This document shows, piece after piece, positions 1 to 64,000 of a stretch of 64,000 nucleotides of DNA; positions within the stretch are counted from its first letter, which is position 1; each line of letters opens with the position of its first letter. The position numbers and the translations under genes were made by a program. The notes under the pieces were generated by a model. The model worked only from the letters and a program-made list of their open reading frames with translations. It was not told the origin of the DNA and ran no database searches. The DNA lies in assembly GCF_000313565.1 (NCBI RefSeq), contig NZ_HE578926.1, positions 173,760 to 237,759 of the forward strand, read 5' to 3'. This DNA comes from Dielma fastidiosa. Lineage in GTDB: Bacteria; Bacillota_I; Bacilli_A; Erysipelotrichales; Erysipelotrichaceae.

Positions 1-334
1 TTGCCATAACACCGGTACCTTTAATATAATAGCGGGCGCCGTTATCCTCTACCCAAGCATCTGCCTGCATGACACCAGATTCACCCATGAAATACCAATG
101 CTCATTGGAAGCGATCCAGCCGGTACGCATTGCTCCGTTATCATCGAAAGCATACCAGCAATCGCCATCTTTGATCCAACCCTTGGCTATACTGCCATCT
201 TCCTTAACATAAGACCATGTGCCGTTGTTATTGACCCATTGAGCCTCAGCCGCTCTGATTGGCATTGCTGCTGAACAGAGCATTGCAGCTATGACTAAAG
301 CAGTCATCGCTGACTTTGTTTTGTTTGATTTCAC
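1..334 (-). CDS. Secreted cell-wall-binding repeat protein (N-terminal part)
   Basis: The gene runs off the left edge, so only the first 111 codons are visible. A GTG start at 334 follows a GGGGAGG ribosome binding site. The product opens with a lysine-containing n-region and a hydrophobic stretch ending in an Ala-rich site (about residues 1-30), a typical Sec signal peptide. Then come repeats of about 20 residues with the pattern W-x-Y-x(n)-G-x-(I/M)-x-x-GW, for example GWIKDGDCWYAFDDNG. These are choline-binding or glucan-binding type cell wall repeats, which hold surface proteins on wall polymers. The catalytic or other effector part, if there is one, lies outside the window. Confidence 0.8.
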   Translation of the reverse strand, partial: MKSNKTKSAMTALVIAAMLCSAAMPIRAAEAQWVNNNGTWSYVKEDGSIAKGWIKDGDCWYAFDDNGAMRTGWIASNEHWYFMGESGVMQADAWVEDNGARYYIKGTGVMA

Positions 335-362
335 TTTAATTACCTCCCCAGGTTTTTTAATT

Positions 363-395
363 TGTCTTATAATGTATACCTTATAAGACAGACAA
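363..395 (-). promoter_or_regulatory. Promoter with a 10-bp inverted repeat upstream of the wall-binding protein
   Basis: On the minus strand TTGTCT (390-395) and TATAAG (366-371) are 18 bp apart. The arms TGTCTTATAA (363-372) and TTATAAGACA (381-390) form a perfect inverted repeat with an 8-base centre that covers the -10 box and spacer, so a dimeric repressor could bind here. The half-site TGTCTTA/TAAGACA also occurs at the blaI promoter near 58.5 kb. That the two are linked is inference. Confidence 0.45.
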
Positions 396-443
396 GAAAA
401 AGCAAAATCATGCTATGAAATGTCAATAAAAGGTCTAAAGATG

Positions 444-472
444 TTTACATATATCTAAAATCATCCTATAAT
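444..472 (+). promoter_or_regulatory. Candidate sigma-A promoter reading towards the acetyltransferase
   Basis: TTTACA (444-449) and TATAAT (467-472) are separated by 17 bp. No convincing gene follows directly. The 396-849 stretch has only a weak 60-codon frame starting at 487 with no ribosome binding site, so this promoter would give a leader of nearly 400 bases before the gene at 865. Confidence 0.4.
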
Positions 473-692
473 AAAGGTGTATTTTAGTGTATCAAAATGT
501 ATACTTTTTGACACAATATCTCATAACTGTTACAAATCTCTGTATTTCTAACACGCAAGCATCATATATAATGAAACGATTTCCAGTTGATATAAAAAAT
601 AATTATCTTTCCGGCTTGTTGCGGCGTCTCTATAAGCTGAAAAGCGCATGGTGGGTTTTTATAGAATGAATCTATCTGTAAAGTGGCAAAAT

Positions 693-813
693 GGTGACCA
701 AACGAACAAAAAGAGTTATGGGCAGTAACATGAAGTTATGACACGAAATGAGTTGTTTGACATTTCCGCACGCAAATATTAGAATGGAAAAAGCTAAGTT
801 ATGTTTGGTCACC
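693..813. repeat. 11-bp inverted repeat in the acetyltransferase leader
   Basis: GGTGACCAAAC (693-703) and GTTTGGTCACC (803-813) are exact inverted copies about 100 bp apart, ending some 50 bp before the GNAT gene. They could pair in RNA as a long hairpin or mark the ends of a small inserted element. I see no other structure in this intergenic stretch. Confidence 0.4.
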
Positions 814-864
814 TTTGGCGGATAAGGTGTACTCGACAAATCGCAATTTGTGAGGATGAATGTT

Positions 865-1395
865 ATGTGTGAATTGATGTTGGTTAGACCATCTAAACTA
901 TATGCAGAACAAGTTATGTCATATAAAGAAGAAATGTTGCAATGTGGAGATAGTTTTGATGGTTGTGCAGGGCTTGAAGATGTCCAATCATTTGACGAAT
1001 GGATTGATTTTGAAAGAAGATTAAGAGAAAAATATAAAAGCGGATATGTTCCATCAGAAGTCTTTTTAGCAGTAAGGCGAAACGACGATTTTGTTGTTGG
1101 CATGATTGATTTTCGACACCCATTATCGGATTTTCTTAAAAATTTTGGGGGTAATATCGGATATAGTGTTCGTCCGTCAGAAAGACGAAAAGGTTATGCG
1201 TCTGAAATGTTAGGATTGATTTTACCCTTTTGTCGTGAGTTTGGAGAAAGCAGGGTTTTATTGACCTGCGATAAGGGAAATGTAGCTTCGCAAAGGACAA
1301 TTATTAAAAACGGTGGAGTGATCGAAAACGAAATTGCCGATACAGTTGGATTAAGTAAGAGTGGCATTATTCTAAGATTTTGGATTTCAATATAG
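865..1395 (+). CDS. GNAT family N-acetyltransferase
   Basis: The product (about 176 residues) is a GCN5-related acetyltransferase, which moves an acetyl group from acetyl-CoA to an amine. The acetyl-CoA pyrophosphate loop is visible as VRPSERRKGYASEM, the family's R-x-x-G-x-A motif, followed by the helix that supports CoA. The frame is open from a GTG at 850, but ATG 865 has GAGG at a proper distance (852-855), so I prefer 865. The substrate cannot be told from sequence. The neighbourhood is non-operonic, with palindromes and a short orphan frame, and looks like an accessory patch acquired separately from the PTS genes. Confidence 0.8.
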   Translation: MCELMLVRPSKLYAEQVMSYKEEMLQCGDSFDGCAGLEDVQSFDEWIDFERRLREKYKSGYVPSEVFLAVRRNDDFVVGMIDFRHPLSDFLKNFGGNIGYSVRPSERRKGYASEMLGLILPFCREFGESRVLLTCDKGNVASQRTIIKNGGVIENEIADTVGLSKSGIILRFWISI

Positions 1396-1495
1396 CGTCT
1401 TTCTCAACCATTTCCCATTTGTCGGGCTGATTTATCTGCGTCTTATTGGGTTAAACAAAGTTGTTAGTATCAGCAGTTCAATAGCGGCAAGCAGG

Positions 1496-1515
1496 GCAAG
1501 TGCATATGCACTTGC
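1496..1515. repeat. Perfect 20-bp palindrome
   Basis: GCAAGTGCATATGCACTTGC equals its own reverse complement. It lies in the non-coding tail between the GNAT gene and a short orphan frame, and a weaker dyad (GCGG..TTTC / GAAA..CCGC) follows at once. It could be a protein-binding site or recombination site, or a very tight hairpin. Confidence 0.6.
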
Positions 1516-1549
1516 GGTTTTCACCGAAAATCCGCTTGTTGGGGAGGTC

Positions 1550-1762
1550 ATGCGGATAGATAGGAGCACATTTTCAAGGATTCAGGATAGGTATGGTATA
1601 CTATGCACAGCAGCAGGTTTGACAAGAACTTGCTGTTTTTGTATTTCTTGGTGCCCAAATTTACAAAACCGTGCTGTTACAAATTATGCCGCTTTATTCG
1701 TAGAATTTGAGAAAACACCTATTTCATGCGGGTTTGCGGGGCTTTCCTGTGGAATGATTTGA
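1550..1762 (+). CDS. Small Cys-rich hypothetical protein, doubtful
   Basis: A 70-codon frame starts at an ATG only two bases after a GGGGAGG sequence, closer than usual. The product has seven cysteines and no motif I can assign. It lies in the same accessory patch as the GNAT gene and no partner is evident. It may be a relic of a mobile element rather than a working gene. Nothing else in 1396-1780 looks coding. Confidence 0.25.
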   Translation: MRIDRSTFSRIQDRYGILCTAAGLTRTCCFCISWCPNLQNRAVTNYAALFVEFEKTPISCGFAGLSCGMI

Positions 1763-1796
1763 CATATTATGGCTGCTAAAATGGATATATAGGCAA

Positions 1797-1844
1797 TAAA
1801 AAAATGCCGGATAAGTTCAGATATCACTCTGTCATTCTCCGGCT
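1797..1844 (-). terminator. Terminator of the first MATE gene
   Basis: Read on the minus strand, GCCGGA and TCCGGC pair across a loop of about 26 bases and are followed by a run of seven T. It lies just after the MATE stop codon. Confidence 0.6.
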
Positions 1845-1857
1845 TGTTATTTGATTA

Positions 1858-3201
1858 TTAATTGGTTTGTTCAATAAACACCTTATCCGTTTTATGAATC
1901 TTCAAATACAAGATAAAGGCAATGAGAGCAGCTGCACATTCAGCAATCGGGAATGCAATCCATATGCCAGTTAAACCAAGCACAGGTGCCAATAAATACG
2001 CTGCCGGCAAAGTGATCACCAACTGACGGGTCATGAAGATAATAAAGCTGTACAACCCTTTGCCCATTCCCTGAAACAGCGTTGGGAAAATCATACCCAA
2101 GGCAGCTGGCAGATAAGACAGCGCGATGATTCTTAATGCCGGAATACCAATTCTCAGCATTTCATCATCCGCATTAAACATTTTCAGCAGAAGACCGGGT
2201 GCTGCTTCAAACAGCAAAGTCCCCACAGCCATAATCAATAAGGCAACCATCAGCGCGTATTTCAGCGTATCCTTTAAACGCTGATGATTTTGAGCGCCAT
2301 AATTATAACCAAAGATCGGCAAAGCTCCCTGTGTCAGACCGCTGACAGGCATAAATACAAAAGTCTGCAGCTTATAATAAATACCAAATAATGATACTGC
2401 CATATTAGAGAATGTAACCAGCAGTGAATTCAATCCCATAACTAAGACTGAGCCCAATGAATTCATCAATATAGTAGGCACTCCTACCGCATAGATCTGT
2501 TTAATGCAATTAAAGTCTAAATGGAAAGATTTTAAATCAAATTTTACTTCATTCTTCTTCGCAAAAAGCATATAAATTGCAATACTCATGGATGTAAGCT
2601 GACCGATAACTGTGGCAATCGCCGCACCTCTTACCCCTAAACCAAAAGTAAAGATAAATATTGGATCGAGAATAATGTTCACAATACAGCCAACTGCCTG
2701 CATAATCATCGGCAGTGACATCTTGCCTGTTGCCTGAAAAACCTTTTCTATCGCTATATGAACCATCTGCCCAAAAGAAATCAGCATGATGATTTCAATA
2801 TATTGCTTACCCATCTGAAAAATAACAGGATCATCCGTAAACAGATTAAAAAACGGTGTAATCACAAAGAAAGACGCAATTGCAAATACGATAGAGCTGA
2901 TTACTGCCAGCAAAATGCCATGTGTTACCGCATTATTCGCTTCCTTGATATCCTGCATTCCCAGCTTTCGGGAAATATAAGAATTCATGCCGACACCCGT
3001 TCCCACGGCAACTGCCAGCAAAAAGTTCTGAATTGGAAAAGCAAGCGATACCGCCGTAATTGCATCCTGTGAAATCTGCGCGACATAAACGCTGTCGACA
3101 ATATTGTATAATGACTGCACCAGCATTGAAAGCATCGGCGGAAAAGCCATTGACATTAAGAGTGGAAAAACCGCTTTGGTTCCCATTTTATTTTGTTCCA
3201 T
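1858..3201 (-). CDS. MATE family multidrug/cation exporter
   Basis: The product is a 447-residue integral membrane protein with about 12 hydrophobic segments and the MATE family N-terminal signature: SMAFPPMLSMLVQSLYNIVD followed by a VGTGVGMNSYISRKLG loop. The fold repeats in the second half (QLVITLPAAYLL region). Such proteins export drugs or metabolites in exchange for Na+ or H+. I place the start at ATG 3201 (MEQNKMG), which follows GAGGAGG; six upstream codons in frame lack their own ribosome binding site. It is a single-gene unit. A long terminator-like hairpin lies directly upstream, so control by attenuation is likely. The substrate is unknown. Confidence 0.9.
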   Translation of the reverse strand: MEQNKMGTKAVFPLLMSMAFPPMLSMLVQSLYNIVDSVYVAQISQDAITAVSLAFPIQNFLLAVAVGTGVGMNSYISRKLGMQDIKEANNAVTHGILLAVISSIVFAIASFFVITPFFNLFTDDPVIFQMGKQYIEIIMLISFGQMVHIAIEKVFQATGKMSLPMIMQAVGCIVNIILDPIFIFTFGLGVRGAAIATVIGQLTSMSIAIYMLFAKKNEVKFDLKSFHLDFNCIKQIYAVGVPTILMNSLGSVLVMGLNSLLVTFSNMAVSLFGIYYKLQTFVFMPVSGLTQGALPIFGYNYGAQNHQRLKDTLKYALMVALLIMAVGTLLFEAAPGLLLKMFNADDEMLRIGIPALRIIALSYLPAALGMIFPTLFQGMGKGLYSFIIFMTRQLVITLPAAYLLAPVLGLTGIWIAFPIAECAAALIAFILYLKIHKTDKVFIEQTN

Positions 3202-3220
3202 ATATACCTCCTCAAACAAA

Positions 3221-3275
3221 TAAAAAGGTCATGCTTTTCTTCGTTTTGGTAATGGAAAACGAAAAAAACATGGCC
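3221..3275 (-). promoter_or_regulatory. Attenuator-type hairpin in the MATE leader
   Basis: On the minus strand GGCCATG...TTCGTTTT pairs with AAAACGAA...CATGACC around an 8-base loop, directly followed by TTTTTATTT and then the MATE ribosome binding site. A likely promoter (TTGTTT, 16 bp, TAAAAT) lies about 50 bp upstream, so the hairpin would stop transcription before the gene unless relieved. A second small stem TTACC-ATG-GGTAA (about 3291-3303) and a 6-codon frame (ATG...TCG TAA) precede it. Which signal relieves it is unknown. Confidence 0.6.
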
Positions 3276-3356
3276 GTTACGACATTAAATTTACCATGGG
3301 TAATTTTAACTTATCTGGGCAAAAAAACAAGTAGTTTCTGAAAAATTAATCGTTAA

Positions 3357-3388
3357 TCAAAAGAAGACATCTCAAGTCCATGAGATGC
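3357..3388 (-). terminator. Terminator of the first beta-glucoside operon
   Basis: CATCTCA (3368-3374) pairs with TGAGATG (3381-3387) around a 6-base loop. Read on the minus strand, the stem is followed by TCTTCTTTT just after the glucosidase stop codon. Confidence 0.65.
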
Positions 3389-3397
3389 CTAGTTATT

Positions 3398-6746
<3,349 letters not shown>

Positions 6747-6748
<2 letters not shown>

Positions 6749-7592
6749 ATTTTGTTTGGTTTTTCACACGATCCGTCAATCTTCGGATATGCAGCATGAA
6801 GTATAACATTTCTTCATTTGACAAATCAATTGCCAGCTTATTATCCAAATATTTCTTGACCCTTAATACACACTCATATGTATCTGGATACTTTGTTTTT
6901 ATTTGTTCATAAAGATAATCATCCTCGCTATCAGAGGGCTGATGTGCCCGCTGCAGAAAGAAACGAATATGAGTGATAAAACGACTGTAATTGATTGATT
7001 CTTCATCAAGATCAATCTTATAATGAAATTTAATAATATTCAGGATGTCTTGAATTACATTGGTTGCCGCTACTGTGCTTCTTACGCCTTCACCACTTTG
7101 CTGGCCATTTACAAAGTGCATGGCAATAAAGCTCGCTTCATCCTCACTCATCCGGATACCCTCATAATACTCAATGATATCCAGACATTTGAGAGCAGTA
7201 TCAAATTCCTTTTTATAGAATTTTTTGATTTCCCACAATAACGCGTTATTTAAACTGTCATTCTCTTTAGCTCTTTTAACAGCGAAATTGATATGATCAG
7301 CCAGACCGATAAAAATCGAATAATCAAACTGGGTATTCAAATCCTGTTCCGCAAAATCAATAATCCGTCTTGTCAGTTCTAACTGATTAACCGGAATATC
7401 ATCAACAAGCTTAACAAACTGATTTTGAAGACCCTTAGAATCAAGTTTAAAAATTTTATCAATCTTACTCTCATCGGGTGTATCGCCTGGCTTCATCGCA
7501 AAACCAATGCCTTTACCCATCAATACTGTTTCCAGCATTTGTTCATCTTCAGCTAGCAGAATATTGTTATTGAATACTTTCTTGACTTTCAA
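6747..7592 (-). CDS. licT: LicT/BglG-type transcription antiterminator (module 1)
   Basis: RNA-binding antiterminator of 281 residues. The N-terminal CAT domain (about 1-58) carries the family sequence KVFNNNILLAEDE...LMGKGIGF that contacts the RAT hairpin. Two PTS regulation domains follow (about 65-170 and 171-281) with the usual phospho-His sites (GLADHINFA, DEASFIAMHFVN, SRFITHIRFF, MLHIRRL). Without beta-glucoside, the PTS phosphorylates and inactivates such proteins; with substrate they dimerise and prevent termination. Translation starts at TTG 7592 after AAGGGGGTG. It precedes its PTS and glucosidase in one operon and probably controls both its own leader and the intergenic RAT. Confidence 0.93.
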
Positions 7593-7611
7593 CTTTTACA
7601 CCCCCTTAAAA

Positions 7612-7687
7612 CTATAAAAGCCTAAACTACACCCAATAGAATTTTTGGTTATAGTTTAGGCTTTGCCTTGTCTCAAGTTACAATCCT
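7612..7687 (-). promoter_or_regulatory. RAT antiterminator and terminator in the leader of module 1
   Basis: On the minus strand AGGATTGTAACTTGAG...GGCAAAGCCT (7658-7687) is a RAT element. Its 3' arm overlaps a strong terminator in which AAAGCCTAAACTA pairs with TAGTTTAGGCTTTT (7616-7664). This gives autogenous control of the licT gene by its own product. Confidence 0.85.
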
Positions 7688-7699
7688 AAATACGAGTTC

Positions 7700-7728
7700 A
7701 TTATAGCGGCTGAAAGCGCTTATGTCAA
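7700..7728 (-). promoter_or_regulatory. Consensus sigma-A promoter of module 1 with a cre-like site
   Basis: On the minus strand TTGACA (7723-7728) and TATAAT (7700-7705) are exactly 17 bp apart, a perfect match to consensus. The spacer contains TGAAAGCGCTTATG (7711-7724, plus strand), which fits the CcpA site TGWAANCGNTNWCA at 12 of 14 positions. Glucose repression through CcpA is therefore likely but inferred. Confidence 0.75.
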
Positions 7729-7921
7729 GCACCATTCCAAAATTTATCGAAAAATTGAGATAAAATAATGCTGACTATCCTATATGAAGTAAAGAAAATA
7801 ACCGCAATTCATGCTTAAATTTGCTGAAACCATTATGATTTTGTCAGTGTTCATTTTGTCTGCTTATTTATAAAACTGCATCACAGCTATTTATTTCAGA
7901 AACATTTACTTTTTTTACCGT

Positions 7922-7949
7922 TTGACAAACCCATTATAGATGCTATAAT
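7922..7949 (+). promoter_or_regulatory. Sigma-A promoter of module 2
   Basis: TTGACA (7922-7927) and TATAAT (7944-7949) with a 16-bp spacer. It diverges from the module 1 promoter; the roughly 190 bp between them is AT-rich and shows no gene. Confidence 0.75.
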
Positions 7950-7961
7950 AGCTGTGTAAAC

Positions 7962-8016
7962 GGATTGTAACTAAAGGCAAAACCATACATGTTTTCATGC
8001 AGGTTTGCCTTTTTTT
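7962..8016 (+). promoter_or_regulatory. RAT antiterminator and terminator in the leader of module 2
   Basis: GGATTGTAACTAAAGGCAAAACC (7962-7984, abbreviated loop) is a RAT element shorter than the other four. Its 3' part AGGCAAAACC...CATG pairs with CATGCAGGTTTGCCT, followed by seven T, forming the competing terminator (7975-8016). Confidence 0.8.
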
Positions 8017-8038
8017 GTTATTTTGGAGGTGATCGACG

Positions 8039-8878
8039 ATGTTGATATATAAAAAACTAAATAATAATGCCATCATCTCAAAGGATGAAAATCATAAAGA
8101 GATTGTTGTTATGGGTAAAGGGATAGCATTTAAAAAAGATATTTATGATGAAGTTGATGAAGAGCTCATTACTGGTATTTATGCCCTAAAGAGTAAGAAT
8201 CAGCAAAGCAAACTGCAGCAGCTGGCTTCTGAAATACCCTATGAATTCTTTGCTATAGCCTCAGATATAACAATGAACGCCAAAAAGATTTTAGAATCTG
8301 AATTAGATGAAGGGCTGCTTCTTCATCTAGCTGATCATCTGCATTATTCATATGAAAAAGATAAGAAAGGGATCAAAACCCCCAATCTGATGCTTAATGA
8401 AATCAAACAATTTTATAAAAAAGAATTTGAAATAGGCATCGCTGCGATAGGCTTAGTAAATCGAAGACTGGGTACTCGTTTAGGTGAGGATGAAGCTGGT
8501 TTTATCGCTTTTCATATCGTCAGCTGTGAAAGTACATCCGGTACTATTGATGCCAATGATTTGCTGATTAAAATGCAGAAAATTATCAAGGCTTTTGAAA
8601 AATATCTGCATGTCACCTTAGATAAAGAAAGCTATGAATACTCACGTTTTATCATTCATTTAAAATTCTTTATGACTAAAATGATTACCAGTACATCCCG
8701 CAATGATAAAAGCTTGAGCGATGATTCATTGTATCAGATGTTAGTTGAGAAATATAAAAATATTAATGAATGCTTAGACAAAATCAGTGCTATTACACTC
8801 TTGGATTTTAATTATGAATTGACGGATACAGATCGTATGTATCTCATTATTCATCTGGCAAGATTGGTTAATAAATAG
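8039..8878 (+). CDS. licT: LicT/BglG-type transcription antiterminator (module 2)
   Basis: A 279-residue antiterminator with the CAT domain (about 1-58: KKLNNNAIISKDE...MGKGIAF) and two PRD domains. Conserved His-bearing motifs are present: LHLADHLHYS and EAGFIAFHIV in PRD1, SRFIIHLKFF and YLIIHLARL in PRD2. It is more diverged from the module 1 and 3 proteins than those are from each other: the CAT strand reads NNNAIISKDE instead of NNNILLAEDE. The start ATG follows GGAGGTGATC. It is intact even though three genes downstream in its operon carry lesions, so it may still control its own leader. Confidence 0.92.
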   Translation: MLIYKKLNNNAIISKDENHKEIVVMGKGIAFKKDIYDEVDEELITGIYALKSKNQQSKLQQLASEIPYEFFAIASDITMNAKKILESELDEGLLLHLADHLHYSYEKDKKGIKTPNLMLNEIKQFYKKEFEIGIAAIGLVNRRLGTRLGEDEAGFIAFHIVSCESTSGTIDANDLLIKMQKIIKAFEKYLHVTLDKESYEYSRFIIHLKFFMTKMITSTSRNDKSLSDDSLYQMLVEKYKNINECLDKISAITLLDFNYELTDTDRMYLIIHLARLVNK

Positions 8879-8938
8879 GTCATTACAGCATAAGGCGCCA
8901 ACGCTGTTTGATATAAATGCAACATAAGGAGATTAACT

Positions 8939-10333
8939 ATGGATAACAATCTACGATTAGCTAAAGAGATTATGAGCCATGTTGGCGGCAGTGATAACAT
9001 TACAGCCTTAAATCACTGTTCTACACGCTTACGATTAAAAGTTAGAAATGAAGAAATTTTTGAATTTGATGAGATTAAAAAGATTGATGGTGTCTTGGAT
9101 GTGGTAAAAGCTATTGGCGGATATCAGATCATCGTCGGCAATAATGTTTCTAAAGTATATAAAGCAATTACAGAGAATTACAGCATTAAAGCCAGCGGTG
9201 AAACCGGCAGAGTAGCCGCAAATCCTTTTGAATTGTTATTAAATACATTAGCGGATATTATGGGACCGGCAATTCCTGCGATTGTTGTCGCGGGATTGAT
9301 TTCAGCATTGCTTACCCTCTGCACATTTGCCGGTCTATCTACGGACAGCTCGACCTATACCATTTTATATGCGGCATCGCAGGCGCCTTTTTACTTCCTG
9401 CCTGTATTAACGGCCTATACTTCCGCCAAACACTGGAAGGTCAGTCCGATTTTGGCGCTGTTCCTAGCCGGTATCATGCTTTACCCTACGCTGATTGAAG
9501 CGGGTAACGCCGGCGGTATGATCAGTTTGTTTGGTCTGCCGGTAACTGCGGTTAATTATTCTACTTCTCTGATTCCTATTATTCTGACAATTTGGATCAT
9601 GCATTATGTAACGGCATTGGTTGAAAAGTATTGTCCGGATGCAATCCGTTATATTCTTGCCCCTTTAGGTGTAATGCTGATTATGATACCGATTATGCTT
9701 TGTGTCAGCGGTCCAGTTGGAGCTTGGGTTGGTGACTTGATGTCACTGCTGGTTACTTGGCTGAATAGTCATGTGCCATGGCTGACAGTCCTTGTGCTTA
9801 GCGCCATCGCGCCTTTCCTTGTCTTAACAGGAAGTCATTTGGCATTAATGCCGCTGTTAGTAGCCAATTTTACCAATTTGGGTTATGATAACAGCTTATT
9901 GATTGCTTTTATCGGCATGAACTTCTCACAATTCGCGGTATCGGCCGCCGTATTCTTCAAGTCGAAAAAACCGGCGCTGAAATCAACTGCCTTCTCTACC
10001 GGCTTGACAGCTTTTCTGACTGGCACGACAGAACCAGCATTATATGGATTATGTCTGCGTTTAAAGAAACCTTTGATTGCAACCTTTATCGGCTGTATCG
10101 CAAATGGTGTCTACTGCGCTCTCACACAAGTTAAAATCTACTCATTTGGCGCGCCTGCCTTTTTAACCTTAGCCAACTTTATTGATCCCGCGGGTTCAAA
10201 TAACTTTTATTTGGCATTAGGCGCAGTAGCCCTTACCATTATCGTTACCTTCATCGCTACTTGGCTTCTGGGCTTTGATGAAAGCGGCTTTGAAGATAGT
10301 GACAGTGAGGATTTAGAACCAAAAAAAGCTTAA
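8939..10333 (+). CDS. Beta-glucoside PTS permease EIIBC, EIIA in another frame
   Basis: This frame encodes 464 residues: EIIB (about 1-90, phospho-Cys in NHCSTRLRL, C27) and the membrane EIIC (about 105-445, with TGTTEPALYG). It ends at a TAA seven bases after an A7 run. The EIIA domain that follows in the other two permeases continues here in the -1 frame. Either the gene lost one A and is split, or ribosomal or polymerase slippage yields both EIIBC and full EIIBCA. If only EIIBC is made it could still work with EIIA supplied by another permease, as is known for some PTS. Start ATG 8939 follows AAGGAG. Confidence 0.85.
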   Translation: MDNNLRLAKEIMSHVGGSDNITALNHCSTRLRLKVRNEEIFEFDEIKKIDGVLDVVKAIGGYQIIVGNNVSKVYKAITENYSIKASGETGRVAANPFELLLNTLADIMGPAIPAIVVAGLISALLTLCTFAGLSTDSSTYTILYAASQAPFYFLPVLTAYTSAKHWKVSPILALFLAGIMLYPTLIEAGNAGGMISLFGLPVTAVNYSTSLIPIILTIWIMHYVTALVEKYCPDAIRYILAPLGVMLIMIPIMLCVSGPVGAWVGDLMSLLVTWLNSHVPWLTVLVLSAIAPFLVLTGSHLALMPLLVANFTNLGYDNSLLIAFIGMNFSQFAVSAAVFFKSKKPALKSTAFSTGLTAFLTGTTEPALYGLCLRLKKPLIATFIGCIANGVYCALTQVKIYSFGAPAFLTLANFIDPAGSNNFYLALGAVALTIIVTFIATWLLGFDESGFEDSDSEDLEPKKA

Positions 10334-10370
10334 ACGAATCAATAATCGTCAGCCCAGTTGCTGGTTCGTT
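10306..10370 (+). other. Candidate -1 frameshift site between EIIC and EIIA
   Basis: Zero-frame codons CCA AAA AAA GCT TAA contain the slippery heptamer A AAA AAA (10321-10327). A Shine-Dalgarno-like TGAGGA (10306-10311) ends 9 bases upstream. Five bases downstream, AACGAA (10333-10338) can pair with TTCGTT (10365-10370), enclosing a smaller CAGC/GCTG hairpin. These are the three elements of bacterial dnaX-type -1 frameshifting. A -1 slip reads straight into SLNESIIVSPVAGS, the normal start of an EIIA domain. Simple loss of one A would give the same sequence. Confidence 0.5.
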
Positions 10371-10782
10371 AATTCCCCTAAAGGAAGTTGGAGATCCTGT
10401 TTTCTCAACAGGATTAATGGGCGAAGGAATTGCTGTATTGCCTGAAGACGGTAAAGTATACGCACCATGTGATGGTGAAATCATCGTTATTCCGCCATCA
10501 CAGCATGCGATTGGCTTCAGGACGAAGAACGGCATTGAAATCTTAATTCACATCGGTACGCAGTCTGAATTGATTGAAAATGAATTCAAATGCAAGGTCA
10601 AAGAAGGTCAAAGAGTAGAAAGAGGCGATTTAATTATGACCTTTGATATTCAGAAGCTAAAAGCTAAAAACTACGATTTGACCACCCCTATTGTAATCAC
10701 CAACACAAAGGATTTCACGGATATCCTCGCTGTTGATGAAAATAAAGTAAAGGCTGGCGATAAAATAATCGCAGTCATCTGA
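10327..10782 (+). CDS. EIIA domain of the module 2 permease, no start codon of its own
   Basis: The frame encodes a full glucose-type EIIA: IIVSPVAGSLIPLKEVGDP at its N-terminus, then HAIGF and LIHIG with the phospho-His. No ATG, GTG or TTG occurs in frame before ATG 10417, which would remove about 24 conserved residues, so the domain must be read through from EIIBC. An oddity is that the residues after the active His read IHIGTQSEL instead of the usual IHxGIDTVxL of the other two permeases, so its phosphotransfer may be altered. Whether it is expressed depends on slippage at the A7 run. Confidence 0.7.
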   Translation, partial: SLNESIIVSPVAGSLIPLKEVGDPVFSTGLMGEGIAVLPEDGKVYAPCDGEIIVIPPSQHAIGFRTKNGIEILIHIGTQSELIENEFKCKVKEGQRVERGDLIMTFDIQKLKAKNYDLTTPIVITNTKDFTDILAVDENKVKAGDKIIAVI

Positions 10783-10831
10783 TTCATGAACCACTGAAAG
10801 ACAAATTGTCTTGCTTATAAGGAGGTCCGGC

Positions 10832-11573
10832 ATGATTATTGATGCCCATACACATATCTGCACAAATAACACAAATCCCATCGCATCCGTTGATCATTTA
10901 CTGGAAGAAATGCATGCAGCAAATACCGATGCGGCAATTGTATTCCCGCTTTCAGATGCATTTTCAGCAAATAAAGAATTAGTTGATGCAATTAAAGGTC
11001 ATCCAAATCTTATTCCGCTTGCCTTTATCAATCCCAATGAAAAAGAGGCACTTTCTCAATTTAAACAATGCATTGAAGAATATGGCATGCGCGGTTTAAA
11101 GATACATCCAACCTTGAGTAATTTTCATATCGATGACCGCAGTAAATTGCATGAATTGTTCAGCTGCTGCGATGAACATCGGTTGAATATTGTGATACAC
11201 TGCACTTCAGATGACCACCGTGTTCATCCTTACCATATAGAAACGATGGCAAAATGCTATCCGCATGCTACCTTTCAAATCGCTCACATGGGAGCTATCT
11301 GGTGCGCAGATCAGGCGATTGAAACAGCAAAGCGCAATGATAACATTTATCTGGATACCGGCATTGCTTCTTTCAATGCCCTGCGCAGAGCGATGAATGA
11401 AGTCCCTGATAAAGTATTAATGGGAGCCGACTTCCCTTTCTATCTTTATGAGATGGAACAAATAAAGGTTAAAAAAAGCAGCAGAATATTCTCAAAATGA
11501 TACCGCGGAAGTCTTTCGCCTTGCTGCCGGAGAGAACTGCCGAAAGCTATACAGGATTGAGGAAAAACGATGA
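10832..11573 (+). pseudogene. Amidohydrolase-family metal-dependent hydrolase, frameshifted near its end
   Basis: Start ATG 10832 follows AAGGAGG. The product is a TIM-barrel amidohydrolase: IIDAHTH (first metal site), RGLKIHPTLS, NIVIHCTSD, FQIAHMGA and LMGADFPF with the catalytic Asp. The open frame ends at 11500 with a foreign tail. After an A7 run (11471-11477) the next frame restores the expected end (VKKAAEYSQND... GENCRKLY) and stops at 11573, overlapping the start of the glucosidase remnant by ATGA. One A too many explains this. The truncated 222-residue protein keeps all visible metal ligands and could be partly active. Role in beta-glucoside use is unknown. Confidence 0.75.
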
Positions 11574-11796
11574 GCTTCCCTGAAAATTTTTTATGGGACG
11601 CATTTCCGCCTGTCAGAGTGAATGTAACTATAATGTTGACGTTGGTTATATGATGTGGGAACTCATCGATCGTATATCGTCAGACAGCTCTGAAATGTCT
11701 AAACGTTACAGCTTTATCTATGTCGATCAGAACGAAGAAGGAAATAACATAGGAAACGATACTGCAAAAATAGTTTTTATTGAGCATTGCATTTAA
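11570..11796 (+). pseudogene. Remnant of a GH1 6-phospho-beta-glucosidase with internal deletion
   Basis: ATG 11570 opens MSFPENFLW, the GH1 N-terminus. After a frame change the text reads ISACQSEC, which matches SANQCEGA. It then jumps directly to the enzyme's C-terminal end: VGYMMWELIDRISSDSSEMS, KRYSFIYVD, ending at 11796. The module 1 enzyme has [20 protein letters not shown] and KRYGFVYVD at that place. About 1.2 kb with both catalytic Glu residues is gone. It sits where modules 1 and 3 carry their intact glucosidase. Confidence 0.8.
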
Positions 11797-11816
11797 ACCA
11801 ATGGAGGTGAATTATA

Positions 11817-12656
11817 ATGCTCGTTAATCAGGATATTGAACAATTAAATGAATATTTATACTGTATAAAAGAATGTGATTCAGTGAATCGCTATGTTGTG
11901 GTGGGCAGTGATCAAGCGATGCTGATTGATACTGGCTATGGCTTTGCGGATTTCCGTCAGCTAATTAAAAAAATCACCGATAAGCCATTAATTACCGTCT
12001 TAACGCATGGCCATCCGGATCATGGTCTGGGTGCTTATTTGTTTGATGAAGTATGGGTACATGAAAAAGATTATCTGCGTTTATTAAAAGATGACAATCA
12101 AGAAACTAAAGCATTGGCTGTGAATCATCGTTTAAAGAAGATGCCAGAATTAATCAATCAGATGAATCCTGAAGTCTATAATCAGAAATTGATTAAGCAG
12201 ACCACATTCCGATATTTTAAAGAGGGTGATAGTTTTGATCTGGGCGGTATTGTGCTGAAAATCATTGAGATTCCGGGTCACTCCTATGGTTCTGTCGCCT
12301 TGTATGAAGAAACAAAGGGATGGCTGTTTACCGGCGATACATTGGCTCATTATAACATCTGGAATCAAATGGATTTTGTTGATTCACCGCGGTTAAGTGT
12401 CCTGATGGCGACTTACAAAAAATTGGCTCAGATGCGGAAGATTGAGGAAATCTACCCCGCGCATGGCGAAAAACCAATTGATCGCGGTATCATTGATGAA
12501 TCAATAGATGGTTTGAAAGACTTGCTGACACATCATGATGAGGATGAGAAAATTGATACCTTCATGGGAACTGCATATAGACACGTTTATAAACATTTCA
12601 TCCTGTTATATTCTAAGGCACATTTAGAAGATGCGTTAGAGAATGGTTTGGAATAA
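11817..12656 (+). CDS. Metallo-beta-lactamase fold hydrolase
   Basis: A 279-residue cytoplasmic MBL-fold protein. The zinc motif HxHxDH is THGHPDHG (H64, H66, D68, H69), followed by the further ligands in IPGHSYGS, FTGDTL and YPAHGE. These place it with glyoxalase II-like or phosphodiesterase-like hydrolases; the substrate cannot be read from sequence. It has its own GGAGGTG binding site and no obvious promoter, so it is probably the last gene of the module 2 operon. It is intact, unlike the three genes before it. Confidence 0.85.
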   Translation: MLVNQDIEQLNEYLYCIKECDSVNRYVVVGSDQAMLIDTGYGFADFRQLIKKITDKPLITVLTHGHPDHGLGAYLFDEVWVHEKDYLRLLKDDNQETKALAVNHRLKKMPELINQMNPEVYNQKLIKQTTFRYFKEGDSFDLGGIVLKIIEIPGHSYGSVALYEETKGWLFTGDTLAHYNIWNQMDFVDSPRLSVLMATYKKLAQMRKIEEIYPAHGEKPIDRGIIDESIDGLKDLLTHHDEDEKIDTFMGTAYRHVYKHFILLYSKAHLEDALENGLE

Positions 12657-13015
12657 TATTTTCAAGACTTTTTGCTATTGGTGTCAAATTAAAACGAAAT
12701 AAACTAATTTTATGTATTTCAGATAAGGTAACAGCATTAATCTAACTCTTTTCGTTTATTAATTACACCATTACCTAAAACCGTATTAATGTAAATTTTA
12801 GGTAATTAGATGCTTCATTCCAAAAGAAGCAAACCATTCCATGATCAAAAACTGGCATTTTTACCGTTTTTTGGTCATGACAATCAAAATTTCTTATTGG
12901 TAATTTTTCAGATCTTTAATTAAAAATTCTAATGAAAGCCGAAGTAACAATGAAAACGAGGCATCAATAAGCTAAAAGAAATTTAACTGAATCGGCATAA
13001 TTTCACAAATTATGA
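12657..13015. other. Intergenic stretch without a gene
   Basis: AT-rich sequence with several short dyads (for example around 12760-12810, where TAATTACACC and TTTTAGGTAATTA recur). I see no coding frame, RNA gene or clear terminator. Confidence 0.5.
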
Positions 13016-13044
13016 TTGACAATTTCATTTAGCCATGCTAGATT
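13016..13044 (+). promoter_or_regulatory. Promoter of module 3
   Basis: TTGACA (13016-13021), 17-bp spacer, TAGATT (13039-13044), followed 13 bases later by the module's RAT element. Confidence 0.65.
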
Positions 13045-13057
13045 AAGAATATAAATT

Positions 13058-13141
13058 GGTTTGTAACCGTGGAAATGGGCAACACCTTAAATATTATCGC
13101 TAACTTTTGTGTGGTATAATATTTTTAGGTGTTTTTTATTT
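13058..13141 (+). promoter_or_regulatory. RAT antiterminator and terminator in the leader of module 3
   Basis: GGTTTGTAACC...GGGCAACACC (13058-13086) is a RAT whose third base is T, where modules 1 and 2 have A (GGATTG). Its 3' end AACACCTTAAATATTAT pairs with ATAATATTTTTAGGTGTT, followed by TTTTATTTTT, as the terminator. Confidence 0.8.
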
Positions 13142-13161
13142 TTACTGGAAGGGGTGAGTCA

Positions 13162-13998
13162 ATGATTATCAAGAAAAAGTTCAATAATAATATTCTGCTG
13201 GCAGAAGATGAAAATCACAATGAAGTCGTCCTGCTTGGTAAAAGCATTGCCTTTGAAAAAAAAGTAGGCGAGCGTATCGATGAGACGCTCATTGAAAAGA
13301 AATTCGTACCAGATTATCAGGACGTTGCCAACCAGTTTATTCAGCTTCTGAACAAGGTACCGCTTCAGCAAATCGACCTTATAAACAAAATCATAACCAA
13401 TGCTGAAAAAGAACTGAATGTAACGTTTAATGATTCAATCTATATTGGATTAACCGATCACTTGAATTATGCGTTAACCCGCGCCAGAGAACATATGAAT
13501 CTTAAAAACGCGATGCTGTGGGAAATTAAAAAATTCTATGCGAAAGAATTTGCAGTGGCATTAAAAGCGCTTGATCTGATAGCCTATTATGAAAATGTTA
13601 AACTGAGTGAGGATGAAGCTGGTTACATCGCTTTGCATTTCGTGAATGCGCAGCAGGACAGCAATATGGAAACGACAATCTTAATGACTGATATCGTTCA
13701 GGATGTTGTACAAATTATCAAGTTTCAGTTTAATATGAATCTTGATGAGCATTCACTCAATTACAGCCGGCTGATTACCCATCTTCGCTATTTTACGTTA
13801 AGAATGCTGCATGGCGAGCTGGCAGTCAATCATGAAGATTTATTATTTAATACGTTAAAGAACAGTTATCACCGTGCTTATGAATGCGCGCTTAAAATCA
13901 AAGATTACTTTAATAAACGCTGTAACATAACCTTAACCAATGAAGAATTATCTTACTTAATCATACATATTAATCGAGTAACAACAAGAGATTTATAA
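13162..13998 (+). CDS. licT: LicT/BglG-type transcription antiterminator (module 3)
   Basis: A 278-residue antiterminator. The CAT domain (about 1-58) reads KKFNNNILLAEDEN...LLGKSIAF; PRD1 (about 65-170) has GLTDHLNYA and DEAGYIALHFVN; PRD2 (about 171-278) has SRLITHLRYF and YLIIHINRV. Start ATG 13162 follows GGAAGGGGTG; an in-frame upstream extension runs through the terminator and is not used. Compared with module 1, the CAT loop has LLGKSIAF in place of LMGKGIGF, which could go with the changed RAT sequence of this module. The PTS and glucosidase follow in the same orientation. Confidence 0.92.
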   Translation: MIIKKKFNNNILLAEDENHNEVVLLGKSIAFEKKVGERIDETLIEKKFVPDYQDVANQFIQLLNKVPLQQIDLINKIITNAEKELNVTFNDSIYIGLTDHLNYALTRAREHMNLKNAMLWEIKKFYAKEFAVALKALDLIAYYENVKLSEDEAGYIALHFVNAQQDSNMETTILMTDIVQDVVQIIKFQFNMNLDEHSLNYSRLITHLRYFTLRMLHGELAVNHEDLLFNTLKNSYHRAYECALKIKDYFNKRCNITLTNEELSYLIIHINRVTTRDL

Positions 13999-14004
13999 AT
14001 TTCG

Positions 14005-14074
14005 GGTTTGTAACCTAACGGGCAATTCCTGGTATTGAAAAGTCGATGACTTTTTTATATGCCAGGTTTTTTAT
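14005..14074 (+). promoter_or_regulatory. RAT antiterminator and terminator before the module 3 PTS gene
   Basis: GGTTTGTAACC TAACGGGCAATTCC (14005-14029) is the second GGTTTG-type RAT, starting six bases after the licT stop. Its end CCTGG opens a terminator: CCTGGTAT..GAAAAGTC pairs with GACTTTT..CCAGG, followed by TTTTTTATT (to 14074). Confidence 0.8.
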
Positions 14075-14112
14075 TTGATATTATCGGTGAATACCGTTGA
14101 TATATACAATGA

Positions 14113-17377
<3,265 letters not shown>

Positions 17378-17385
17378 AACAATAA

Positions 17386-17441
17386 AAAGCAGAATCACAT
17401 TAACGATGATCTTAGATCAAAGTGTGGTTCTGCTTTTTTGT
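17386..17441 (+). terminator. Terminator of module 3
   Basis: AAGCAGAA..CACATT pairs with AAGTGTG.TTCTGCTT, followed by TTTTT. The rest of the gap to 17788 has no recognisable gene or signal except the binding site of the next gene. Confidence 0.8.
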
Positions 17442-17788
17442 TATACATTCTAACACTGCCCAATGAAGTAATGTAAATCATTGATTTTTTATGCATCTTC
17501 CAACTAAGTTTTTCAAGCAATTATAGACATAAGAATTTCTTCAGCAAATCATAATGAAGCAAGGTATTCATATAAAGCATATCAAGGTATAGATTATAAG
17601 TATTAGCTATATCTCAAAACATTATTTATAATGAAATCAGGATGTACAACATGATGGCCGTCACGAATGATGAGCAGATGACAAAAACATGTATGTCCTA
17701 TGTAAATAGTCAGCTCAGCTTACAAGGACGGGCTGAACAAAATTCTAATTTCTAAAATTCAAAAAGTTACAATTTAGGAGGTATTTTT

Positions 17789-18961
17789 ATGATGAGCTTT
17801 AACTTCAGCAATCCCACAAATCTTTACTTTGGCAGCGGTTCATTAAATCGCTTAGGAAGTCTTAAACTGCCAGGAAAAAAAGCGTTGGTTTTAATTTCAA
17901 ATGGAAAATCTACTAAAGCCAATGGCTATCTTGACCGAACGCTTGCCGAATTAAAAAAGGCCGGTGCTGAAACTGTTGTATTCGATAAAATCATGGAGAA
18001 TCCAGTTAAAGATGTGATTATGGAAGGTGCCGCTTTCGCGCGGGAAAATGAATGTGATTTCATTGTAGCACTTGGCGGCGGTGCGGTGATTGACGCTTCT
18101 TCTGCTATTGCCGCAATGGTAACTAACCAAGGTGATTTATGGGATTATGTGTTTGGCGGCACTGGTAAGTGTCAGCCGCTTTCAAATGCAGGATTACCCA
18201 TTGTTGCGATTGCGACAACCTCAGGTACAGGTTCTGAAATGAATGGGTTCGGGGTTATTTCCAATTTAGAAACAAAAGAAAAAATTGGTTTTGGCAATCC
18301 CTCACTGACACCAGTAATCGCGATTGTTGATCCTGAATTAATGCAGACAGTTCCCGCAAAATATACCGCTTATCAGGGCTTTGATGCGCTGTTCCATAAT
18401 ACTGAGGTCATGATGTCAAAAGGAATCAATAAATTAAGTGAAACCATAGCCCTCTGTGCGATTGAAAGCATTGCCGAATATTTACCTAGAGCTGTTAAAA
18501 ATGGTAAAGATTTAGAAGCAAGAGAACAGATTGCCTATGGCAGCACGATGGCAGGTATTACCATGCAGCTAACCTCAACAACCGCTCAGCACAGCATGGA
18601 GCATTCAATGAGCGCTTACCATCATAATCTGCCGCATGGCGCAGGATTGATCATGATATCTAAAGCCTTTGCTGAATTCTTTATTGAAAAACATGCTTGT
18701 GATGAACAATTTATTAAAATGGCAAAAGCAATGGGTATACATCAAGCTGATAAACCCCAAGATTTCATTACAGCCTTACTTCAATTACAGGAAGCCTGCG
18801 GGGTTGCAGACTTAAAAATGAGTGATTATGGCATTACAATTGATGAAGCAATGACATTGGCAAAAGGCGCGCGATCTATGCAGGGCGGTTTATTTGAAGC
18901 CAATCCCTGTGAAATGACAGATGAGGATTGTGCTGGAATCTTTGAGAAATCTTATCGTTAG
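17789..18961 (+). CDS. Iron-containing alcohol dehydrogenase (butanol dehydrogenase type)
   Basis: A 390-residue cytoplasmic oxidoreductase of the Fe-ADH family, which reduces aldehydes to alcohols with NAD(P)H and so re-oxidises cofactor in fermentation. The NAD(P)-binding site shows as ALGGGAVIDASSAIA and TTSGTGSE. The Fe ligands are in the region HSMEHSMSAYHHNLPHGAG (His residues around 266-281) plus the upstream Asp. It most resembles the BDH group. Start ATG follows AGGAGG; a second ATG follows at once. The sugar acetyltransferase begins 15 bases after the stop, so the two are likely co-transcribed. Confidence 0.9.
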   Translation: MMSFNFSNPTNLYFGSGSLNRLGSLKLPGKKALVLISNGKSTKANGYLDRTLAELKKAGAETVVFDKIMENPVKDVIMEGAAFARENECDFIVALGGGAVIDASSAIAAMVTNQGDLWDYVFGGTGKCQPLSNAGLPIVAIATTSGTGSEMNGFGVISNLETKEKIGFGNPSLTPVIAIVDPELMQTVPAKYTAYQGFDALFHNTEVMMSKGINKLSETIALCAIESIAEYLPRAVKNGKDLEAREQIAYGSTMAGITMQLTSTTAQHSMEHSMSAYHHNLPHGAGLIMISKAFAEFFIEKHACDEQFIKMAKAMGIHQADKPQDFITALLQLQEACGVADLKMSDYGITIDEAMTLAKGARSMQGGLFEANPCEMTDEDCAGIFEKSYR

Positions 18962-18976
18962 GCACAGGATAACACT

Positions 18977-19546
18977 ATGAATATCGAGATGTTTTTAAAC
19001 GATCTAAGACAAGGAAAACCTATTGCTAAAGATTCCAATGAACAGCAGCTCATGCATCAGCTTGCGGATGATGCTATGCGAATAAGCGCCAAACTTAATA
19101 ATCACTATCATAATGCAAATGAAATTCGTTCATTGTTTGCAGAGCTGATAGGTAAACCAGTACCCGCAAGCTTTTCGTTATTTCCGCCCTTCTATTCTGA
19201 ATGTGGTAAAAATATCTTTATTGCGGAACATGTTTTTATTAACTGCGGCTGTCATTTTCAAGACCATGGCGGCATCTATATCGATGAAGGAACACAAATT
19301 GGCTCATATGTTGTCATGGCAACAATCAATCACGGGCAAAAGCCATCTGAACGCGCAAATAGTTATCCAGCGCCGATACACATTGGAAAAAATGTATGGA
19401 TTGGCTCTCATGCTGCGATTCTGCCCGGGGTAACGATTAATGACAATGCGATTATTGCTGCTGGTGCCGTGGTAACAAAGGATGTGCCTGCAAACACAAT
19501 CGTAGGCGGCGTCCCAGCTAAGTTATTAAAGCACATAGCATCTTAG
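18977..19546 (+). CDS. Maltose/galactoside-type O-acetyltransferase
   Basis: A 189-residue left-handed beta-helix acyltransferase that transfers acetyl from acetyl-CoA to a sugar hydroxyl. The N-terminal helical cap (about 1-60, with [13 protein letters not shown]) is followed by hexapeptide repeats: [22 protein letters not shown], the catalytic-His region ATINHGQKP, then [17 protein letters not shown] and [14 protein letters not shown]. The end GGVPAKLLK is typical. It lies directly behind the dehydrogenase with a weak binding site. It may detoxify non-metabolisable sugars, as proposed for the family. Confidence 0.88.
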
Positions 19547-19547
19547 G

Positions 19548-19646
19548 ATGAGCAGGAAAATAAGGAAATCTACACTTACAACGAAAACCGATGATTTAGA
19601 AGAGAAAATCGAAATGCTTAAAACTTTTAACGCATCCCTAATTTAA
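19548..19646 (+). CDS. Short hypothetical ORF
   Basis: A 32-codon frame starts one base after the acetyltransferase stop and ends 15 bases before the next gene. The product is basic at the start (MSRKIRKSTL) and helical-looking after it (DDLEEKIEMLKTFN). It resembles nothing I can name. Overlapping termination and re-initiation is possible; it may also be chance or a relic. Confidence 0.25.
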   Translation: MSRKIRKSTLTTKTDDLEEKIEMLKTFNASLI

Positions 19647-19661
19647 AAGGAGTGAAATACG

Positions 19662-21110
19662 ATGAAAAGACACAATCCCTTAGCAGCAATGTTTATGATA
19701 TCGCTTTTGTGTATATTAAGCGCATGCGGTAATGAGCTTAAACAAAACCATACTATTGCAGCGACAGATAATCCCACAGTTAAAGAATCAAATAATGAGG
19801 ATACAGTTGAAAAAAAGACTTTAGTTGTATATTTTTCCGCTACTGGAACAACTAAAACATTATCTGAACATGCAGCCGATATTCTTAATTCTGATATTTA
19901 TGAAATTGTTCCTGCCATACCTTATACCGAGGAAGATTTAGCATATTATACTGATGGCCGCGCGGATCAAGAGCAACAGGATAATGAGGCACGTCCAGCC
20001 ATCAGTGAACCCATTAAAAATATCGAGCAGTATGAAACCATCGTCCTTGGTTATCCGATCTGGCATGGTCAAGCCCCAAGAATCATCAGTACCTTTTTAG
20101 AAAGCTATGATTTCTCAAATAAAACAATATTGCCATTTTGCACATCACAAAGCAGTGGTATCGGCACAAGCGATACGAATCTTCATTCACTCGCTGACAA
20201 TGCGAAATGGCTTGAGGGCAGACGCTTCGCAGCTGATACGACAAGAGAAACGATTAAGGAATGGTTAGACAGCATGGCTATAAAACCAGATAAGAACGCG
20301 TTTGATTTTGATAAACATGTTGTTAAACTCAACAGCGGATATGAAATGCCGATGATGGGATTAGGGACATACAGCCTTTCTGATGATGAATGTTACAATT
20401 CAATCATTGCCTTGCTTAAAAACGGCGGACGTCTTATTGACACTGCTTATATGTATCATAATGAAGCAAGTGTCGGCAGAGCGGTGCGTGAATCAAATAT
20501 AGCTCGAGAAGAAATCTTTGTAACAACCAAACTTTACCTCACTCAATATTCAGATGCCGCAAATGCCATCGATGAAGCATTGGAGCGTCTCGGTTTAGAT
20601 TATATTGATTTGATGCTGCTTCATCACCCAGGTGAAGGTGACGTCGAGGCTTATAAAGCAATGGAACAGGCGGTTAAAGATGGAAAAATTCATTCCATTG
20701 GTTTATCTAATTGGTATGTGGAAGAATTAGAAGCCTTTTTACCACAGATAAGTATAACACCTGCCTTAATACAAAATGAGATTCATCCATATTATCAAGA
20801 AAATGATGTCATTCCCTATGTTCAAAATCTAGGCATAACAATGCAGGGGTGGTATCCCTTTGGCGGCAGAGGCCACACATCTGAATTACTCAGCGATAAG
20901 ACAATTACAACGATAGCGGCTGCTCATAATGTAACCCCTGCGCAAGTGATCTTGCGCTGGAATTTACAGAAAGGTGTTACCGTAATTCCTGGTTCAAGCA
21001 ATCCCAACCATATTCAGGAGAACCTTGACTTATTCACTTTTGAATTATCACAGGACGAAATGGCGCAAATTAACGCGCTGGACAGAAATGAAAAACATGA
21101 TTGGTACTAA
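19662..21110 (+). CDS. Lipoprotein with flavodoxin and aldo/keto reductase domains
   Basis: The 482-residue product starts with a lipoprotein signal: basic n-region, hydrophobic core, and the lipobox LSAC (Cys about 22). A polar linker rich in Asn, Thr and Glu follows. Residues about 50-205 are a flavodoxin: FMN phosphate loop SATGTTKTLSEHAA, then GYPIWHGQAPRIISTFLE. Residues about 220-482 are an aldo/keto reductase: GLGTYSL, DTAYMYHNE (catalytic Tyr), TKLYL (catalytic Lys), LLHHP (catalytic His) and IPGSSNP for NADP binding. Start follows AAAGGAG. Placing an NAD(P)H-type enzyme outside the membrane is odd, so either the lipobox is not processed or electrons come from elsewhere. Confidence 0.85.
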   Translation: MKRHNPLAAMFMISLLCILSACGNELKQNHTIAATDNPTVKESNNEDTVEKKTLVVYFSATGTTKTLSEHAADILNSDIYEIVPAIPYTEEDLAYYTDGRADQEQQDNEARPAISEPIKNIEQYETIVLGYPIWHGQAPRIISTFLESYDFSNKTILPFCTSQSSGIGTSDTNLHSLADNAKWLEGRRFAADTTRETIKEWLDSMAIKPDKNAFDFDKHVVKLNSGYEMPMMGLGTYSLSDDECYNSIIALLKNGGRLIDTAYMYHNEASVGRAVRESNIAREEIFVTTKLYLTQYSDAANAIDEALERLGLDYIDLMLLHHPGEGDVEAYKAMEQAVKDGKIHSIGLSNWYVEELEAFLPQISITPALIQNEIHPYYQENDVIPYVQNLGITMQGWYPFGGRGHTSELLSDKTITTIAAAHNVTPAQVILRWNLQKGVTVIPGSSNPNHIQENLDLFTFELSQDEMAQINALDRNEKHDWY

Positions 21111-21144
21111 TAGTTAGAATGAACTAAAATAATTATCTTCCCAA

Positions 21145-21204
21145 ATAAAAACCGATATTTTAAACTGATCGTAGTATCAATTTAAACATTATCGGTTTTT
21201 TTAT
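21145..21204. terminator. Bidirectional terminator
   Basis: AAAAACCGATA (from 21147) pairs with TATCGGTTTTT (to about 21201), with runs of A and T on both sides. It ends both the lipoprotein gene and the opposing reductase gene. Confidence 0.7.
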
Positions 21205-21214
21205 AAACTGCTGC

Positions 21215-22753
21215 TTAAGCCGTATACTTTTCGCAAAGCATTATGAATTCATCAGGATGAGCGGCTGTCCAATCAGCAAAGGTACTGCCAGCATTTTGAA
21301 TCGTTGTGCCTAATTCAGTAAAGAAAGGAATCATATCTCTTTTTAAAATGGTCCCGATACTTTGTCCAAGCCGGCGTTCTTCTAAATTTTCCCTGCCGTT
21401 AACAACCATCACAAATGCCTGATGCGGCTGCTTATCGATGACCTTTACACTGCCTTGGAAACCGATGCTGCCGATTTGATGAGTTCCGCATGAGCTTGGG
21501 CAGCCGGAAATATGAATTTTAGGCAAAACATGATCCTTAAAATTCAACTCCCGCATAGCCATAATCAATTCATGCAGCATTTCCTGAGAATCACGCAGAC
21601 CCACCTGACAGATTGAAGCGCCGATGCATGCAATACTTGTTTCAAACTCATTTTGCGCGCTGTCATCTGTCAGTGCCAATACTTTTTTAGCTTCATCCGC
21701 AGTCAGATTAATGATATACATTCCCTCATTAGCAGTAATTCGACATTCCACTGACGGCATATCAGCAATCAGCTGATCCAGTTTAATGAAACGATCAATA
21801 TCGATATTGCCGCCGATCGGATGGTAATAGACTGCATATAAACCCGGCTGCTTCTGTTCGATGGCTCTAGGATCAGACAATACTCCGCAAGGTGACTTGT
21901 TGATTGTTGATTCCTTAACTGATAGTTTCAGTTCAGGTTTTTGACGCGCTAAATCCACATAACGGTCAAACTCACTCTGCAGCTTTTCAAGACCTAATGA
22001 TTCCTGCATATAACGAGTTCTTGCCTTAGCGCGGTTTTCATAATTGCCATGTTCTTTAAACAGTTCAATCATCGCATTAATATAGATCAAAACATCCAAA
22101 GGATCAATATGCTCTGCCACTTTCACACCCAGCTTCGGATTATTGCCTAAACCGCCGCAGCAATAAACATCAAATGTATGATCCGAATTAGCCATAAAGC
22201 CTAAATCACGGAAAGAAGCATGAACGCTGTCTTTAGATGAATTGGCAAAAGCGACCTTAAGCTTGCGCGGCAGTTTAATATCGCTTACTAAAGTGATCAT
22301 ATATTCACCGGCAGCCATCGCATACGGCATAATATCAAAAGCCTCGCCCTTTTCAACACCGCTTAATGGTGAGGCAATTACATTTCTCGGATAATCTCCG
22401 CCGCCGCCTCGGCATACGATATCATGATCCAGTGCCTGATCCATGATAATCAAAGCTTCATCAGCGCTTAAATCATGCAGCTGAATCGTTGAACAAGTTG
22501 TGAAATGCGCTCTTTTAATACCATATTCAGCCATCCTTCTGGCAGTAAAATGCATTTTATCCTTACTGAGAACACCGGCGGTCATTCTTAACCGCAGCAT
22601 CATCGCGTTCCCGCCGCGCTGAGCATAGCAGCCAAAACCGCCAGACATCCCCTTAAAATCTTTAACACTTAACTCTTTATTAAAAAATTTATTCACCGTT
22701 TCCCTAAATTCCTGTATTTCATTCTTAATTCTGTATTTTAATTCATCCTGCAT
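21215..22753 (-). CDS. Ferredoxin-type nitrite/sulfite reductase family protein
   Basis: A 512-residue siroheme/4Fe-4S reductase. The two ferredoxin-like half domains and siroheme-binding halves are visible: GGFGCYAQRGGNAMMLRLRM, TTCSTIQLHD and RGGGGDYPRNV in the first half, then the cluster ligands CIGASICQVG and GCPSSCGTHQIG (C-x5-C and C-x3-C). Such enzymes make the six-electron reduction of nitrite to ammonia or sulfite to sulfide. No partner flavoprotein or siroheme gene is nearby, so electrons probably come from ferredoxin. Start ATG follows GGAGGGAAAT. The direction, assimilation or electron disposal, cannot be decided. Confidence 0.88.
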   Translation of the reverse strand: MQDELKYRIKNEIQEFRETVNKFFNKELSVKDFKGMSGGFGCYAQRGGNAMMLRLRMTAGVLSKDKMHFTARRMAEYGIKRAHFTTCSTIQLHDLSADEALIIMDQALDHDIVCRGGGGDYPRNVIASPLSGVEKGEAFDIMPYAMAAGEYMITLVSDIKLPRKLKVAFANSSKDSVHASFRDLGFMANSDHTFDVYCCGGLGNNPKLGVKVAEHIDPLDVLIYINAMIELFKEHGNYENRAKARTRYMQESLGLEKLQSEFDRYVDLARQKPELKLSVKESTINKSPCGVLSDPRAIEQKQPGLYAVYYHPIGGNIDIDRFIKLDQLIADMPSVECRITANEGMYIINLTADEAKKVLALTDDSAQNEFETSIACIGASICQVGLRDSQEMLHELIMAMRELNFKDHVLPKIHISGCPSSCGTHQIGSIGFQGSVKVIDKQPHQAFVMVVNGRENLEERRLGQSIGTILKRDMIPFFTELGTTIQNAGSTFADWTAAHPDEFIMLCEKYTA

Positions 22754-22810
22754 AACATTTCCCTCCGGCTCATTGTTCTAATTTTACCACTCACGCACCC
22801 TCAATTCAAC

Positions 22811-22841
22811 CCAAAAGAACACGTTCTAATAACGTGTTCTT
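22811..22841 (-). terminator. Terminator enclosing the helicase stop codon
   Basis: AGAACACGTT (22816-22825) and AACGTGTTCT (22831-22840) form a perfect 10-bp stem; the loop CTAAT holds the complement of the helicase TAG stop. Read on the minus strand a TTTTGGGTT tail follows. The last codons of the gene are thus part of the terminator. Confidence 0.75.
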
Positions 22842-24103
22842 GATTTTGTTTCTGCCTGTCTGAGAATTTGTTCCACCTTATCGCTGGCCCGCTGTTTTAC
22901 ACGCTTTGGTTTAGCGTTAAGCGGCTTATTGACAGCAGCCTTTGGCTTGCTGCTTTGCGGCTTAACCTTCACAGCCTTTTTAATTTCCATCTGCTGATAA
23001 TGATCATCATCAACAACTTCAATTTTCTTACCGATCAGCTTTTCAATATCCTTAAGGTAAGCGCGCTCCTCTTCATCACAGAAGGAAATAGCGGTGCCGC
23101 TCATGCCTGCTCGGCCGGTACGGCCAATGCGGTGAACATATGTTTCTGATATATTCGGTAAATCATAATTAATGACATGACTTAATTCATCGATATCCAA
23201 ACCGCGGGCGGCAATATCGGTAGCCACTAAAACACGAATCTCATTGCTTTTAAATTTACTGAGTGCCTCAGTTCGCTGGTTCTGTGACTTATTGCCATGT
23301 ATCGCCATCGCTTTAATGCCATTGCCTTCAAGATCACGCACAACCCGGTTCGCAAGATGCTTCGTTCTTGTAAATACGAGCACCGAGCGCAGTTCTGGTT
23401 TGCGCAGCAAATAAATCAAGGCTTTTTTCTTATCATTTTTACTGACAAACATCACTGACTGCTTTACCAATTCTGTGGTAGAAGATACCGGTGCTACACT
23501 GACATATTTAGGATTTTTCAACAGCTGATCCGCCAGCTTTTTGATCGCGGGCGGCATAGTTGCTGAAAATAACATTGTCTGACGCTTGGCCGGCAATTGA
23601 CGCATGATTTTTTTCACATCATGAATAAAGCCCATATCCAGCATTCGATCCGCTTCATCTAAAACAAATATTTCAATCGTATCTAAAGTGATAATTCCCT
23701 GTGATACCAGATCATTTAGACGTCCTGGTGTCGCAATTAAAACATCACAGCCCTTTTTTAATTCATTTTCCTGACCGCGCTGTTTAACGCCGCCAAAGAT
23801 AACGACTGAGCGCTGCTTCGTATATTTCGCATAAGTAATACAATTATCATAAATCTGCGCCGCTAACTCCCTTGTCGGTGTCAAAATCAGCGCTTTAATT
23901 CCCTTTTTATCCGAAATCCGCTGCAGAATCGGCACCGCGAAGGCACAGGTTTTACCCGTTCCCGTCTGCGCGCAGCCAAGCAGATCCGCACCCTTAAGCA
24001 AATGTGGAATTGCCTGCTCCTGGATTGGTGTCGGTGTCTTATATCCACAATCAGTCAAAGCCTTTAAAAGCGGCTTGCTGATATTTAATTCATTAAAATT
24101 CAT
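22826..24103 (-). CDS. DEAD-box ATP-dependent RNA helicase
   Basis: A 425-residue RNA helicase of the RhlE/CshA type, likely in ribosome assembly or RNA turnover. Motifs in order: Q motif [14 protein letters not shown], Walker [26 protein letters not shown] in [16 protein letters not shown] in LFSATMPP, then in the second domain [22 protein letters not shown] and [10 protein letters not shown]. The C-terminal tail of about 60 residues is Lys/Arg/Pro-rich ([18 protein letters not shown]), which usually binds RNA. Start ATG follows AACGAGGAA. A single-gene unit with its own terminator. Confidence 0.95.
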
Positions 24104-24221
24104 TGTGTTCCTCGTTTCTGTATTTGGCTATTATAGCATAGAATCCGATGAAATACACGATAAAGTGCAATGCATCCCCTATATCCAAGAACTGCTTCGT
24201 GATAAAAACATAAAATAATAT

Positions 24222-24245
24222 GAAAAAGAGAGCTTTTAAACTCTC
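24222..24245 (-). terminator. Short terminator after the unknown gene
   Basis: On the minus strand GAGAG, an 8-base loop, CTCTC, then TTTTTC. The stem is short, so it is probably weak. Confidence 0.45.
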
Positions 24246-24250
24246 AATGG

Positions 24251-25021
24251 CTATAACACATTAAATAAGGATTCATTCCAATAGCTGATAAAGCGCCGGT
24301 AAGAACGCTTATCCAGCAGATAAGGCAAATATTGAGTAACACTTAAACGATGGATCGGCACCATTTTCACTTCTTCCTGATAAGCCCGATATAAGCGATG
24401 AAAACCATCCGCGCAGACATACTGACCAATTTTCTTCTCAATAAAGAGTAAGGGCTGATGCAGATCCGTTTCATTCATCGCATAAGCCACATCGATTTTA
24501 TCTGGCTTACAGGCATGCCAGAAAACCCAGTCTGCCTGTATTTCACTGATTGGATAAGCCTTTGGATTCTTTTCAATATCCGCCATAAGCGCGGTGATAT
24601 TAATATTGATATCACCCATGGAATAGACCTCTGTTTTAGAATCATGCGGTTTGATGATAAACTCATCATCATAAATCAGCAGCGGAATCATTCCATTTTT
24701 AATTCGCTCATAAGTATCAGCCGCTATTTCATAAGCTTCACGATCCATCATTTTAACTCTTTGATTATTCAATATCAGCGTCAATGCCTCCACAACAAAA
24801 TCCCCTTTAAGCATTGCCTTCACTGCCGCGAACCGTTTTTCTGTCACCGTGATATTGACATCATGAATTTCATCAAACAAATTGGCAATCATTAAAATCT
24901 CTTCCGGATAAGTTTTGGCCCCCGTCATATAAAATTCCATGATGCGATTCAAATATCGCGCAGTAAAAATCAACCCCGCTTTTTTCAAAGCTGCCAGTCC
25001 CGCCTCTTTTTCTAATTTCAT
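24251..25021 (-). CDS. Hypothetical protein with a ParB-like DGxHR element
   Basis: I do not recognise this 256-residue protein. The first 130 residues look helical (LNRIMEFYMTGAKTYPEE, NIAVKAMLKG-type segments). The second half contains PISEIQADWVFWHACKP, VAYAMNETDLHQPLLFIE and VCADGFHRLYRAYQEEVKMVPIHRL. The DGFHRLYRAYQ stretch recalls the G-x-H-R/G-x-R nucleotide-binding element of the ParB/sulfiredoxin fold, where a phosphate-contacting loop precedes a helix. That is inference from a short pattern. It is separated by only 30 bases from the start of the large helicase gene upstream, so the two probably form an operon. Confidence 0.6.
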   Translation of the reverse strand: MKLEKEAGLAALKKAGLIFTARYLNRIMEFYMTGAKTYPEEILMIANLFDEIHDVNITVTEKRFAAVKAMLKGDFVVEALTLILNNQRVKMMDREAYEIAADTYERIKNGMIPLLIYDDEFIIKPHDSKTEVYSMGDININITALMADIEKNPKAYPISEIQADWVFWHACKPDKIDVAYAMNETDLHQPLLFIEKKIGQYVCADGFHRLYRAYQEEVKMVPIHRLSVTQYLPYLLDKRSYRRFISYWNESLFNVL

Positions 25022-25051
25022 ACTATCAGCTCCTGTTACAAGTATATCATG

Positions 25052-28000
25052 CTAGCTGCTTTTCAGCGTATTTAAAATAATATTCTTAATATATTGATAA
25101 CGTCTTACATAATCATTATGGATTGAAATGAGCTTTAAATTACATTGCCGGCAGATTTCCTGCTTCCGCTCATCTCTTTCCCTTACCTTGAGCTCACTGA
25201 AATGCTCAAGTCCCATAACTTCAATGGCTAATAATGGTTTTTTCATCATATCATACACAACAAAATCGAAATGTGCCTGATTGCCATAGATAAATAATTT
25301 TTTAGATACACTGTCCAGATCAAGCACATCGCTGACCTTTACCTTAACCGCTACCTGAAGCTGACCGAATACTGTTTTCAGATGCATTAAAGTACCCAAA
25401 AATTCTTCTTCGCAAGCTGTATTATAATATTTGAAATTCTTAACCTTTGAATTAAAGATTTCATTTTCTTTATAGCTGACTTCTAATTTGCCATCTTTTG
25501 CTATGTAATCCGCCAACTCAATAAAATCGTTAGTCTCATGCTGACTGAGTTCATGCAGCTGACGCATGTCTGTCACCAGCACCAGGTTTTCTCTGGCCCG
25601 GGTAACCGCAACATTGATCAGTTCCTGATTATTTTTCAGCCAGTTAAAGGTGGATGGCTTGGTATTTTTTGTCACGGCACTGCTGACAATGATTTTCTGT
25701 TTTTCGTCACCTTGGAACGTATGAATCGTGCCTACCTTGACAAAATCAAGACCCGCCTCATTTAATTGCCGTTCCAGTAAATCGGCTTGTTTTCTGAAAG
25801 GTGTAATCACCGCGACATCCTGACTTTCACCCTTTCTGATTTCATTGATAATCGCCTCTGCCTCCTGAACACTCGTATTTTTCTCATTGGTCAGTGATGA
25901 ATCGATATCAATCAGCTTTAATGGTTCAGGATTGCTGCGATGGGAGCATAGATGCAGCTCACTGCCGTAATATTTCTTATTAGAGAAATCAATGATTTTA
26001 TCATGAGAACGGTAATGGTCACGCAGCAGGATAAAGGTAGACAGCGGATCAACCTTCAGCATCGTACTTAAGATTGAATTGCTTTTATAATCATATTGAG
26101 GCGGTATATCATAGGCATCCAGCAGCAGACTGTTTTTGACGCCATCCATGACAATGACCGGCTGCAGCTGATTCTGATCACCGACAAATAAGGCGCGCTT
26201 GCTTCTTACCATCGGCAGCAGGGCATATGGATTGCTGCACTGACTTGCTTCATCCATAATCATTAAATCAAATTGCGGTTCACAGCTGCCAAGCTTTAAT
26301 GCTGACATATTCGTTGATATAATGATTGGAAAACAATCCAGCAAGCTTTTCAAGCCATCCTTGCTGCTGATATATTTTTTAAATTCAAGCATCCGCACCT
26401 CTTTCTCCTCCCTTTTCAGGATTGCGAAAAGCGCTTGATTTCCCTTCTTGTAGAGATGATTTATGCATTCAAGTGAGCGCAGATATAAATATTCATAAAC
26501 AATAGCTGAATCAACCTGCAAGGGTGCTAAATGCGAGCTGACATTTGCTGCTGGTATGTTGGCCATCTGTGCCTTAATGCCGGCGCTCATCATTGCCTTG
26601 GATACTTCATCAGCCTCAGCGTTATTGTTCAGTTTGGTTAAAACCTCCTGCAGCGACTCCCGCTGTTCACGGTTTTGAATCGCTTCCTCATAAGCCCTCA
26701 GCTGATCGCGGATGACTGCGAAATGTTCAATCACAGCTTGTTCAGCCTGCGTTAGACGCTGCTTCATAGCCTTATCAAACGGTTTGTCAAAATAGCTGAA
26801 TAACAGCTCATGAGCCGCCTGCAGCGCTTTTTCAATATAGGCATTGGCACCAAGCCGCAGCATCGGAATTTGAATCAATTCTCCCTGCCGCATAAAGCTG
26901 CTTAACTTACGGTAAATATTATTAATGGCTTCATTATTATTTGAAACAATCAATACCTTTTGACGATTCAATAAACTTGAAAGAACCACATTCACAATGG
27001 TTGAAGTCTTACCGGTACCCGGCGGCCCCTGCACATAGGTAATCGTCTGATTCATCGCATTGTATATTGTCCGGTACTGATCCATATTCACTTTAGAATC
27101 CACCGCCATGATTGGATTGGCACGATACCGGCGTTTATTCGCACTCATCCCAAAGAACACCCGGGCTGGTTCACTTAACCTATTATCCTGATAAGCCGCG
27201 CTGATCTTGCTGTATTCATCCTTCAGATTGATTGCAAATGTCTTTTCAAAACGAAATACATACGGCATCTCATTCAGCCTCTCACCCTTTTTAAGATTGG
27301 TCTGAAGATTTTCAATCAGCGCCTCACGATTTGTTTCATATTGAGTCATAAACTGGCGGACATCCCCATCATAATATCGGCTTAAATTAAAGCACGGATT
27401 ATCCTGTTCATCATTCAGCTTCAGATTATAACTGATATAGGGAGCCGCCAGCAGCGTGCGTTTTTCCACATTAAATAACAAATCCCGATAAGCGATAGGA
27501 AAAAGTCCTCTTGAGGTTTGAATCGCCAGCAGATTTACTGCCAATTTCACCAAATGCTGATTTGTTTCATTCTTATCCTCTTTAATTTGAAGCTTTAATG
27601 ACTGAATCATTTCCTTTAAATTTTTATCATTCAGACGATACTCATTCCCCTGCAGAACATCATCATCAAGTCCCTCCACAAGCTTAAACTGACGGATGCT
27701 GGCTTCCTTATCATGCTTACTGCATTCCAGATAATAAGCTAATACCCGCTCATTAACACCAAGATATTCAAGAAAGGCATAGGCCTGATAATCGGAGGTT
27801 ATCTTCTTTATCAGGGTGCTTTGTATCTCGCAAGTAGTCCCCTCAATTACCCGGGCATCAAGAATCGCATCATAATAAAGCAGGACATTATCCATCACAG
27901 TCATTGATAATTCCGAATTAAACATCTGAACCTTTAAACGAACGTTCGGCTTTACAAACACATCAATGACGCGGGCCCAGAAATAAGTGATCCGCTGTTC

Positions 28001-28075
28001 AGATTTACTGTCATACTCAATGGACAGCCATTTACCTTCACGAATTGACCGGGATATTTCTAACGCTTTCCCCAT
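25052..28075 (-). CDS. WYL-like/SF1 helicase/nuclease-like fusion protein
   Basis: A 1007-residue multidomain protein. The N-terminus (about 5-90: ISRSIREGKWLSIEYDSKS) resembles a WYL ligand-sensing domain. Residues about 300-850 form a DNA2/UPF1-type superfamily 1 helicase: GPPGTGKTST (Walker A), MIMDEASQCSNP (motif II), FVGDQNQLQPV (III), LRDHYRSHDKII (IV), GTIHTFQGDEKQ (V), NVAVTRARENLVLV (VI). The C-terminus (about 870-1007) has EEEFL, HFDFVVYD and LLAIEVMG followed by ERDERKQEICRQCNLKLISI, a DUF2726-like or PD-(D/E)xK nuclease-like core (D...E-x-M pattern). It may act in nucleic acid processing or phage defence. The 256-residue gene follows in the same operon. Confidence 0.85.
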   Translation of the reverse strand: MGKALEISRSIREGKWLSIEYDSKSEQRITYFWARVIDVFVKPNVRLKVQMFNSELSMTVMDNVLLYYDAILDARVIEGTTCEIQSTLIKKITSDYQAYAFLEYLGVNERVLAYYLECSKHDKEASIRQFKLVEGLDDDVLQGNEYRLNDKNLKEMIQSLKLQIKEDKNETNQHLVKLAVNLLAIQTSRGLFPIAYRDLLFNVEKRTLLAAPYISYNLKLNDEQDNPCFNLSRYYDGDVRQFMTQYETNREALIENLQTNLKKGERLNEMPYVFRFEKTFAINLKDEYSKISAAYQDNRLSEPARVFFGMSANKRRYRANPIMAVDSKVNMDQYRTIYNAMNQTITYVQGPPGTGKTSTIVNVVLSSLLNRQKVLIVSNNNEAINNIYRKLSSFMRQGELIQIPMLRLGANAYIEKALQAAHELLFSYFDKPFDKAMKQRLTQAEQAVIEHFAVIRDQLRAYEEAIQNREQRESLQEVLTKLNNNAEADEVSKAMMSAGIKAQMANIPAANVSSHLAPLQVDSAIVYEYLYLRSLECINHLYKKGNQALFAILKREEKEVRMLEFKKYISSKDGLKSLLDCFPIIISTNMSALKLGSCEPQFDLMIMDEASQCSNPYALLPMVRSKRALFVGDQNQLQPVIVMDGVKNSLLLDAYDIPPQYDYKSNSILSTMLKVDPLSTFILLRDHYRSHDKIIDFSNKKYYGSELHLCSHRSNPEPLKLIDIDSSLTNEKNTSVQEAEAIINEIRKGESQDVAVITPFRKQADLLERQLNEAGLDFVKVGTIHTFQGDEKQKIIVSSAVTKNTKPSTFNWLKNNQELINVAVTRARENLVLVTDMRQLHELSQHETNDFIELADYIAKDGKLEVSYKENEIFNSKVKNFKYYNTACEEEFLGTLMHLKTVFGQLQVAVKVKVSDVLDLDSVSKKLFIYGNQAHFDFVVYDMMKKPLLAIEVMGLEHFSELKVRERDERKQEICRQCNLKLISIHNDYVRRYQYIKNIILNTLKSS

Positions 28076-28141
28076 ACCCTCACTTCCTTTTTAAATATTA
28101 TATCATTTTCACAGACATTACGAACAATTGATTATCTTCAA

Positions 28142-28165
28142 GAAAAAATCAGCCGCAGGCTGATC
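28142..28165 (-). terminator. Terminator of the tocopherol-cyclase-like gene
   Basis: ATCAGCC (28148-28154) pairs with GGCTGAT (28158-28164). On the minus strand the tail is TTTTTTCTT. It begins at the stop codon. Confidence 0.8.
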
Positions 28166-29008
28166 TTAATCATTCATACATACTTCATAGCTGGCTGCTG
28201 GTGTACACTCATGAAAAATCAGCTCGCTTTTTTTATACAGCCAAATTTCTCCCTCACACATGACCGCCTCATGTATAATCCGTTTCATACTGCCCGCGTC
28301 CGGTGCCTTCAGCGGCACGCCTTCACGGAAATGTACCTTGATGCGCAGATAATAGCTGCCCTGCTTCAGCCGCAGATGCGTCTTATCACACTGCAGAAGC
28401 TCTGCTCCCAGATAGGTTGCGAAACGATATTCCTTTACCCCATCATAAACAACCGCGAAATGTCCCCAGAATTTGAAACCGAGATAAGGAATGCGGGCCA
28501 TCGCAAACAGCACACAGGCTTCTGAATTAAAAGCGTTAGACTGAAACCAGCAATACTCACTGGGAAAGGAAGTTCCCTTATCCTTTTCAATATAACCGAT
28601 ACCATCTACCTTAATCTCTTCATTATCCCAGCATATACGGCCATACACATTATGATAAAGACTTAAAACACCATGACTGCACTCCATTCTAGGCAGCCAT
28701 ACAAAAGGCCCCATAATATCATAACGCAGCGGTTTAAACTCACCATATGACAAATCTGCCAAAATCCACTCATTATCAAGATGAATTCCATAACAGGTAA
28801 ATATATTTTTACCCAATTCAACACAAGTATCACTCACGGTACCGATTTCATCCTCAGTAAACTCCAAATAACGATTCTGATCCCTGAATACAAGCTGAAT
28901 AAACCCGCGCCGCACACCTTCTTCATCATGAATACCGGGAATACAGATCAATGTATCATCCTTAAACTGATGCTTATAATACCAACCTTCAAAATAATTC
29001 TTTGCCAT
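28166..29008 (-). CDS. Tocopherol cyclase-like (lipocalin-like) protein
   Basis: A 280-residue protein of the tocopherol cyclase family as seen in bacteria without tocopherol. The family N-terminus NYFEGWYYKHQF is present, as are FIQLVFRDQ and the motif GYIEKDKGTSFPSEYCWFQSN that lines the pocket. Bacterial members have no proven reaction; they are predicted beta-barrel proteins that bind or modify a hydrophobic compound. No signal peptide is seen, so it is cytoplasmic. Start ATG follows GGAGGATATGG. It is transcribed divergently from the GntR-family gene, which may be its regulator. Confidence 0.8.
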   Translation of the reverse strand: MAKNYFEGWYYKHQFKDDTLICIPGIHDEEGVRRGFIQLVFRDQNRYLEFTEDEIGTVSDTCVELGKNIFTCYGIHLDNEWILADLSYGEFKPLRYDIMGPFVWLPRMECSHGVLSLYHNVYGRICWDNEEIKVDGIGYIEKDKGTSFPSEYCWFQSNAFNSEACVLFAMARIPYLGFKFWGHFAVVYDGVKEYRFATYLGAELLQCDKTHLRLKQGSYYLRIKVHFREGVPLKAPDAGSMKRIIHEAVMCEGEIWLYKKSELIFHECTPAASYEVCMND

Positions 29009-29246
29009 TCCATATCCTCCATACTGACAGTATATGAAACAAGACTCAATTTAATTGTCGAATCCGATGAAAGAATCAAAGTGAATCATGCACCTGTATA
29101 TCAATATATTTCAATCTTAAATGACTATCATAGCCAATCATTGTGAATCACTTATCATATGTATTAGAAATCAAGCAAAACAATGATACATTTCATTAAA
29201 TCACTATTAAATATCTCTTCATTTAAAAATAAATCAATACATTTCG

Positions 29247-29275
29247 TTGATAAACCATTGTTTTTCACTTATAAT
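29247..29275 (+). promoter_or_regulatory. Promoter of the GntR gene
   Basis: TTGATA (29247-29252), 17 bp, TATAAT (29270-29275). The 12-mers ATACATTTCATT (29186-29197) and ATACATTTCGTT (29237-29248) recur 51 bp apart in this divergent region and could be operator repeats. Confidence 0.6.
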
Positions 29276-29299
29276 ACATTTAAGAAGAAAGAGGGCAGA

Positions 29300-30019
29300 A
29301 TGATGAGCAATTCTAAAATTCCATTATATAAAACAATTGAAAATGACTTGATTGAAAGAATCAATACCGGTTATTATAAAAAAGATGATCTGATCCCTAC
29401 GGAGCTTGAATTAGCTAAAAAATATAATGTATCAAGAGTCACCGTCCGCAAGGCAATGGATAATCTGGTTGCGAAAGGCATGCTGAGCAGAACCGCGGGC
29501 TTAGGCACCTTTGTCAAACACAGCATCGCCTCACAGAAAACAACCTCACAGCGCAGTTTCACTGAGGATATGAAATCTTTAGGCATGACTTGTAAGACCA
29601 TTGTAAATACCTTTTCACTGAAAGAAGCGGATGCGCAGATTGCCAGTATTTTAGGTATTGAGGAAAAGGATATGGTTTATTACATTGAACGCAGCCGTTA
29701 TGGCAATGATGATATCCTCATGTTTGAAATCACCCATATGGCAATTAAAAAATTTCCGGATTTAAGCATTCAGTATCTTGAAAAGAGTAAATTTGATTAT
29801 ATTGAAAAAATCAAAGGGCTTAAGATAGATTTCAGCTTCCATAATACGATTCCAATGCTGCCAAATGAAAGGATTCAGGCGATGTTTAATATCGACCGTG
29901 ATACACCGATCATTAAAGTCAATAATACAACCTTTCTTGAAAATGGTGATGTAATGGATTTTACGGAACAGTATATGAATTCTCCTAAATATCAGCTGAA
30001 CTATATCCGCAAACGCTGA
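29300..30019 (+). CDS. GntR family regulator, HutC/UTRA type
   Basis: A 239-residue DNA-binding regulator. The winged helix-turn-helix is at about 8-72 (LYKTIENDLIERI, TELELAKKYNVSRVTVRKAMDNL, LSRTAGLGTFV). The UTRA ligand domain fills the rest (SFTEDMKSLGM, YYIERSRYGNDDILMFEITHM, and MDFTEQYMNSPKY at the end). UTRA regulators usually sense sugar phosphates or amino acid breakdown products. Start ATG 29300 follows AGAGGG; the longer frame from 29183 lies inside the promoter and is rejected. A terminator follows. Confidence 0.88.
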   Translation: MMSNSKIPLYKTIENDLIERINTGYYKKDDLIPTELELAKKYNVSRVTVRKAMDNLVAKGMLSRTAGLGTFVKHSIASQKTTSQRSFTEDMKSLGMTCKTIVNTFSLKEADAQIASILGIEEKDMVYYIERSRYGNDDILMFEITHMAIKKFPDLSIQYLEKSKFDYIEKIKGLKIDFSFHNTIPMLPNERIQAMFNIDRDTPIIKVNNTTFLENGDVMDFTEQYMNSPKYQLNYIRKR

Positions 30020-30030
30020 AAACTCAAATT

Positions 30031-30057
30031 AAAAGCTGGCTGCCAGCTTTTTTTATT
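30031..30057 (+). terminator. Terminator of the GntR gene
   Basis: AAAGCTGG and CCAGCTTT separated by three bases, followed by TTTTT and an AT-rich tail. Confidence 0.8.
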
Positions 30058-30065
30058 TAAATTTA

Positions 30066-30091
30066 TTGTCACATTTCATACAGCTTCATTG
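30066..30091 (+). promoter_or_regulatory. Candidate ECF promoter of the sigma factor operon
   Basis: TTGTCACATTT (30066-30076) followed by CATTG (30087-30091) resembles an ECF -35/-10 pair, and no good sigma-A promoter is seen. The same 11-mer stands upstream of the secreted acidic protein gene near 36.6 kb, where CATGT follows at nearly the same distance. Self-regulation by the sigma factor is inferred. Confidence 0.5.
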
Positions 30092-30117
30092 TTTTATTAA
30101 TAGAGAGGGATGAAATT

Positions 30118-30603
30118 ATGTTCGCAATCAGGGACAGCGGCTGGATTGAGAAAATCATCGAGGACTATGGTGATTATGTCTTCAGACTTTGCTACATGTA
30201 TATGAAAAACCGCAGTGATGCGGAAGATATCTATCAGGAAACATTTTTAAAGCTATATGATTGCGGCAAGACCTTTAATGATGAGGAACACTGTAAAGCA
30301 TGGCTGTTAAAGGTGGCTGCCAATAAATGCAGGAATGCCCTGCGTTTTTCGCTTTTCCACGCACATGTGGAGCTGGATGAACAGCTTTCTTCACCGCCCC
30401 AGGCAGACAGTGACCACGGTTTGATGGCTTATGTATTAAAATTACCCGCCAAGTACCGTGATGTCATTTATTTATATTATTATGAAGGATATCCAACCTT
30501 AAAAATCGCGGAATTATTAAATACCAGCGATGCTGCTGTCAGAACACGGTTAAAACGCGGAAGAGAAATGCTGAGAAATGAGGTGAGCTTTGATGAAGAA
30601 TAA
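30118..30603 (+). CDS. ECF-type RNA polymerase sigma factor
   Basis: A 161-residue sigma-70 family protein. Region 2 spans about 10-75 (YGDYVFRLCYMYMKNRSDAEDIYQET, the DAED-Q core-binding helix). Region 4 spans about 105-155 (LKLPAKYRDVIYLYYYEGYP, then the helix-turn-helix LNTSDAAVRTRLKRGREML). It lacks regions 1 and 3, as ECF factors do. Start ATG follows GAGGGATG. Its stop overlaps the start of the next gene by 11 bases, the usual arrangement with an anti-sigma factor. Candidate target: its own operon and the acidic protein at 35.7 kb. Confidence 0.9.
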   Translation: MFAIRDSGWIEKIIEDYGDYVFRLCYMYMKNRSDAEDIYQETFLKLYDCGKTFNDEEHCKAWLLKVAANKCRNALRFSLFHAHVELDEQLSSPPQADSDHGLMAYVLKLPAKYRDVIYLYYYEGYPTLKIAELLNTSDAAVRTRLKRGREMLRNEVSFDEE

Positions 30604-31636
30604 ACAATTAAATGAATTTGATCACCTGCATGTTTCCAAACAGGCAAAAACTGAATTGCTGACGCAAATACAAAAACGGCAAGCTAAAAATTCACGCCGA
30701 TTTCCGCTCTTGTCAAAGGTTCTCGTATCATTTGCGTTGATTGGCATCTTTATGATTTATACCGCCTCACAGAGTGGCAGTCAATTCCTTGATTATGAGC
30801 GTTATCTGACCATTTCAGCCAGTGAGGTAGAATACCCACTGCAAAAAAATCAGCAGGCGATGGAGGAGCTTGATGTGCAATTTGATTTGGGACTTATCTC
30901 AGAGTCTGAGTACCAGCAAAGGATGACTGCTTTAAGAAAAGATCAAGCGGAATTGTTGAAAAAACAGGTTGAATTGAAGCAGGAGTACAAGCTTGACCAG
31001 CCGCTTGATCTGAATCAAATAAAATTCAGTCAAGATACCGCAAGAGATCAGCAGCTTAAAGATTTTTATTTACAGAAAACAACCTTAGATAATAAAACCG
31101 CTGATCTGCTTAATAAAAATGATGAGTTAATGGCATTATATGAATCCGGTCAGATTGATTGGCAAACATACATTGACAGAAAACAGCCGCTAGAACAGCA
31201 GCAGCATGATTTAAGCGCTGAAAAAGATCAATGGGAAAACAGTTATGCACAGACTGACAGCAATTATCAAAAGCTTTATGAGCAGAAAAAATTATTGGAG
31301 CAGCAGGCAGAAGCGCTGGAAATTGAAGAAGACCAGCTTAAAGAACAATATAAACAAGGGTTAATCAGCAAAACCGAATACCAACAGCAAAAAGAAGCTC
31401 TTGAACAAAAAGAAGACGCTTTGGATCATCAGGAGGATCAGCTTGATGATTTAGAAGATGCCATAGAAGATCAAGAAGATGATGATGAATATGATATGGA
31501 TGATGAAGAGAATGAGCTTGATGAGAAAGATGAAGAGTATGAAAATAGGGGAAATTCAGATAAAGAAAAGGAGAAAGACAATAAAGAAACTGAGACAGAA
31601 GATGATGATATAGAAGACGAAAACGATGATGATTAA
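30593..31636 (+). CDS. Membrane coiled-coil protein with acidic tail, putative anti-sigma factor
   Basis: The 347-residue product has a short basic cytoplasmic part (about 1-43), one membrane segment (VLVSFALIGIFMIYTA, about 44-62) and a long external coiled coil. The coiled coil holds three SHOCT-like units with the pattern YxxGxI(S/D)xxEY or close variants: LGLISESEYQQRM, SGQIDWQTYIDRK and QGLISKTEYQQQK. The last 70 residues are nearly all Asp, Glu and Lys. Overlap with the sigma gene and the single membrane segment suggest an anti-sigma role, though no known anti-sigma domain is evident. Start ATG 30593 has AGGTGA upstream. The acidic tail could bind divalent cations or cationic peptides (inference). 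Confidence 0.7.
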   Translation: MKNKQLNEFDHLHVSKQAKTELLTQIQKRQAKNSRRFPLLSKVLVSFALIGIFMIYTASQSGSQFLDYERYLTISASEVEYPLQKNQQAMEELDVQFDLGLISESEYQQRMTALRKDQAELLKKQVELKQEYKLDQPLDLNQIKFSQDTARDQQLKDFYLQKTTLDNKTADLLNKNDELMALYESGQIDWQTYIDRKQPLEQQQHDLSAEKDQWENSYAQTDSNYQKLYEQKKLLEQQAEALEIEEDQLKEQYKQGLISKTEYQQQKEALEQKEDALDHQEDQLDDLEDAIEDQEDDDEYDMDDEENELDEKDEEYENRGNSDKEKEKDNKETETEDDDIEDENDDD

Positions 31637-31654
31637 TCAATGCAGCACATATAA

Positions 31655-31701
31655 AAGAACCTTGCCAATGTAGTGTTTATTAATGTGACAAGGTTTTTTT
31701 A
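31655..31701 (+). terminator. Terminator of the sigma factor operon
   Basis: AACCTTG (31658-31664) pairs with CAAGGTT (31689-31695), followed by a T run. Confidence 0.7.
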
Positions 31702-31738
31702 TGCTTGATGATGAAAGTATTTCCTTAAGGTAATTATA

Positions 31739-32605
31739 TTAAAGAATCGGCACCCAGTATTCAATATCACTTTCCCCTCTGTCATCCGATTGCTCATTGT
31801 ATTTCACAAAATCATAACAACAGTTTTCATTAAAGATTAAGGTTGAATTAGGAAACCATTGCCCGTAAATATATTCAGCAACTGGCTGCATACTGTCCTC
31901 ATTCCTGCCGTGAAAAGTAAATACAACATATTTGCTGGCTGGCAGAATAAGATGATTCATGCCTTTTGGCACTGCAATAAAGGATGTCGTCTCAGCAGCA
32001 GCCATTACTTTGAAAATCGGATGCTGTTCCTGTTTTTCAAATGCTGAATAATCATTAACACCTATCAGAAAGTCTGGTTCAGCGCGGTTAATAATCTTAT
32101 GCTTGTACTTATGAAGTTTGTGCCAACAGCGTCCGATAGCATTGAAACCATGTTTTGTATTGCCAGTAAAACCAACCAATTTCATTTCATCATGTTCAAT
32201 AATACGGATATCCATAACCCTCTCCCTCTGATTTGATAATTCATATACATTCAGTTTCAGCTGTACCGGCATAAATTCTCTTTGTTTTCTAAAAGCTGCC
32301 GGACTGTTTTTGAATACTGCCTTAAAGGCACGGGTAAACGTTCGCTGTGTATCATAACCAGCTTCCTGGCTTATTTCAATTATTGTTTTATTTGATTCGA
32401 TAAGCTGTCTGCCAGCTTCATTCAGTCTGCGGCGTTGAATATATTCATGCAGCGAATAATGGGTAACAGCACTGAACATGCGATGAAGATGATATTTTGA
32501 ATAACCAATACTGGCAGCTAATGATTCAAGATTCAATGATTCATCATAAAGCTGTTCTTCAATCAATGTCAGCACCGTGTCAATGATTTCATAATTATTT
32601 TTCAT
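31739..32605 (-). CDS. AraC family regulator with GyrI-like effector domain
   Basis: A 288-residue regulator. The AraC double helix-turn-helix occupies about 5-105 (LNLESLAASIGYSKYHLHRMF and IIEISQEAGYDTQRTFTRAFK). The C-terminal part (about 125-288) is a GyrI-like ligand-binding domain (EHDEMKLVGFTG, YVVFTFHG, YIYGQWFPNS, EYWVPI), as in Rob/SoxS-type multidrug or antimicrobial-peptide sensors. Start ATG at 32605 is preceded by GGAGGG. No target gene is adjacent in the same unit; it may act on the neighbouring envelope genes. Confidence 0.9.
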   Translation of the reverse strand: MKNNYEIIDTVLTLIEEQLYDESLNLESLAASIGYSKYHLHRMFSAVTHYSLHEYIQRRRLNEAGRQLIESNKTIIEISQEAGYDTQRTFTRAFKAVFKNSPAAFRKQREFMPVQLKLNVYELSNQRERVMDIRIIEHDEMKLVGFTGNTKHGFNAIGRCWHKLHKYKHKIINRAEPDFLIGVNDYSAFEKQEQHPIFKVMAAAETTSFIAVPKGMNHLILPASKYVVFTFHGRNEDSMQPVAEYIYGQWFPNSTLIFNENCCYDFVKYNEQSDDRGESDIEYWVPIL

Positions 32606-32703
32606 GCAATCCCTCCTGCCTTTATCTTAACAAATTTCACAAGCCTGCCTTTCACTTATCTTGCGCATTTGCTGACATTTATTTTAAAAATAACATATAA
32701 CCA

Positions 32704-32733
32704 TAAGAAAAGGCGCACACAGCACCTTCTTTT
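32704..32733 (-). terminator. Terminator left of the duplicated gene end
   Basis: On the minus strand AAGAAGGTGC, TGTGT loop, GCGCCTTTTCTT. It probably belonged to the acidic-tail gene now at 35704-36546, whose own copy ends before this stem is complete. Confidence 0.6.
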
Positions 32734-32831
32734 AATTATTCACAGCTTGTTAATCATCAAGCTCTTCCTCTTCATCGTCATCATGATCATCATCTTCAAC
32801 GATATCATCATCAAAATCAAGCTTATCCTCT
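32723..32831 (-). repeat. Direct repeat copy A: 3' end of the acidic-tail gene
   Basis: This 109-bp segment matches 35677-35803 except for an 18-bp gap in the Asp/Glu repeat region and a few base changes. It starts with CACCTTCTTTTAATTATTCA and ends with AAGCTTATCCTCT. Together the copies flank 2.8 kb of unrelated genes. Confidence 0.85.
32750..32831 (-). pseudogene. Orphan C-terminal fragment of the acidic-tail protein
   Basis: Read on the minus strand it encodes EDKLDFDDDIVEDDDHDDDE, then four more acidic residues and LDD-stop. The full-length gene ends EDKLEFEDDIDEDDDHDDED and onward. There is no start, and the upstream side is directly the stop region of the XRE gene, so this is a leftover of duplication or insertion. 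Confidence 0.8.
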
Positions 32832-33531
32832 ATTTACTGTAATCATTATCCATATCAAGTGCAATTAGATCCTCGGCGCTCATTCTAAGAACATCTGCTT
32901 TCGTTTTTCCACAAGGGGGATGCTCCAAGAATTTTATGCGCAGCACTTCCTCAGCGTGCAGGCGCTGATAATAATCATCACGAAAATTTTCTAAGTCACA
33001 TATTATTTTTTCAAGGTGAGGCAGATCTTTCTGACCGTAAGCATCCACAAAAAAATGTTTTCTGATTACAGGTACCAGTGCATCAAACAAATCGTGCTGC
33101 AGAAGATATTGACTTTCAAAATCCATGTCTTCAAATTGTGAGAAGGAGATATCAAATACAGAAAGAATCTGTTCCAATAGCTTTTCTATAGACTGTTGGC
33201 TCAGATCCACTTTCCTTTTACGATAATAAGGATATCTTTCGGCTTTCAACTGAGCCAAATACATCATTCTAAGGAAATCGTCATTATACAACGCCGCTTT
33301 TCCATGAAGTTCACCTGATAGCAGACGAGAATCAACATCCAAGTGCTTAGCAATTTGATCCAAGAAACAAGGGGTCATTTTACCTTCGTTTAATGATCGA
33401 CGGATGGTTCTTTCAGTACAGTCTATTTTTTCGCATTCACCCAGCTTAATAATGCTGGAGCCACACTCCTTCACAATAGACATAAATACTGTTTTATCGA
33501 CCGGGATTTTATAAATTATTCCTTTTGGCAT
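32830..33531 (-). CDS. XRE-like DNA-binding protein
   Basis: A 233-residue protein. The N-terminal part (about 10-75) resembles a Cro/CI helix-turn-helix: ECEKIDCTERTIRRSLNEGKM, then TPCFLDQIAKHLDVDSRLLSG. The rest is mostly helical with no known domain (SIEKLLEQILSVFDISFSQF, DLENFRDDYYQRLHAEEV). Start ATG 33531 follows GTGAGGGAACT; a further ATG seven codons upstream has no binding site. It is divergent from a small membrane peptide gene and probably represses that shared region. Its stop codon coincides with the edge of direct repeat copy A. Confidence 0.65.
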   Translation of the reverse strand: MPKGIIYKIPVDKTVFMSIVKECGSSIIKLGECEKIDCTERTIRRSLNEGKMTPCFLDQIAKHLDVDSRLLSGELHGKAALYNDDFLRMMYLAQLKAERYPYYRKRKVDLSQQSIEKLLEQILSVFDISFSQFEDMDFESQYLLQHDLFDALVPVIRKHFFVDAYGQKDLPHLEKIICDLENFRDDYYQRLHAEEVLRIKFLEHPPCGKTKADVLRMSAEDLIALDMDNDYSK

Positions 33532-33580
33532 AGTTCCCTCACACGCGGACATTTTAACTAATTTATCAAGTTTTCGCGGA

Positions 33581-33602
33581 TATTATAATCTGCTATTATA
33601 AT
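33581..33602. promoter_or_regulatory. Divergent promoter region with repeated TATTATAAT
   Basis: TATTATAAT occurs at 33581-33589 and 33594-33602, 13 bp apart, between the XRE gene and the membrane peptide gene. Both copies can act as -10 boxes on the plus strand, and their complement (ATTATAATA) also gives -10-like sequences on the minus strand. Binding by the XRE protein is plausible. Confidence 0.4.
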
Positions 33603-33653
33603 ATCACGAAAGCACCAAAAATTAAGATAGAATTTGCAAAAGGAGTCTATAAC

Positions 33654-33845
33654 ATGAAAAACGAAATCTTAAAAGCCGCATCCCATATCCCTAATGTTTC
33701 TGTCGATACACACCTTGATTTCAAATTAGAGGACTGGCCCGCTTCAGCAGCGCTCATAACACTTTGTCTATCGGGGGTAATCATATACTGGATAAAAGTA
33801 TGGGGCGAAGTTAACTCAATACATACAGCCCCAGCTGCGGACTAG
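33654..33845 (+). CDS. Small single-span membrane peptide
   Basis: A 63-residue product with a strong ribosome binding site (AAAAGGAG) and its own terminator, so it is probably real. Residues about 31-50 (AALITLCLSGVIIYWIKVW) form one membrane helix; the N-terminal 30 residues are polar. I do not recognise the family. Its position beside a divergent XRE-like repressor on an apparent insertion is like that of small membrane toxins or lysis peptides, but nothing in its sequence proves that. Confidence 0.55.
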   Translation: MKNEILKAASHIPNVSVDTHLDFKLEDWPASAALITLCLSGVIIYWIKVWGEVNSIHTAPAAD

Positions 33846-33847
33846 AA

Positions 33848-33888
33848 GCGAAACCGGGCTACCTTTTATGGGGAGTCCGGTTTTGGTT
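33848..33888 (+). terminator. Terminator of the small membrane peptide gene
   Basis: AAACCGG (33851-33857) pairs with CCGGTTT (33877-33883), followed by TGGTTT. Confidence 0.65.
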
Positions 33889-33946
33889 TAATAACAGCAA
33901 ATAAAAAATGCTGAATAATCGAATTGCCTATAACAAGATGCGTTGG

Positions 33947-35221
33947 TCAAAACAGTTCAACACGGTCAAGCAAAAAGTCAATCAGATTGCAATGGAAAAT
34001 GCCGTTGTCATCGTAGAAGTTGTGGGGAATATCCATGCGGACGATGATCTTCTTGAAAAAGTCCTTTGTCAGCAGCAGTGATGCTAATTCTGAAGACTCC
34101 TTTTTTGTTGTATCCATTTGGAATGCGGATTGGATATAGATTTTCTTATCCGCATCATTTACAACGAAGTCAATTTCCTTTTGCAGATTTGCACCGCTGG
34201 TGCGGTCGGTAACGACGCCCACATCCACGGAATATCCCCGCTGCAGGAGCTCGTTATAAATGATGTTTTCCATAATGTGACCGGGGTCGTATTGACGATA
34301 GTTGAGTCGAGCATTACGAAGCCCGATATCTGTATAGTAGTATTTGTTGGGGTACTTGAAATAGGTTTTACCCTTGACATCGTAACGCTTCGCCATTGAG
34401 ATAAGGAACGAGTCTATGATATGCTGAATGTAGTTTGAAATCAACGTAGGATTGACCTTCTCGTTCTTCATGCTCGCCAGTGCGTTGGCAATATTGGTTG
34501 GATTGGTCAGAGAGCTGATCTGCGAAGCAAGAAAATCCAAAATGTCACCAAGAATATCCTCACGCTCGATGCCGTTGCGCTCCACGATGTCTTTCATATA
34601 CAGTTCCTTATACAGGCCAGTTAAGTAATCCTTTTTGTCCTTTTCATCCTTTAAGGCTGTTACACGGGGCATACCGCCATAAAGCATATACGCATCCAGT
34701 GCCTTCCGCTCATCGCCGCCCACATGGGAGTAAAACTCTGCGAATGATAGAGGATACACATGGATTTGCGTTGCACGACCACGAAACTCCGTAGCAATAT
34801 CCTTGGACAAGCCCTTAGAATTGCTGCCCGTTACATAGACATCCAGATTTTTGTAGGCTTTGAGTTCATTCAGCATATCGTAAATGGATACTTCAATGCC
34901 GCCGTTAGCTTCGTCTATTACCTTCATGGTAAGCTGAACCTCATCAATGAACAGATAGAATTTCTCGTCCTTTTGCTCCGCAACAAGAGACTCCGCATGT
35001 TCACAAAGCGTAATGGGGTTTCTGAATTTATAGAACCGGCGCTGATCCAACTCAATCTTAATGATGTGATCCTCCGTAACGCCCTGAGAGATGAGATATT
35101 CATAGAACAACTCAAAGAGCAGCACAGATTTCCCACACCGACGTATACCGGTAATGACTTTTACTTCGTCATTCCACATATTATGGACAATGCGATTCAG
35201 GTAAGAATCTCGTTTAATCAT
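33947..35221 (-). CDS. AAA ATPase with DUF4143 domain
   Basis: A 424-residue ATPase of the AAA_14/DUF4143 family common in anaerobes. Walker A is GIRRCGKS (about 26-33); Walker B is YLFIDEVQ; the sensor is VYVTGSNSKGL. The middle has the family sequence YPLSFAEF, YMLYGGMPRV and KDIVERNGI. The DUF4143 part (about 210-424) has ISNYIQHIIDSFLI, KYYYTDIGLRNA and a nuclease-fold-like EIDFVV...IYIQSAFQM. The function is unsettled; toxin, regulation and defence roles have been suggested for the family. Start ATG 35221 follows GAGGTG. It lies in the apparent insertion behind a nested inverted repeat. Confidence 0.88.
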   Translation of the reverse strand: MIKRDSYLNRIVHNMWNDEVKVITGIRRCGKSVLLFELFYEYLISQGVTEDHIIKIELDQRRFYKFRNPITLCEHAESLVAEQKDEKFYLFIDEVQLTMKVIDEANGGIEVSIYDMLNELKAYKNLDVYVTGSNSKGLSKDIATEFRGRATQIHVYPLSFAEFYSHVGGDERKALDAYMLYGGMPRVTALKDEKDKKDYLTGLYKELYMKDIVERNGIEREDILGDILDFLASQISSLTNPTNIANALASMKNEKVNPTLISNYIQHIIDSFLISMAKRYDVKGKTYFKYPNKYYYTDIGLRNARLNYRQYDPGHIMENIIYNELLQRGYSVDVGVVTDRTSGANLQKEIDFVVNDADKKIYIQSAFQMDTTKKESSELASLLLTKDFFKKIIVRMDIPHNFYDDNGIFHCNLIDFLLDRVELF

Positions 35222-35230
35222 AGTTTTCAC

Positions 35231-35350
35231 CTCGAACTTGCGACATTTTCGTCGTTACTTTCATGTATAGGATAGCACAGAAATCAAAAAATATCAGTAT
35301 CATTCAGAAAAGTTTACAACAAAGTTTCGACATTTTCGTCGCAAGTTCGA
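35231..35350. repeat. Nested inverted repeats upstream of the DUF4143 ATPase
   Basis: CTCGAACTTGCGAC (from 35231) has its exact inverted copy GTCGCAAGTTCGAG (ending at 35350). Inside both arms the direct repeat CGACATTTTCGTCG occurs, itself a near-palindrome. The left arm overlaps the leader and binding site of the ATPase gene, so it could be an operator pair or the ends of a small mobile unit. Confidence 0.7.
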
Positions 35351-35355
35351 GATGA

Positions 35356-35563
35356 AGCAAATTCGGTTCAGGTCAGCCAAGCAATAGATTGATATGTAAA
35401 ACCTCATTGCACTAAGACACAGAGCATTGAAGCAGATGGGATGGTGCTCTTTGAGATAGTCTCTGTATAACCGACCCCAACAACCAATAGGTTTGTTTTC
35501 CTCCGGTAAGTGAATATTGTAAATATCGTAATTACCACGACGAGTTTAGTTCAGTTCTTGCAT
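35356..35563 (-). pseudogene. tnpV-like transposon gene relic
   Basis: After a good binding site (GGAGGTACATACG) and ATG 35563, the frame reads MQELN-stop-TRRGNYDIYNIHLPEENKPIG, then CWGRLYRDYLKEHHPICFNAL, and ends in unrelated residues. The pattern LPEExKPIGxWGxxxxxYLKEHH is that of TnpV from Tn4451-type elements. A stop at codon 6 and loss of the C-terminal half show it is dead. It supports a mobile origin for this segment. Confidence 0.65.
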
Positions 35564-35676
35564 CGTATGTACCTCCAGTAATAGTTCCAATAATTCAGAT
35601 AGAGATAGAAAAAGGCAATCCCTGGTTGTGAAAACCAAGTATCGCCAATTTTTCTTGTTTGGAAGCTATCCCAAAA

Positions 35677-35803
35677 CACCTTCTTTTAATTATTCACAGC
35701 TTGTTAATCATCAAGCTCTTCCTCTTCATCGTCGTCATCATCGTCTTCGTCATCATGATCATCATCTTCATCAATATCATCCTCAAATTCAAGCTTATCC
35801 TCT
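35677..35803 (-). repeat. Direct repeat copy B: 3' end of the intact acidic-tail gene
   Basis: A 127-bp counterpart of 32723-32831, here continuous with the full gene. It has 18 extra bases in the Asp/Glu-coding repeat. Downstream of it (towards 35676) the sequence departs from copy A inside the terminator stem. Confidence 0.85.
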
Positions 35804-36546
35804 AACTCATCAAAATTACTGGTTGTTTTCTCAAATTCTTCTTTTTCCCTATCTAATTGATCATCTGCTTTATCTAGTGCCTGCTTTGCCTTTCGATATT
35901 CCTCATAGGTTAATTTACCGCTTTGATAATCAGCCTTTAAGCTATGCTCTGCCTGTTCCAGCTCTAATTCTCTTTTCTTTAATTCAAGAAGCTTATGCAT
36001 CACTTTCTGTTCTTCCCCGCTATAATTTTTCAATTGAGCTTCCATTAATTTCAGCTTGTATACTTCAAGTTCCAATTTATCGGCTTCTGCCTGCTTCTTG
36101 ACAGCAAGCCATTCAGCCCGGGTAATCTTACCATGCTTATAGTCGGCTTCTGCTTTTTCTTGACGCTGCTCTGCCGCATCCTCTTTTTTATCAATTTCAT
36201 GGGCCAGCTTTTTTAATTCCTCTGCAGAAATCTCATAATTGTTCAGATTATCAAAAAGCTTAGCCTGCGCCTTAACTATTTCTGCCATAGCTTTTTCTAA
36301 TTCAATTACCTTTTTTTCTGCCTGCTGCTTTGTAAGTTTCCCCTGTCTCAGCTGCTTTTCAACCTTGGCTATCTCATTATTCACCTCAGCTTTGGCTTTT
36401 TCTAATTCTTTTAATTCATCAATTCCTTTATCTTTCTTTTCCTCATGATAACTGAATGATTTAGCTTTTAATGCTTCTGTAAATACCGAAGCTGAACCTA
36501 GTGATAATGCGGCTGCTAATGCACATTTTAAAATTATATTTTTCAT
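35704..36546 (-). CDS. Secreted coiled-coil protein with acidic tail
   Basis: A 280-residue exported protein. Start ATG 36546 follows GGAGGGAAAT; residues 1-26 (MKNIILKCALAAALSLGSAS) are a signal peptide. The mature part is charged coiled coil with three SHOCT-like units: RQGKLTKQQAEKK, KHGKITRAEWLAVK and QSGKLTYEEYRKAK. It ends in about 30 residues that are almost all Asp and Glu. The repeat type and tail match the membrane protein encoded with the ECF sigma factor at 30.6 kb, so they are distant paralogues. A TTGTCACATTT motif upstream links both. The tail may bind metal ions or cationic molecules outside the cell (inference). Confidence 0.75.
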   Translation of the reverse strand: MKNIILKCALAAALSLGSASVFTEALKAKSFSYHEEKKDKGIDELKELEKAKAEVNNEIAKVEKQLRQGKLTKQQAEKKVIELEKAMAEIVKAQAKLFDNLNNYEISAEELKKLAHEIDKKEDAAEQRQEKAEADYKHGKITRAEWLAVKKQAEADKLELEVYKLKLMEAQLKNYSGEEQKVMHKLLELKKRELELEQAEHSLKADYQSGKLTYEEYRKAKQALDKADDQLDREKEEFEKTTSNFDELEDKLEFEDDIDEDDDHDDEDDDDDDEEEELDD

Positions 36547-36611
36547 ATTTCCCTCCGCGCGTTTAAGCGATTGACTAAGGCTTTGCTTAAGCCTTTTCAC
36601 CTATATCACAC

Positions 36612-36634
36612 ATGAGAATATAAAAATGTGACAA
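36612..36634 (-). promoter_or_regulatory. Candidate ECF promoter of the secreted acidic protein
   Basis: On the minus strand TTGTCACATTT (36624-36634) is followed by CATGT about nine bases on. It matches the motif before the sigma factor at 30066 and stands about 65 bp upstream of the start codon. Confidence 0.5.
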
Positions 36635-36640
36635 AAGTTT

Positions 36641-37495
36641 TTACCTTTTATCACATTGAATTGCTTCTGACAAATAGCTTTCAATTTCTTCATCAATCAT
36701 ATCCGGATAGGTCTGTCTTAACCCATGCCGTATCACTTCTAAGTAAGAACTATGCGGCTGATGGTTTGGCATGCGCTGTGTATCAGTAAAGGTAATGATT
36801 GGCAGACCCTGATAGGTACCGAGATCCAGTGACTGCTGATACCACAAGCCTTCCTGCGCTTGAATATCCATAAACTGTTCTCTTGTCACAAGATACATCC
36901 TGCCTAATGTCATGCCCGGCTGACAGACATCTAAAAACGCCACGCCACCATTTCCCCATTTGGCAGCTAAACGAGAAAAATACAATTGATAAGGTATCGT
37001 TGTCGGACATGATGTCAGATAACGGCTTTGATCTTTACATCCCTTGTATTCAGTATGGTCAAAGACTGAACGGCCGCCCGCTAAATAATACATAAACCGT
37101 TCTTCAAGCAGATTTGAGCCATAACAAGCATACCATACATAATCCGCAAACCATGGCTGCTTATCATAAGCAATCCTTCTTGATTCGTCCACCGTCAGCA
37201 GATAAACATAGGCTGACGCTTCCACCATTTCATTTCCAAGCTGAATCTTAACCAATGTACGCTGATATTCAGATCCTTCATCCTCTAAGTCATCAAGGGC
37301 GGGCAGCATTGCTTCATCGACCTCATACAACTCCCCTTTAACCTTGGCACCCGCTTCCGGTTTAATTGCCGGATAGGTAATCAAATGATAAAGCGCATAA
37401 TCATGCAAAACCGCTTCACCTATAAATTCTGCATTCTCCATAAATCCATGATTCCATCGATTTTTCATTAATGAGCCATATACAAATAGTTTCAT
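36641..37495 (-). CDS. Protein with two gamma-glutamylcyclotransferase-like domains
   Basis: A 284-residue fusion of two GGCT-fold domains. The first (about 1-115) has the AIG2-like start LFVYGSLMKNRWNH and the catalytic-Glu region DDLEDEGSEYQR. The second (about 120-284) restarts with VWYACYGSNLLEERFMYYLAGG and continues through GGVAFLDV and GRMYLVTREQF. GGCT domains cyclise gamma-glutamyl amines to 5-oxoproline, or act on similar conjugates. Start ATG 37495 follows GAGGATGATT. The role of joining two such domains is unknown; one may be regulatory. Confidence 0.8.
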   Translation of the reverse strand: MKLFVYGSLMKNRWNHGFMENAEFIGEAVLHDYALYHLITYPAIKPEAGAKVKGELYEVDEAMLPALDDLEDEGSEYQRTLVKIQLGNEMVEASAYVYLLTVDESRRIAYDKQPWFADYVWYACYGSNLLEERFMYYLAGGRSVFDHTEYKGCKDQSRYLTSCPTTIPYQLYFSRLAAKWGNGGVAFLDVCQPGMTLGRMYLVTREQFMDIQAQEGLWYQQSLDLGTYQGLPIITFTDTQRMPNHQPHSSYLEVIRHGLRQTYPDMIDEEIESYLSEAIQCDKR

Positions 37496-37636
37496 AATCA
37501 TCCTCATTTCTAAGCATTAGTTTAACGTAAACGCTGTCATTTGTATAGTATGTTCTTTTTTCGTTAAATTATCATTCACAGCCTTTTACTTCCCTGTTAT
37601 CTATTGTATAATGAATTGTATTTTATGGAGGTTTTT

Positions 37637-38974
37637 ATGACAAAAGATATGACAAGCGGCAATCCAACACAGCTTATCCTTGGCTTTGCTGTTCCTTTAT
37701 TGCTGGGTAATATATTTCAGCAGTTATATAATATGGTTGACAGTATTATTGTCGGCCGCGGTATCGGTGTTGACGCATTAGCCGCTGTCGGTGCTACCGG
37801 TTCAATAAATTTTTTAGTATTGGGATTTGTAATTGGTCTGACAACTGGTTTTTCAATTCTCATCTCTCAATATTACGGTGCCAATGATCTTGATGAAATG
37901 AAACGCAGTGTTACCATGTCTGTTTATCTTTCAATCGGTGCAACAATCTTGATAACAACCATTTCGGTACTTGGCGCACGACCGCTTCTGGAAGTGATGA
38001 ATACCCCTGCCAACATCCTTGAAGATGCCTTAACCTACATCATTATTATATTCTGGGGCATTGGCGCAACAATTGCCTTTAATTTATTTTCCGCGATGCT
38101 CAGAGCGTTGGGTGACAGCCGTACACCCCTGTATGCGATGATTGTTTCTTCATTAGTCAATATCGGTCTTGATCTCTACTTTGTCATCAGTTTGGGTATG
38201 GGAGTTGCCGGTGCAGCCTATGCGACAGTAATTGCTCAAATTCTGTCATGTTTTTTCTGCTTTTTCAGAATCCTCGGCATCAAAGATCTGCATCTGAAAA
38301 AACAGCATTGGAGCTTTCATCCGGAATTGCTGCTCCGCCTGTTTAAATTGGGTGTACCTGTAGCCTTTATGAATTCCGTAACGGCTATCGGCGTCATGGT
38401 TCTGCAGTTTGTTGTCAATGGTTTTGGCTCCATCTATGTAGCTGCTTATTCCACTGCCAATAAAATCATGAACCTTGTCGAACAGCCCGGTGTTACCTTT
38501 GGCTTAGCTATGGCAACTTACGCGGGACAAAATCTCGGTGCCGGTCAATATGAGCGGATTAAACTGGGACTGAATAAAACAATTCAGATATCTACCGGTG
38601 TCAATATCGTATTAGCCTTAATCATGCTGCTTTTCGGCAAACAAATCTTAGCGCTGATGGTTTCCGGCAGTGAGGTTGAAGTGATACAAATCGCTTATCA
38701 ATATATCGTTATCTGTGTGCTGGCTTTATGGGTATTAGGACTGCTGTTCATCTATCGTTCATCGCTTCAGGGAATGGGTGATACCGTCATTCCGATGGTA
38801 TCCGGCGCTGTAGAATTTATCACCCGTATCGTTATTGCTGTCACACTGCCCGGCATTATTGCTTTCCACAGCATCGGTGTTGCGGAAATATCCGCATGGA
38901 TCACTGCCACAGCCTTATTGATGGCTACCTTCTACAAGCGGATCAATGTATATTTAAAAATAAAGAATAATTAA
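37637..38974 (+). CDS. MATE family efflux transporter
   Basis: A 445-residue membrane protein with about 12 membrane segments. The MATE signatures are clear: LILGFAVPLLLGNIFQQLYNMVDSIIVGR at the N-terminus, FSAMLRALGDSRTPL and the second-half FRSSLQGMGDTVIPM-type motif (here YRSSLQGMGDTVIP). Start ATG 37637 follows TGGAGG; an 11-codon longer frame has no binding site. It belongs to the NorM/DinF-like group and is not close to the MATE protein at 1858-3201. It is a single gene ending at a bidirectional terminator. The substrate is unknown. Confidence 0.92.
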   Translation: MTKDMTSGNPTQLILGFAVPLLLGNIFQQLYNMVDSIIVGRGIGVDALAAVGATGSINFLVLGFVIGLTTGFSILISQYYGANDLDEMKRSVTMSVYLSIGATILITTISVLGARPLLEVMNTPANILEDALTYIIIIFWGIGATIAFNLFSAMLRALGDSRTPLYAMIVSSLVNIGLDLYFVISLGMGVAGAAYATVIAQILSCFFCFFRILGIKDLHLKKQHWSFHPELLLRLFKLGVPVAFMNSVTAIGVMVLQFVVNGFGSIYVAAYSTANKIMNLVEQPGVTFGLAMATYAGQNLGAGQYERIKLGLNKTIQISTGVNIVLALIMLLFGKQILALMVSGSEVEVIQIAYQYIVICVLALWVLGLLFIYRSSLQGMGDTVIPMVSGAVEFITRIVIAVTLPGIIAFHSIGVAEISAWITATALLMATFYKRINVYLKIKNN

Positions 38975-38997
38975 AAAGGAACGCGCGTTCCTTTTTT
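38973..38997. terminator. Bidirectional terminator between MATE and histidine kinase genes
   Basis: AAAAAGGAACGC is followed directly by its inverse GCGTTCCTTTTTT, so it works in both directions. Confidence 0.85.
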
Positions 38998-41402
38998 CAT
39001 ATTTCAATATGATCAGCAATTGTTTGATAAAGCTGATCCGGATCAATTGGTTTAGAGAGATGTCCATTCATGCCTGCTTCACTTGCTTTTACCACATCTT
39101 CATGGAAAGCATCAGCGGTCATTGCGATAATTGGGATGGTACATGCTCTTGGATGCGATGATTTTCTGATTCTCTCGGCGGCTGAATAGCCATCCATAAC
39201 CGGCATCTGGATATCCATCAAAATCAAATCATAAAGATGCCCTTTAGCCATAAATTTATCTAGTGCCTGCTGACCATCGGCCACCCAGTCCACACTGATG
39301 CCTACCATTTTTAATAACTCCACAGCGATTTCACGGTTCAGTTCATTATCTTCCGCAAGTAGGATATGACGGCCGCGCAAGGATGGATATTGCACCCTTT
39401 CCATTGGCGGGCGCACTGCTTTTTCAATGCCGGTAATCGATAAGAGTGTATTGTATAAGGAAGAGGCAAACACCGGTTTAGATAAAAATGAATTAGCTCC
39501 CGCCGCTCTGGCACTTTCTTCAATAGCGCTCCAATCGTATGCTGTGACAATAATGATTACCGTGTTCGCATCCGCAAACTGACGGATACGGCGCGTTACC
39601 TCAACGCCGTCAATATCCGAAAGCTTCCAGTCAATCAGACACACATCATAGCCTTCGCCGCTTTGATACGCCTCATATACCTTATCGACACATGCTTTGC
39701 CTGTCAGTACCCAATCAGCACAGATACCCAGATTTTTAAGCAGCAATGAAGTATGAATACAGCCATCTTTATCATCATCGGCAATCAGCACCTTTAATGA
39801 TTCGATGACATTTGGTTTAATAACTGTCAATGGTTTATCAGGCAAATCAAAATCAAGCTCAACCGCAAATGTTGATCCGCTGTTTTCTTTGCTGCTGACG
39901 GTGATTGTACCGCCCATTAAGGTAACCAGATTTTTGGCTATTGACATGCCTAAGCCAGTACCGCCGTATTTTTGACCGGTGGCGGCACTTGCCTGTTCAA
40001 AAGGTTTAAATAAGCGATCCATGAATTCCTCATTCATGCCGATTCCCGTATCACTGACCGTAAAACGCAGGCGCAGACGCTGATCGTGGCGCTGCAGCTG
40101 ACGTATTTCCAAACGGATCGTACCGCCTTCAGGCGTGAACTTCAGCGCATTCGATAATAAATTCAGCAAGATCTGATTCAAACGCAGGGCGTCACCCAAA
40201 AGCTCGGTCTGCACAAGATCAATCACCGGTACTGAAAATGTCAGTCCCTTAGCCTCTGCCTGTGGATAAATAATGGAAAAAATTGAATCCACCACAGTTT
40301 CCAGATTAAATGGCTCATGCGCGATCAGCATCTTACCTTCATTAATCTTAGACATATCTAAAATATCATTAATTAAAGTCATTAAATGCTTAGAAGCATA
40401 ACCAATCTTTTCAAGACAGTCACTGACACGCCGCTGATCATCAATATAAGCTGCCGCAATCGTCGTCATACCAATAATCGCGTTCATCGGTGTGCGGATT
40501 TCATGACTCATGCGTGACAAGAAATCAGTTTTAGCTTGATTGGCCTGTTCAGCGGCATTCAGTGCGTCCTGAAGAGCAGCCGCCTGACGGGTTAATTTTC
40601 TTTGAATCTCCCTTAATTCAGTCACATCAGTAATATCAATAAAGATACATAAATAAATCGGACAGCCATTCTGCCAGTCAATACATGAAGCATTCACCTG
40701 AAGCCATAGCGTATCCCCCTGCTGGCTCTTAACATGCATCACAAAACGAACCGGCTTGCCAGCCAGTAATTCATCTTTATGTTCGCTGATAACCTCTAAA
40801 TTATTTTCAATATTATTCCGATGCAGTTCATTGCCATTATTTAAAGCATCACCGCCGAAATAATTCATAAACCGCTCATTACCATCTAACGCTGTTAAAC
40901 GCAGATCTTTTTCAATTCGATATTTGGCCACAAAACCTGGCAGATTTTCATAAGTTACAGACTGCTCCTTCTGGGTACGTACCAAATCATCAATATTGGT
41001 TAGCACTGAATAAGCGACCTGATAACCATTAATGTATTCATCAGCAAACTGGGCTGAAAACTGCACCCAGACATCCTCACCGCCCTTACGGCGCAGACGG
41101 GATACCATTTTATAACCGCTTTGATGCTCCTCAAGCGCCTTCATCACGGTTTTGCCAAGCTTCTGCCATTCTTCCTGACAGTCCATATATTCATAGTATA
41201 AATCAGGACGGTTATGAAAAATCGCCTCATATTCATCCTTCGGCCAATCAATGAGCTGATAATAAAAATCATTGGCCCAAATGAGTGTAAAATGATCATC
41301 TAAAAGATGCTTACTGACACTGACGCCCAATAATTGCATTAATGTACTATATTCATAATCCGAAGCTGTCTGCATCATATCGGATATTTCTTTTTCTGTC
41401 AT
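38997..41402 (-). CDS. Hybrid sensor histidine kinase with two receiver domains
   Basis: An 801-residue soluble kinase; no membrane segment is evident. Two PAS-like sensor domains (about 15-140 and 145-270) are followed by a coiled linker, the HisKA domain with phospho-His in FLSRMSHEIRTPMNAIIG (about H308), and an HATPase domain (NQILLNLLSNALKFT, DTGIGM, GGTGLGMSI). Two receivers follow: the first (about 545-665) has acceptor Asp in CLIDWKLSDIDG, the second (about 680-795) in LILMDIQMPVMDG. It resembles BarA-type hybrid kinases but has no HPt domain. Start ATG follows GGGAGG. The tandem GntR and EAL genes lie divergent from it and may belong to the same signalling set. Confidence 0.92.
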   Translation of the reverse strand: MTEKEISDMMQTASDYEYSTLMQLLGVSVSKHLLDDHFTLIWANDFYYQLIDWPKDEYEAIFHNRPDLYYEYMDCQEEWQKLGKTVMKALEEHQSGYKMVSRLRRKGGEDVWVQFSAQFADEYINGYQVAYSVLTNIDDLVRTQKEQSVTYENLPGFVAKYRIEKDLRLTALDGNERFMNYFGGDALNNGNELHRNNIENNLEVISEHKDELLAGKPVRFVMHVKSQQGDTLWLQVNASCIDWQNGCPIYLCIFIDITDVTELREIQRKLTRQAAALQDALNAAEQANQAKTDFLSRMSHEIRTPMNAIIGMTTIAAAYIDDQRRVSDCLEKIGYASKHLMTLINDILDMSKINEGKMLIAHEPFNLETVVDSIFSIIYPQAEAKGLTFSVPVIDLVQTELLGDALRLNQILLNLLSNALKFTPEGGTIRLEIRQLQRHDQRLRLRFTVSDTGIGMNEEFMDRLFKPFEQASAATGQKYGGTGLGMSIAKNLVTLMGGTITVSSKENSGSTFAVELDFDLPDKPLTVIKPNVIESLKVLIADDDKDGCIHTSLLLKNLGICADWVLTGKACVDKVYEAYQSGEGYDVCLIDWKLSDIDGVEVTRRIRQFADANTVIIIVTAYDWSAIEESARAAGANSFLSKPVFASSLYNTLLSITGIEKAVRPPMERVQYPSLRGRHILLAEDNELNREIAVELLKMVGISVDWVADGQQALDKFMAKGHLYDLILMDIQMPVMDGYSAAERIRKSSHPRACTIPIIAMTADAFHEDVVKASEAGMNGHLSKPIDPDQLYQTIADHIEI

Positions 41403-41633
41403 CGCAAGACCTCCCGCACCTTCATCTTAATTATTATTTAAAATTTGTCTCATTCTGCTGCGCAAACAGAAGTATGTGATCATCCAAACAGAAGAATGCA
41501 CGATCTTATATAACCTTGTTCATAAGCATTTCTTTAATTATAACGCAATTTCTAAAAAACTCAACTATCCTATGGAGTCAAATCATGGTAAATGTTAAAA
41601 TAATAAGTAAACAATCACTAGGAGGTATCATCC

Positions 41634-43097
41634 TTGAGAAATGAACAGCAATTTTCAAATCTGATCTATGAATATCTACTTCAAAAATTCCATTTTCAGC
41701 ACTATCAGCTAAATGATACGCTGCCAACTATTGATAGTTTCTGCCGCGAATTCAGCGTTTCTGCGCAAACTGTACAGACCGCGCTTAAACGGCTGCGTGA
41801 TGAGGGTTATATAACGATGCGCAATGGTCAATATACGAAAGTGATTTTCAGCCAGAGTGAAGCGGAAGCACAGGCATTTAATCTGCGCTTTTTTGCCGAG
41901 CGCAGCGCTGCTTTTGCGGATTTAAGTGAGGCTGGGCGATTAATCTGGATTCCCCTGCTGATTGAGGGAATGAAACAGCTGAATGCGGATGAAATTCATT
42001 ATCTTTCTTCACTGGCGGAATGTACCCATGTGGAAGATCCGGTTTATTTCTATTGTTTTATTCTGCAGAAGCTGGAAAATCCATTAGCTATGAATCTCTT
42101 TTGGGAATTTACACTCTATCAGGGATTCCCTATCACTCATCGCAACAATACCGATAATTTCTATAATCTTGATTTGATTCGTCAGGGATTAAAAGGCGCT
42201 GTGCATCACCTCAAAATAAAAGCATGGCCTAACCTCTTAGATCAGCTGCTCTTGCTTCAGGATAATATTTATGCCCGCTCTGCCGATTATATACAAAAAG
42301 CCCAAGAGGCAAACAGCAGCGCTCCCCAGCTGCCTTTTAGATGGCGGATTTATCGTGAACGTCCGCAGCATTGTTACAGCTTGGCGGTGCGTTTGATGCA
42401 TGACATATATCTAGGCGAATACCGAGCTTCACACTATCTGCCCTCTTATGAAAAAATGGCAGAAAAATATGGATATTCCATCAGTACGATCCGCCGAACA
42501 ATTAAATTGCTGAATCAGCTTGGCACATGCCGCAGTGAAAATGGCAAAGGTACCCGTATCTTCACGATTGGCGAAAAGGGTGATTCACCGGATTTCAGCT
42601 GCAAGGCGATCCGCCGCAATCTCGCCTACTTTTTTCAGGCCTTTGAGTTAATCATCTATTCATGTGAAAATGTCTTTATGATGACTCTGCCGACGCTGAC
42701 TGCTCAGCAGTACAATGATTTAATCAATCAGCTGAAAATCTATGCAGACACTGACCAATGTGAATTATCGCTCTGGTGTCTGCTGATCACGATTGCTGAG
42801 GCGTGTCCGCTGCACAGCATCCGTGAAATATACGGCAAATTATATGGTTTATTTCTATGGGGACACCCATTAAAAGCTAATCATGAAAGAGGCGAGCATA
42901 ATATCAGCGATCAAGATTTTACTCTGGCACTGATACATACTCTTGAAAATAAAAATATTAATGAAACCGCGCTGCTGATTAAAGATTTTGTAAGCCGTCA
43001 GTTTATCCGTGCAGAAAACTATCTGCTGAAACAGGGAATGCAGCCTGAAGAACTGCGGCTGCCAATCTCCTTCCGTCTGCTTGTTCCCGCTGAATGA
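41634..43097 (+). CDS. Regulator with two GntR-type DNA-binding domains
   Basis: A 487-residue protein made of two similar halves. Each starts with a GntR winged helix: LNDTLPTIDSFCREFSVSAQ/TVQTALKRLRDEGYI in the first (about 20-65) and LPSYEKMAEKYGYSISTIRR/TIKLLNQLG in the second (about 265-305). Each is followed by a helical segment of about 150-180 residues without a known ligand domain. Start is TTG 41634 after AGGAGG. It is a covalently joined dimer in design. Upstream is a 230-bp gap without a clear signal. It precedes the PAS-GGDEF-EAL gene by 72 bases, so co-transcription is likely. Confidence 0.8.
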   Translation: MRNEQQFSNLIYEYLLQKFHFQHYQLNDTLPTIDSFCREFSVSAQTVQTALKRLRDEGYITMRNGQYTKVIFSQSEAEAQAFNLRFFAERSAAFADLSEAGRLIWIPLLIEGMKQLNADEIHYLSSLAECTHVEDPVYFYCFILQKLENPLAMNLFWEFTLYQGFPITHRNNTDNFYNLDLIRQGLKGAVHHLKIKAWPNLLDQLLLLQDNIYARSADYIQKAQEANSSAPQLPFRWRIYRERPQHCYSLAVRLMHDIYLGEYRASHYLPSYEKMAEKYGYSISTIRRTIKLLNQLGTCRSENGKGTRIFTIGEKGDSPDFSCKAIRRNLAYFFQAFELIIYSCENVFMMTLPTLTAQQYNDLINQLKIYADTDQCELSLWCLLITIAEACPLHSIREIYGKLYGLFLWGHPLKANHERGEHNISDQDFTLALIHTLENKNINETALLIKDFVSRQFIRAENYLLKQGMQPEELRLPISFRLLVPAE

Positions 43098-43169
43098 TAT
43101 CGTTTCCTTGCATTTTTTGGTAAATAAAGATAAGATAAAATATATAGAAGGACAATAAGGGGTGATTCT

Positions 43170-45629
43170 GTGAAACTTGATAACTTTTATGTTGATGACA
43201 AAATGGTCAGTAAGGCTTTGATGAGCAGTATCGATGATTATATCTATTTGGGAGATCTGACAACTAATGTGTTTTTTGTTTCACAGAATATGTATGATGA
43301 TTTTGATTTACCCGGCCGTTTAGTAGAGGATCTGGTTAATGTCTGGGGAAGATTGATTCATGAAAAGGATAAAGAACGCTACTTTAAATCCATTGATGAT
43401 ATGCTGGCTGGCAAAGCGGATTCACATAACGAGGAATATCAGATCCGCAACCGCAAGGGTCAGTATGTTTGGGTACATTGCAAGGGATGTCTGTATCGTG
43501 ATCCGCAAACACAGGCGCCGCTTTCATTCATCGGTATTGTAAAGAAACCATCATCACTTGGCAAGGTTGATTCTATTACCGGACTGCTTGCCCATGAAAC
43601 GTTTCAGGAAACGCTGCAGAATCTCTCGGCGGACGGCATGCTCGATAACGCCGGTTTTATGATTCTCGGCATAGATAATTTCACCAAAATCAATACGCTG
43701 AAAACACACCATTTTGGTGATATCGTACTGCGCAATACGGCTCAGGATCTGACAGGTTTATTGCCTGAAAGCGTTCAGCTCTATCGTTTTGACGGCGATC
43801 AATTTGCCATTTTTACACCCGACGGCACCCGCTGCTCATTACGGGCAATCTATGAAACCATTCAGGCTTATACATCGCACAGTCACAGTGCGGAGGGCCA
43901 GACCTATGATTTCACTATGTCAGCTGGGGCGGTACGTTTTGCCGATATCAGCGACATCGATGAAAAAGCTGAAAAATGCGCGGCTATCGCTTTAAAAGAA
44001 GCAAAAGCGAACGGTAAAAATCAGTGTGTCTTCTTTGAGGAAAGCATGCTGGATTATAAAGTTAGAGAACAGGCGATCCTTCAGGATCTTCAGGAAAGTA
44101 TTGCCGATAACTATGCAGGCTATCATCTTGTCTATCAGCCAATAGCCGACGCGGCAACGCTGCGTATCATCGGCGCTGAGGCACTGCTTCGCTATCAAAG
44201 TAAAACCTATGGCGCCTTATATCCCGATGAATTTATCCATCTGCTTGAAAATTCCGGCTTGATTCTGCCAGTCGGACGCTGGGTACTCAGCGAAGCAATC
44301 AAAATGTGCGCGAAATGGCGTCAGCGGATTCCGGAATTCGTCATGAGTGTAAATGTTTCCTGTCTGCAGCTTAAAGATGATGATTTTCCTCATATCGTAG
44401 AAACGGAGCTTGAGAAAGCCCATCTGCCGGCCGACAGCCTGATCTTAGAAATGACTGAATCTTATTTCGTGAGTGATAGTGATATCATCGCAGACGCGTT
44501 ATCAAAACTGCGGAAACTGGGCTGCAACATTGCTATGGATGATTTTGGCACCGGATATTCCTCATTGGGAAGACTGACAAACTTTAATATTGATATTGTG
44601 AAAATTGACCGTTTGTTTGTGCAGCAGCTCTATGCCAACCATTTTAATCACAGCTTTATTGAAGCGGTCATCCGGCTTTGCCACAGTGCCGGTATGAAGG
44701 TATGTGTGGAAGGTGTGGAAACCTGTGAGGAACAGCAAAGCATCAGTTCACTTTATTCAGATACTTTACAAGGCTATTTCTTCTCAAAACCAATACCGCC
44801 GCAAAGCTTTGAAGAGAATTTCATCGCACAGCCAGACTGTATGGGTAAATATGCGATTAAAGAGGAATTGCCGCCATACTGCATTAAAATGTCCAGCAAT
44901 AAGGATTTGTTGTTAATGATGATGGATGCGGTACCTCTAGGCTTTAACTTATGGAATCACAATTATCAGAATGTAGAATGCAATCATGCCGCTGTTAAGA
45001 TGTTTGACTTATTAAGCGAAGAGGAATATCTCGATCATTTCTATGATTTATCCCCAGAATATCAGCCTGACGGTACACCCTCCATGCAGAAAGCAAAAGA
45101 ATATATCAGTAAAGCCTTTGAAAAAGGCAGCTGTGTATTCTATTGGCAGCATCAAAAACTGAATGGTGAGCCAATGCCTTGTGAGGTTACTTTAGTTCGC
45201 ATCCGATATAAAAATGAATATCTGGTTGCCGGTTATACGCGTGATTTAAGAAGACAGTTACGAATTGAAGCACTATGTGAAAGCAAGTGTCATGTCTATG
45301 ATCCGCTGCCTGAGGCAGTGATGATTTTTGACATTGCAAAGCATGCTTGTGTCTATGCAAATCCATTCATGCTTGAATTTGTCAATGCGAAAGCTTATCC
45401 GCTGCAGCTGGATCAATTTCTGATGCCGCCGCTGAGTATGAAGGAGCTCATTGATCTTTCATGTCATCAGCTGAATATCGGCAAACGTATCTTTACCTTT
45501 GAATTCAACCTGCTGATTAAAGGCAAGCCAACGCCTGTTTTAGCAAGCAGCACATATCTCAGTGATCATCATGACTATTTGATGATAACCTTAAATCGCA
45601 CTGAATTAAAACCAGAAGTCAGTTTATAA
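43170..45629 (+). CDS. PAS-GGDEF-EAL-PAS protein, likely c-di-GMP phosphodiesterase
   Basis: An 819-residue soluble signalling protein. PAS (about 15-130) with KGQYVWVHCKG; GGDEF-like domain (about 135-300); EAL domain (about 310-560); and two PAS-like regions to the end. The GGDEF signature is degraded to RFDGDQFAIF, so cyclase activity is probably lost, though GTP binding may persist. EAL catalytic residues look intact: GAEALLRY, NVSCLQL, LEMTES, MDDFGTGYSS, VKIDRLF, EGVET and QGYFFSKP. It should therefore cleave cyclic di-GMP. Start is GTG 43170 after AAGGGGTGATT. It sits next to the hybrid kinase and tandem GntR genes. Confidence 0.88.
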   Translation: MKLDNFYVDDKMVSKALMSSIDDYIYLGDLTTNVFFVSQNMYDDFDLPGRLVEDLVNVWGRLIHEKDKERYFKSIDDMLAGKADSHNEEYQIRNRKGQYVWVHCKGCLYRDPQTQAPLSFIGIVKKPSSLGKVDSITGLLAHETFQETLQNLSADGMLDNAGFMILGIDNFTKINTLKTHHFGDIVLRNTAQDLTGLLPESVQLYRFDGDQFAIFTPDGTRCSLRAIYETIQAYTSHSHSAEGQTYDFTMSAGAVRFADISDIDEKAEKCAAIALKEAKANGKNQCVFFEESMLDYKVREQAILQDLQESIADNYAGYHLVYQPIADAATLRIIGAEALLRYQSKTYGALYPDEFIHLLENSGLILPVGRWVLSEAIKMCAKWRQRIPEFVMSVNVSCLQLKDDDFPHIVETELEKAHLPADSLILEMTESYFVSDSDIIADALSKLRKLGCNIAMDDFGTGYSSLGRLTNFNIDIVKIDRLFVQQLYANHFNHSFIEAVIRLCHSAGMKVCVEGVETCEEQQSISSLYSDTLQGYFFSKPIPPQSFEENFIAQPDCMGKYAIKEELPPYCIKMSSNKDLLLMMMDAVPLGFNLWNHNYQNVECNHAAVKMFDLLSEEEYLDHFYDLSPEYQPDGTPSMQKAKEYISKAFEKGSCVFYWQHQKLNGEPMPCEVTLVRIRYKNEYLVAGYTRDLRRQLRIEALCESKCHVYDPLPEAVMIFDIAKHACVYANPFMLEFVNAKAYPLQLDQFLMPPLSMKELIDLSCHQLNIGKRIFTFEFNLLIKGKPTPVLASSTYLSDHHDYLMITLNRTELKPEVSL

Positions 45630-45640
45630 GGAAATATCAA

Positions 45641-45742
45641 AAAAGCAGGCTATAATTCAATCACTAGAACCTGCTTCATTTTCTTTTAATACTATTGCCC
45701 ATTACCCATAAAATCGTCACCCGCAAAAAGTGACGATTTTTA
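45641..45742 (+). terminator. Two terminator-like hairpins after the EAL gene
   Basis: AAGCAGG (from 45643) pairs with CCTGCTT (to about 45678). Further on CGTCAC...GTGACG (45717-45736) is followed by TTTTTATT and is the better terminator. Confidence 0.65.
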
Positions 45743-45752
45743 TTATTTAATT

Positions 45753-45881
45753 TTAATGAATGAGCCAGCCATAATCCTGCCGACAATCCACTACATAATC
45801 TGCATATACAATATCATCAATGATTTGAGAGATTATCATATAGTGTTTCTCAAAAACAATAAAACGAACGTCAATGTACAC
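45753..45881 (-). pseudogene. Possible gene end fragment
   Basis: On the minus strand an open frame reads DVYIDVRFIVFEKHYMIISQ and ends YADYVVDCRQDYGWLIH. Its composition looks protein-like. The only starts are GTG 45881 or an internal ATG, both without a proper binding site. It follows the MerR gene stop closely, so it may be a leftover of a lost gene. Confidence 0.25.
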
Positions 45882-45922
45882 ATCCCTAATAGTTCTGTTT
45901 TTAATTAATCCCTCAATAATTT

Positions 45923-46741
45923 TTAACTATAAAAATTCATAATTGCATGGCTGATTGCCAATGCGCTTCCTTTTCCATAACGCTGATCTAATACAGAGAG
46001 CATTTCTTTATCCTTAACAAACAGTTCTGCTTGTTTGCACAACAGCGCTTTGACATCAACAGCCTGATAAAGCTGCCGGCAGACAAACTCATATTCACCA
46101 ATCATTCGCTTAGCTGATAACTCATCGCCGCCCAATCGTTCATGCTCTGCGATACGCTTAAACAGCTCATCTATACGTCGCTGATATGAATTAAGAAGCT
46201 GATTATTTTCACTCGGTTTTCCATACCATTCAATCATTTTCTTAAAATTCTGCTGTGCCTTAGACTCTCCTGCATGATTCATATATACTTGCCGATATGC
46301 TTCTATACCGCCAAATTGATCAGTAAGTGCCTGTAGCTGTTCTTCTCGCATATCTGTAATTAATTCCTGAAACAATTGTTCAATTTCAAGCTGACTGAAT
46401 TCCTTAAAACTCATTGTATTTTCTCCTTTCATTACATCATCAATTAAACGAATCAGATTACCAAGCCGATGTTTTTTCATTTGTAATAATCGTTTCTGTT
46501 TAATCAATGCTGCTTCTTTATCAAAGGATGGATTTTCTATGATTATCTTAATTTTCTTCAGCGGCAAATCAAATTCTTTAAAAAATAAAATCTGTTGGAG
46601 TTTTGCCAGTGCTTCTTCATCATAATAACGATATCCTGATACACTATAAGCTGTCGGCTTCAGCAAATTAATTTTGTCATAATAATGCAGTGTGCGCACA
46701 CTGATACCGCTGATTTCAGATACTTCTTTTACTGTTTTCAT
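45923..46741 (-). CDS. MerR family regulator with TipA-like effector domain
   Basis: A 272-residue regulator. The MerR winged helix is at about 1-70 (KTVKEVSEISGISVRTLHYYDKINLLKP, GYRYYDEEALAKLQQI), then a coiled coil (about 75-110). The C-terminal part (about 125-272) is a TipAS-like domain that in relatives binds thiopeptide or other hydrophobic drugs (FGGIEAYRQVYMNHA, RMIGEYEFVCRQLYQA, DQRYGKGSALAISHAI). Start ATG follows GGGAGGGATA. The promoter has a 19-bp spacer, so it probably activates its own transcription. No efflux gene adjoins. Confidence 0.9.
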   Translation of the reverse strand: MKTVKEVSEISGISVRTLHYYDKINLLKPTAYSVSGYRYYDEEALAKLQQILFFKEFDLPLKKIKIIIENPSFDKEAALIKQKRLLQMKKHRLGNLIRLIDDVMKGENTMSFKEFSQLEIEQLFQELITDMREEQLQALTDQFGGIEAYRQVYMNHAGESKAQQNFKKMIEWYGKPSENNQLLNSYQRRIDELFKRIAEHERLGGDELSAKRMIGEYEFVCRQLYQAVDVKALLCKQAELFVKDKEMLSVLDQRYGKGSALAISHAIMNFYS

Positions 46742-46764
46742 ATTATCCCTCCCTTGATATTAAC

Positions 46765-46795
46765 AATTTACACTATGACGCTGTGTCAGTGTCAA
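46765..46795 (-). promoter_or_regulatory. MerR-type promoter of the TipA-like gene
   Basis: On the minus strand TTGACA (46790-46795) and TAAATT (46765-46770) are 19 bp apart, the over-long spacer that MerR proteins untwist. The spacer region contains the dyad ACACT..GAC / GTC..AGTGT. Confidence 0.75.
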
Positions 46796-46823
46796 CAAGA
46801 AAATAATATCTTCATACTATAAA

Positions 46824-46870
46824 TCAAAAAGCAGTAAATCTCTAGATATAGAATCTAAGCCTTTACTGCC
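46824..46870 (-). terminator. Terminator of yjdF
   Basis: On the minus strand GCAGTAAA pairs with TTTACTGC across a loop of about 23 bases, followed by TTTTTGATTT. Confidence 0.65.
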
Positions 46871-46892
46871 TCATTTATTTTTCTGTGAGCTT

Positions 46893-47264
46893 CTATTTCC
46901 TGCCTTTTTGTTTTGCCTGCTTCTGTTCTTTTCGCTCTGCTTTGCGCGCATTCAGCAATTCCTGCTGTCTGAGCTTTAACGCCTGCTGTGCTTTCGTGCT
47001 GTGTGATGCGTTTTGTAACTCACGGCGGCTTTCTTTTAAACGGCGTTTATAATTCTTTGACCGCTCTTTAACCTTGATACTGACCGCCGGACTGAATGGC
47101 AGTTCTCTTAAGCGCGGCAGCAAGGCTAACAGCTCTGTTTCTTTTGGTTCACTACCAAAAGTAATCTTACAAGCTTCAAGCTTATGATCCGCCTGCCGCT
47201 CAATAACGCCAACCCAAAAAGGGTCTTCAAAGTAAACCTTAAGACACTGTGATCCTTTGTTCAT
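46893..47264 (-). CDS. yjdF: YjdF family protein (DUF2992)
   Basis: A 123-residue protein of the YjdF family: GSQCLKVYFEDPFWVGVIER near the start, CKITFGSEPKETEL, and the basic helical end AQQALKLRQQELLNARKAER. The function of YjdF is not established; in relatives the gene is controlled by an RNA that binds azaaromatic compounds and is thought to help cells deal with such molecules. Start ATG follows AAAGGAGG. A long structured leader with conserved-looking elements precedes it. It is a single-gene unit with its own promoter and terminator. Confidence 0.88.
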   Translation of the reverse strand: MNKGSQCLKVYFEDPFWVGVIERQADHKLEACKITFGSEPKETELLALLPRLRELPFSPAVSIKVKERSKNYKRRLKESRRELQNASHSTKAQQALKLRQQELLNARKAERKEQKQAKQKGRK

Positions 47265-47267
47265 GAT

Positions 47268-47380
47268 AAATCCTCCTTTAACTATACATGAACAAAGAAT
47301 GGACGACCTAAGGAGGAAGGTTACTGACAGTTTCCTGCAACTGGACTACCGGCCAGTTCGTGTTTTTATCTTTGTATGAT
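47268..47380 (-). ncRNA. Probable yjdF riboswitch (azaaromatic-sensing)
   Basis: The leader of yjdF has stems fitting the yjdF motif: on the minus strand AACTGG-CCGGTAGT-CCAGTT, then GCAGGAAACTGT, and AACCTTCCTCCTTAGGTCGT, which can sequester the AAAGGAGG binding site. Assignment rests on the gene, the position, and partial recall of the motif; no covariance search was possible. Confidence 0.6.
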
Positions 47381-47381
47381 A

Positions 47382-47410
47382 AGTTTATCGTGTTTCATGA
47401 TAAACGTCAA
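47382..47410 (-). promoter_or_regulatory. Promoter of yjdF
   Basis: On the minus strand TTGACG (47405-47410), 17 bp, TAAACT (47382-47387). Confidence 0.6.
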
Positions 47411-47426
47411 GCTCACAGGCTTTACA

Positions 47427-47456
47427 CAAAAAAAGGACCATTGATATGATCCTTTA
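47427..47456 (-). terminator. Terminator of the mannose-family PTS operon
   Basis: On the minus strand AAAGGA pairs with TCCTTT and is followed by a T run, right after the EIIA stop. Confidence 0.75.
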
Positions 47457-47840
47457 GTCTCTAAGTATATGATTGATGCAAAGTATCTGACGGCGGGCTT
47501 CTTCGACGATTTCATCGATTCGCTGATCATTTAATGCCTCACCGGCAAAAATACATTCCATGACTAAGCCCAGATTAATGCCTGTGATACAAACGATATT
47601 ATACTCACCGATCAGTCTTGATACGACTTGTGTGACACTGCCGCCGATCACATCAGTAAAAATCAGAACCTTTTCCCCTGCTTCAAACGCATCCAGCAGT
47701 GATTTCAAAGCAGCGGTTACATCAAACTGTCCATCTACATAGGCATTAAGCGTATAAATATCCTGATTGCCGCTGAGTACCTTGATTGCGCTGGCATATC
47801 CGTCAGCCAAATGTCCATGTGTCGCGATTATATATTTCAT
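47454..47840 (-). CDS. Mannose-family PTS EIIA
   Basis: A 128-residue EIIA of the mannose/sorbose family. The phospho-His is in IIATHGHLADG (H8), and VLIFTDVIGGSVTQVV is the dimer-forming strand-helix. It takes phosphate from HPr and passes it to the EIIB of the same operon. Start ATG follows GAGAGG. It is the last gene of the unit EIIB-EIIC-EIID-SIS-EIIA. Confidence 0.9.
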   Translation of the reverse strand: MKYIIATHGHLADGYASAIKVLSGNQDIYTLNAYVDGQFDVTAALKSLLDAFEAGEKVLIFTDVIGGSVTQVVSRLIGEYNIVCITGINLGLVMECIFAGEALNDQRIDEIVEEARRQILCINHILRD

Positions 47841-47852
47841 TCATTTACCTCT

Positions 47853-48959
47853 CTAATTCACATGTGTTTCCAGCTGACTGCTGGCGCCATCATTGCGGGC
47901 ATGAATCGTGCTCAGACCCATATCCATTGCCATCAGATGCGCAATCATCTGAAATGGAATCAGATATTCAAGTACATAAATATACTCTTTATCAAGAAAA
48001 TCCGCATGCAGTGAGACAGCGTCCAGATCGGGATGATCGTTATGCGCAATCAGCACGCAATTGTTTGAATACTGTCTGCACCATTTCAAAAGCTGACTCA
48101 ACCGCTGTGATTCTTTTGCTTTAGGCGCGATCAGGAAAATGAGCGAATCCGTCTCGATCTGCGTCGTTCCCTGATGCATAAATTCTTCCATTTCATAAAC
48201 GACAGGTGCTAACGCCGTGGCTTCCGCAATCTTTAAACTGCCTTCAAGCGCTAAAGCATAGCCTGATCCAAAGCCGATATAACGGGCCACTTTAGAATGA
48301 ATCAGCATATGTTTATTAGCTTCATACCATTTTTTAGTTTGTATGATGCAGTCCTCACAAGCCGCCGGCAGCTTTTCAAAATCACTGATCCATTGTTCAT
48401 ATTCGCCTTGACTCAGCTTACCATACGCATAAGCGGTTTCTAAGATACAGAGAAAGAAAATGGTCAGCGAAGCGATATGTCCCTTCGTTTCAATATAAGA
48501 TGCTTCCTCATAGGACATTTTGTCAATTACCACTGTGCTGCGTTTCGCTAATTCAGAATGAATATCATAGGTGGTACAAATGACAGGAATCCCTAATTGC
48601 AAAGCAATCTCAGCCATTTTCACTGGTCCCTTTGTAGATCCTGAATGCGCCGGACATAGCATGGCTATTTCATCAGGACGATAAACCCCATTCACATTAA
48701 ACTGCTCATGTTCTAAAAAGGCAGCTGGATTTGTAACGGTAACTTCGATTGCCAGCAACTCCTCAATCATCGGTTTCAGCATCATGCCGATATAAGTGCC
48801 TGAAGCCTGACCGCTGAAGTAAATCTTCTTAATCGGATGCTTCAAAAACAATGCCACAAATTCCCTGCTTAATTGCTTGCGATGCGCAATCAGGGTACGG
48901 ATCAATTCAGGCTCAGCCATGATGCATTCCATCATCGCGTGTTTATTCTCTTCTTCCAT
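47853..48959 (-). CDS. SIS-domain sugar-phosphate isomerase/deglycase
   Basis: A 368-residue enzyme with two SIS domains, as in the isomerase half of glucosamine synthase. SIS1 (about 25-175) shows KIYFSGQASGTYIG and PAHSGSTKGPV; SIS2 (about 200-350) shows YIGFGSGYALALEGSLKIAEAT and EEFMHQGTTQIE. Together with a mannose-family PTS this is the layout of fructoselysine/glucoselysine (gfr/frl) operons, where the enzyme splits the phosphorylated Amadori product into sugar phosphate and amino acid. AgaS-like amino-sugar deaminase function is the main alternative. Start ATG 48959 has AAGGAT upstream. Confidence 0.8.
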   Translation of the reverse strand: MEEENKHAMMECIMAEPELIRTLIAHRKQLSREFVALFLKHPIKKIYFSGQASGTYIGMMLKPMIEELLAIEVTVTNPAAFLEHEQFNVNGVYRPDEIAMLCPAHSGSTKGPVKMAEIALQLGIPVICTTYDIHSELAKRSTVVIDKMSYEEASYIETKGHIASLTIFFLCILETAYAYGKLSQGEYEQWISDFEKLPAACEDCIIQTKKWYEANKHMLIHSKVARYIGFGSGYALALEGSLKIAEATALAPVVYEMEEFMHQGTTQIETDSLIFLIAPKAKESQRLSQLLKWCRQYSNNCVLIAHNDHPDLDAVSLHADFLDKEYIYVLEYLIPFQMIAHLMAMDMGLSTIHARNDGASSQLETHVN

Positions 48960-48981
48960 ACCTTACAAATCCTTTCCGACT

Positions 48982-49803
48982 TTAAATAATACCAAAAGCG
49001 CCAAGAATAACGCCCACCACAATAACCGTAACCATCAGCATCGGTGCCTTCACATTCTTTTTGCGCATCAGCCACGCGCAGAACAAGGTGAGTGAAAGCG
49101 GCAAAAGATTCGGACAGATGCCGTCAAGAATTGCCTGCAGAGAAACCTCCGCCTGATCATAAGTAATAGACAGATTCGTTGACAGGAAGACATACGATGA
49201 GGTCAGCGCGCCTAACACCGTCAAACCAACGGTCAAGGCGATATCCGTCACCTTCTGCAGCAAGCCGGACGCCACTACTTTATCAATGAAACTGCTGCCC
49301 AGCTTGAAGCCATAATGAATGCCGTACCAGTGACAGACATAATTAGGCACGTTGAAGATTAAGAAATACACAAGGATACCAAATGGATTGCCGGCGATAC
49401 ACATCGCAGCACCGACACTGGCCGCAATTACACGGAAACCGCTCGTAAAGAATAAAGTATCGCCGATTACCGATATCGGGCCCATTAAGCCTGTTTTGAT
49501 GGCCGTAACCGTATCACCCATCTGATTGCCCGATTCCGCGTTCTGTACCTCCAAGGCAGCGGTAATGCCAACTACCCATGGTTCAATCTGCGGTGTTGTG
49601 TTATAAAATTCCACATGGCGCAGCAATGCCTGCTTCATGCCTTCCGGATCATCTTTATAGATCTTCTTAAAAATCGGTGTTAGGGAATAAATATAAAACA
49701 AATTATGCATTCGTTCACTGTTGTATGAAAGCTCTACCGGCATACTGCGCCAGAATACTTTATTCAGATCTGATTTGGTTATCTCAAACTTTTTCTCACT
49801 CAT
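48982..49803 (-). CDS. Mannose-family PTS EIID
   Basis: A 273-residue membrane subunit. Typical EIID features: ITKSDLNKVFWRSM near the start, LRHVEFYNTTPQIEPWVVGI, and GDTVTAIKTGLMGPISVIGDTLF, then membrane helices in the last 80 residues. It forms the sugar channel with EIIC. Its start overlaps the EIIC stop by eight bases, which indicates coupled translation. Confidence 0.92.
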   Translation of the reverse strand: MSEKKFEITKSDLNKVFWRSMPVELSYNSERMHNLFYIYSLTPIFKKIYKDDPEGMKQALLRHVEFYNTTPQIEPWVVGITAALEVQNAESGNQMGDTVTAIKTGLMGPISVIGDTLFFTSGFRVIAASVGAAMCIAGNPFGILVYFLIFNVPNYVCHWYGIHYGFKLGSSFIDKVVASGLLQKVTDIALTVGLTVLGALTSSYVFLSTNLSITYDQAEVSLQAILDGICPNLLPLSLTLFCAWLMRKKNVKAPMLMVTVIVVGVILGAFGII

Positions 49804-50533
49804 AGTCGGCTTCTCCTTCCTTCATAAACATACGGTATAAGGCCAGACATAATGTAATGATCGTAATTGCCATCACATCTAAGCCCAGATAGGCAGCCGC
49901 CGCAAAACCGACAAAGTATAATGGAATAAAGCGTTTATCCCACATGATATTGATCAGCATCGCAAAGCCGACAGCCGGCAATAAATCAGAGGCCTTGCTT
50001 AAACCATTCATGATACCCTCTGGAATCATGTTGATCAGATTAGTAATAGCATCTGTACCCAGCCATACCGCAAGTACCACCAATGAAGTCATAAATAATA
50101 ATTTAATCAACCCATAACAGATATGAAAGCGATTGATTTTCTCAAACTCACCCTCTGCGGCCCAGCCATCACATTTATGCATGACATAAGAACCAATCGT
50201 ATTAAAGGTGGTGGAAATGTTGGCGCCCAGAATCGCTACCGGCAGCGCGATCGAAATAGCAACTTCAAATGAATTTCCTGTCGATATCGCAAAGTATGTT
50301 CCCAAAATGGCGCCAATTCGTGTTTCACCGGTAATCATACCGGCATAAGGCAGAAAGCCCATCCAGGCAAGTTCCATTGTTCCGCCAATGATTAAGCCCT
50401 CAGTGAATCTTCCCATAACTAAACCTGTCAGCGCGCCGACAACGATTGGACGATCCATATAGGAACTGCCCGCAAAGTTATCAGAACACCAGGCTAACGC
50501 ATAAACTAACCCTAATAATAGTGCTGTTGTCAT
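49796..50533 (-). CDS. Mannose-family PTS EIIC
   Basis: A 245-residue membrane protein with about seven hydrophobic segments and the EIIC-Man sequence DRPIVVGALTGLVMGRFTEG / LIIGGTMELAWMGFLPYAG close to the start. It translocates the sugar together with EIID. Start ATG follows GAGGAGG. Confidence 0.92.
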   Translation of the reverse strand: MTTALLLGLVYALAWCSDNFAGSSYMDRPIVVGALTGLVMGRFTEGLIIGGTMELAWMGFLPYAGMITGETRIGAILGTYFAISTGNSFEVAISIALPVAILGANISTTFNTIGSYVMHKCDGWAAEGEFEKINRFHICYGLIKLLFMTSLVVLAVWLGTDAITNLINMIPEGIMNGLSKASDLLPAVGFAMLINIMWDKRFIPLYFVGFAAAAYLGLDVMAITIITLCLALYRMFMKEGEADYE

Positions 50534-50552
50534 AAATCCTCCTCATTTTTAT

Positions 50553-51023
50553 TTATAAATATTTTTCAATCGGTACCGGCCGATCATCCGGAGCCACATA
50601 AGATTCTACCCGTATCCCTTTGGCTAAAATTTTTCTGAAATTCTCAAAATCCTCCGGTGCAAAGGCTAATGACGGACTAACCATCTTTTTGCCTTCACCG
50701 CCCTTCATCAGCGCCGCATTTAAAGCTGTGATGCCTTCTACCGCCTCCGCAATCCGCAGTGCGTCATGAGTAGTTTCCACAAGCAATTCAATCTTGCGCT
50801 CCTTGCTTGCCTCACTGTTCAGATATGTGATTGCCTCCGCAACCGGTATGATTTTCAATTTACAGCCATGCGGAGCTGACATTTTCATCAAACTGATTCT
50901 CAGTGCATCCTTGGCAACACTGTCATTGGCGACAACGATCTCATTGGCGCCGGTTTTCTGCGGCCAAACCTGTGCGGTCTGAAAGTGCAGCAATCTAAAA
51001 TCAATGCGAAATAATGTAATCAT
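50553..51023 (-). CDS. Mannose-family PTS EIIB
   Basis: A 156-residue cytoplasmic phosphocarrier. It begins MITLFRIDFRLLHFQTAQVW; His 13 matches the phospho-His of the family's R-(I/V)-D-D-R-L-I-H-G-Q-V. The usual DDR is DFR and HGQ is HFQ here, a clear departure around the active site. I chose ATG 51023 after GGGAGG; 14 extra codons in frame upstream have no binding site. It is the first PTS gene after the LevR-type regulator, 61 bases away. Confidence 0.88.
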   Translation of the reverse strand: MITLFRIDFRLLHFQTAQVWPQKTGANEIVVANDSVAKDALRISLMKMSAPHGCKLKIIPVAEAITYLNSEASKERKIELLVETTHDALRIAEAVEGITALNAALMKGGEGKKMVSPSLAFAPEDFENFRKILAKGIRVESYVAPDDRPVPIEKYL

Positions 51024-51084
51024 AAGTTCCTCCCTTTCCGGCAGTCTCTGAAGCTGTGAGCTCAAACAGCCGCATAAGATCTGC

Positions 51085-53814
51085 CTAAATTCCTAAATCC
51101 TTAAAAATATATTCATAAAGATAGAGTATTTCATTTAACGGGATCACCACCCGGTAATGATTTAATAAATCCGTGAAGCTTTCATTAAACATCTTCACAA
51201 AACGCTTTTCATCCTTATTCAACAAACCCGCTTCCGCCAGCTTCTTGCCGCTGTCATCCTTCGTAATCAGCCGTTCCACCAGACAGCTGATATGAATATA
51301 CATACCAACCATCGTTTTATTCGGCAGCATGATCCCCATCAAATTCTGCAGCTGTGACAAAGCCGCTTCAATATAAGTAATCAGCTTATCGGGATTGAGG
51401 ATTGTCAAATAATTCATCACATTCTCAAGTGTAAAATTCTTCACTAAATTCTTATTGAATTGTTCCGCCTCCGCTTCACTGAAATAACGAGTCAGCATTA
51501 AGGAGATACGGTCAATATCCTTAAAAGCAATCACATCCTCCAGCGATACATAAGCAACCTTAGTCAAAGGCAGCTGAATCGTACCGGCAACGAAGATCAC
51601 ATCAAACTGAACAAAAACCTCATCATCATCTAAATTTTTTGACAGGCGGTAGTAATCATAAGTAAAGATACTGATATCCACCGGTCTTGGCAGGCTGTTT
51701 TTAAATAGCTGCACAACTCTCTCAGCCGCTGTTTCACCCGTTTCAGAAGTAAAGATTATCGCTTTTTTCCGTTTCACATTACTGATAATCTTGGTATCTA
51801 AATAGGTTTCCTTGGTAATGCTTGAAAAAATCTCATTCATTTCAAGTCCCTGCTTTACCTTATAAGCGATATTGACGGCAATTTTAGTAGAAACATTGTT
51901 GATGACGCCGATCCGCATATTCGCGATATCACTGATCTGATTGCCGATATCTTCTAAAGACCCCATATCCACCATTAATATCAAATCTTTATTCTGATTG
52001 CGGCGGCGGATATATTTTCTTAAGGTGCAGATTAATTCATCCACCGATGTATTCAGCGGCATATCAATCGCGTCCATCACATGTGAGCCAACCAGCTTAT
52101 TTGCTGCATCAGCAATCGAGGAAGCAGTGGAATATCCATGCGCGAGAACCATACAGTTATATAGATAACGATTCATTTCACGGTTATAAAACTGAATATT
52201 CAAGATCAGAAAAGCGAGATTCATCATATTTAATTCAATATCGAGCGTTTGCCTGATTTTAAGCTGCACATCAACAGCCACACTTGCCTCCGCGGCATAA
52301 TTTTGCTTCAGACAATTTAAGAGATGCTGAATGCTTTCCTTATTTTTTAGTTCCCATGCCTTAATGCTTGATACCATCTGCATCATATTGTAAATGATTC
52401 TGGCAATGACAAAGGCACAGTTGGCGGGAATATAAATATCATATTGATCCAGCATATTCTCAAAGATATTCACAATTAATTTTTCATAAGCGGAAACTCT
52501 GGGATTGGTATATTTTCTTTCAAATACAATGTAGTCATAATACTGATTCATGCCTTCAAAGCATTTCTCACTGAATTGCTTATCACTCAGATTCCCCTTT
52601 TCATACTCATGAAATAATTCAAGCATATAATCAAAGTAACTCAGCAGCTTCCCGCTGATGCTGTGATTGATCGTCTGATCGACGCAGATCAGATTTTCTT
52701 CCTCACTCACTGGCAGAACGGTACTGATAGCTGATACCGGTAAATGATACAAATAAATTTCCAGTTTCTTCATAGCTTGATCACTGGCTAGATAGGCATT
52801 CGCACAGCTGGTCTTAATGCAGCCGATCAATTCCTCAATGTTATTCTTATAATGTCCCTCAATTAAAGCCGCAAATGCTTTGCTTGAGATATAAATCTGC
52901 TTGCGGAGATTCTCCTCCTCTTCTTTTAGAAAGTGAATCACAAACGCTTCCTTATCCTCAAGCGGCCGTTCTTCCAATGACGGTATCTGACATAAAATTG
53001 GTACGTTATGAAGAAACAGACTGTCAATATTTTCTTTTGGATCGACACAGCTTGTCATGACTAAGCGTGTCGCCGAATGAAAGGTGCCATAGTTTTCAAC
53101 CGTATAGTCTCCGCTTTTCATATAACTCATCAGCTGCCGGTAACATTTATCCGACAATGTTTCCGCATGATCAATCACCAAAATACCATTCTTCGCTTTA
53201 GCCAGCAGTCCTTCCTGAAGCAGTTTCTTATCGCCCTGAATACGAATCGAGCCAAAGATTTTTTTATAATCATCAAGATTGCTGTCAGCTTCATGAAGAA
53301 ACATCAGCTTCGCGTCATCCGGAATGATTCTTTCTTCTAAGGCATACTGATAAATCAAATGACTCAGATAAGTCTTGCCGACACCATGCTCACCGTAAAG
53401 GAGAATCGGCAGTCCATTCGGCGGATATTTGATGGCAGACTGACACTGCATGATGCAGTAAGCCAGTGATGTATCATGGCCAATCGCCTGCAGGAAGCTT
53501 TTCTGCGCAAGCAGTCCCTTTTCAACAAGCTGAATCAATTCATTCACATCATAGAATTCATTGCTTTTTAAATCGATGCGAAAACTTTTCTCGACGGTTT
53601 TCTTATCCAGAAAATAAACCGGCCGTGTTGATATCTTAATGAATGTGCCGTCTTTAAAATATTCATTGAGATATTGTGAAGCTAAAGATCTTGATATATT
53701 CAGACGTTCCCCCAGTGTTGCTGAATCACTGTTCAGCTTTTGTGAACTGCAGAATTCTAAGGTACATTGAAGTATCAAATCATAAATTTCACTCTTTGTT
53801 GCTTTATCCATCAT
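51085..53814 (-). CDS. LevR-type PTS-controlled transcriptional regulator
   Basis: A 909-residue regulator. N-terminal winged helix (about 1-70: LGERLNISRSLASQYLNEYF), AAA+ domain (about 105-330: Walker A LYGEHGVGKT, Walker B ILVIDHAE), PRD1 (about 450-560), an EIIA-Man-like domain (CMVLAHGYSTASS with phospho-His), an EIIB-like segment (KKAIIFTSETGETAAER), and PRD2 at the end (VGMYIHISCLVERL). LevR proteins activate sigma-54 promoters. Here the GAFTGA loop that contacts sigma-54 is missing (IFGSIRIQGDKK at that place), so it may act differently. The second ATG (53811) is better spaced from AAAGGAT. It leads the PTS operon. Confidence 0.88.
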   Translation of the reverse strand: MMDKATKSEIYDLILQCTLEFCSSQKLNSDSATLGERLNISRSLASQYLNEYFKDGTFIKISTRPVYFLDKKTVEKSFRIDLKSNEFYDVNELIQLVEKGLLAQKSFLQAIGHDTSLAYCIMQCQSAIKYPPNGLPILLYGEHGVGKTYLSHLIYQYALEERIIPDDAKLMFLHEADSNLDDYKKIFGSIRIQGDKKLLQEGLLAKAKNGILVIDHAETLSDKCYRQLMSYMKSGDYTVENYGTFHSATRLVMTSCVDPKENIDSLFLHNVPILCQIPSLEERPLEDKEAFVIHFLKEEEENLRKQIYISSKAFAALIEGHYKNNIEELIGCIKTSCANAYLASDQAMKKLEIYLYHLPVSAISTVLPVSEEENLICVDQTINHSISGKLLSYFDYMLELFHEYEKGNLSDKQFSEKCFEGMNQYYDYIVFERKYTNPRVSAYEKLIVNIFENMLDQYDIYIPANCAFVIARIIYNMMQMVSSIKAWELKNKESIQHLLNCLKQNYAAEASVAVDVQLKIRQTLDIELNMMNLAFLILNIQFYNREMNRYLYNCMVLAHGYSTASSIADAANKLVGSHVMDAIDMPLNTSVDELICTLRKYIRRRNQNKDLILMVDMGSLEDIGNQISDIANMRIGVINNVSTKIAVNIAYKVKQGLEMNEIFSSITKETYLDTKIISNVKRKKAIIFTSETGETAAERVVQLFKNSLPRPVDISIFTYDYYRLSKNLDDDEVFVQFDVIFVAGTIQLPLTKVAYVSLEDVIAFKDIDRISLMLTRYFSEAEAEQFNKNLVKNFTLENVMNYLTILNPDKLITYIEAALSQLQNLMGIMLPNKTMVGMYIHISCLVERLITKDDSGKKLAEAGLLNKDEKRFVKMFNESFTDLLNHYRVVIPLNEILYLYEYIFKDLGI

Positions 53815-54198
53815 AGATCCTTTCTTAAAGACAGCCCTTCATCTGCCTTTATCATAAACAAATGACTTCCCCTGTGTGGCATGTGTTGACGGTTTCAGCA
53901 CAGTGCCGCTTAATTTCATCATAGACTGAGGTTTAATTTAATTTTACTTTAAATAGATGTGCTGTTGTCGACACTAATCTGCAGTTAGCTTGGAAGATTT
54001 TGGCAGCATCACAGAAAAAAAAAGCATTTATGACAAAAATTTCAGGTTGTGTTGAGAAATAATACAATCTGAAGAATTAGGTTTAGTCTTTAAATAATAG
54101 TGATGATTTTACCAATGATTGTGTTTAACTTGCTGACAGTGACGCTAAATAAAGTATGGATGCGTTAGAGTGAAGTTATTAATAAAGGGAGGTTCATT
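53815..54198. other. Divergent intergenic region
   Basis: AT-rich spacer between the LevR-type gene and the NagB-like gene. I searched for a -24/-12 (GG-N10-GC) promoter and saw no convincing one. No coding frame. The regulatory sites of both genes must lie here. Confidence 0.5.
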
Positions 54199-54948
54199 AT
54201 GCGTTTTATAGTTACCAAAGATTATCAGGAATTGAGTCAGGTGATGGCTCAGCTGATGCTGAAGCACATGCACAGCACAAAAAAAAGGGTGAACATTGCG
54301 ATCACCACTGGCGAAACACCGGTTGAGGGTTATAAGCTGCTTGCCGCGCAGACAAGAGATAAGGCTTATTTTAATCATGTGCATTATTATATTTTTGATG
54401 AATTCTGGTATAAGAATGATCCGGTGGGAATCTGCCGTGCCAGTCTGGACCGCAAATATTTCAATCTGGCAAATGTTGCGGATGACCATATTCACAATCT
54501 GACTGAAGTGAACAAAGATCGGGTTGACGATGAAATCAAACAGGACGGCGGACTTGATTTGGTGCTGATGGGAATTGGCACAAATGGTCATTTCTGCGGC
54601 AATCAGCCGGAGACATTTAAAAGCTGGGATGAGGGTGTACATACGATTGATGCCCATGCGACCAAGGTGATTGAGGATCTGATGGTTCAGCTGCTTCATG
54701 AGGACCTGAATTCTGATGATGAGACAAGAATTCCCGAGCATTATATTACAATGGGGCCAAAAACGATCATGGCCGCAAACAGCATCGTCTTCATCCTGTC
54801 TGGCAAAGCAAAGGCAGAGACAGCGCGAAAGGCATTCTTTGAACCGATCACTCAAGATTTTCCGGTTTCAATTTTTCAGCTGCATCAGGATGTAACCGTG
54901 ATTCTTGATCAAGAAGCGGCCAGTGAGATCATCGACAAAATCAAATAA
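54199..54948 (+). CDS. NagB-like glucosamine-6-phosphate deaminase/isomerase
   Basis: A 249-residue enzyme of the NagB/6-phosphogluconolactonase family. Visible are AITTGETPVEGYKLL (phosphate loop), YYIFDEFWY with the catalytic-Asp region, LVLMGIGTNGHFCGNQPE (the family's G-I-G-x-x-G-H-I-x-F-N-E-P counterpart) and the ITMGPKTIMAANSIVFILSG end. It would turn an amino-sugar phosphate into fructose phosphate and ammonia. The NQPE in place of NEP differs from housekeeping NagB. Start ATG follows GGGAGG. It is divergent from the mannose-type PTS operon and may process its product. Confidence 0.85.
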   Translation: MRFIVTKDYQELSQVMAQLMLKHMHSTKKRVNIAITTGETPVEGYKLLAAQTRDKAYFNHVHYYIFDEFWYKNDPVGICRASLDRKYFNLANVADDHIHNLTEVNKDRVDDEIKQDGGLDLVLMGIGTNGHFCGNQPETFKSWDEGVHTIDAHATKVIEDLMVQLLHEDLNSDDETRIPEHYITMGPKTIMAANSIVFILSGKAKAETARKAFFEPITQDFPVSIFQLHQDVTVILDQEAASEIIDKIK

Positions 54949-54952
54949 GCAT

Positions 54953-54984
54953 ACAAAAAGGCATACACCCGTATACCTTTTTTT
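54953..54984 (+). terminator. Terminator of the NagB-like gene
   Basis: AAAAAGGCATAC pairs with GTATACCTTTTTTT around ACCC. The A run also lets it serve the opposing gene. Confidence 0.8.
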
Positions 54985-55001
54985 CTTATTCATTTTGAAA
55001 A

Positions 55002-55619
55002 CTATCTGATGAAGTGAGTATGCACAGCCGCTTCCTTAACCGGCAGGCCATAAGCCGCTTTACCCAACTCAATGCTCTTCATTAAAAACGCCATATTTCT
55101 TGCTAACGTGCGCATTGTCTGAAGACCCTCGCCATCCTGCAGCGCTTCATTGGCACTTCTGCCATGAACACTGTTCCAATATTGACTGGAAGCAACCGGC
55201 ATGCCGGAAATAGTAAAATACTTATTCAATTCATCAAAGGTTGAGGATAAACCGCCCCGTCTCGCCACAACGACACTGGCGCCTGTCTTCATCGTTTTAT
55301 CAAAGCTCGTACTGTAAAATAAACGATCCAAAAAGGCAATCAGCGTCGCGTTTGCTGATGCATAATAGACCGGGCTGCCGATCACCAGGCCATCGCATTC
55401 CGCAAATTTTAAAGCTGCTTCATTGACGCTATCATCAAATACACATCTTCCTAATTCATGACACCGTCCGCAGGCGATGCAGCCGCGGATTGCCTGGCTG
55501 CCAATCTGCAGGATTTCTGTCTCAATTGATTCATCACTGAAAATCTTTGCCATTTCATTCAGCGCGATTGAAGTATTTCCTGCCGGATGCGGACTGCCGT
55601 TAATCATTAATACCTTCAT
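55002..55619 (-). CDS. Flavodoxin-fold NAD(P)H-dependent FMN oxidoreductase
   Basis: A 205-residue protein of the NADPH-dependent FMN reductase/iron-sulfur flavoprotein group: VLMINGSPHPAGNTSIAL (FMN phosphate loop), IRGCIACGRCHELGRCVFDD and VIGSPVYYASANATLIAFLDR. The cysteine spacing C-x2-C-x2-C-x5-C could hold a cluster or act in redox. Likely a quinone, flavin or xenobiotic reductase. Start ATG follows GGAGGATC. Single gene. Confidence 0.88.
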   Translation of the reverse strand: MKVLMINGSPHPAGNTSIALNEMAKIFSDESIETEILQIGSQAIRGCIACGRCHELGRCVFDDSVNEAALKFAECDGLVIGSPVYYASANATLIAFLDRLFYSTSFDKTMKTGASVVVARRGGLSSTFDELNKYFTISGMPVASSQYWNSVHGRSANEALQDGEGLQTMRTLARNMAFLMKSIELGKAAYGLPVKEAAVHTHFIR

Positions 55620-55701
55620 AGTGATCCTCCTTTTTTCTTAATCTTAAACCTTTTCACAAAACGGTACAATAGTTCAACCATTAATGATGCTCATCAGCTT
55701 T

Positions 55702-56562
55702 TTATATTTTATTCTTACGATCCTGAATCATTTTCACAAACATATCAACTGTTTCTGGTGTTTGATGGTCAAAAAACAAACTGGTACCTGTATCTAATTG
55801 CGCAATTTTACACATTTCCTCTTCTGAAAGCTGAAAATCAAAAATATCTATATTTTCTTTCATTCGCTCAATATGTATCGATTTAGCTAATGCTACCACA
55901 TTTCGCTGCATAAGCCATCTTAAAATAACCTGTGCTACTGACTTACCATGGGTATCTGCGATTGCTTTTAATACCGGATTCGCAAACATATTGCTTTTAC
56001 CTTCCCCAAACGGAGCCCATGCTTCGATCTGCACATCTCTTTTCACCATATTCATCTGTGCTTTGATCTGTTGATTAAGCGGATTTGTTTCTACTTGATT
56101 CACATGTGGCTGGATACGGTTAAACGCAGCAATATCCGCTAAGCGATCAGGCGGGAAATTGCTGACACCAATAGCTCTGATTCTACCTGCCTCATATAAT
56201 TCCTCTAATGCACGATAGGAACCATAAGTATCATTAAAAGGCTGATGCAATAAGACTAAATCAATCACGTCCGTCTTAAGCTTTTCCATCGACAAATAAA
56301 TTGAATGTTTTGTCTTATCGTAGCCATAGTTATCGATCCACACCTTCGTTGTGATAAAAAATTCATTTCTTGGTATTCCACACTTACTAATGGCATTCCC
56401 AACCTCTTCCTCATTAAAATAAGATTGTGCAGTATCAAAATGGCGATAACCTGCTTGTATTGCATCTAATACACATTGTTCACAATCCTCTTTTGCTATT
56501 TGAAAAACACCAAAACCCAACTTGGGCATTTTAACACCGTTACTTAAGTATACATATTCCAT
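55702..56562 (-). CDS. Aldo/keto reductase
   Basis: A 286-residue cytoplasmic NADPH-dependent carbonyl reductase of the AKR5 type. Catalytic residues sit in HFDTAQSYFNEEEVG (Asp, Tyr), ITTKVW (Lys) and LVLLHQPF (His); NADP contacts are in ALAKSIHIERMKEN. Start ATG follows GGAGGAAAT. It is divergent from a MerR-type regulator, with a MerR-type promoter between them, so it is probably induced by electrophiles or redox stress. Confidence 0.92.
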   Translation of the reverse strand: MEYVYLSNGVKMPKLGFGVFQIAKEDCEQCVLDAIQAGYRHFDTAQSYFNEEEVGNAISKCGIPRNEFFITTKVWIDNYGYDKTKHSIYLSMEKLKTDVIDLVLLHQPFNDTYGSYRALEELYEAGRIRAIGVSNFPPDRLADIAAFNRIQPHVNQVETNPLNQQIKAQMNMVKRDVQIEAWAPFGEGKSNMFANPVLKAIADTHGKSVAQVILRWLMQRNVVALAKSIHIERMKENIDIFDFQLSEEEMCKIAQLDTGTSLFFDHQTPETVDMFVKMIQDRKNKI

Positions 56563-56606
56563 AAATATTTCCTCCTTGACAGTTGCTTTATTTCAGCTAC
56601 AATTGG

Positions 56607-56637
56607 ATTATACATGTCGGTAGTAACTACCGGTCAA
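56607..56637 (-). promoter_or_regulatory. MerR-type promoter of the aldo/keto reductase
   Basis: On the minus strand TTGACC (56632-56637) and TATAAT (56607-56612) are 19 bp apart. The spacer holds the dyad GGTAGT-A-ACTACC (56619-56631). This is the classical MerR operator arrangement. Confidence 0.85.
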
Positions 56638-56664
56638 TACTTATTTAAAAAAAGGAGAAACAAA

Positions 56665-57057
56665 ATGTTCAACATGAAAGAAGCTTGTCTAAAAACAGGC
56701 CTTACTTATGAAACGCTGAAATTTTACTGTAATGAAGGCCTTGTTCCCAATGTGAAAAGAGATAATCATAATTATAGAGTATTTGATGAAAGAGATATTG
56801 AGTGGATAAGAAGCCTATCATGCTTAAAAAACTGTGGAATGGGAATTAAAGAAATGCAGCATTATGTCACTCTTTGCTTAATGGGAAGCTCATCAATTCC
56901 AACCCGTAAAATGATTTTAGCCGATAAAAAACAGGCATTGCTTGCACAGTTAAATCAAATCAATGAAAGTATTGCCTATATAGATGCTAAACAGCAATAT
57001 TATGATGATGTTTTGAGTAATAAAATTGAATATACCAGTAATCTGATTAATCAGTAA
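56665..57057 (+). CDS. MerR family regulator
   Basis: A 130-residue regulator: winged helix at about 1-70 (NMKEACLKTGLTYETLKFYCNEGLVP, NYRVFDERDIEWIRSL), a dimerising coiled coil after it (ADKKQALLAQLNQINESIAY). It has one Cys pair region (CLKNCGM) that could sense thiol-reactive compounds, as in the AdhR/NmlR group. Start ATG 56665 follows AAAGGAG; upstream in-frame codons overlap the operator. Probable activator of the divergent aldo/keto reductase. Confidence 0.9.
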   Translation: MFNMKEACLKTGLTYETLKFYCNEGLVPNVKRDNHNYRVFDERDIEWIRSLSCLKNCGMGIKEMQHYVTLCLMGSSSIPTRKMILADKKQALLAQLNQINESIAYIDAKQQYYDDVLSNKIEYTSNLINQ

Positions 57058-57155
57058 ACTGCAGGTAAACCAAAAAATCTGAAAGGTAAACTGATGGTCG
57101 GTTGAGCCGCTGAGCGCATCTGTTACAATGAGCTTATGTTAAAGGAGAAAACAAA

Positions 57156-57566
57156 ATGAAAAAACAAACACTAGGTGAAATGATCGCATCACTGCGTAAG
57201 GAACAGGGAATGACGCAGGCAGTGCTCGCAGATAAAATGAATGTGACTGATAAGGCAGTATCAAAATGGGAACGCGATCTGTCATGTCCGGATATTAATT
57301 CAATGCCTAAATTAGCAGAAATTTTAAATGTCACTGTTGATGAGTTAATGCAGGGAAAAGCATGTCCTAAAAACGAATCCATCATGAATCGTATCAATGA
57401 AGTGATACAGACAGTTCTCAAAGCAATCGTCGTGGCTATGGGTACAGCAGTCTTAGTTTTATCGATTCTTGACAAGCTTGATTTGCACACCGGCTTCACA
57501 TTACTGGGCATCGGTATGCTTTGTATTGGCATTGTCCTGCTTCAGGATCGTCAGCATCTTTCATGA
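57156..57566 (+). CDS. XRE regulator with C-terminal membrane segments
   Basis: A 136-residue protein. Helix-turn-helix at about 6-65 (LGEMIASLRKEQGMTQAVLA, VTDKAVSKWERDLSCPDINS, LAEILNVTVDELM). The C-terminal part has two hydrophobic segments (AIVVAMGTAVLVLSIL and GFTLLGIGMLCIGIVLL), so the regulator is tethered to the membrane. Start ATG follows AAAGGAG. No clear target; it may respond to envelope state. Confidence 0.88.
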   Translation: MKKQTLGEMIASLRKEQGMTQAVLADKMNVTDKAVSKWERDLSCPDINSMPKLAEILNVTVDELMQGKACPKNESIMNRINEVIQTVLKAIVVAMGTAVLVLSILDKLDLHTGFTLLGIGMLCIGIVLLQDRQHLS

Positions 57567-57733
57567 AATCGCAGCTGTATGAAGAACACACTGTTATCCA
57601 GCCAGCGTAAATTATTCACCAAGCATAAATAATTAATCGTAAAACAGATATTATTTAATGTTTATCATTAAATTTTATTTGACTATCGTAACTATGAGTG
57701 ATATACTTCAAGTATCAACAGGAGGTATTCTTC

Positions 57734-58264
57734 ATGCAGACTTTAGAGGATAAGTTAAAAAAGAGAAGTGGTATCATCGCAGCTGTGTCATTAGTTATCG
57801 GTGCGTTTTTACTTTTGGATTTTATTGTTTCATTGATTGCCCTCTTATGGCTATTAATCAGTTCGCCTGAAAGCAGTCAGTTCTATCAGTTTTTATTGAT
57901 TGCACTTCATGCGAATTCAAAAGGTGTTTTATGTGCTGAAATTGGCATCGACATGGTATCAGCCTTGATGCTGATGCTGATCATACGCCATGCTTATTTA
58001 TTTTTCAAATCAACTAAAAACGATGCCCGTCCCTTTAAGGCTGACAATATTATTAAGTTAAAGAAAGCAGGTATCGGAATGATCGTCTATGCCTTTGTAG
58101 AGGTTATCGCACGTAAAGGCTTCTATGCTTCCTTTGCAGACTCTGCCCCTGCTTCACAAGTCCCTGACCCGGCTTTTATTATCGCTGCCCTGCTGCTTTT
58201 TGCAATCGCTTTAATATTTGAATACGGTGCTTTGCTTCAGCAGTTATCTGATGAGACATTGTAA
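57734..58264 (+). CDS. DUF2975-type membrane protein
   Basis: A 176-residue protein with four membrane segments (AAVSLVIGAFLLLDFIVSLI, the EIGIDMVSALMLMLII region, IGMIVYAFVEVIA and AFIIAALLLFAIALIFEYG). The end IFEYGALLQQLSDETL is the usual DUF2975 sequence, and like other members it is followed at once by a small YozG-type XRE gene. The role is unknown, with a membrane sensor for the XRE protein as one option. Start ATG 57734 follows AGGAGG. Confidence 0.8.
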   Translation: MQTLEDKLKKRSGIIAAVSLVIGAFLLLDFIVSLIALLWLLISSPESSQFYQFLLIALHANSKGVLCAEIGIDMVSALMLMLIIRHAYLFFKSTKNDARPFKADNIIKLKKAGIGMIVYAFVEVIARKGFYASFADSAPASQVPDPAFIIAALLLFAIALIFEYGALLQQLSDETL

Positions 58265-58272
58265 GTGATATT

Positions 58273-58482
58273 ATGGCTATCATATTAAGATTGGACAGGG
58301 TTATGGCAGATCGCAAAATTTCATTAAATGAATTATCGGAAAAAGTCGGGGTAACCAATGTCAATTTATCCAAGATCAAAACCGGTAAGATCAGCGCGAT
58401 CCGCTTTTCTACATTAGAAGCTATCTGTGAGGTGCTGGATTGTCAGCCGGGCGATCTGCTTGAATATAAGAAAGATGAGTGA
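58273..58482 (+). CDS. Small XRE regulator (YozG type)
   Basis: A 69-residue protein that is one helix-turn-helix domain: LDRVMADRKISLNELSEKVG, VTNVNLSKIKTGKISAIRFS, LEAICEVLDCQPGDLLEY. It begins 8 bases after the DUF2975 stop with a weak binding site, so translation is probably coupled. The pair is common in Firmicutes and its target is not known. Confidence 0.88.
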   Translation: MAIILRLDRVMADRKISLNELSEKVGVTNVNLSKIKTGKISAIRFSTLEAICEVLDCQPGDLLEYKKDE

Positions 58483-58534
58483 ATTATGTCAGCGGCAGTG
58501 ATGCTGCTGATATTTTTATCTTATTTTCTACATT

Positions 58535-58577
58535 TGTCTTAAATATGCTTGACACTTATATAAGACAGTTGTAGAAT
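58535..58577 (+). promoter_or_regulatory. Promoter/operator of blaI-blaR1-type operon
   Basis: TTGACA (58549-58554), 17 bp, TAGAAT (58572-58577). CTTATATAAG in the spacer is a perfect 10-bp palindrome, and TGTCTTA (58535-58541) and TAAGACA (58561-58567) form a wider dyad over the -35 box. BlaI-type self-repression is expected. Confidence 0.7.
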
Positions 58578-58598
58578 ATGGTTAAAGGAGCTGATAGC

Positions 58599-58976
58599 AT
58601 GACAATGATGAAGAAATTACCGGATGCGGAGTTTGAAGTTATGAAGGTTGTATGGGCCAATGAACCGCCGATTACCACAAATATAATTATGGAACAGATC
58701 GGATATGAGAAGGGGTGGAAGGCACAGACAGTAAATTCATTGATGCTTCGTTTAGTTGAACGCGACTTCTTAAGTACCGATAAGAAAGGTAAAGAACGTA
58801 TCTATTATCCTTTGATTAATAAAGAAGACTATCTTAAATTTGAAACCAGTAATTTCATGAGACAATTTCATGATAATTCACTTCTCGATCTTGTGAATAC
58901 GCTGTATGCGGACCAAGCTCTGACTGATAATGATATCAATGAATTATTAGAATGGGCGAAACAGAGAAAGGACTAA
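58599..58976 (+). CDS. BlaI/MecI/CopY family repressor
   Basis: A 125-residue winged-helix repressor: LPDAEFEVMKVVWANEPPIT, then GWKAQTVNSLMLRLVERDFLSTDKKGKERIYYPL, and a C-terminal dimerising helix region where the partner protease cuts relatives (FMRQFHDNSLLDLVNTL). Start ATG 58599 has AAAGGAGC upstream. The sensor-protease gene starts one base after its stop. No beta-lactamase gene is in the window, so its targets may be wall or antibiotic-response genes elsewhere. Confidence 0.9.
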   Translation: MTMMKKLPDAEFEVMKVVWANEPPITTNIIMEQIGYEKGWKAQTVNSLMLRLVERDFLSTDKKGKERIYYPLINKEDYLKFETSNFMRQFHDNSLLDLVNTLYADQALTDNDINELLEWAKQRKD

Positions 58977-58977
58977 T

Positions 58978-60594
58978 ATGCAAAACTTTATATCGCACCT
59001 GCTGATGTGTTCATACCTTATGTCAGTGCTGGCGCTTATCTATATTGCCCTCACACCGCTTTTATCAAAACGCTATTCGATTAAGAGCCGCTATTATGCA
59101 TGGCTGATTATTATCCTCGGGTTTATCATTCCCTTTCGTCCCCGTTTCCGCAATGCCCTGGTAAAGATTGATTTACCAAAGAACATTGCGCTCATACCAA
59201 GCGCTGACCAGCTGCCTGCCGCCGCACCGACGCTCATCAGCAACGCTCAGTCACCCTCGGTAAGTATACCATGGAATACGCTTATTACAGCTGGCTGGCT
59301 GTTGGGAATGCTTTTATTTCTGATTTATCATATAATCAAGCATTATCGTTTTTTAAAGCTGGCATCACGCTGGAGTGAACCGACATCTGATGAAAATATG
59401 CTAACAATCATGCAGATACTTAAAACACAGATGGGAATTAATAAAGATATCAGCCTGCAAACCTGTGAATGTATCGGTTCGCCGATGCTGATCGGCATCA
59501 TTCATCCCAAAATCTTAATGCCGGCGGTGCAGTTCACACAAGATGAATACTTCTTAATTCTAAAGCATGAATTAATTCATTATCGTCAGAAAGACCTTTG
59601 GTACAAATATCTGGTACTGCTCGCTGCCGCCATCCATTGGTTCAATCCGATCATGATTATCATAACAAGAGTTATCGACATTCAGTGTGAATTAGCTTGT
59701 GATGAACAAGTCGTTTTGCATACTGATTCTGAAACGCGACAATCTTATAGTAAAACGATTCTTGGTGTTGTCAGATTTAATTCAAAATTAAAAACAGCTT
59801 TATCAACTAATTTTTATGGAGGTAAAAAAGACATGAAAAAAAGAATCAAAGCAATTATGGATACAAAACAGAAAAAAACGGGAATTGCCGTTCTCAGTGC
59901 TGTCATGGCATTTACTTTAGGCAGCGGCATCATCATAGCAGCAAATGAAAAGAATACTTCACCGGAAATCATTCGAGAGCACATTGTTCCTTCATCTAAT
60001 ATCAACGTGGCCTTCATGCCTGATCCTGAACTCTATGCCGCTTACTCAGCCTTTGGTATCACGATTTCTGAAGATGGCACTAAGCTGCTTTATAACGGTG
60101 AACCAATCCGTTCATTTATCGATCAGCAGGCGGTATCCGATGCCTTCTATTGGGATGAAAACGGTCATGAGAATTTATCGGCAGTCAGAAACAGCGGCGG
60201 TGAGATTATCGGCATTGAAACCATCACCGCTCAGGATGCCAAGGCATACTATGATGCCTTTTTCAAAGAGGAGCTAAACAGTACGCATTTTAATGAAAAT
60301 TATACGGCTGACACTAAGTTTGATCAATACAAGACTCTAGGGATTGAATACTCAGATGGAGTATTATATTATCAGGGTACAAGGGTTAAAACCTTTATTG
60401 ATGAACTTGGCGATAACCTATATGAGAGTTTTTGGAATGATCCTGCTGGAACGATCAATCTCAGCGTAATTCGTAATGAGCTGAATCAAATAACTGACAT
60501 TAAAAAAATAAGTGATGATGCAGCTAATGAGTATCAGCTGAAATTCGATGCGTATGAGCAGCAGCTGATTGAAAGAATCGAAAATAAATATTAA
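58978..60594 (+). CDS. BlaR1/MecR1-type M56 membrane peptidase
   Basis: A 538-residue sensor protease. Several membrane segments lie in about 1-310 with the cytoplasmic zinc-protease motif LKHELIHYRQKD (HExxH as HELIH) and the third ligand in CELACDEQVV. An external part of about 220 residues follows the segment KTGIAVLSAVMAFTLGSGII; it holds two similar units (YSAFGITISEDGTKLLYNGE and YKTLGIEYSDGVLYYQGTRV), not a penicillin-binding domain. So the sensed ligand is probably not a beta-lactam. It is expected to cleave the BlaI-type repressor. Start ATG follows AAAGGAC. Confidence 0.9.
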   Translation: MQNFISHLLMCSYLMSVLALIYIALTPLLSKRYSIKSRYYAWLIIILGFIIPFRPRFRNALVKIDLPKNIALIPSADQLPAAAPTLISNAQSPSVSIPWNTLITAGWLLGMLLFLIYHIIKHYRFLKLASRWSEPTSDENMLTIMQILKTQMGINKDISLQTCECIGSPMLIGIIHPKILMPAVQFTQDEYFLILKHELIHYRQKDLWYKYLVLLAAAIHWFNPIMIIITRVIDIQCELACDEQVVLHTDSETRQSYSKTILGVVRFNSKLKTALSTNFYGGKKDMKKRIKAIMDTKQKKTGIAVLSAVMAFTLGSGIIIAANEKNTSPEIIREHIVPSSNINVAFMPDPELYAAYSAFGITISEDGTKLLYNGEPIRSFIDQQAVSDAFYWDENGHENLSAVRNSGGEIIGIETITAQDAKAYYDAFFKEELNSTHFNENYTADTKFDQYKTLGIEYSDGVLYYQGTRVKTFIDELGDNLYESFWNDPAGTINLSVIRNELNQITDIKKISDDAANEYQLKFDAYEQQLIERIENKY

Positions 60595-60625
60595 AACAAC
60601 ATCGGGCCCAAGACCCGATGTTTTA
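60595..60625. terminator. Bidirectional terminator between blaR1-type and mgtA genes
   Basis: AACATCGGG and CCCGATGTT are exact inverted repeats around CCCAAGA, with A-rich and T-rich flanks. Confidence 0.8.
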
Positions 60626-60626
60626 C

Positions 60627-63356
60627 TTATAATAATTCCCCATATCGGCGGATATAGAAAACCTTCACAACTGTAGTAATAACCAGATAACCAGCTACGA
60701 TCAGCAGCAGCCAGCCATAATACATCAAAGGCATGCTGACTAAACCCAAGGCCTTGCCGATTTGGGTGGATGGCAGCAGCGTCAGCAGGAAGATGCCTGC
60801 TAATGACAGCAAAGTAACCGGCTTAGAAGCTCTTGTCTGTATAAAAGGCAGCTTGGCTGAGCGCAGTGTATGCAGTACAAGCGTCTGTGTCCACATGGAT
60901 TCAATAAACCAACCGGTTTGAAAAACAGAAATAAACAAGGTGATGCTGCTTTGATCAGTAAGCGTATGATAGCCGCCTTTCACTGCCATTGGGGCAATTA
61001 CAAAATAAAGCAGAAGATAGGTGCAGATATCAAATACTGAACTGATAGGGCCCATCCAAAGCATAAATTTGCTGATGCTCTCAGCAGCCCATGGTCTTGG
61101 CTGACGCAGAAATTCTGAATCAACATTATCAGATGGAATTGCCGCGCAGGAGAGATCATATACAAGTGAAAGCAGGATCAGCTGTATCGAGGTCATCGGT
61201 AAGAAAGGCAGAAATGCACTGGCGCAGAGCACTGAAAACATATTGCCAAAGCTTGAGCTGGCCGTCATCTTAATGTATTTAATTGTATTCGCATAGGTGC
61301 GGCGTCCCTCAAGAATACCTTCCTTCAAAACCATTAAATCCTTTTCAAGCAAAATGACATCAGCCGTTTCCTTCGCGATATCCACTGCTGTATCTACTGA
61401 AATGCCGACATCTGCTTGACGCATTGCCATGGCGTCATTAATGCCGTCACCCATATACCCCACGGTATGGCCATTCGCCTTTAGCTGTGCGACAATCCGC
61501 GCTTTTTGATCCGGTGACAGCTTTGCGAAAACCCTGCATTCCTCAACTAGCACTTTCAATTCATCATCACTCATCGCTTCAATTTCAAAACCCAATACAA
61601 TATGCCCGGTATCGATTCCCACCTGTTCACAGACACTGCAGGTAACTCGATCACTGTCACCGGTTAGAACCTTTACCTCAGTACCATATTCGTGCAGACT
61701 GGCTATCGCGCTCTTTGCACTGCCTTTTGGCGGATCAAGAAAAGCGAGATAACCGATCAAGATCATATCCTTTTCATCTTCTACGCCAAACATACCAGCC
61801 TCCCGCGGATTGGTTTTCTGCGCGACAGCCAGTACCCGCAGTCCCTGATCATTAAAATCAGCAACGGTTTTTAAAATCTGAACACGCAGCTCTTCACTCA
61901 TCATAACCGATTGATGATTAATTTCCACATGGGTACAGATTTTTAAGATTTCCTCTACAGCACCCTTAGTAATCAGCTGTGTCTTGCCATTCCCATCCTT
62001 AACAACCACACTCATACGGCGGCGGTTAAAATCATAGGGAATTTCGTCTACCTTTTCATACAGATTGCTTAAAGCCGCAAAAGCTTCATCATGCTCTGCC
62101 TCCGCAAAGGTTCTTTCAATGATTGCCACATCAAGCAGATTTTTCAATCCTGTCTGAAAATAGCTGTTTAAAAAGGCATGACGCAGCACTCTTGAATCTT
62201 CATTGCCTAAAACATCAAGGTGATATTCAAGGGCAACCTTATCTAACGTCAGGGTACCGGTTTTATCAGTACACAGAATATCCATCGCGCCAAAATTCTG
62301 AATAGCGTTTAAATCTTTAATAATCGTCTTTTGCTTCGACATCACTAACGCGCCCTTGGCCAGACATGTTGTTACAATCATCGGCAGCATTTCCGGCGTC
62401 ATGCCGACAGCAATCGATACCGCAAACATGAAGGCACTCAGCCAATCATGCTTAGTAAAACCATTGATTACAAATACAACAGGTACCATAACCAGCATGA
62501 AACGCATCAATATTTTAGTAACCGCATTCATACCCTTTTCAAAGCTGGTGGCATCCTGCGGTTCACTGAAGCTTTCTGCCATACTGCCAAAGAAAGTATC
62601 AGAGCCTACAGCGATAACCATACCTAACGCTGAGCCGCTGATTACATTGCTGCCCATAAAAGCAAGGTTCTCACTGTCAGTTACCGATGCCGCCGGCTCA
62701 CTCAAAGCAATCCCCTGCTTCTCAAGCGGATCACTCTCGCCGCTTAATGAAGCCTGTGAGATAAACAGATCCTTAGCCTGCAGAATTCTTACATCAGCAA
62801 CGACTAAATCACCAGCCGCCAGCCGCACCAAATCACCGGCAACTACTTCATCCGCGGGAATTTCCTTCGCACTCTGATTTCGATAAACCAAGGTTGTTGT
62901 TTCTACCATTTCATTCAGCTTCTCAGCTTCCCGGCTGGATTTAGTCTCCTGAACAAAACGTATTACAGTGCTTAGGGTAATCATCACAAAAATGATAATG
63001 ATCTTAGAAAAGTCTTGATCCTTAGCACTTACCATCACAACATCAGTAATAGCGGAAATCCCCATCAATGCGATCAGGATTAAGGTAAAAGGTGTAAATA
63101 AGCAGCGCAAAAGACGCAGTCCAGCCCAATCAGCCTTCTGCTTCGGCAGCGTATTCGTCCCATATTTTTCACGCATGAGTTCAGCTTGTACCTCATTAAA
63201 ACCATTCATGCTTTGATTAAATTCCTGCAGCAGCGCTTCTTCACTCAGTAAAGATAACGCTGATAAACGCTGTTTTAATTGAAGTCTTTTTTTATCTGCT
63301 TCATTTTTTCTATACTTAATTAAATTATTTTGTGTTAATAACTTCTTGAATGTCAT
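60627..63356 (-). CDS. mgtA: Magnesium-translocating P-type ATPase
   Basis: A 909-residue P-type ATPase (P3B, MgtA). N-terminal cytoplasmic part about 1-80; actuator domain with SLSGESDPLEK (TGES-like); phosphorylation Asp in CTDKTGTLTLDK; nucleotide site VTKGAVEE-type ITKGAVEEIL; hinge GDGINDAMAMRQADVGISV; about ten membrane segments with the MgtA-type motif NMFSVLCASAFLPFLPM. It imports Mg2+ when cell Mg2+ is low. Start ATG 63356 follows AAAGGAGG. The leader has an M-box riboswitch, a terminator and a 35-codon frame, so expression responds to Mg2+. Confidence 0.95.
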   Translation of the reverse strand: MTFKKLLTQNNLIKYRKNEADKKRLQLKQRLSALSLLSEEALLQEFNQSMNGFNEVQAELMREKYGTNTLPKQKADWAGLRLLRCLFTPFTLILIALMGISAITDVVMVSAKDQDFSKIIIIFVMITLSTVIRFVQETKSSREAEKLNEMVETTTLVYRNQSAKEIPADEVVAGDLVRLAAGDLVVADVRILQAKDLFISQASLSGESDPLEKQGIALSEPAASVTDSENLAFMGSNVISGSALGMVIAVGSDTFFGSMAESFSEPQDATSFEKGMNAVTKILMRFMLVMVPVVFVINGFTKHDWLSAFMFAVSIAVGMTPEMLPMIVTTCLAKGALVMSKQKTIIKDLNAIQNFGAMDILCTDKTGTLTLDKVALEYHLDVLGNEDSRVLRHAFLNSYFQTGLKNLLDVAIIERTFAEAEHDEAFAALSNLYEKVDEIPYDFNRRRMSVVVKDGNGKTQLITKGAVEEILKICTHVEINHQSVMMSEELRVQILKTVADFNDQGLRVLAVAQKTNPREAGMFGVEDEKDMILIGYLAFLDPPKGSAKSAIASLHEYGTEVKVLTGDSDRVTCSVCEQVGIDTGHIVLGFEIEAMSDDELKVLVEECRVFAKLSPDQKARIVAQLKANGHTVGYMGDGINDAMAMRQADVGISVDTAVDIAKETADVILLEKDLMVLKEGILEGRRTYANTIKYIKMTASSSFGNMFSVLCASAFLPFLPMTSIQLILLSLVYDLSCAAIPSDNVDSEFLRQPRPWAAESISKFMLWMGPISSVFDICTYLLLYFVIAPMAVKGGYHTLTDQSSITLFISVFQTGWFIESMWTQTLVLHTLRSAKLPFIQTRASKPVTLLSLAGIFLLTLLPSTQIGKALGLVSMPLMYYGWLLLIVAGYLVITTVVKVFYIRRYGELL

Positions 63357-63416
63357 TTTCTTATCCTCCTTTGTTTTAGAAAACGACATAAGCCAAGAAG
63401 GTGAACCTGCCCGCGA

Positions 63417-63524
63417 TTAAAGGTCAGAAAGGATCAAGATGCAGGTTTGATCACTTTCTGTCAATAGGATACTCACTCGGGCATGTCCATCATCATGTCC
63501 TATGCCACTGCAGCCTGATTCCAT
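63417..63524 (-). CDS. Leader ORF between M-box and mgtA
   Basis: A 35-codon frame with ATG 63524 and a good binding site (AAAGGGGTGACAG). The peptide begins MESGCSGIGHDDGHARVS and ends CILILSDL; it has two His, several Asp and a hydrophobic end. Its stop codon lies in the loop of a possible hairpin (AACCTGC / GCAGGTT, 63404-63447) upstream of the mgtA binding site. It may be a regulatory leader peptide in the style of MgtL, a small membrane-associated protein, or chance. Confidence 0.45.
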   Translation of the reverse strand: MESGCSGIGHDDGHARVSILLTESDQTCILILSDL

Positions 63525-63547
63525 TTCTGTCACCCCTTTCCAGACAA

Positions 63548-63583
63548 ATAAAAAAACTCTCTGTGCGATGACAAAGAGTCTTT
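63548..63583 (-). terminator. Intrinsic terminator controlled by the M-box
   Basis: On the minus strand AGACTCTTTGT pairs with ACAGAGAGT, followed by seven T. It lies between the M-box and the leader ORF. Confidence 0.8.
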
Positions 63584-63599
63584 ATGCGAACATAAAAAA

Positions 63600-63765
63600 G
63601 ATTGTCTGTCATCCAAGCTTTAGCTTTACAGGGCGTGGTTTGTTGACCATGAAATTGCATTAGACTACGCCTTGAACCGACGCAGTCTGCTAACCAACGC
63701 ATAGTGTCTCCACTATTTTGCGGCAGCAACCCATATCCCTGTAGTAGCCTCACCTACCACATATT
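63600..63765 (-). ncRNA. M-box (ykoK) magnesium riboswitch
   Basis: On the minus strand the leader has GGTAGGTGAGGCTACTACAG, GGATATGGGTTGCTGCCGC, a variable stem (AATAGTGGAGACACTAT), GTTGGTTAGCAGACTG and the downstream elements to about 63600. This matches the conserved GGTGAGGCTCCTA / CGCTGCTGCC core of the M-box. With Mg2+ bound the terminator forms and mgtA is off. Confidence 0.92.
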
Positions 63766-63784
63766 TATTTGTTTTACTAATTCC

Positions 63785-63812
63785 ATTATATGCGCAAAGC
63801 ACAGAAAGTCAA
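63785..63812 (-). promoter_or_regulatory. Promoter of mgtA
   Basis: On the minus strand TTGACT (63807-63812), 16 bp, TATAAT (63785-63790), followed by the M-box about 20 bases later. Confidence 0.8.
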
Positions 63813-63855
63813 CTCATTCAATTTAAGAATTATATCTCTTTCAAGCTTCATGCAA

Positions 63856-64000
63856 TTAATCATTAACCCCTTTTCCAAAGTGCTGACAATAATCGACGCT
63901 GTTTGACCAAGATGTCTGCCGCAATGCGGACACTTAAAGAAAAGTAAATTACACACAACCGCCAAACCTTCCACTAGGATGCCAAGCGGCAGCAAGAAGA
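63856..64000 (-). pseudogene. Broken zinc-ribbon membrane protein, C-terminal part
   Basis: The gene enters from the right edge. The visible part has the end of a membrane helix (GILVEGLAVVCNLLFF) and KCPHCGRHLG, the first half of a zinc ribbon. In the same frame the text then runs into unrelated residues and stops only at 63786, inside the mgtA promoter. In the next frame it continues YCQHFGKGVND and stops at 63856, which looks like the second half (YC-x2-x-GK). So a frameshift separates the halves; the second Cys pair is also reduced (CQHF for CPHC). Confidence 0.5.

Follow-up and report, generated by a model that had tools for sequence, protein, structure and literature searches.

In the 64,000-nucleotide stretch of gut-bacterium DNA analysed here (the window), the frame of a PTS sugar permease stops just past a run of seven adenines (A7) and its EIIA domain is encoded behind it in the −1 frame, which raises the question of whether the gene is broken or recoded. 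Comparison with an orthologue from a second genus makes it a conserved candidate for −1 frameshifting of the dnaX kind, with strong support at the sequence level, and we consider programmed slippage of ribosomes that yields both EIIBC and an EIIBC-EIIA fusion the likely explanation.

A permease gene divided at a slippery run

The zero frame encodes an EIIBC permease of 464 aa (8939–10333, forward strand) composed of PTS_EIIB (PF00367) and PTS_EIIC (PF02378). It ends CCA AAA AAA GCT TAA, which places the run (A_AAA_AAA, 10321–10327) in the X_XXY_YYZ phase of a slippery heptamer. The stop codon TAA (10331–10333) occupies bases 4–6 after the heptamer, and not a position seven bases past it as the original prediction had it. 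From the last A of the run, the −1 frame reads AGC TTA AAC GAA TCA ATA ATC GTC AGC CCA and continues as an EIIA domain (10327–10782, forward strand) that matches Pfam PTS_EIIA_1 (PF00358, E = 7.5e-47) over almost its full length. When solved IIAGlc structures were compared, its near full-length alignment to the glucose-permease IIA domain started at the second residue, and both active-site histidines were present. No ATG, GTG or TTG occurs in this frame before 10417, a position within the domain; the first ATG is at 10417, and starting there would cost the first 30 residues. The in-phase A7 and a complete EIIA domain lying behind it without a usable start were as predicted.

The EIIB, EIIC and EIIA_1 domains of a Glucose-superfamily PTS permease all score above their cut-offs. 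The best-scoring model for EIIBC and EIIA is TIGR01995 (PTS-II-ABC-beta); scored apart, the two parts reach 424.1 and 171.7 bits, respectively, below the cut-off of 614.7 bits that is set for the whole protein. Across the 64-kb window, the 62 ORFs of at least 100 aa contain 12 in-phase A_AAA_AA[A/G] heptamers, and only the one at 10321–10327 opens more than 35 −1 codons (151).

The gene belongs to an operon (8039–12656, forward strand) headed by a BglG/LicT-type antiterminator (8039–8878; CAT_RBD and PRD in Pfam). Behind EIIA follow an amidohydrolase (10832–11500), the remnant of a GH1 6-phospho-beta-glucosidase (11570–11796) and, at the end of the conserved operon, a metallo-beta-lactamase-fold hydrolase recognized by Pfam (11817–12656). 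Further upstream, a sub-threshold match to the bglG-cis-reg RNA (RF03530; 7595–7704, minus strand; 35 bits, with a cut-off of 80) precedes a divergent antiterminator gene (6747–7592). Elsewhere in the window, an ORF at 19662–21110 consists, as judged by eye, of a lipoprotein-like N-terminus, a flavodoxin-like part and an aldo/keto reductase-like part.

Conservation in Holdemania filiformis

The window genome (3.6 Mb) shares its family with Holdemania filiformis, a species of another genus whose orthologous locus (L006) has amino-acid identities of 66% for EIIBC and 57% for EIIA. The alignment of an orthologue had been named beforehand as a test, and this one displays the A7 run, the stop and EIIA in the −1 frame, not an uninterrupted frame. 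Its zero frame reads CCA AAA AAA GCG TAA, keeping the identical heptamer (L006 5392–5398), the alanine codon and the TAA stop; stem arms 5 nt downstream and a Shine-Dalgarno-like element at a 9-nt gap are retained as well. The conserved site sequence common to the two species is CCAAAAAAAGCnTAAACGAATCAATAAT...CTGGTTCGTT. Among 273 genomes of the family, the string AAAAAAAGCNTAAACGAA is found in only two, both times at these genes, and the reversed pattern, used as a control for this search, gave two stray hits. Another in-phase heptamer, A_AAA_AAG (L006 5371–5377), is present in H. filiformis 21 nt upstream of A7 and is also open into EIIA.

Synonymous sites in EIIBC are near saturation between the two species (pS 0.80 in a codon alignment of 1850 nt). 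The top window of this alignment (mean identity 0.64) is the 49-mer that begins with the heptamer (CCAAAAAAA onward), with 43 of 49 positions identical, a value that no other window equals (1802 windows). Where both species encode the same amino acid, they use an identical codon at 12 of 15 sites inside the 49-mer, versus 166 of 380 in the rest of the alignment (Fisher p 0.006). The three exceptions include the alanine codon that precedes the stop, where GCT has become GCG; this change leaves the zero frame silent and turns Leu into Val in the −1 frame and, being silent only in the zero frame, it fits zero-frame use up to the stop. In the −1 frame, EIIA itself is subject to purifying selection, pN being 0.28 and pS 0.67, a contrast that both alternative frames lack. 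The anatomy of the site, its conservation in a second genus and the selection on EIIA are established.

These data bear on two simpler explanations. Homopolymers are prone to error, and the run could reflect a mistake in sequencing or assembly; however, two independent genomes agree, and an error would leave the conserved silent surroundings and the zero-frame stop unexplained, which makes its probability negligible. The second explanation, put forward in the original prediction as the competing view, is the plain loss of one A, in which an indel would have disrupted a fused EIIBCA gene within an operon undergoing decay. Paralogues with EIIBCA fused in frame occur commonly, and the decay in neighbouring genes is real. 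The amidohydrolase is broken at another A7 run (11471–11477, GTT AAA AAA AGC) with a homologous continuation in the +1 frame; since the intact 250-aa orthologue of H. filiformis is uninterrupted at the matching site, this break is probably an indel lesion. The glycosidase at 11570–11796 is reduced by an internal deletion to its first few residues and the C-terminal piece of the GH1 domain, and is intact in H. filiformis (481 aa, L006 6649–8094). Given this frameshift and this deletion, the operon may be falling out of use in the window species. Both lesions, which the original prediction took to favour the loss of an A, lie downstream of EIIA, however. The same divided state is present in H. 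filiformis, where the protein is 66% identical and the operon is intact, with the same antiterminator as neighbour and the same order up to the metallo-beta-lactamase-fold hydrolase. Moreover, EIIA is under purifying selection, no in-frame fusion occurs among the nearest EIIBC relatives, and the flanking silent sites are conserved. Loss of one A would require an identical lesion and identical silent flanks in two genera; the orthologue goes most of the way to refuting it, and we regard it as very unlikely.

Elements flanking the heptamer

The upstream element CAGTGAGGA (10303–10311, forward strand) ends 9 nt 5' of the heptamer and forms the best anti-Shine-Dalgarno duplex in the stretch (−6.5 kcal/mol); it includes the TGAGGA motif that was predicted at this distance (10306–10311). 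The counterpart in H. filiformis, AAAGGCGGA, yields −7.0 kcal/mol with the same 9-nt gap to the heptamer, and the spacing is identical in spite of differing encoded residues. Among random stretches, 5% are equally good for the window element and 7% for that of H. filiformis. Shine-Dalgarno-like stimulators of −1 frameshifting lie 9–14 nt upstream according to a review (PMC5009743).

Downstream, a 5-nt spacer leads to a stem whose 5' side (AACGAATCA plus TAAT, 10333–10346) and 3' side (GTTG plus TGGTTCGTT, 10357–10370) form 13 pairs in both species. The original prediction of a stem at this distance holds for the outer part, a pair of 9-nt arms (10333–10341 and 10362–10370; AACGAATCA and TGGTTCGTT) that are identical in both species. 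Its inner part, CAGC/GCTG, is absent from the orthologue and is better replaced by a TAAT/GTTG helix (10343–10346 and 10357–10360), in which a U-G pair has become U-A in H. filiformis and is still paired. This is the one consistent change in a stem comparison that rests on two sequences, and the remaining differences, as far as the stem extends, fall in the spacer or the loop. Pairing falls to 8–50% when the stem partner is slid, and the folding z-scores are −2.75 for the window and −2.51 for H. filiformis. The energy of the stem is unexceptional within the gene, with rank 32 of 1799 in two-sequence folding, and about a quarter of single windows in the gene fold as well as the stem region. It is placement and conservation, not energy, that carry the argument for the stem. 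An Rfam search at the site matched no family even at E 10, including the DnaX element RF00382, the covariance model of which was built on dnaX itself.

The same run could act during transcription. If RNA polymerase added an A at A7, part of the mRNA would carry A8, and normal translation of it would yield an identical fusion product. The conservation of the A run agrees with this, and shorter runs may suffice in some bacteria (PMC1088944). Seven A, however, fall short of the run of about nine or more A or T of a transcriptional-slippage gene, and selection against slippage is usually seen at runs of nine (PMC1088944). The Shine-Dalgarno-like sequence and the downstream stem would furthermore be unneeded, yet both are kept. 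Slippage of the polymerase is, in our judgement, improbable.

Proposed mechanism

The features of dnaX-type programmed −1 ribosomal frameshifting found at the locus are an in-phase heptamer, a Shine-Dalgarno-like element at 9 nt, a stem at 5 nt and a −1 frame under selection. The dnaX-like interpretation originally offered for this site gains support from H. filiformis, which keeps the heptamer, the stop, the −1 frame EIIA, the stem arms and the Shine-Dalgarno-like spacing. The arrangement is carried by two orthologues only, those of the window species and H. filiformis. In E. coli, A_AAA_AAA slips less than A_AAA_AAG according to the review (PMC5009743).

From these sequences we infer slippage, its rate, its ribosomal site and its use, as follows. 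The locus would be one recoded gene, on which most ribosomes would halt at the TAA at 10331 and release EIIBC (464 aa). A fraction would slip by −1 on A_AAA_AAA, aided by pairing of the element 9 nt upstream with 16S rRNA and by the stem 5 nt downstream. The slipped ribosomes would read on through EIIA and produce an EIIBC-EIIA permease of about 614 aa. Transfer of phosphate in trans between EIIA and EIIB domains is established for the PTS glucose superfamily. Frameshifting would probably serve to fix how much of the permease is self-sufficient and how much relies on EIIA borrowed from a neighbour or some other PTS protein; one EIIA domain could serve several EIIBC units, and perhaps other permeases that have no EIIA.

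Relatives and further candidates

Searches of the family, order and class returned no third orthologue with EIIA, the genus search returned the window genome only, and no match was found in the viral contigs searched. Four orthologues of about 49% identity (L012, L013, L036, L037) encode EIIBC alone and have no EIIA closer than about 1.5 kb; two from Enterococcus (L007, L008) have an EIIA domain in a frame 5' of EIIBC. In a tree of EIIBC proteins, the window species and H. filiformis form a supported pair, placed beside Enterococcus and the EIIBC-only members of the family. Because the pair stands next to EIIBC-only relatives, EIIA was apparently added, in the −1 frame, to a permease that consisted of EIIBC alone, with the root of the tree being uncertain.

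A survey of family and class identified 115 EIIA frames that look stand-alone, in 107 of which an ordinary start codon lies where the domain begins or upstream of that point. These numbers weigh against the idea that EIIA is translated alone from a non-AUG start (ATA, ATC or ATT around 10342) coupled to the EIIBC stop. Both species do retain, just ahead of the domain, an ATA and behind it ATC or ATT, but AUA and AUC starts are very rare, and a Shine-Dalgarno sequence a few bases upstream is missing. The conserved heptamer, and the Shine-Dalgarno-like element 9 nt before it, would also be left unexplained, and we find initiation of this kind very unlikely.

The remaining eight frames have no start near the domain. 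Half of them (the window, H. filiformis, L058 and L059) overlap an EIIBC ORF that ends in an in-phase A heptamer, and lie in the right frame. As for the other half, in L047 an ATG lies inside the domain, four codons from its start, and L122, L164 and L165 belong to different families of that class. At L059 (G128:C1, reverse strand), EIIBC ends AGA AAA AAA GCT TAA and a startless EIIA follows in the −1 frame; the stem and the Shine-Dalgarno-like sequence are weak, and the orthologues of its EIIBC are EIIBC-only. At L058 (G079:C34, reverse strand), EIIBC ends ACA AAA AAG TAA, again with EIIA in the −1 frame; the hairpin is strong but badly placed, further downstream, and the Shine-Dalgarno-like sequence is weak. 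This locus lies close to EIIBCA genes that are in frame, and a plain indel may account for it. Both are single-genome loci in the family, with neither conserved orthologues nor conserved stimulators, and are leads only. Four other loci were rejected as candidates: in L030 the −1 frame EIIA starts at an ordinary ATG, and L062, L067 and L094 have normal ATG starts.

In a tree of EIIA domains, the window, H. filiformis, L058 and L059 fall in three places. We tentatively raise the possibility that recoding is recurrent, EIIA having been placed in the −1 frame downstream of a slippery site on three or more independent occasions in the family. This might provide a tunable ratio of permeases with and without EIIA, perhaps tied to antiterminator control.

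Significance and comparison with known systems

Few ordinary bacterial genes are known to have a conserved programmed frameshift, and the literature searched includes no PTS permease among them. The GeneTack survey (PMC3711429) and the text consulted of the review (PMC5009743) list no PTS gene as a case of frameshifting, and a targeted search of open-licence papers found no frameshifting PTS gene. If the proposed mechanism is correct, the domain make-up of a sugar transporter would be decided during translation, and annotation pipelines would misread a working gene as two genes or as a pseudogene. The two species provide a test case in which the heptamer, the Shine-Dalgarno-like element and the stem are open to silent mutation.

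The closest likeness is to the dnaX cassette of E. coli, which, as described in the review (PMC5009743), likewise combines an A-rich in-phase heptamer with a Shine-Dalgarno-like stimulator 9–14 nt upstream and a stem-loop a few nucleotides downstream. The same source reports a reversed form of dnaX in some bacteria, in which, as here, the zero frame stops right past the site and the shift gives the longer product. The present site differs from dnaX in that it lies in a PTS permease gene, uses A_AAA_AAA and not A_AAA_AAG, has a stem of 9 + 4 bp and is without a match in Rfam. In copA of E. coli, where one gene yields a copper transporter and a chaperone, −1 frameshifting also sets the domain make-up of a transporter, again according to the review (PMC5009743); the copA shift shortens the product, whereas a shift in the PTS gene would add a domain. 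Finally, the B-C-A order of domains is that of the in-frame EIIBCA beta-glucoside permeases described by TIGR01995, two paralogues of which lie in the window itself (4807–6681 and 14128–15951), but in the gene analysed here EIIA is reached only through a change of frame.
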